From an uncultured Clostridia bacterium (lineage in GTDB: Bacteria; Bacillota; Clostridia; Oscillospirales; Ruminococcaceae), in NCBI GenBank assembly GCA_937901805.1, contig CALDJI010000107.1:1-20418 (forward strand): a stretch of DNA of 20,418 nucleotides, in the 5' to 3' direction. A program made the position numbers and the translations under genes. The notes under the pieces were generated by a model. The model had not been told where the DNA came from, made no database searches, and worked only from the letters and a program-made list of their open reading frames with translations. Below are positions 1 through 20,418 of this stretch, piece after piece (the stretch's first letter is position 1; every line of letters begins with the position of its first letter).

Positions 1-293
1 GCCATGTTATCGTAAACAGTCATATGCGGATACAGAGCATAGTTCTGGAAAACCATTGCAATATCTCTGTCTTTCGGCGCAACGTCATTGACCATTCTGT
101 CGCCGATCCAGATTTCACCTTCGGTGATTTCTTCCAATCCTGCGATCATACGAAGGGTTGTGGATTTACCACAGCCGGAAGGACCGACAAGAACGATGAA
201 CTCTTTGTCCTGAATTTCAAGAGTGAAATCAGAGACTGCGACGACTCCGCCGTTGTACTTTTTATACACATTGCGAAGGGATAAACCTGCCAT
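1..293 (-). CDS. Sugar ABC transporter ATP-binding protein, MalK/UgpC/MsmK type (5' part only)
   Basis: The first 97 residues of an ABC ATPase are present; the gene runs off the left edge of the window. Walker [10 protein letters not shown] is at residues 37-45 and the Q-loop Gln is at 83, in a [15 protein letters not shown] context typical of the MalK/UgpC/MsmK subfamily that energises uptake of oligosaccharides or glycerol-3-phosphate from the cytoplasmic face of the membrane. The ATG at 293 is preceded by an AGGAGG ribosome binding site about 8 bases upstream, so the start is secure. The signature motif, Walker B and the C-terminal regulatory domain lie outside the window. In this subfamily one ATPase often serves several sugar importers, so the substrate cannot be inferred. 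It has its own promoter and is a separate unit from the rsuA-type gene upstream. Confidence 0.93.
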
Positions 294-351
294 AATAATG
301 GACCTCCTGATATCTTATTTAGAAGAATTTATCTTCTGAAGTACTATTAAT

Positions 352-380
352 ACTATAACAAATCGCTTATTTTAATACAA
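352..380 (-). promoter_or_regulatory. Sigma-A-type promoter for the ABC ATPase gene
   Basis: On the minus strand, -35 TTGTAT (375-380) and -10 TATAGT (352-357) are separated by 17 bases. The -10 is preceded by TGT, making it an extended -10 element. The start codon is about 60 bases downstream. This is a visual match to consensus only. Confidence 0.6.
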
Positions 381-468
381 TACACGATTTGCCAAACTTT
401 ATTTTTGGGGTTTAGATAAATTTACTAATGAACTTTTTTTAAATGAAATAGAACCTCATTTTAAAGGC

Positions 469-1188
469 TTAATGTGTCAAATTTTCTTTTAACTCTTTGT
501 ATAATATTTCTCTGCACTGTCCCGGAGCTAAACTTTCATCCAATATAAGCCCGCCTATTTTCACGCGATGCAGTTTTTCCACATGACAGCCGCAGGCGGC
601 AAACATCCGCTTAATCTGATGATACATCCCCTCCCGGAGAACTACTTCTGTTACAGTCCATTCATCCTGCCTGTTGAGCACCCTGAGTTCTGCACTTTTG
701 CACCGGGAGCCGTCTGCCAGAATAATCCCCGATTGAAAAGACTGTATTACCCTGTCGTCCACCTTTCCGCTGACGGTAGCGAGATAGGTTTTCGGCACGT
801 GGTTTTTTGGAGACAGGATTTGATGTGCAAACTCCCCATCGTCCGTCAGCAAGACAAACCCCGTGGTGTCTTTATCCAGTCTTCCAGCCGGAAAAAGACC
901 CTGTCTGCGCAGATTTTCCGGAACCAAATCCACCACGGTGGGGGTGTTTTGATCCCTGCTTGCACTGACAACCCCCTGGGGTTTATTCATCATTAAATAC
1001 AAGTATTTACGAAACAATACCGGTTTTCCCGATACAGTAATTTCGGAGAGATCCGGATCCACCTTTTGATCCGATTTGATAACAGGGACTCCATCCACAA
1101 GAACCTGGCCCGCTTTACACAATTCCTTTGCCTGCTTTCTGGTGCATATTTCCTGTGAAGAGAGAATTTTATCGATTCTTTGGAGCAA
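469..1188 (-). CDS. RsuA/RluB/E/F-family pseudouridine synthase
   Basis: This is a 239-residue protein. An N-terminal S4 RNA-binding domain (about residues 1-60, beginning RIDKIL) is followed by a pseudouridine synthase domain with the catalytic Asp in GRLDKDTTG (D105). This layout is typical of RsuA (16S rRNA U516) and the related RluB/RluE/RluF enzymes; which uridine is modified cannot be told from the sequence. Start choice: the longer frame opens with ATG at 1203 but has no ribosome binding site, while GGAGG lies inside its first codons, eight bases before the TTG at 1188. The TTG start yields MLQRIDKIL, the usual RsuA N-terminus, so it is preferred. It sits downstream of the DUF4830 gene in the same direction but is separated from it by a hairpin. 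No convincing terminator was seen after the stop. Confidence 0.9.
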   Translation of the reverse strand: MLQRIDKILSSQEICTRKQAKELCKAGQVLVDGVPVIKSDQKVDPDLSEITVSGKPVLFRKYLYLMMNKPQGVVSASRDQNTPTVVDLVPENLRRQGLFPAGRLDKDTTGFVLLTDDGEFAHQILSPKNHVPKTYLATVSGKVDDRVIQSFQSGIILADGSRCKSAELRVLNRQDEWTVTEVVLREGMYHQIKRMFAACGCHVEKLHRVKIGGLILDESLAPGQCREILYKELKENLTH

Positions 1189-1226
1189 ACCGACTGCCTC
1201 CATTCCGATTCGTCATATAAAAGTAA

Positions 1227-1256
1227 TGGTATCATGAAGCCAAGTCCATGATACCA
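1227..1256 (-). terminator. Hairpin terminator after the DUF4830 gene
   Basis: A perfect 10-bp inverted repeat (TGGTATCATG / CATGATACCA) with a 10-base loop lies 25 bases past the DUF4830 stop codon. On the minus strand it is followed by TTACTTTTAT, an imperfect U-tract, so it is a probable rather than certain intrinsic terminator. On the plus strand it is also followed by a short T-run, but no plus-strand gene ends here. Confidence 0.55.
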
Positions 1257-1281
1257 CATTTTTATAAGGATGCAACCTGTT

Positions 1282-1782
1282 TTAAGCCTTTTGTGTTGCG
1301 GTTAAACGCTGAGAATCCGGAGCAAATCCCTGCATAAACCCATCTAGTCGGGCGGTACTGACGTCACCGCCAATAATTTTGTCCTCATATACCAGCAAAT
1401 TTGCGACTACCTGAGGTTCATTTGGGTAATTGGTAATCTGATAGGTCCATTTTTTCACACGCTTTCCTTTATATTTTGATAAATCCATCCCCTGACGCTG
1501 CTGAATTTCATTATACTCTTCGTAAACCCCGTCAAAATTTTCCGGAATGGTCAGCTCCATAACTTCTGCCGGCTGAGATTCCACCTCCCATCCAAAAGAA
1601 TTCAAAAAACGGATTCTCTCCTCATCTGTTTTTGCAGTACAGAATGCCTGTGGTTCTGCCGCTTCCGCAGAGCCCCCTTTCGACAAAAACAAAATCATTC
1701 CGCCTAATAAAGCCACAAGTAAAAACGATATTACTGCTGTAATCACTGTCCTTCTTTTTAAACGGAAGGATAACGTGAACAT
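1282..1782 (-). CDS. DUF4830 domain membrane-anchored protein
   Basis: This is a 166-residue protein with a positively charged N-terminus (RLKRR), one membrane-spanning segment at about residues 13-33, and an extracytoplasmic domain. The pattern of that domain, RIRFLNSFGWEV, then IPENFDGVYEEYN, a QRQGMDLSKYKGK segment and a GGDVSTARLDGFM segment, matches my memory of DUF4830 (small secreted or anchored proteins common in Clostridia, function unknown). The membrane segment may instead be an uncleaved or cleaved signal peptide; no lipobox Cys is present. The ATG at 1782 has an AGGGGG ribosome binding site about 8 bases upstream. No functional link to its neighbours (pseudouridine synthase downstream, divergent MATE exporter upstream) is evident. 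Family membership rests on recalled motif resemblance and was not searched. Confidence 0.8.
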   Translation of the reverse strand: MFTLSFRLKRRTVITAVISFLLVALLGGMILFLSKGGSAEAAEPQAFCTAKTDEERIRFLNSFGWEVESQPAEVMELTIPENFDGVYEEYNEIQQRQGMDLSKYKGKRVKKWTYQITNYPNEPQVVANLLVYEDKIIGGDVSTARLDGFMQGFAPDSQRLTATQKA

Positions 1783-2161
1783 ATCTTTTCCCCCTCTGTC
1801 AAAATTCTGCTCTCAGATACTTTATATATATGGAGGAAGTTGGGACAGTAGACTGAAAATTGCAGGAAAAGATCTTTTTTACACAAAGCTCCAAAATAGA
1901 CAGGCCTTTCGGCGAAAACAGACGAAAGTTTTTTAATGATCCTTATCTTGAACTTTAAAGAAGAGAACATACGGCAGAGGTTTCCTGCGCCCGCATATTG
2001 TAGAGGACAAATTATGACAAACTGCACTCCCCCTCTTCTCAACTGCTTTCTCACTGTGCTATAATACCATTGTTCGGAGGATATTTGGAACAACCCATCA
2101 TTTTCAGCAAAGGTTTCTCCAAACATATTAAGATTTTGAAAAGGAAACAGGGAGGGGTTTT
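1783..2161. other. Intergenic region between divergent DUF4830 and MATE genes
   Basis: About 380 bases without a convincing gene. It holds the extended -10 promoter of the MATE gene (2057-2065) and an AT-rich TATATATA stretch at 1822-1831 that could serve the DUF4830 gene, though no good -35 was found for it. A weak hairpin with a 6-bp stem (1906-1911 with 1923-1928) is followed by six T on the plus strand, upstream of the MATE promoter. No TPP riboswitch core was recognised despite the thiT gene downstream. A minus-strand open frame spanning the region has no family resemblance and no ribosome binding site. Confidence 0.6.
2057..2065 (+). promoter_or_regulatory. Extended -10 promoter for the MATE-thiT unit
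   Basis: TGCTATAAT gives a consensus -10 (2060-2065) with the TGn extension. No good -35 lies 16-18 bases upstream, as is tolerated for extended -10 promoters. It is about 97 bases before the GTG start of the MATE gene. Confidence 0.55.
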
Positions 2162-3556
2162 GTGGGATTTGGAAAAATTGTCCGTGATAAAAATATGATC
2201 AAGCTGATTCTCCATCTGTCCTGGCCTGCAATTTTAGAGCAGGTTCTGCAAACAATTGTACAGATGGCAGATTCCGCAATGGTAGGCAGAATCAGCGCCC
2301 AAGCTTCTGCCGCAGTCGGAGTCACAACGACAGCGATGTGGTTATTAAATGGTATTTTTTTTGCCGCCGCAGTTGGGGTATTGGCCTATATTGCACGCAG
2401 CGTCGGCGCTAAAGAAATGGAACAGGCCCGCATTGGTTCCATGCAGGCAATCCTTTTAACAGTCATCCTTGGAATTGCCGTGTGTGTTCTTGCGCTTTCC
2501 ATCAGCGGCATCCTCCCTGTTTGGATGGACGCCGATCCTGAAATCCGTGACGATGCTTCTCTATATTTCTTTATTATCTGTATACCTATGCTTTTCCGGG
2601 CGTCGATTATCATCTTTGGTTCCGTAATCCGTGCGGCCGGAGATACACGTACGCCGATGCTGATTAACGCGCTGATGAACATTCTGAATGTCGTTCTGAA
2701 TTTCCTGTTAATCTACCCCACCAATACCTATTCTGTATTTGGGCTTTCTCTGACCATCCCCGGGGCCGGGCTTGGAATCTCCGGTGCTGCAATTGCAACC
2801 GCTGTTTCTTATATAGCGGGCGGTACTCTGATGTTCCTTGTTTTTTATTATGGAAAACAAGGCGTCTCCCCTCGCGGGATGAAATTCCGCCTGGATTGGG
2901 AGGTAATGCGCCAATGCATTACCGTCAGTATCCCCAACGCCTTAGAACGTATGACAACCTGTCTTGGACAAATGGTTTTCACCTCGATGGTCGCAGGGCT
3001 TGGCACCATTCCGCTTGCCGCCCATTCCATCGCAATCACCGCAGAACAGGCATTTTACATACCGGGGTATGGATTCCAGACGGCTGCCAATATGCTTGCC
3101 GGACAGACATTGGGCGAACGCGATGAAAAGAAGCTGGACAGTATCTCGCTGACAATCACACTATTTGCCGTTGGAATTATGTCACTGACGGCATGTATTC
3201 TCTTTCTATTTCCAGAAGTGATGATGAAACTATTTACCACTGATGAGCAGGTCATCGCTTTGGGCGCTTCCGTTTTACGCATAGTATCCGTATCAGAGCC
3301 ATTTTTTGCCGTTTCCATTATCACAGAGGGGGTATTCAACGGAGTAGGGGATACCAAAGCCCCGTTTGTAATCTCCCTATGCAGTATGTGGGGCGTCCGG
3401 GTAGTATCCACTTTTATCTGTGTCAAAATCTTTGGTTTAGGTCTGACAGCTGTCTGGATGTGTATGGTTGCGGACGTTATTGTACGCTGCATCCTGATGG
3501 CACACCGGTTTTTCAGCGGCAGATGGAAACGCGGCCGATTCGGACATACCGCCTAA
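2162..3556 (+). CDS. MATE family efflux transporter
   Basis: This is a 464-residue polytopic membrane protein with about 12 hydrophobic segments arranged as two six-helix halves, as in MATE (NorM/DinF-type) cation- or proton-coupled drug exporters. Characteristic stretches include LSWPAILEQVLQTIVQMADS near the N-terminus, VIRAAGDTRTPM at the end of the first half and, repeated in the second half, GVFNGVGDTKAPF. The start is GTG at 2162, six bases after GGAGG (2151-2155); the first ATG, at 2195, has no such site. It is followed 32 bases later by thiT with no terminator between, so the two are probably cotranscribed. Substrate is unknown; co-occurrence with a vitamin transporter is suggestive only. 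Confidence 0.92.
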   Translation: MGFGKIVRDKNMIKLILHLSWPAILEQVLQTIVQMADSAMVGRISAQASAAVGVTTTAMWLLNGIFFAAAVGVLAYIARSVGAKEMEQARIGSMQAILLTVILGIAVCVLALSISGILPVWMDADPEIRDDASLYFFIICIPMLFRASIIIFGSVIRAAGDTRTPMLINALMNILNVVLNFLLIYPTNTYSVFGLSLTIPGAGLGISGAAIATAVSYIAGGTLMFLVFYYGKQGVSPRGMKFRLDWEVMRQCITVSIPNALERMTTCLGQMVFTSMVAGLGTIPLAAHSIAITAEQAFYIPGYGFQTAANMLAGQTLGERDEKKLDSISLTITLFAVGIMSLTACILFLFPEVMMKLFTTDEQVIALGASVLRIVSVSEPFFAVSIITEGVFNGVGDTKAPFVISLCSMWGVRVVSTFICVKIFGLGLTAVWMCMVADVIVRCILMAHRFFSGRWKRGRFGHTA

Positions 3557-3588
3557 TAGGATTCATATTGCGAAAAAGGAGCTATAGA

Positions 3589-4155
3589 ATGAGACAGACA
3601 AAAACCAGAACCTTAGTGGAATGTGGATTAATGGTTGCTCTGGCCATGGTACTAAGTTTTATTCCTATCTTTGAAATGCCGATGGGAGGCTCAATCACTC
3701 TGTGCAGTATGGCTCCCATTGTATTAGTTTCTTTCTGGCATGGCTGGAAATGGGGGCTGCTTGCCGGAGGAGTCAATGGGGTAATTCAGCTTTTACTTGG
3801 TATGAAAAACGTCATGATCTGCAAAACTGTCTGGACAGTAATCGGCTGTATTTTTTTTGATTATCTGATTGCTTTTACCTCTATGGGGTTGAGCTGTGTC
3901 CTGGCCGGCCGTTTTAAACACCGTTTAGCAGGCGTGGGAATCGGAACCGCAGCCGCGGGACTGATTCGTTACCTGTGCAGTTTTTTGTCCGGTATCCTCA
4001 TCTGGGGGCAATACGCTCCAGAGGATATGCCGGTCTGGCTTTATTCTCTCCTCTATAATGGAAGCTACATGATTCCGGAAATTATATTGACCATTCTCGT
4101 GGTCGTCCTTATCATGAATAAATTTCCGCGTGGGAGTATTCAAAAGACAGCATAA
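3589..4155 (+). CDS. thiT: Energy-coupled thiamine transporter ThiT (ECF S-component)
   Basis: This is a 188-residue, six-helix membrane protein matching the ThiT/YuaJ family, which binds thiamine and works with the shared ECF module (EcfA, EcfA', EcfT) encoded elsewhere. The family pattern is seen in the first third: a long first helix, then FIPIFEMPMGGSITLCSM followed by PIVLVSFWHGWKWGLLAGG, plus conserved Trp-rich stretches and a late SLLYNGSYMIPE segment. The length fits the family (about 180-190 residues). The ATG at 3589 follows AAGGAG by 7 bases; an open frame extending upstream into the MATE gene is not needed. It is probably expressed from the MATE promoter, and no TPP riboswitch was recognised upstream, unlike many thiT genes. 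It ends directly at a strong bidirectional terminator. Confidence 0.88.
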   Translation: MRQTKTRTLVECGLMVALAMVLSFIPIFEMPMGGSITLCSMAPIVLVSFWHGWKWGLLAGGVNGVIQLLLGMKNVMICKTVWTVIGCIFFDYLIAFTSMGLSCVLAGRFKHRLAGVGIGTAAAGLIRYLCSFLSGILIWGQYAPEDMPVWLYSLLYNGSYMIPEIILTILVVVLIMNKFPRGSIQKTA

Positions 4156-4188
4156 AAAAATCCTCTGGAAAATTCCAGAGGATTTTTT
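4155..4188. terminator. Bidirectional intrinsic terminator between thiT and the CsoR-family gene
   Basis: A 16-bp inverted repeat, including the A and T tracts, flanks a two-base centre: AATCCTCTGGAA on one arm and TTCCAGAGGATT on the other, bordered by A6 on the left and T6 on the right. It overlaps the last base of the thiT stop codon and lies 15 bases beyond the stop of the convergent CsoR-family gene, so it can serve both. Confidence 0.93.
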
Positions 4189-4203
4189 ATGCACTGGCTC
4201 TCA

Positions 4204-4479
4204 TTAAAACATACGTGAAAAATGCTCAATTGCCTTTGTAAATTCTGCAATGGCTTTATCCGTATCCCCTTGCTCAATCCCATCGCGGACGCAATGATTG
4301 AGACGCCCCTCTAAAACGGCCTGCCCCACTTTATGAAAGGCGCTTTTTGCTGCATTAATCTGAATCAGAATATCTCCACAGAAGACATCCTGATCAACCA
4401 TCTTATCAATCGCAGCAAGCTATCCCATAATCTTTTTTATCCGCCGATGAAGATTTTCCGCATCCATACACTGTTTCAT
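4204..4479 (-). pseudogene. CsoR/RcnR/FrmR-family transcriptional repressor, interrupted by an in-frame amber codon
   Basis: Read from the ATG at 4479 (AGGGGG ribosome binding site upstream), a 91-codon frame encodes an all-helical CsoR/RcnR-like (DUF156) repressor, but codon 20 is TAG (4420-4422). It falls in the N-terminal family motif, here read as RRIKKIMG-stop-LAAIDKM, exactly where the family has a conserved Gln after Gly. CAG to TAG is a single C-to-T change. The rest is intact: a Cys at 34 and LNHC with Cys at 63, while the position matching the CsoR copper-ligand His (His61 of M. tuberculosis CsoR) is Arg59. Two Cys without that His resembles the persulfide-sensing CstR branch more than copper CsoR (inference). 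The ATG at 4401 could restart translation, but has no ribosome binding site and would lose helix 1. No partner target gene is adjacent. Confidence 0.82.
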
Positions 4480-4520
4480 TGTCTGCCCCCTATTCCGGAC
4501 AAAAATTCCCCCTTTTATGA

Positions 4521-4555
4521 AAAGAGAAAAACAGGCCGCTGAAACCGCGGCCTGT
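4521..4555 (-). terminator. Intrinsic terminator after ftsZ (end of the dcw cluster)
   Basis: A 9-bp GC-rich stem ACAGGCCGC / GCGGCCTGT (4531-4539 with 4547-4555) with a 7-base loop is followed on the minus strand by TTTTCTCTTT. It begins about 15 bases beyond the ftsZ stop codon and separates ftsZ from the CsoR-family gene. Confidence 0.9.
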
Positions 4556-4570
4556 CCACATTTTATCCGT

Positions 4571-5674
4571 TTACCGTTTGCTCTTAAACAGGGTCAAAAT
4601 GTCCCCAAAATCATCTTTTTCCCCTTCGGAGGAGAGATCCGCTGCTTTTCTGGAGTCATTTGCGTCCTTGTTCAGCAGATTAAAAGCCGGATGATTACCA
4701 TCCACCTTATCATCTGTATCAAAACCAGTTGCAATGACAGTAACCTGCATCTCATCCTGGAAACTATCATCAAAGGCGGCACCCCAGATAATCGTTGCAT
4801 CCGGATGCGCTGCTTTGGTAATCATGGAAGAGGCAATATCCACCTCATCCAAACCAATGTCCGGGGAAGAGGTAATATTGATAATCACGCCGTGTGCTCC
4901 GTTAATAGAAGTCTCGAGCAAGGGGCTGGAAATCGCCGCGGCAGCAGCAGCTTCCGCTTTATCTTTTCCCTGTGCGCGCCCAACGCCCATGTGGGCAAAA
5001 CCGGCGTCCTTCATGACTGTGGTTACATCGGCAAAGTCCAAGTTGACCAAACCAGGCACATTAATCAAATCAGAAATACTCTGCACGCCCTGCTTCAGGA
5101 CATTGTCCGCCGCATCAAACGCATTTGCCAGGGTAATTCTCTGTTCGCTGATCAGTTTCAATCTCTCGTTTGGAATCACGACAAGAGAATCAACATGTTC
5201 TTTCAGGGCGGCAACACCCTGCTCCGCCTGCTGCATTCTCTTCCTTCCTTCAAACATAAAAGGCTTTGTGACAATTCCCACAGTCAGGATACCCATTTCA
5301 CGGGCAATTTCAGCAATGACAGGAGCCGCGCCTGTTCCCGTGCCTCCGCCCATACCGGCCGTAATAAAGACCATCTGTGAGCCCTTGAGTGCCGCTGCAA
5401 TCTCCTCACGGCTTTCCTCTGCCGCTCTCTGGCCTTTTTCAGGGGAACCGCCTGCTCCTCTGCCCTTGGTCAGTTTTTCACCGATCTGGATTTTCTGAGT
5501 AGCCTGGGAACGATGCAAAACCTGCTGATCCGTATTTACAGCGATAAAATCGACGCTGCGCATTCCAGAAGCAATCATGCGATCCACTGCATTTCCGCCG
5601 CCGCCGCCGACGCCAATTACATTTATTGCAACCACTTTCTCAAAATCGTTGTCAAGATCAAAATTCATAGGCAT
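4571..5674 (-). CDS. ftsZ: Cell division GTPase FtsZ
   Basis: A 367-residue tubulin homologue that polymerises into the cytoplasmic Z ring. The G-rich N-terminal nucleotide loop [13 protein letters not shown] is at 21-33, the tubulin signature GGGTGTG at 109-115, and the T7 loop NLDFAD, whose acidic residues trigger GTP hydrolysis, at 211-216. A short variable linker ends in [10 protein letters not shown], a plausible C-terminal peptide for binding membrane tethers. The ATG at 5674 lies nine bases after AGGGGG; a further in-frame ATG is two codons later, and the upstream open extension lacks a site. It is last in the dcw cluster, 76 bases after the small basic protein gene, and that gap carries a strong promoter. 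ftsA, its usual neighbour, is absent. Confidence 0.97.
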
Positions 5675-5696
5675 TGTACTTGTCCCCCTAAAGAAA

Positions 5697-5725
5697 ATTA
5701 TATGCTCAAAAGTTCGTATTCTCAA
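5697..5725 (-). promoter_or_regulatory. Sigma-A-type promoter for ftsZ
   Basis: On the minus strand, -35 TTGAGA (5720-5725) and a consensus -10 TATAAT (5697-5702) are 17 bases apart. The predicted transcript would start only about 15-20 bases before the ftsZ start codon, just ahead of its ribosome binding site. This allows ftsZ expression independent of the long upstream operon. Confidence 0.75.
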
Positions 5726-5750
5726 AGACAGCACCAAAAGATACGTATAC

Positions 5751-6119
5751 TTACAATTTATCAGAATTCCTATCAAAATTCAATAACATTTTGCGAAGTC
5801 TCGATAAATTTTTAAACATCCGTGTGACAAAAACAAAAATAACCCCTAAATAAATGGACAAATTCAGGAGATTTCCCAGATATGTTAAAAAAGCGGCTAC
5901 AATCATATTGAAAATAAGACCGCCTAAAAACACACTGAGTTTAAAATCGCGCGCCACATAAGCTTTCAATGCACCCAAAATCGAATCAAATGCGGCAAGC
6001 AAAATAATTGCCACTAGAATCGTATAATCTTTCGGTATCTTCATAGGGGTATACATCCCAAGAAGAATCCCAGCGGCAATTCCAAGCAAAGGAAGCAATT
6101 TTCCAATTGAAAATTTCAT
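5751..6119 (-). CDS. sbp: Small basic protein (Sbp, DUF1290 family)
   Basis: A 122-residue hydrophobic protein with about four membrane segments, carrying [17 protein letters not shown] near the N-terminus, [12 protein letters not shown] in the middle and a basic C-terminus ([19 protein letters not shown]). This fits the DUF1290 small basic protein found next to ftsA/ftsZ in Firmicutes and Actinobacteria; its molecular role is unknown. The start codon overlaps the DUF881 stop by one base (TAATG), implying translational coupling. In B. subtilis, sbp sits between the ylxW/ylxX genes and ftsA, and here the same order holds with ftsA missing. Confidence 0.9.
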
Positions 6120-6856
6120 TATTCTTCCTCCTTTGGAGATGCGTATTGGAAATTCAATCCACTCGTATAGGCGCCAATCTCAATTTCCGTTTTTGGCTCC
6201 AATTTTGTAACAATCCCATTAACCGCCAGCTGATCAATTACCCCATTCCTCATTTGCAGGCCCGCAGCAAGTTTTTCCGGATCTCCAATAGCTTTAATCA
6301 CAAAAGGCGCGCTAATCCGGTTGTTATTGACGCTCACAACGTTTCCCGCACAACGCACCTCGCTGGTCGCAAGAATGCGCTCGTCGTTAATTGAGATCGC
6401 CTCGGCTCCTGCGTCCCTGAGTTCATTCAAAACCAGAAGCAAATCCGAATCATGGACAACATAGGTATTCGGATCATCATTTTCCGGTATGGCGGAATAC
6501 TGCATATCATCCAGTGTAACCACCACGCCAGGGCCGGTAACATCCGTCATTCCTGCCAGAAGCTCCGCCTGCCGGAGCCTGTCCTGATAAAAGGTGACAG
6601 CGTCTCCTCCTGCGCTTTGGGGCTCTGATTCAAATGTTTCTAACTGGCTGCGGTATTCTTTAACTTCCGCCTCCAAATTGGCGGAGCGCTCCTTTTCCGT
6701 ATTATAGAGTTTTTGAAGTTCTTCCAGCCTTGTATTATCTGCCGTAGAAACTGTCTGGCTATTAGCAGAAACCACACTGCGTATCTGCAATGTGACCATA
6801 AAGCTTAAAATGAGACAGACAAATGCAATCGCTAAATAACGCGCGTTTCTTTTCAA
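6119..6856 (-). CDS. DUF881 family protein (YlxW-like)
   Basis: A 245-residue protein with a short basic N-terminus, one membrane segment at about 7-27, a predicted coiled coil at about 40-80 (rich in Glu/Lys/Leu, with RLEELQKLYNTEKERS) and a C-terminal DUF881 domain from about residue 95 (LAGMTDVTGPGVVVTLDD, then VHDSDLLLVLNELRDAGAEA and IKAIGDP). The family accompanies divIB and sbp in Firmicutes dcw clusters (ylxW/ylxX in B. subtilis, two copies; only one here) and is presumably division-related, but function is not established. The start is TTG at 6856: a TGA lies immediately upstream in frame, and the nearby ATG at 6860 is out of frame. The AGGTG six bases before the TTG is a modest ribosome binding site. 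Confidence 0.88.
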   Translation of the reverse strand: MKRNARYLAIAFVCLILSFMVTLQIRSVVSANSQTVSTADNTRLEELQKLYNTEKERSANLEAEVKEYRSQLETFESEPQSAGGDAVTFYQDRLRQAELLAGMTDVTGPGVVVTLDDMQYSAIPENDDPNTYVVHDSDLLLVLNELRDAGAEAISINDERILATSEVRCAGNVVSVNNNRISAPFVIKAIGDPEKLAAGLQMRNGVIDQLAVNGIVTKLEPKTEIEIGAYTSGLNFQYASPKEEE

Positions 6857-6886
6857 TCATAACACCTGTCCTTTTCCGGTTTCTTT

Positions 6887-7849
6887 TCATCCGTTTGATG
6901 ATCCTGTCTGGGAAGTATCCGGTCGATTGCTTGGTGCCGAAGAAACCGGGTCTTCTGTTTGCTGAGAAGATGCGTTTGAAGAAGAGGCTGCAGAATCCAC
7001 CGGTTTTACAACGGCTTGTCCAGCAGTCGAAGCATCAATCACCACTGTTTCATTTTCTTTTAAGCCATTGTCGAGAACATATTTTACAAATTGTAATTTA
7101 TAGGGAATCTGAGATACAGAACCAATTATAATCGAAACCTTTTCATTATATTTTATCCTGATATTAAATTTATCGGAAATATCTATGTTTTGCGTCCCTT
7201 CAATCCCCCACTGTGCCAACGCATCCACAATCTGGGACAGCGTATCCAAATCCGGAAAAGCGGCGGAATCCAGATACTGTCCGGCAGAAACATTCTGGAG
7301 CGGAAGTCCTGCGATTTCCAATACATTCTCCGGTTTTGCGGCACCGGTTTCCAACACCTTTCCTGAAGCACTGACCAGGGTATAGCGATTATCCTCCCCA
7401 CGATAAGCGCGAGCCGGTTGTGCAGGCTGTACAGAAATCTCGACCACCGAGGGCAATTTCCGCCTCACTTTTACATTTTCCAGGTAGGGGAACGCCGATT
7501 CGATTGTATTTTCTATTGCACCAGATTTAAAAGAAAACATATTGTTTCCATTTACAATTCCGGATGCGCTGATGAGCTGATCAGAGGAATACCTTCCGGT
7601 ATCCCCTGTTACATGAACCGCCGCAATTTTAAAAAAGACGGCAGAGGTAATCACTGCAGCAGATGCAAGCACAAACAGCAAAAGCAATACAAGAACCAGG
7701 CGTTGTCTGCGTTTTCTCTGTTTACGATGCCGCTTGGCATTTTCCGCCTGAATATATTCCCTTTTACTCAATTCCCGCCTGCGTCCAGGAGGATGCTGTG
7801 ATTTTTTTTGCTGCGGAGGCCTTGCCTGCCGTCCTCGTTTCTTCTTCAT
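6887..7849 (-). CDS. ftsQ: Cell division protein FtsQ/DivIB
   Basis: A 320-residue bitopic membrane protein. A long, very basic cytoplasmic tail (residues 1-49, many Lys/Arg/Gln) leads into a membrane helix at about 50-73, a POTRA domain at about 75-145 (VHVTGDTGRYSSDQLISASG; VRRKLPSVVEISV), the DivIB beta domain to about 275, and a low-complexity Ser/Thr/Pro/Asn tail. DivIB forms a complex with FtsL and DivIC outside the membrane and regulates septal peptidoglycan synthesis by FtsW and its PBP. The ATG at 7849 follows GAGGT by seven bases. It lies directly downstream of the broken murA: the original murA frame would have stopped at 7868, 18 bases before this start, whereas the present murA frame stops at 7923. 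Confidence 0.92.
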   Translation of the reverse strand: MKKKRGRQARPPQQKKSQHPPGRRRELSKREYIQAENAKRHRKQRKRRQRLVLVLLLLFVLASAAVITSAVFFKIAAVHVTGDTGRYSSDQLISASGIVNGNNMFSFKSGAIENTIESAFPYLENVKVRRKLPSVVEISVQPAQPARAYRGEDNRYTLVSASGKVLETGAAKPENVLEIAGLPLQNVSAGQYLDSAAFPDLDTLSQIVDALAQWGIEGTQNIDISDKFNIRIKYNEKVSIIIGSVSQIPYKLQFVKYVLDNGLKENETVVIDASTAGQAVVKPVDSAASSSNASSQQTEDPVSSAPSNRPDTSQTGSSNG

Positions 7850-7867
7850 AGATCATACCTCATGAAA

Positions 7868-8987
7868 CTATTTTTCACGTCTTATTTTTGCGCCGAGACA
7901 GCGCAGGCTTTCCTCAATTTGTTCATATCCACGATCTGCCTTCCACACTGATTTTTGCGCCCATCCGGCGCAGCTGTTCCACATGCTTAAACCGGTTTTC
8001 AAAAATATTTTCTACAAATACAGTCGAACCCTCCGCACAACTGAGCGCCGCCATCAACGGGGCCTGCATATCGGTGGGAAAACCGGGATAGGGCATTGTC
8101 CGTACTGCGCGTACAGCGCATAATCTGTCATCATTTCTCAAATAGATACTGTTTTCTCCCGTCAGGACTGTGCAGCCGCTCTCCTTCAAAATGGGAATCA
8201 ACGCATGTACATGGCCCGGGTTGACATGCTTTAAAAAAACATCTCCTCTGGTAGCTGCTGCCGCGACCAGAAAAGTAGCCGTCTCTATCCGATCCGGAAT
8301 CACGGTATATTCACAGCCGTGAAGTTTTGCAACTCCTTCAATATAGATGGTGCTCTCTCCGGCGCGGCAGATCTTTGCACCGCATTTATTTAAATAGCCC
8401 GCCAAATCCACAATTTCCGGCTCCTGTGCAGCGTTGGAAATCGTAGTCGTTCCCTTGGCAAGGCATGCAGCGATCATCAGGTTTTCGGTTGCGCCAACGC
8501 TCGGGAATGACAGAGACAGGAATGTCCCCTTCAGGGATTGGTTTGCATTGCAGACCAAATCCCCGTGCTTTTCCTCAATGGAGACGCCAAGCTGGCGCAG
8601 TCCGTCCAAGTGCAAATCGATGGGCCGGGGGCCAAGCTCACAACCGCCAGGATAAGAGATTGTGGTCTTACGGCAGCGGGAAACAATCGCACCTAGAAAA
8701 ATAATGGAGGAACGCATCCGGCGCATCATTTCGTGCGGAACGTCGCAGCAATTCACCTGCGTGCTGTCCACTACAATCGTATCTTCTTCCTGTTTCACCT
8801 TACAGCCCAGGTATTCCAGAATTTCTATGGCAACGTCCACATCGGAAAGCTTTGGGCAATTATGTATGACGCTGATATCCCCGCACACAAGACTTGCCGC
8901 GAGGATAGGAAGCGCGCTGTTTTTCGCCCCATGAACAGAGAGTTCCCCTTTTAGCCTGTTTTTTCCTTCGACAATCAATCTCTCCAT
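7868..8987 (-). pseudogene. murA: UDP-N-acetylglucosamine 1-carboxyvinyltransferase MurA with 3' deletion and frameshift
   Basis: MurA transfers enolpyruvate from PEP to UDP-GlcNAc, the first committed peptidoglycan step. The open frame (7923-8987, ATG at 8987 after AAGGG) gives 354 residues; the family has about 415-420. Present are K22-N23 in the VHGAKNS stretch, the PEP/fosfomycin Cys (C116 in GGCELGPRPIDLHL), R121, and D306 in FPTDMQA. At residue 351 (ISVEGR) homology stops and the frame ends SWI-stop. Starting at 7936 in another frame is the family C-terminus, DRGYEQIEESLRCLGAK onward, 22 codons ending at TAG 7868-7870. About 45 codons between these points, including the conserved DLRA segment, are missing, and the join is off by one base. 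Both C-terminal active-site Arg residues (R371 and R397 of E. coli) are therefore lost from the product. It is probably inactive, with a second MurA presumably encoded elsewhere. Confidence 0.88.
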
Positions 8988-9102
8988 ATCCACACACCCT
9001 TCTCTGTAAGCAGAAAACAGGGAAAGGCTGACATTTTCCCTGCACTTTATCCTATGCAGGGGCCGCACAGCGTGTGAGACATGTTTTGATTCGCCGTACA
9101 TT

Positions 9103-9130
9103 TTTATACAAATAGGAATTATTATCAAAA
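9103..9130 (-). promoter_or_regulatory. Possible internal promoter upstream of murA
   Basis: The 162-base gap between murG and murA contains TATAAA (9103-9108) with a poor -35 (TTTTGA, 9125-9130) 16 bases upstream; TTGACT at 9129-9134 is also present but at wrong spacing. The gap is unusually long for this cluster, which is the main reason to consider a promoter here. Confidence 0.3.
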
Positions 9131-9149
9131 GTCAATGCATTGTTTCTAT

Positions 9150-10295
9150 TTATTTCTGATCTTTTTGGCGGTTCTTCTCCATCAAATGCATCATTTCACG
9201 GTAAATGCGTTCATTGGAATCAATCACCGCAATGGAGCGGGCATTTTTTCCAAGGGTTTTAAGCTGCCCGGGATCACTCACCAGTTTTTTAACGGCCTCC
9301 ACCAAAATGTGACCTGTCAAATCTTTTTCCTCGATTACCACCGCGGCACTGGCGTTTTGCAGTACCATCGCATTGTGGTACTGATGGTTTTCTGAGACAT
9401 TGGGAGATGGGATTAGAATAGAGGCCTTCCCAGCTGCTTCAATTTCGCTGAGCGTAATTGCGCCTGCGCGCCCAATGACCAGATCACATGCCGCCAATAC
9501 GCGTGGCATATCATGGATGTATTCTGTAATATGGATTTTTTTGTTTTCCTTCAAATCGACGTTGCGCTCCTCCAGCAATTCCGGAAGATAATCCACACCG
9601 TAGCTGCCCGTTGCATGGTAATGCCAAAGCCTTGCCTCCTTATAATGCCAGGCAATCACGTCTGCAATGGCTTCGTTAATACGTTTTGCACCGAGACTTC
9701 CGCCAAAGGAGAGAATGACAGGTTCCTCATCGGTAATGCCGAGCTCCCTGCGCGCTTTCCCGCGATCATAGAAAATGATTTCTTCACGAACCGGATTGCC
9801 GACTACAGCATAATCCATATCCGGATCCAGATAATCCTTTGCTTTTTCTACAACGAGCCATCCTTTATCCACCCGCTTTGACAGAATTTTATTGGTGACG
9901 CCCGGAAACGCATTCTGTTCATGTATTACCGTGGGAACCCCCAGCTGGCACGCGGCACGCACAACCGGTCCGCTGACATATCCGCCGGTTCCGACCACAA
10001 GATCCGGGTGAAATTCCCGGATAATCTGTTTTGCCCGGTGACCCGCAGTGATCAGATGACCTACTGCCTTGAGGTTGTGTTTGAAATTTTTCCAATTGAG
10101 CTTTCTCTCAAAACCACGCACAGAAATCATTGCCATATCAAAGCCGGCTTTGGGAACCAGTTCCGCTTCCATACCAAACGGCGTGCCGGCATAGAGAATT
10201 TTTGCCTCCGGATGCCTTGCACGGACATAGCCGGCAACCGCCAAAGCGGGATTGATATGTCCCCCGGTACCGCCGCCGACAAACAGTATTCTCAT
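9150..10295 (-). CDS. murG: UDP-GlcNAc:lipid I N-acetylglucosaminyltransferase MurG
   Basis: A 381-residue GT-B glycosyltransferase that converts lipid I to lipid II on the inner membrane face. The glycine-rich loop GGGTGGHINPALA is at 7-19, followed by GTGGYVSGPV and HEQNAFPG in the N-terminal (acceptor) domain. In the C-terminal domain are GGSLGAKRINEA and the UDP-GlcNAc-binding segment GRAGAITLSEIEAAGK with SENHQYHNA. The length is slightly above the usual 355-370. The ATG at 10295 lies about nine bases after AGGGGG. It follows ftsW by 33 bases, a conserved neighbour pair in Firmicutes. Confidence 0.97.
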   Translation of the reverse strand: MRILFVGGGTGGHINPALAVAGYVRARHPEAKILYAGTPFGMEAELVPKAGFDMAMISVRGFERKLNWKNFKHNLKAVGHLITAGHRAKQIIREFHPDLVVGTGGYVSGPVVRAACQLGVPTVIHEQNAFPGVTNKILSKRVDKGWLVVEKAKDYLDPDMDYAVVGNPVREEIIFYDRGKARRELGITDEEPVILSFGGSLGAKRINEAIADVIAWHYKEARLWHYHATGSYGVDYLPELLEERNVDLKENKKIHITEYIHDMPRVLAACDLVIGRAGAITLSEIEAAGKASILIPSPNVSENHQYHNAMVLQNASAAVVIEEKDLTGHILVEAVKKLVSDPGQLKTLGKNARSIAVIDSNERIYREMMHLMEKNRQKDQK

Positions 10296-10328
10296 GATTG
10301 TTTCCCCCCTTGTTTTTCTGCAGCGGCA

Positions 10329-11477
10329 TCACGTTTTTTCCATCATGGAATACCGTGATACACTGAGCACAACGCCCATCTCCATTAACAGCATCATCAA
10401 GGAGGAACCGCCCGCGCTAAAAAATGGAAGGCTAATTCCCGTATTGGGGATGGTATTTGTGACAACGGCAATATTCAGCAAAGCTTGTACGCCCACCTGA
10501 ACGGTGATACCGACCGCCAGCATTGCCCCAAATTTATCCGGAGAGCGCATCGCAATGATAAAGCCCCTCCAAACAAGCAGGACAAACAGAATAATGATAA
10601 AAGTAGCCCCGATAAACCCGAGTTCTTCACAGGCAATGGAAAAAACGAAGTCATTTTGCGGCTCCGGAATATAGAGGAATTTCTGTTTGGAATTTCCAAG
10701 CCCTGTCCCGACCAGGCCGCCAGAACCGATAGCCAGGAGGGACTGATAGGTCTGAAAGGTCTTTCCCGTAATATCGGCAAAGGGATCCAGCCAATATTGA
10801 AGCCGCAGTTTCGCATGATCCAGTAAATTCGTGAACAGAAACAGACAGACTACCCCTGCCGCGCCAATTCCGCCCGGAATAAACAAATACCGCAGACGGG
10901 TACCCCCAATAATCATCATGATAAACGCAATCGCCACAATGATAATCGTACCGGAAAGGTGTTTTTCCAAAATAACCATACCAGCAATAATTGCCAGAAT
11001 AATCATAAAGGGGAGCACACCATAGCGGAAGGTCTTCATTTTATTATAATAGATTGCAATAAAGTGTGCAAACATCAGGACGGTGGTAAATTTTGCAAGC
11101 TCAGACGGCTGAAAAGTACCAAGTCCCGGAATAACAATCCAACGCCGTGCTCCATTGAGTTCCGGCATGAACAAAACCACTGTCAAAAGAATTAATGTCA
11201 CCAAAAAAATGGGAATCATCAATTTATGGAGGATATGATAATCGATATGCGCAATAACCAGCATGGCAACCACACCTGCCACTGCGAAGATCAACTGTTT
11301 GGAGATAAATTCAAAACTGTCTCCATAAACATAATAGGCATTGACATAACTTGCAGAAAACATGGTGACCAAGCCTACCACAAGCAGTAAAAGGACAAGG
11401 ACCAGAAAGGAAATATCAATTCCGCTTTTTTTCTTTTTTTCTTTTTTGGCCCGCGGTCTTTTCAGAAATTTTACCAA
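10329..11477 (-). CDS. ftsW: SEDS peptidoglycan glycosyltransferase FtsW (SpoVE/FtsW type)
   Basis: A 382-residue SEDS protein with a strongly basic N-terminus (KRPRAKKEKKKK) and about ten membrane segments. SEDS hallmarks are LNGARRWIVIPGLGTFQPSE after helix 4, the extracellular PEPQNDFVFSIACEELG segment, and NTGISLPFFSAGGSS near the C-terminus. It polymerises glycan strands from lipid II with its cognate class B PBP, encoded upstream in this cluster. The best start is TTG at 11477, eight bases after AGGG; no ATG occurs before the first membrane helix. In B. subtilis this position is held by spoVE, so an FtsW or a SpoVE role is possible. murD, which usually precedes it, is absent. Confidence 0.93.
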   Translation of the reverse strand: MVKFLKRPRAKKEKKKKSGIDISFLVLVLLLLVVGLVTMFSASYVNAYYVYGDSFEFISKQLIFAVAGVVAMLVIAHIDYHILHKLMIPIFLVTLILLTVVLFMPELNGARRWIVIPGLGTFQPSELAKFTTVLMFAHFIAIYYNKMKTFRYGVLPFMIILAIIAGMVILEKHLSGTIIIVAIAFIMMIIGGTRLRYLFIPGGIGAAGVVCLFLFTNLLDHAKLRLQYWLDPFADITGKTFQTYQSLLAIGSGGLVGTGLGNSKQKFLYIPEPQNDFVFSIACEELGFIGATFIIILFVLLVWRGFIIAMRSPDKFGAMLAVGITVQVGVQALLNIAVVTNTIPNTGISLPFFSAGGSSLMMLLMEMGVVLSVSRYSMMEKT

Positions 11478-11532
11478 AACCAGTACCCTGCCTTTCTATC
11501 TTCGATCTGCCGGCATACCAGCCGTGCAAAAA

Positions 11533-12537
11533 CTACAGCATGACCACCGCAGCAATTGAAAGCAGCACCCCAATCAGGGCTACTGCGGAAAACAAGATGA
11601 CAATTTTATTCTCGCCATATCCAGACATCTCAAAATGATGGTGAATCGGGCTCATTTTAAACACCCGTTTTCCGGTCAGTTTAAAACTCGTTACCTGGAT
11701 CACTACGGAAAGTGCCTCAATAATATAAAGGATTCCCGCAAAAACCAAAATTAACGGGAAGTTTACACCAAATCCAAGCGCAACTACCATTCCCCCCAAA
11801 AACATGGAGCCGGTATCCCCCATAAAAATTTTAGCAGGGTGAATATTCCAGAACAAGAAGCCAAGGCATCCTCCTGCCAAAGCAGCAGATAAAATACTCA
11901 TCGGCGCTACGCTGAGCATACCGGAAATGACAAGAAAACCCAATGCAACAACAAAAGTAACCGAAGAATCCAAACCGTCGATCCCATCTGTCAGGTTGAC
12001 GGCATTGACCAAAAACACAATCCCTATCATTGCCAGCGGGTAGTAGAAAAAGCCCAGATTTATCTGGCCAAGAAATGGTAAAGCCACTATCGTGCTGCTA
12101 TCGCCCGCACAATAAAGCAAAATCATATACACGGCGGCAACAACGAACTGTAGAATCAGCTTTTGTTTTTCATTCAGTCCCAGATTTCTTTTTTTTACGG
12201 CTTTAATGTAATCATCCAGAAACCCAATAAAGGAAAAACCAAGCGCCATAATAATGCCCGCAAAGAGTTTGAGATTGTATGCCTGGTTCTGGACAATCTC
12301 CGGGACAGCCAGAACCGCCACAATATAGGCTACCAAAACCGCCAGAAGAATCCCGATAATGAACATAAAGCCCCCCATAATCGGTGTCCCCTGTTTGGAT
12401 TTATGCCAGCGCGGGCCAATATCAAGAATTGTCTGCCCAAAATGAATCTTTTTTAAAAACGGAATCAACTTAAACCCGGTCAAGGCCGTTACAACTGCTG
12501 CGACTGCCGCCGCAAGAAAAACTGGCAGGTTACTCAT
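11533..12537 (-). CDS. mraY: Phospho-N-acetylmuramoyl-pentapeptide-transferase MraY
   Basis: A 334-residue integral membrane enzyme (about ten helices) that transfers phospho-MurNAc-pentapeptide to undecaprenyl phosphate, forming lipid I. Family motifs are present: FLDDYIKAVKKRNLGL with the paired Asp, FLVNAVNLTDGIDGL, FMGDTGSMFLGG and the loop PIHHHFE. The ATG at 12537 overlaps the murF stop by four bases (ATGA), which indicates translational coupling. A GTG four codons earlier falls on the ribosome binding sequence GGGGAG and is rejected. The product is highly hydrophobic and slightly longer than the usual 320 residues. Confidence 0.97.
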   Translation of the reverse strand: MSNLPVFLAAAVAAVVTALTGFKLIPFLKKIHFGQTILDIGPRWHKSKQGTPIMGGFMFIIGILLAVLVAYIVAVLAVPEIVQNQAYNLKLFAGIIMALGFSFIGFLDDYIKAVKKRNLGLNEKQKLILQFVVAAVYMILLYCAGDSSTIVALPFLGQINLGFFYYPLAMIGIVFLVNAVNLTDGIDGLDSSVTFVVALGFLVISGMLSVAPMSILSAALAGGCLGFLFWNIHPAKIFMGDTGSMFLGGMVVALGFGVNFPLILVFAGILYIIEALSVVIQVTSFKLTGKRVFKMSPIHHHFEMSGYGENKIVILFSAVALIGVLLSIAAVVML

Positions 12538-13910
12538 CTGTTTTCGCACTCCCCATATGTCTTACTGATGATGTCCTCAAGCTTCATAGAATGACTTGCT
12601 TTAAAGAGAACAGCGTCCCCCTCATGCACATTCTTCTTCAGGTATGCGCAGACCGCCTCTTGTCGAGCGAAATGCGCTGATTTTATGGATTCTCCTGCTC
12701 CCTGTGCATAGAGTATGCTGCGCGGTCCATAGCAAACCAGTTCGTCCAGATGCAGCTGAGCGCAGAGCTTCCCGACCTTGAGATGCCCCGGTTCCTCCAT
12801 CTGCCCCAGTTCCAGCATATCCCCCAATACGGCGACATGTTTTCCTTTACAGGGCAGAGAGGCGAACGTGGTGAGAGAAGCATACATGGAATCCGGACTG
12901 GCGTTATAACAGTCCGCCATAACCGTAACACCGCCGGAGCAGAAAATCCTCTGGCGGTTCCCGGACGGCACATAGGAAAGGAGCCCTTCCAGACATTCTT
13001 CCCGGTTTAAATCCATCATGCGGCCTATTGCAAAGGCACACACCGCATTTTGCACATTATGGCGCCCAATACAAGGAATTTTCGCCGGAATTTCTTCTTT
13101 TCCATGACAGATGGTAAATGTGGTTTCATAAATATTTTCCCTGATATCTTTTGCATAATAATCCGCATTATGATTTTCCGCAGCATAAAAACAGATATTT
13201 TTATAAATATCCGCTCCAACTGTCCGCAGCAAATCATTGTCCATGTTAAGCAGCAGAGGACCGCCTTCCTTTAATCCGGAAAGGATTTCCAGTTTTGCAG
13301 CCAGAATATTTTCCCGGGTGCCGAGATTTTGCAGATGGGATACGCCGATATTGGTAATAACCGCAATATCCGGGCGTACTGCTTTGGAAAGCACCTCGAT
13401 TTCCCCCCGCGCACTCATACCCATTTCGATGACAGCCGCCTGATGTTCCCTGCTCATTGCGAACAAGGTCTTGGGCAAACCAATTTCATTATTGAAATTC
13501 CCCTGTGTTTTTAATGTCCGGTATTTTCGGGAGAGAACCGCCGCAACCATATCTTTTGTCGTTGTCTTTCCAACACTCCCTGTAACGCCGACAATTTTTG
13601 GGGAAAACCTTGCACGGTATCCAGCCCCAATATCAATATGAGCCTGCATGGTGTCTTTGACAACGATTAAAGGCAGATGCGCATATTCTTCTTCCACCTT
13701 GTTGACAATTGCGCAGACAGCACCCTGCGCAATTGCGGACACAACAAAGCGATGTCCATCAAAGATTTCTCCCTGAACTGCGACAAAGACACTTCCTGGT
13801 TTTATATCGCGGGAATCTGTGCTGATATAGGATACCGGCCGGTCACCGGATAAATTGCGGGATATTCCCCCGCAAAATGACAGGATTTCACTAAGCAAAA
13901 TGGTTTCCAC
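12534..13910 (-). CDS. murF: UDP-N-acetylmuramoyl-tripeptide--D-alanyl-D-alanine ligase MurF
   Basis: A 458-residue three-domain Mur ligase that adds D-Ala-D-Ala to UDP-MurNAc-tripeptide. The N-terminal substrate domain has STDSRDIKPGSVFVAVQG at about 30-47, the ATP loop GVTGSVGKTTTK is at 108-119, the central domain has NFNNEIGLPKTLF and EMGMSARGEI, and the C-terminal domain has DCYNASPDSM and AVLGDMLELG. The start is GTG at 13910 with AAGGGG nine to ten bases upstream; the next gene upstream, murE, ends 34 bases away. Its place between murE and mraY is absent from the B. subtilis cluster but common in other bacteria. Confidence 0.96.
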   Translation of the reverse strand: METILLSEILSFCGGISRNLSGDRPVSYISTDSRDIKPGSVFVAVQGEIFDGHRFVVSAIAQGAVCAIVNKVEEEYAHLPLIVVKDTMQAHIDIGAGYRARFSPKIVGVTGSVGKTTTKDMVAAVLSRKYRTLKTQGNFNNEIGLPKTLFAMSREHQAAVIEMGMSARGEIEVLSKAVRPDIAVITNIGVSHLQNLGTRENILAAKLEILSGLKEGGPLLLNMDNDLLRTVGADIYKNICFYAAENHNADYYAKDIRENIYETTFTICHGKEEIPAKIPCIGRHNVQNAVCAFAIGRMMDLNREECLEGLLSYVPSGNRQRIFCSGGVTVMADCYNASPDSMYASLTTFASLPCKGKHVAVLGDMLELGQMEEPGHLKVGKLCAQLHLDELVCYGPRSILYAQGAGESIKSAHFARQEAVCAYLKKNVHEGDAVLFKASHSMKLEDIISKTYGECENR

Positions 13911-13944
13911 TGGCCTTTTCCCCTTTTCGGATACAATTCCTCTG

Positions 13945-15399
13945 TTATTTTTTCAGTTTCCGTTCCATACGGATTCTTTCGAGCATTTCCTGAACGATCT
14001 TTCTCTCATCGAAAAAGATCGTTGCATCATGGAGCACCTGATAATCCTCATGCCCTTTGCCTGCAAGTATAATCAAATCATCTTTCTGTGCATGTGTCAA
14101 GGTATAATAAATCGCCTCATAGCGATCCGGAATAACGATGTGGGGAGTTTTATACTGTTCAAAACCCGGCAAAGCATCCTGAATAATCTGCATAGGATCC
14201 TCGCTTCGAGGATTATCGCTGGTCAAAACCACAAAATCCGCATGCTTTGCCACACTCTCTACCATTTTGGGACGTTTGCCCCTGTCCCGGTTGCCCGCGC
14301 AACCGAACAGAACGACCAGTCGCCCGGTCTTAATTTTTTCCATTGCCTCGAGCATCTGCTCCAGGCCATCCGGCGTATGCGCATAATCACACATCAGCGT
14401 ATAATCCTCGCCCGTCTCGATAACCTCGCTACGCCCTCTTACCCCGGGGAAAGTATCCAATACGCGTGCAGCTGCTTTGAGGTCAAACCCCAACGAAACC
14501 AGACATGCTGCCGCAGCCAGTGCATTCGACACAGAAAATTCCCCAGGCATACAAAAATGAACCCTGGCGATGGTCAGATTGGCAACAATGGTAAAATCCA
14601 CCCCGTCCGGGCGATACGTAATTGTTCGGGCCGTAAAATCTGCATTATTATCATGCGTAGAAAAACTGAATTTGCGGCAGCAAAGCATATCATCCAGCAG
14701 TTTGCCATACTCGTCGTCATAGTTGACAACCGCATTATCCGCCATAGAAAAGAGTTTTGCCTTTGCCTGAAAATAGTTTTCCATGGTCCCGTGGTAATCA
14801 AGATGATCCTGGGTCAGGTTAGTAAAAACCGCGCAGGCAAACTGAATCCCATCCAGACGGTGCTGATCCAGCGCGTGGGAAGAAGCCTCCATCACAACAT
14901 ACTCACAGCCGGCCTTGGCCATACGTGCAAACAGGGCATGGAGTTCCCCCGGATCCGGGGTGGTATGTTTTGCCGGAATCGCCATATCCCCGATTTCATT
15001 TTGAATCGTCCCAATCAGTCCAACCTTATGCCCCAAATCCTCCAGCATATGTTTGAGGATATTGGTAATTGTCGTCTTTCCGTTGGTGCCGGTCACACCA
15101 ATAATTTTCATCTTTTCCGCAGGATATCCAAAAAAGGCAGCGCTCATCAGCGCATATGCGTTACGAGTATTCGGCACTAGGATTTGGCATTCCAAACCGA
15201 CGTCATGTTCTGCAACAACCGCACGTGCGCCGGCTTCCACCGCCTCTTTCGCATGATCGTGCCCATCAAATTTCTGCCCCCGGATACAGATAAACACACT
15301 GTCTTTGACAACCTGCCTGGAATCAGCGGTTACGCAGGAGACCTCGAAATCGAGATCTCCCGTGCCGCATACCCGCTGCATAATTTCACTGAGTTTCAT
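13945..15399 (-). CDS. murE: UDP-MurNAc-L-alanyl-D-glutamate--2,6-diaminopimelate ligase MurE
   Basis: A 484-residue Mur ligase adding the third stem-peptide residue. It shows TADSRQVVKDSVFICIRG in the N-terminal domain, the P-loop GVTGTNGKTT, HTTPDP, EASSHALDQHR, the KAKLF segment with the Lys that is carbamylated in this family, and the specificity motif DNPRSEDP. DNPR is the signature of meso-diaminopimelate ligases (Lys-adding enzymes differ here), so the cell wall is predicted to be meso-DAP type. The ATG at 15399 is nine bases after AGGAGG. It lies 43 bases downstream of the PBP gene in a continuous transcription unit. Confidence 0.97.
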   Translation of the reverse strand: MKLSEIMQRVCGTGDLDFEVSCVTADSRQVVKDSVFICIRGQKFDGHDHAKEAVEAGARAVVAEHDVGLECQILVPNTRNAYALMSAAFFGYPAEKMKIIGVTGTNGKTTITNILKHMLEDLGHKVGLIGTIQNEIGDMAIPAKHTTPDPGELHALFARMAKAGCEYVVMEASSHALDQHRLDGIQFACAVFTNLTQDHLDYHGTMENYFQAKAKLFSMADNAVVNYDDEYGKLLDDMLCCRKFSFSTHDNNADFTARTITYRPDGVDFTIVANLTIARVHFCMPGEFSVSNALAAAACLVSLGFDLKAAARVLDTFPGVRGRSEVIETGEDYTLMCDYAHTPDGLEQMLEAMEKIKTGRLVVLFGCAGNRDRGKRPKMVESVAKHADFVVLTSDNPRSEDPMQIIQDALPGFEQYKTPHIVIPDRYEAIYYTLTHAQKDDLIILAGKGHEDYQVLHDATIFFDERKIVQEMLERIRMERKLKK

Positions 15400-15442
15400 A
15401 AAAGGGATCCTCCTCCCGTTTTTTTTGAGAGGAAGCACGCGA

Positions 15443-17647
15443 TCAATCCGCGTTCCCCTCTTTATTTCTGAATTCCACCGTAATTACGGTTCCCCGCGGA
15501 ACCTGTTCCCCGGCGGCAACCGTTTGTGAAATGGACGTTGTCGTCCCCTCTACTCCAGCGCCGGTCACCCTGAGCTGCAGGCCGGCATTGGTTAATCGGG
15601 CGTTGACCTGATCCCCGGATAGGTTCAAAACATCCGGTACGGTGACCATGTCGTTTTCCCCTTGCTCCGTATACAGGATAATCGATCCCCCATTGGGTAC
15701 GGATTCTCCATATTCCGGAACCTGCCGTAATACCGTTGTACCGCTGCCGACAATCTCTGCATTCAGCCCTTTTTCGCGCAGAGTGGCCTGCGCCTCCAAA
15801 AGCTGGGAATTTGTCACATTCGGCACCGTAACGTCCAGTTGGGCAAGTTCTTCGCTAGTGTACTCAGGTTCAATACCAAGATAGGGAAGAGCGTCCGCCA
15901 AAACTGCAGCCGCAGCCGGAGCTGCCAGAACGCTTCCGTAAATACTATAGCTCTTCGCATTATCAATCAAAATCAATACGGCGATTTCAGGATCGTCTGC
16001 GGGAGCCATTGCAAAGAAAGAAGCAATATAAGAAGGTTCCGAATCCTCACTGTCCAGTTTTTCCGCAGTCCCGCTCTTCCCTCCGACACGGTATCCCGGA
16101 ATGTAGGCATTATCGCCGCCCCCGTCAGTTACAACGCTTTCCAGTACCTGACAAACTTTCTGGGAAGTCTCCTCCGATAGCACCTGTCGCTTTACCTCCG
16201 TCCCAAAGGATTCCACAACATTTCCGTCGGCATCAATAATCTGTTTTACCAAATGCGGCTGAACCAGATACCCGCCGTTTACCGCAGCACAAGCCGCCGT
16301 CATCATCTGGATCGGCGTAATTTTATTTGACTGTCCAAAGGAACAGCTTGCCAGCTCAACCGGGCCCATTTGATCCGCGTTCATGACAATCCCGAGTTCC
16401 TCTCCCGGGAGATCAATTCCCGTCTTGCCAGTAAAGCCATAAGCACTCAGATATTTTGTGAATTTATCTACGCCGAGCCTGCGCCCCAGTTCAATAAAAA
16501 CCGGGTTGCAGGAATTTCCTACTGCCTGGACAAAATTTTCTGCTCCATGTCCCCCTGTTTTCCAACAGTGCATGGTAACGCCTGACACTTCTTCATACCC
16601 TCTACAATAAAACTGATCGTCAAAGGAGGCAACTCCCTCTTCCAACGCACTGGAAAATGTTACAATTTTAAAAACCGAACCCGGTTCATAGATATCCGAA
16701 ACAATTTTATTGCGCCATTGGTAATTCTGTGCTTCGCTGAGTTTTTCCGTCCGAGCATCGCCTGTCAAGGTTTCAATTTCTTTACGGGTTTCCTCGTCGG
16801 CAATCACAAACGGCTGGTTCAAATCGAAATCCGGTTCTGTCGCCATAGCCAGAATCTCCCCGGTATTGACATTCATAACAATCCCGGCTGCCCGATCCTG
16901 GACATTATGCTCTTTAACCGCAATTTCCAGTTGTTTTTCCAGGTAATTTTGAATCGCCTGGTCAAGCGTGAGAACCAGACTATTTCCATCCTTTGCACTC
17001 ACCATGGTTTCGTATTCCCCTGGCATGTCAATCCCCCAGGCGTTCCTGGCAGAAAGGACAGTCCCCGGGGTTCCCTGCAAGTAGCTGTCATAATATGCTT
17101 CTAAACCGGTAAGGCCGGTATTATCTGTTCCGGTAAAACCGATAACCGTAGAGGCGAAGTCATTAAATGGGTAATACCGCTTGGAATCCTCGATCAAATT
17201 AATCCCATCGATATCATTTTCCGACGCAAAGGAAATCACCTGCTCTGCAACGGTTCTGTCCACCTTGCGTTTGATCACCTCATAATAAGAAGCCGTCTTC
17301 TGGCATGCTTCCAGGATGGCGGATTCCTCCACGCCCAAAATGGGGGATAACCCGGAGGAAATCAGGGTCCAGTCTTCCTCATCGATTTGGGCCGGTGCCA
17401 AAACAATGGTCCATGCTGTCGCGCTCTGTGCCAGCGCAGTCATATTTCGATCATAGATTGTCCCGCGGGAAGCGGCAATGGTGGTTTGGCTCATTTGCTG
17501 GTTTTCCGCTTTGCTTTTGTAAAATTCGCTGTCGATAATCTGGAGCTGAAACAGCCGCAAAATCAAGGTGACAAACCCTACCAAAATGATCAGGGCTGCA
17601 ACCACAAGCATTCTTTTCCGCATGGCTCCGCTGGGGCTTTTTGCCAT
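15443..17647 (-). CDS. Class B penicillin-binding protein (SpoVD/FtsI/PBP2x type) with two PASTA domains
   Basis: A 734-residue D,D-transpeptidase that crosslinks septal or spore peptidoglycan. One membrane anchor (about 13-31) is followed by the PBP dimerisation domain (starting about 36; SRGTIYDRN at 60-68) and the transpeptidase domain. The active-site motifs are S324-V-F-K327, S379-C-N381 and K524-S-G-T527. Two PASTA repeats follow at about 604-662 and 667-728. In B. subtilis, pbpB and spoVD sit here in tandem; only one gene is present, so it is presumably the essential divisional PBP, though a SpoVD role cannot be excluded. The ATG at 17647 follows GGAGG by eight bases; an upstream in-frame extension of 37 codons has no ribosome binding site. 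Confidence 0.95.
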   Translation of the reverse strand: MAKSPSGAMRKRMLVVAALIILVGFVTLILRLFQLQIIDSEFYKSKAENQQMSQTTIAASRGTIYDRNMTALAQSATAWTIVLAPAQIDEEDWTLISSGLSPILGVEESAILEACQKTASYYEVIKRKVDRTVAEQVISFASENDIDGINLIEDSKRYYPFNDFASTVIGFTGTDNTGLTGLEAYYDSYLQGTPGTVLSARNAWGIDMPGEYETMVSAKDGNSLVLTLDQAIQNYLEKQLEIAVKEHNVQDRAAGIVMNVNTGEILAMATEPDFDLNQPFVIADEETRKEIETLTGDARTEKLSEAQNYQWRNKIVSDIYEPGSVFKIVTFSSALEEGVASFDDQFYCRGYEEVSGVTMHCWKTGGHGAENFVQAVGNSCNPVFIELGRRLGVDKFTKYLSAYGFTGKTGIDLPGEELGIVMNADQMGPVELASCSFGQSNKITPIQMMTAACAAVNGGYLVQPHLVKQIIDADGNVVESFGTEVKRQVLSEETSQKVCQVLESVVTDGGGDNAYIPGYRVGGKSGTAEKLDSEDSEPSYIASFFAMAPADDPEIAVLILIDNAKSYSIYGSVLAAPAAAAVLADALPYLGIEPEYTSEELAQLDVTVPNVTNSQLLEAQATLREKGLNAEIVGSGTTVLRQVPEYGESVPNGGSIILYTEQGENDMVTVPDVLNLSGDQVNARLTNAGLQLRVTGAGVEGTTTSISQTVAAGEQVPRGTVITVEFRNKEGNAD

Positions 17648-17670
17648 GTAAGGCACCTCCATAATTTCAT

Positions 17671-17689
17671 ATGCTGCAAAATACAGCAT
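17671..17689. other. Hairpin in the ftsL-PBP intergenic region
   Basis: An 8-bp inverted repeat (including one G-T pair when read as minus-strand RNA) with a 3-base loop, core ATGCTG / CAGCAT, ends 24 bases before the PBP start codon. It is not followed by a U-tract on the minus strand, so it is not a standard terminator; an mRNA processing or stability element is possible. Confidence 0.35.
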
Positions 17690-17696
17690 GGTTTTT

Positions 17697-17724
17697 ATTT
17701 TCCATTTTAAACAAAAAGAGTCAA
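17697..17724 (-). promoter_or_regulatory. Possible internal promoter upstream of the PBP gene
   Basis: The 126-base gap between ftsL and the PBP gene contains a good -35 TTGACT (17719-17724) and a poor -10 GAAAAT (17697-17702) 16 bases apart on the minus strand. The size of the gap compared with most neighbouring gaps in the cluster supports a regulatory role, but the match is weak. Confidence 0.35.
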
Positions 17725-17773
17725 GAAAGAGATTTCTTAACCCTTTGTGGTACATCATATACCTATTGTTTTT

Positions 17774-18247
17774 CTATCTGAGATATTCCATCAGATTTTG
17801 AAACCATCCGCTGATTCTTTGGAAAATATTCGGTTTTACCATGTCCTTGGAAAGGACGACTTTCTCCTCTTCTGATAAGGACACATACTGTACCTGCTGT
17901 TTTTCCATTTTCTGCATGCCAAGATTTTTCGTCGCATAATCCTCAATATTTTTTAAAGAAGTTTTTCCTTCCAATTCCATATCGAGTCTGGTTCCTTCGC
18001 TTTCCAAAATAGTCATTTGATTATTCGCCTGTCGGATTTCTTCATTTGCCTCAATAATCAATACGCGGTTATAAATCAGTACGGAAGCCAGGACGCCCAT
18101 CACAATCAGCATCATAATGGCCTTCGCAGGGCTCATGCCCAGCACCTTCCATTTACGGGGCGACTTTTTGGGTTCAAGCACTTCCATTGCCGGACGTTTT
18201 TGTTTTTCTTCAAATCTGGAAAGATCATATGCTGCGTTGCCGTTCAT
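17774..18247 (-). CDS. ftsL: Cell division protein FtsL (DivIC/FtsL-like)
   Basis: A 157-residue bitopic protein with a 40-residue cytoplasmic tail, one membrane helix at about 41-59 and a periplasm-side coiled coil at about 62-95 (IIEANEEIRQANNQMTILES). It is followed by IEDYATKNLGMQKMEKQQVQ, which resembles the short conserved stretch after the coiled coil of FtsL/DivIC proteins. Its position between rsmH and the PBP gene is the standard ftsL locus. It would pair with DivIC and DivIB to activate the septal synthase. The ATG at 18247 follows GGAGG by eight bases; a longer frame to 18277 is rejected because this ribosome binding site lies inside it. Sequence similarity in this family is low, so the call leans on topology and position. 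Confidence 0.88.
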   Translation of the reverse strand: MNGNAAYDLSRFEEKQKRPAMEVLEPKKSPRKWKVLGMSPAKAIMMLIVMGVLASVLIYNRVLIIEANEEIRQANNQMTILESEGTRLDMELEGKTSLKNIEDYATKNLGMQKMEKQQVQYVSLSEEEKVVLSKDMVKPNIFQRISGWFQNLMEYLR

Positions 18248-18304
18248 GGATATTTCCTCCGTTTCCTGCCGCGGCAAGCGGTTATCTTATCATTTCATTT
18301 ATGA

Positions 18305-19228
18305 CTACAATTTTTCTGCAACCCGTAATTTTGCACTGCGGCTGCGGGGATTTTCTAAAAGTTCTTCTTCCCCCGCCTCTATCGGTTTTCGGGTAATCAG
18401 CTTTATCTGCGGCTTATGTCCGCAAACACAAATTGGAAACTCCGGCGGGCAGGTACAGCCCTGTGCCATCCGTTTTAATTTTTGCTTTACCATGCGATCC
18501 TCTAAAGAATGAAACGTGATCACTGCAAAACGGCCGCCGGGCTTTAAACAGTCAAATACATCATCCAACGCCCGTGAGAGGTTGTCCAGTTCTGAATTAA
18601 CCGCAATCCGGATTGCCTGAAAGCTGCGCCGAGAGGGGTTTTTCTCCCTGCGGTATTTTGCCGGAACCGCATCGTGGATAATCTGTGCAAGCTGTCCTGT
18701 TGTTTCAATGGGATGTTGTTCCCGTTCCTTCACAACCGCCGCGGCAATACGGCGGGAAAACCTTTCTTCCCCATATTCAAAAAGGATTCGGGCAAGTTCC
18801 GCCTCTTCACAGGTATTGACCAAATCCCTGGCAGAGTAACCTTCCTGGCTCATCCGCATATCAAGCGGGGCATCCGCATGATAGGAAAACCCGCGTTCCG
18901 CCACATCTAATTGATGGGATGATACGCCCAAATCCAGGAGTACCCCGTCAATTTGTTCTATATTCAAGGTGGCGAGCACCTGTTTCAAATCTGCAAAATT
19001 GGCATGAACTACCTGGGCGCAGGGGTAGGCGGAAAGGCGCTCCGAAGCGATTTTCACCGCATCCGGATCACGATCCAGCGCAAGCAGGCGGCCGGTCGTC
19101 AGACGTTTGGCAATCTCACGGGAATGTCCGGCACCGCCGGCTGTTCCATCCACATAAATACCATCCGGTTTAATGGAGAGGCCTTCTATACATTCCTGAA
19201 GCAGCACCGATATATGGTGGAATTCCAT
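18305..19228 (-). CDS. rsmH: 16S rRNA (cytosine1402-N4)-methyltransferase RsmH
   Basis: A 307-residue SAM-dependent methyltransferase (formerly MraW) that modifies C1402 in the ribosomal P site. It starts MEFHHISVLLQECIEGL, with the SAM-binding motif VDGTAGGAGHS at about 26-36, LDLGVSSHQLD in the middle, GFSYHADAPLDMRM, the conserved RRSFQAIRIAVN segment, and the late VITFHSLEDRMVK motif. The length is normal for the family. The ATG at 19228 follows AAGGGG by about eight bases, and the gene begins 22 bases after the mraZ stop codon. It is the second gene of the cluster, as usual. Confidence 0.97.
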   Translation of the reverse strand: MEFHHISVLLQECIEGLSIKPDGIYVDGTAGGAGHSREIAKRLTTGRLLALDRDPDAVKIASERLSAYPCAQVVHANFADLKQVLATLNIEQIDGVLLDLGVSSHQLDVAERGFSYHADAPLDMRMSQEGYSARDLVNTCEEAELARILFEYGEERFSRRIAAAVVKEREQHPIETTGQLAQIIHDAVPAKYRREKNPSRRSFQAIRIAVNSELDNLSRALDDVFDCLKPGGRFAVITFHSLEDRMVKQKLKRMAQGCTCPPEFPICVCGHKPQIKLITRKPIEAGEEELLENPRSRSAKLRVAEKL

Positions 19229-19250
19229 TGCTCATTCCCCTTTCCGATGA

Positions 19251-19670
19251 TTAGAAGCCAAGATCCTCCATCGCCTGTTCAATGGTTTCTCCCGTCAACT
19301 CTGCACACATGGCGTCCCAGGTATCTTTGTCCCAGATTTCTGCACGCACTGATGCGCCGATAATCATCACATTTTTATTTAAATGTGCAAATTCCCGCAG
19401 GCTTTGCGGAAGAATAATTCGCCCCTGCTTATCGCATTCCACCTTGGCGGCGGAGGCAAACAAAAAACGCTGAATCGAACGCGCTTTTGAAAGGGGAAGC
19501 TCCCGGATTTTGTTTTCAAGTTTTTCCCATTCTTCCATAGGATAAACAAACAGGCAGCCGTCCAGACCCTTAGTCACAATAAAACTTATCCCCAGGTCTT
19601 CCCGAAGGCGGGAGGGGAAACTTACCCTGCCCTTATCGTCAATCGTATGCTGATATTCTCCGATGAGCAC
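19251..19670 (-). CDS. mraZ: Transcriptional regulator and division-cluster protein MraZ
   Basis: A 139-residue protein with two tandem SpoVT/AbrB-like DNA-binding halves. Each carries the family's DxxGR motif (DDKGRVSFPSRLRE near the N-terminus and DKQGRIILPQSLRE in the second half). MraZ forms a ring-shaped oligomer and binds direct repeats in front of its own operon, repressing dcw transcription. The preferred start is GTG at 19670, giving VLIGEYQHTID (usual family N-terminus) with AAGGTGG eight bases upstream; a TTG at 19691 would add seven residues and has no ribosome binding site. It is the first gene of the cluster and faces a promoter with matching operator repeats. Confidence 0.95.
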   Translation of the reverse strand: MLIGEYQHTIDDKGRVSFPSRLREDLGISFIVTKGLDGCLFVYPMEEWEKLENKIRELPLSKARSIQRFLFASAAKVECDKQGRIILPQSLREFAHLNKNVMIIGASVRAEIWDKDTWDAMCAELTGETIEQAMEDLGF

Positions 19671-19720
19671 CGCCTTCACCACCTTGTTCAACTCAAATCA
19701 AAAATGCCGGTTTTATGGGT

Positions 19721-19750
19721 GTAAAACACCACTTTACACCTTTTTTCACC
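19721..19750 (-). promoter_or_regulatory. MraZ-type operator: three 10-bp-phased GGTG boxes
   Basis: On the minus strand, three consecutive 10-base blocks (19741-19750, 19731-19740, 19721-19730) each begin with GGTG, starting 11 bases downstream of the -10 hexamer, so they cover the expected transcription start and early leader. MraZ operators described in other bacteria are short G-rich direct repeats (TGGG- or GTG-type) with about one helical turn between them. An overlapping inverted repeat GGTGTAAA / TTTACACC (19733-19740 with 19718-19725) is also present. Confidence 0.75.
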
Positions 19751-19761
19751 ATTACTGTTTT

Positions 19762-19790
19762 ATTATATCTTGTGATTATGTAAATTGCAA
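19762..19790 (-). promoter_or_regulatory. Main dcw cluster promoter (Pmra)
   Basis: On the minus strand, -35 TTGCAA (19785-19790) and a consensus -10 TATAAT (19762-19767) are exactly 17 bases apart. It is the only good promoter upstream of mraZ and is followed immediately by the GGTG operator boxes. Confidence 0.8.
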
Positions 19791-19989
19791 CCATTTCAGG
19801 AAAGTTTTCAACTTTAAAATCACCGAATTATTCGGTAATTTTTTACAAATAATGCTTTCTGCACCCGTTCAGATTACAGCAAATCCATATCCTTCCTGAA
19901 ACTCTCCATAATTTGTCACCAATCATCACAAAACATCTTCAACCGTACGGTATGGACTATCGTTTTTCTTTATATCCAATGCACTCTGG

Positions 19990-20018
19990 TTTTCATTCTA
20001 TAGACAATATGCTATAAT
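19990..20018 (+). promoter_or_regulatory. Promoter for hypA
   Basis: Plus strand: -35 TTTTCA (19990-19995), 17-base spacer, -10 TATAAT (20013-20018) with a TGC extension, about 50 bases before the hypA start codon. The extended -10 compensates for the moderate -35. Confidence 0.7.
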
Positions 20019-20069
20019 GAAAAAATAAAACATGATTACTCAAAATGTTGGATGGAAGTGGATTGATAC

Positions 20070-20411
20070 ATGCATGAGATGTCCGTTGTTATCAATACCG
20101 TCAACATGGCGGAAGAATACGCACGAAAAAACGGTGCAGAAAAAATCACAAAAATCGTGCTGGAAATAGGGGAATTCAACTCTGTTGTTCCAGAATATAT
20201 CCGTTATTTTTTTCCAGATGTTACAGAGGGTACCATGCTGGAAGGCGCTGAACTGGTGATTGAAACAAGTATCGGAATGGCCCGCTGCCGAAACTGCGGA
20301 ACAGAGTATCCCTGGAAAAAATCCGGGTACCGTTGTCCCGTTTGCGGCAGCGAAGAGTGCCGGATCATTTCCGGACGTGACTTTGTGATTAGGGAAATTT
20401 CCGTACAATAG
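20070..20411 (+). CDS. hypA: Hydrogenase nickel incorporation protein HypA
   Basis: A 113-residue nickel metallochaperone for [NiFe]-hydrogenase (and sometimes urease) maturation. The N-terminal MHE provides the nickel ligands (H2 next to E3), and the zinc site is formed by C73, C76, C89 and C92 in two CxxC pairs (CRNC and CPVC). The length is typical (about 113-118). The ATG at 20070 is fixed by the required MHE terminus, although the upstream sequence has only a poor ribosome binding site (GGAAGTGG, roughly 9-16 bases away). HypA delivers nickel together with the GTPase HypB, which is often the next gene but would lie beyond the right edge. It has its own promoter and faces away from the dcw cluster, so proximity to mraZ is probably incidental. 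Confidence 0.95.
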   Translation: MHEMSVVINTVNMAEEYARKNGAEKITKIVLEIGEFNSVVPEYIRYFFPDVTEGTMLEGAELVIETSIGMARCRNCGTEYPWKKSGYRCPVCGSEECRIISGRDFVIREISVQ

Positions 20412-20418
20412 CTTTCAC

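Follow-up and report, generated by a model that had tools for sequence, protein, structure and literature searches.

Probable recent inactivation of a redundant dcw-cluster murA by a 137-bp deletion with frameshift in a Pseudoruminococcus-like gut Clostridium

According to one survey, the MurA proteins of Firmicutes fall into three clades with one to four copies per genome, and MurAB has been lost in several lineages (PMC9600426). The same work reports that MurAB is unable to replace MurAA in B. subtilis but able to do so in S. pneumoniae; hence, redundancy among MurA copies is not automatic (PMC9600426). For E. faecalis, a second study describes murAA as not individually essential, MurAB as essential in the absence of murAA, and the MurA enzymes as targets of a binding regulator (PMC12077105). 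In a third study, five of nine selected Firmicutes genomes have murA within the dcw cluster, and in most other phyla the gene lies outside it (PMC8871954).

The murA gene described here is part of such a cluster. The window, meaning the whole stretch of DNA that was analysed, is an entire contig record of 20,418 bp. The closest relative with DNA for comparison is Candidatus Pseudoruminococcus merdavium (G001), the dcw murA locus of which is designated L001. Table 1 lists the relevant features; dcw genes without a Pfam or NCBIfam test carry presumptive names that we assigned from sequence. Elsewhere in the window, the gene for a thiamine transporter (Thia_YuaJ, 3589-4155) exceeds its G001 counterpart (L123) by 69 bp, an in-frame stretch that the latter lacks.

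Table 1. Coordinates of the truncated murA and of its surroundings in the window
Feature	Position	Strand	Remarks
Truncated dcw murA, 354 aa	7923..8987	minus	collinear with MurA through residue 351; matches positions 1-352 of 416 in TIGR01072
Out-of-frame MurA C-terminus remnant, 22 codons + TAG	7868..7936	minus	reads DRGYEQIEESLRCLGAKIRREK-stop
Deletion junction	7934..7937	minus	137 bp absent relative to G001; join ambiguous by 1-3 nt
ftsQ-like (POTRA_1), next downstream of murA	6887..7849	minus	intact
murG, next upstream of murA	9150..10295	minus	intact
dcw cluster mraZ-mraW-ftsL-spoVD-murE-murF-mraY-ftsW-murG-murA-ftsQ-DUF881-DUF1290-ftsZ	4571..19691	minus	collinear with G001

Aligned with L001, the murA locus of the window shows a single 137-bp gap and is otherwise collinear at the DNA level (a MAFFT alignment puts the same gap at position 7940). 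The murA frame ends in ISVEGRSWI followed by a stop codon, and the remnant one frame over matches the C-terminus of full-length MurA homologues. At the edges of the deletion, the closest full-length homologue listed (P0003) reads EGRVAIVEG on the left and HHVDRGYE on the right, which implies that V352-V396, corresponding to 45 codons, and two additional nucleotides are gone from the window. The upstream arginine codon at the junction was deduced from P0003, which is a protein record and not DNA. Since the sister species contains an intact gene between the same neighbours, we can eliminate the possibility that the broken frame is a product of chance. These comparisons confirm the preliminary description of the locus, which had proposed that the frame follows MurA to residue 351 and then stops, that the old C-terminus is readable one frame over, and that an internal deletion of about 45 codons with a frameshift separates the two parts.

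The predicted product retains K22, C116, R121 and D306, which we take to be catalytic residues of MurA. The TDLR and [DQ]RGY motifs are missing, and with them two arginines that presumably correspond to the active-site residues R371 and R397 of E. coli MurA. Both the intact residues and the lost arginines had been predicted correctly. Among 37 aligned MurA homologues, D370, L371, R372 and G373 show no variation, and R398, G399 and Y400 almost none. In a profile search the truncated protein still scores 430.1 bits against TIGR01072 (murA; cut-off 392.7), as would be expected if it remained an active enzyme. However, this activity is extremely improbable, because the invariant D370-L371-R372-G373 segment and the nearly invariant R398 are missing, and the residues of aligned solved MurA chains past approximately 354-360 have no counterpart in the protein. 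The profile match also falls short of full-length coverage of TIGR01072 / PF00275. In AlphaFold models with P0003 as the control, the pLDDT of residues 331-350 drops from 88-94 in P0003 to 55-59 in the truncated protein, and that of residues 1-10 from 94 to 68. Since the catalytic domain has lost its final portion, and with it the DLR motif and DRGY arginine, the product should be inactive and poorly folded, even though it keeps the catalytic cysteine.

We then turned to the age of the break. A protein search for murA homologues produced 7999 matches, and among the 120 listed the closest full-length homologue is P0003 (418 aa, 96% identity, three contigs), which is intact. The next listed homologues, P0004, P0005 and P0006 (92, 90 and 88% identity), are each full length and served as outgroups for assigning amino-acid changes to either the window or P0003. 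Since the split of these two, five changes occurred on the window side (one of them the junction residue) and six on the P0003 side, with one ambiguous. The dN/dS ratio of murA codons 1-350 relative to G001 is 0.029, compared with 0.011-0.141 for 15 other genes, although all of these ratios are rough because synonymous sites are nearly saturated. We considered relaxed selection ahead of the deletion and found no sign of it in the change counts (5 vs 6) or in these rough ratios. By the same two measures the truncated murA displays no sequence decay past the deletion, the break being too recent to tell. MurG was searched as a yardstick of divergence; the best records are 90% and 88% identical, and none of the records listed is near-identical. 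Because P0003 is intact and the broken copy contains no excess of substitutions, the event is either recent, as first proposed, or an artefact of one contig. To judge from the sequence, the break would have come late.

An artefact would imply that the organism does not carry the deletion, which would instead stem from a chimeric read or from a minor-variant path in one metagenome contig. Consistent with this explanation, the deletion is seen on one contig only: among the 120 listed matches P0001 alone has the 354-residue length, and its cluster is listed with two members yet a single contig, the 20,418-bp window record. (For P0022, with 396 aa, the source itself indicates a partial sequence.) The records of this gene also contain another odd indel. 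P0007, a 383-aa dcw MurA from the same genus on one 2.5-kb contig, lacks a different stretch of 35 residues in frame, which may be real or an artefact. On the other hand, the flanks of the deletion are collinear with G001, and the join shares only 1-3 nt, which is probably too little for repeat collapse by a k-mer assembler. Furthermore, the contig contains no second gene-breaking indel. In a comparison of 20 ORFs with G001, any gaps comprise whole codons, apart from those in murA, murE, ftsI and the thiT region. The indels in murE (codon 3) and ftsI (codons 4 and 30, in the ORFs as mechanically listed) precede the likely true starts, one further small gap sits upstream of the thiT start, and the remaining non-triplet indels are intergenic. 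Since these gaps lie outside the likely coding sequence, the murA gap alone breaks a gene, and we can reject low-quality sequence with scattered frameshifts as an explanation. Given this evidence, we consider an artefact unlikely, but a possibility to be reckoned with.

A survey of related loci addresses a different alternative. Searching with the truncated protein identified 391 loci, the best 80 of which were examined. The dcw-type MurA frame is intact in 78 of them; L034 runs off the end of its contig, and L059 has a nonsense codon. The 354-residue form occurs in none of these 80 (best of 391), which rules against a conserved short form in this lineage, the finding that the preliminary description had named as speaking against its own reading. 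The description had also raised the option of a repurposed truncated protein. In such a case, the 354-residue form would be retained without catalytic activity and would bind the second MurA or a regulator. The start codon and the first 351 codons are indeed intact without excess substitutions, the PDB lists an integrative model in which MURA2 is paired with MURA1 (9a7b), and a binding regulator targets the MurA enzymes of E. faecalis according to PMC12077105. Nevertheless, the form is missing from all 80 relative loci (best of 391), the break is too young for conservation to show, and the second domain is predicted by AlphaFold to be destabilised. With no positive evidence in its favour, repurposing is very improbable. 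We attach just as little credence to the idea that the truncated dcw MurA persists as the regulatory partner of the second MurA, in which case the deletion would be not decay but an adaptive conversion of an enzyme into a regulator.

The stop codon in L059, from a distant Clostridia MAG (G042), is an in-frame TAA at 9066-9068, about 60 codons before the end of the dcw murA and in place of the Glu found in the window's genus. This codon is possibly a sequencing error in the MAG. G042 retains an intact non-dcw MurA.

That a second MurA covers the function is suggested by the relatives. G001 encodes a second full-length MurA on a separate contig, with 552.6 bits versus 527.5 for the dcw copy. Among 41 genomes (G001 and 40 relatives), the non-dcw type is present in 39, being absent from G024 and G036. 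The dcw type is present in 32, with fragments and contig-cut copies counted, and was not found in G002, G015, G017, G018, G029, G030, G036, G037 and G041. As the completeness of the 41 genomes is unstated, single absences are weak and may be assembly gaps. Both copies also occur in each of the nine genomes that contain nine of the loci, among them G001 and G014, with an internal stop in the dcw copy of one of the nine, G042. In a maximum-likelihood analysis of 86 MurA rows, for which the bootstrap had not yet converged, a 100/100 branch separates 38 dcw-type from 48 non-dcw rows; support for the same split in a quick tree is 99. Across 35 genomes that carry both types (leaving out rows shorter than 330 residues and an odd third copy of G035), conservation is weaker for the dcw copy in 593 of 595 genome pairs, with a mean identity of 0.508 versus 0.640 for the non-dcw copy. 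Within the window's genus, the four clusters of non-dcw MurA are mutually 95-99% identical and the four dcw clusters 87-91%. The non-dcw MurA also passes NCBIfam NF009470 (608 vs 552 bits), whereas dcw-type P0003 fails at 476.7. By analogy with G001, the genus and the wider relatives, the genome of the window would also contain a non-dcw MurA. The earlier expectation of a second murA is therefore probably correct. The puzzle of a lost essential step attached to it is not: with two MurA lineages in the relatives, and several of these seemingly devoid of the dcw copy, this premise is unsupported.

Loss of the dcw copy can be followed in the same genomes. In G015, G018, G030, G037 and G041, ftsQ comes straight after murG, and the search revealed no dcw-type murA. 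The murG-ftsQ join continues to ftsZ on the same contig in G018, G037 and G041; the contig of G030 begins inside murG and runs via ftsQ to ftsZ, and that of G015 terminates inside ftsQ. A hidden, divergent dcw murA in G015, G030, G037 and G041 was considered and rejected, as the leftover weak matches to the murA profile are AroA according to NCBIfam. G018 gave a single murA match, of the non-dcw type, and no leftover match to the profile. The absence of dcw murA is uninformative in G002, G029 and G036, where dcw murG was not found, and in G017, where murG stands on a 6.3-kb contig with no other dcw gene. With non-dcw MurA as a stand-in for the species tree, the five losses require at least three changes (a count that omits the rows of G002, G017, G029 and two others). 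Shuffled labels need 4.8 changes on average, which means that the losses cluster somewhat. Among the relatives, dcw murA thus appears to have been lost entirely on at least three occasions.

Other rearrangements were observed along the way. Six loci (L141, L161, L162, L163, L215 and L203) have rearranged dcw clusters, for example with ftsW adjoining murA and no murG between them. In G013, murG-ftsQ and spoVD-ftsW-murA form two separate clusters. G040 has a MurA-like gene split into two pieces, each ending at the Pro-Gly-Gly-Cys motif of the active site (L213, G040:C54, 2133-4419; L212, G040:C38, 4095-4538). The C-terminal piece adjoins the gene for a large serine recombinase with Resolvase, Recombinase and zinc-ribbon domains, and the N-terminal piece lies on a different contig beside genes that we presume from their sequence to be dnaJ-, dnaK- and ffh-like. 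This split may reflect either site-specific recombination at the active-site codons or misassembly.

The best explanation for the window, to which we assign a probability of roughly 0.7, is early pseudogenisation of a redundant dcw murA by a recent 137-bp deletion with frameshift, with the non-dcw MurA covering its function. The deletion itself is present in the sequence; we infer that it is also present in the organism. In this Pseudoruminococcus-like gut Clostridium, the deletion would have inactivated the dcw copy, and UDP-GlcNAc-enolpyruvate would be made by the second, non-dcw MurA. Retention and stronger conservation of the latter are observed in the relatives and presumably extend to the window's genome. 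The window may then represent an early stage of the process that appears to have run to completion at least three times in relatives. The broken gene is probably a recent pseudogene of a redundant paralogue or else an artefact of a single contig, and it does not point to a missing essential step. Taken alone, it amounts to an ordinary pseudogene of a duplicated gene. The more useful result is the general pattern of two MurA lineages, with the dcw copy evolving faster and apparently lost more than once. This pattern flags a clade in which the dcw copy seems gone at least three times and the non-dcw MurA would carry the essential first step of peptidoglycan synthesis, and the dispensability of the dcw copy becomes directly testable. 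Provided that the deletion is real, the window captures the first step in the loss of a murA from the dcw cluster.

The nearest known counterpart is the dcw murA of Candidatus Pseudoruminococcus merdavium (L001), which resembles the window in gene order and encodes a protein of 92% identity. In contrast to the 354-aa form of the window, that gene is intact and encodes 418 aa. In the MurAA/MurAB/MurAC system of Firmicutes, as described in PMC9600426 and PMC12077105, genomes likewise encode at least two full-length UDP-GlcNAc enolpyruvyl transferases, one of which has been lost in particular lineages. Unlike in that system, the broken copy here is defined by its dcw location and is not equated with AA, AB or AC. 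Finally, to the occurrence of murA inside dcw clusters, as documented in PMC8871954, the window adds an intermediate: a broken copy that is still in place.
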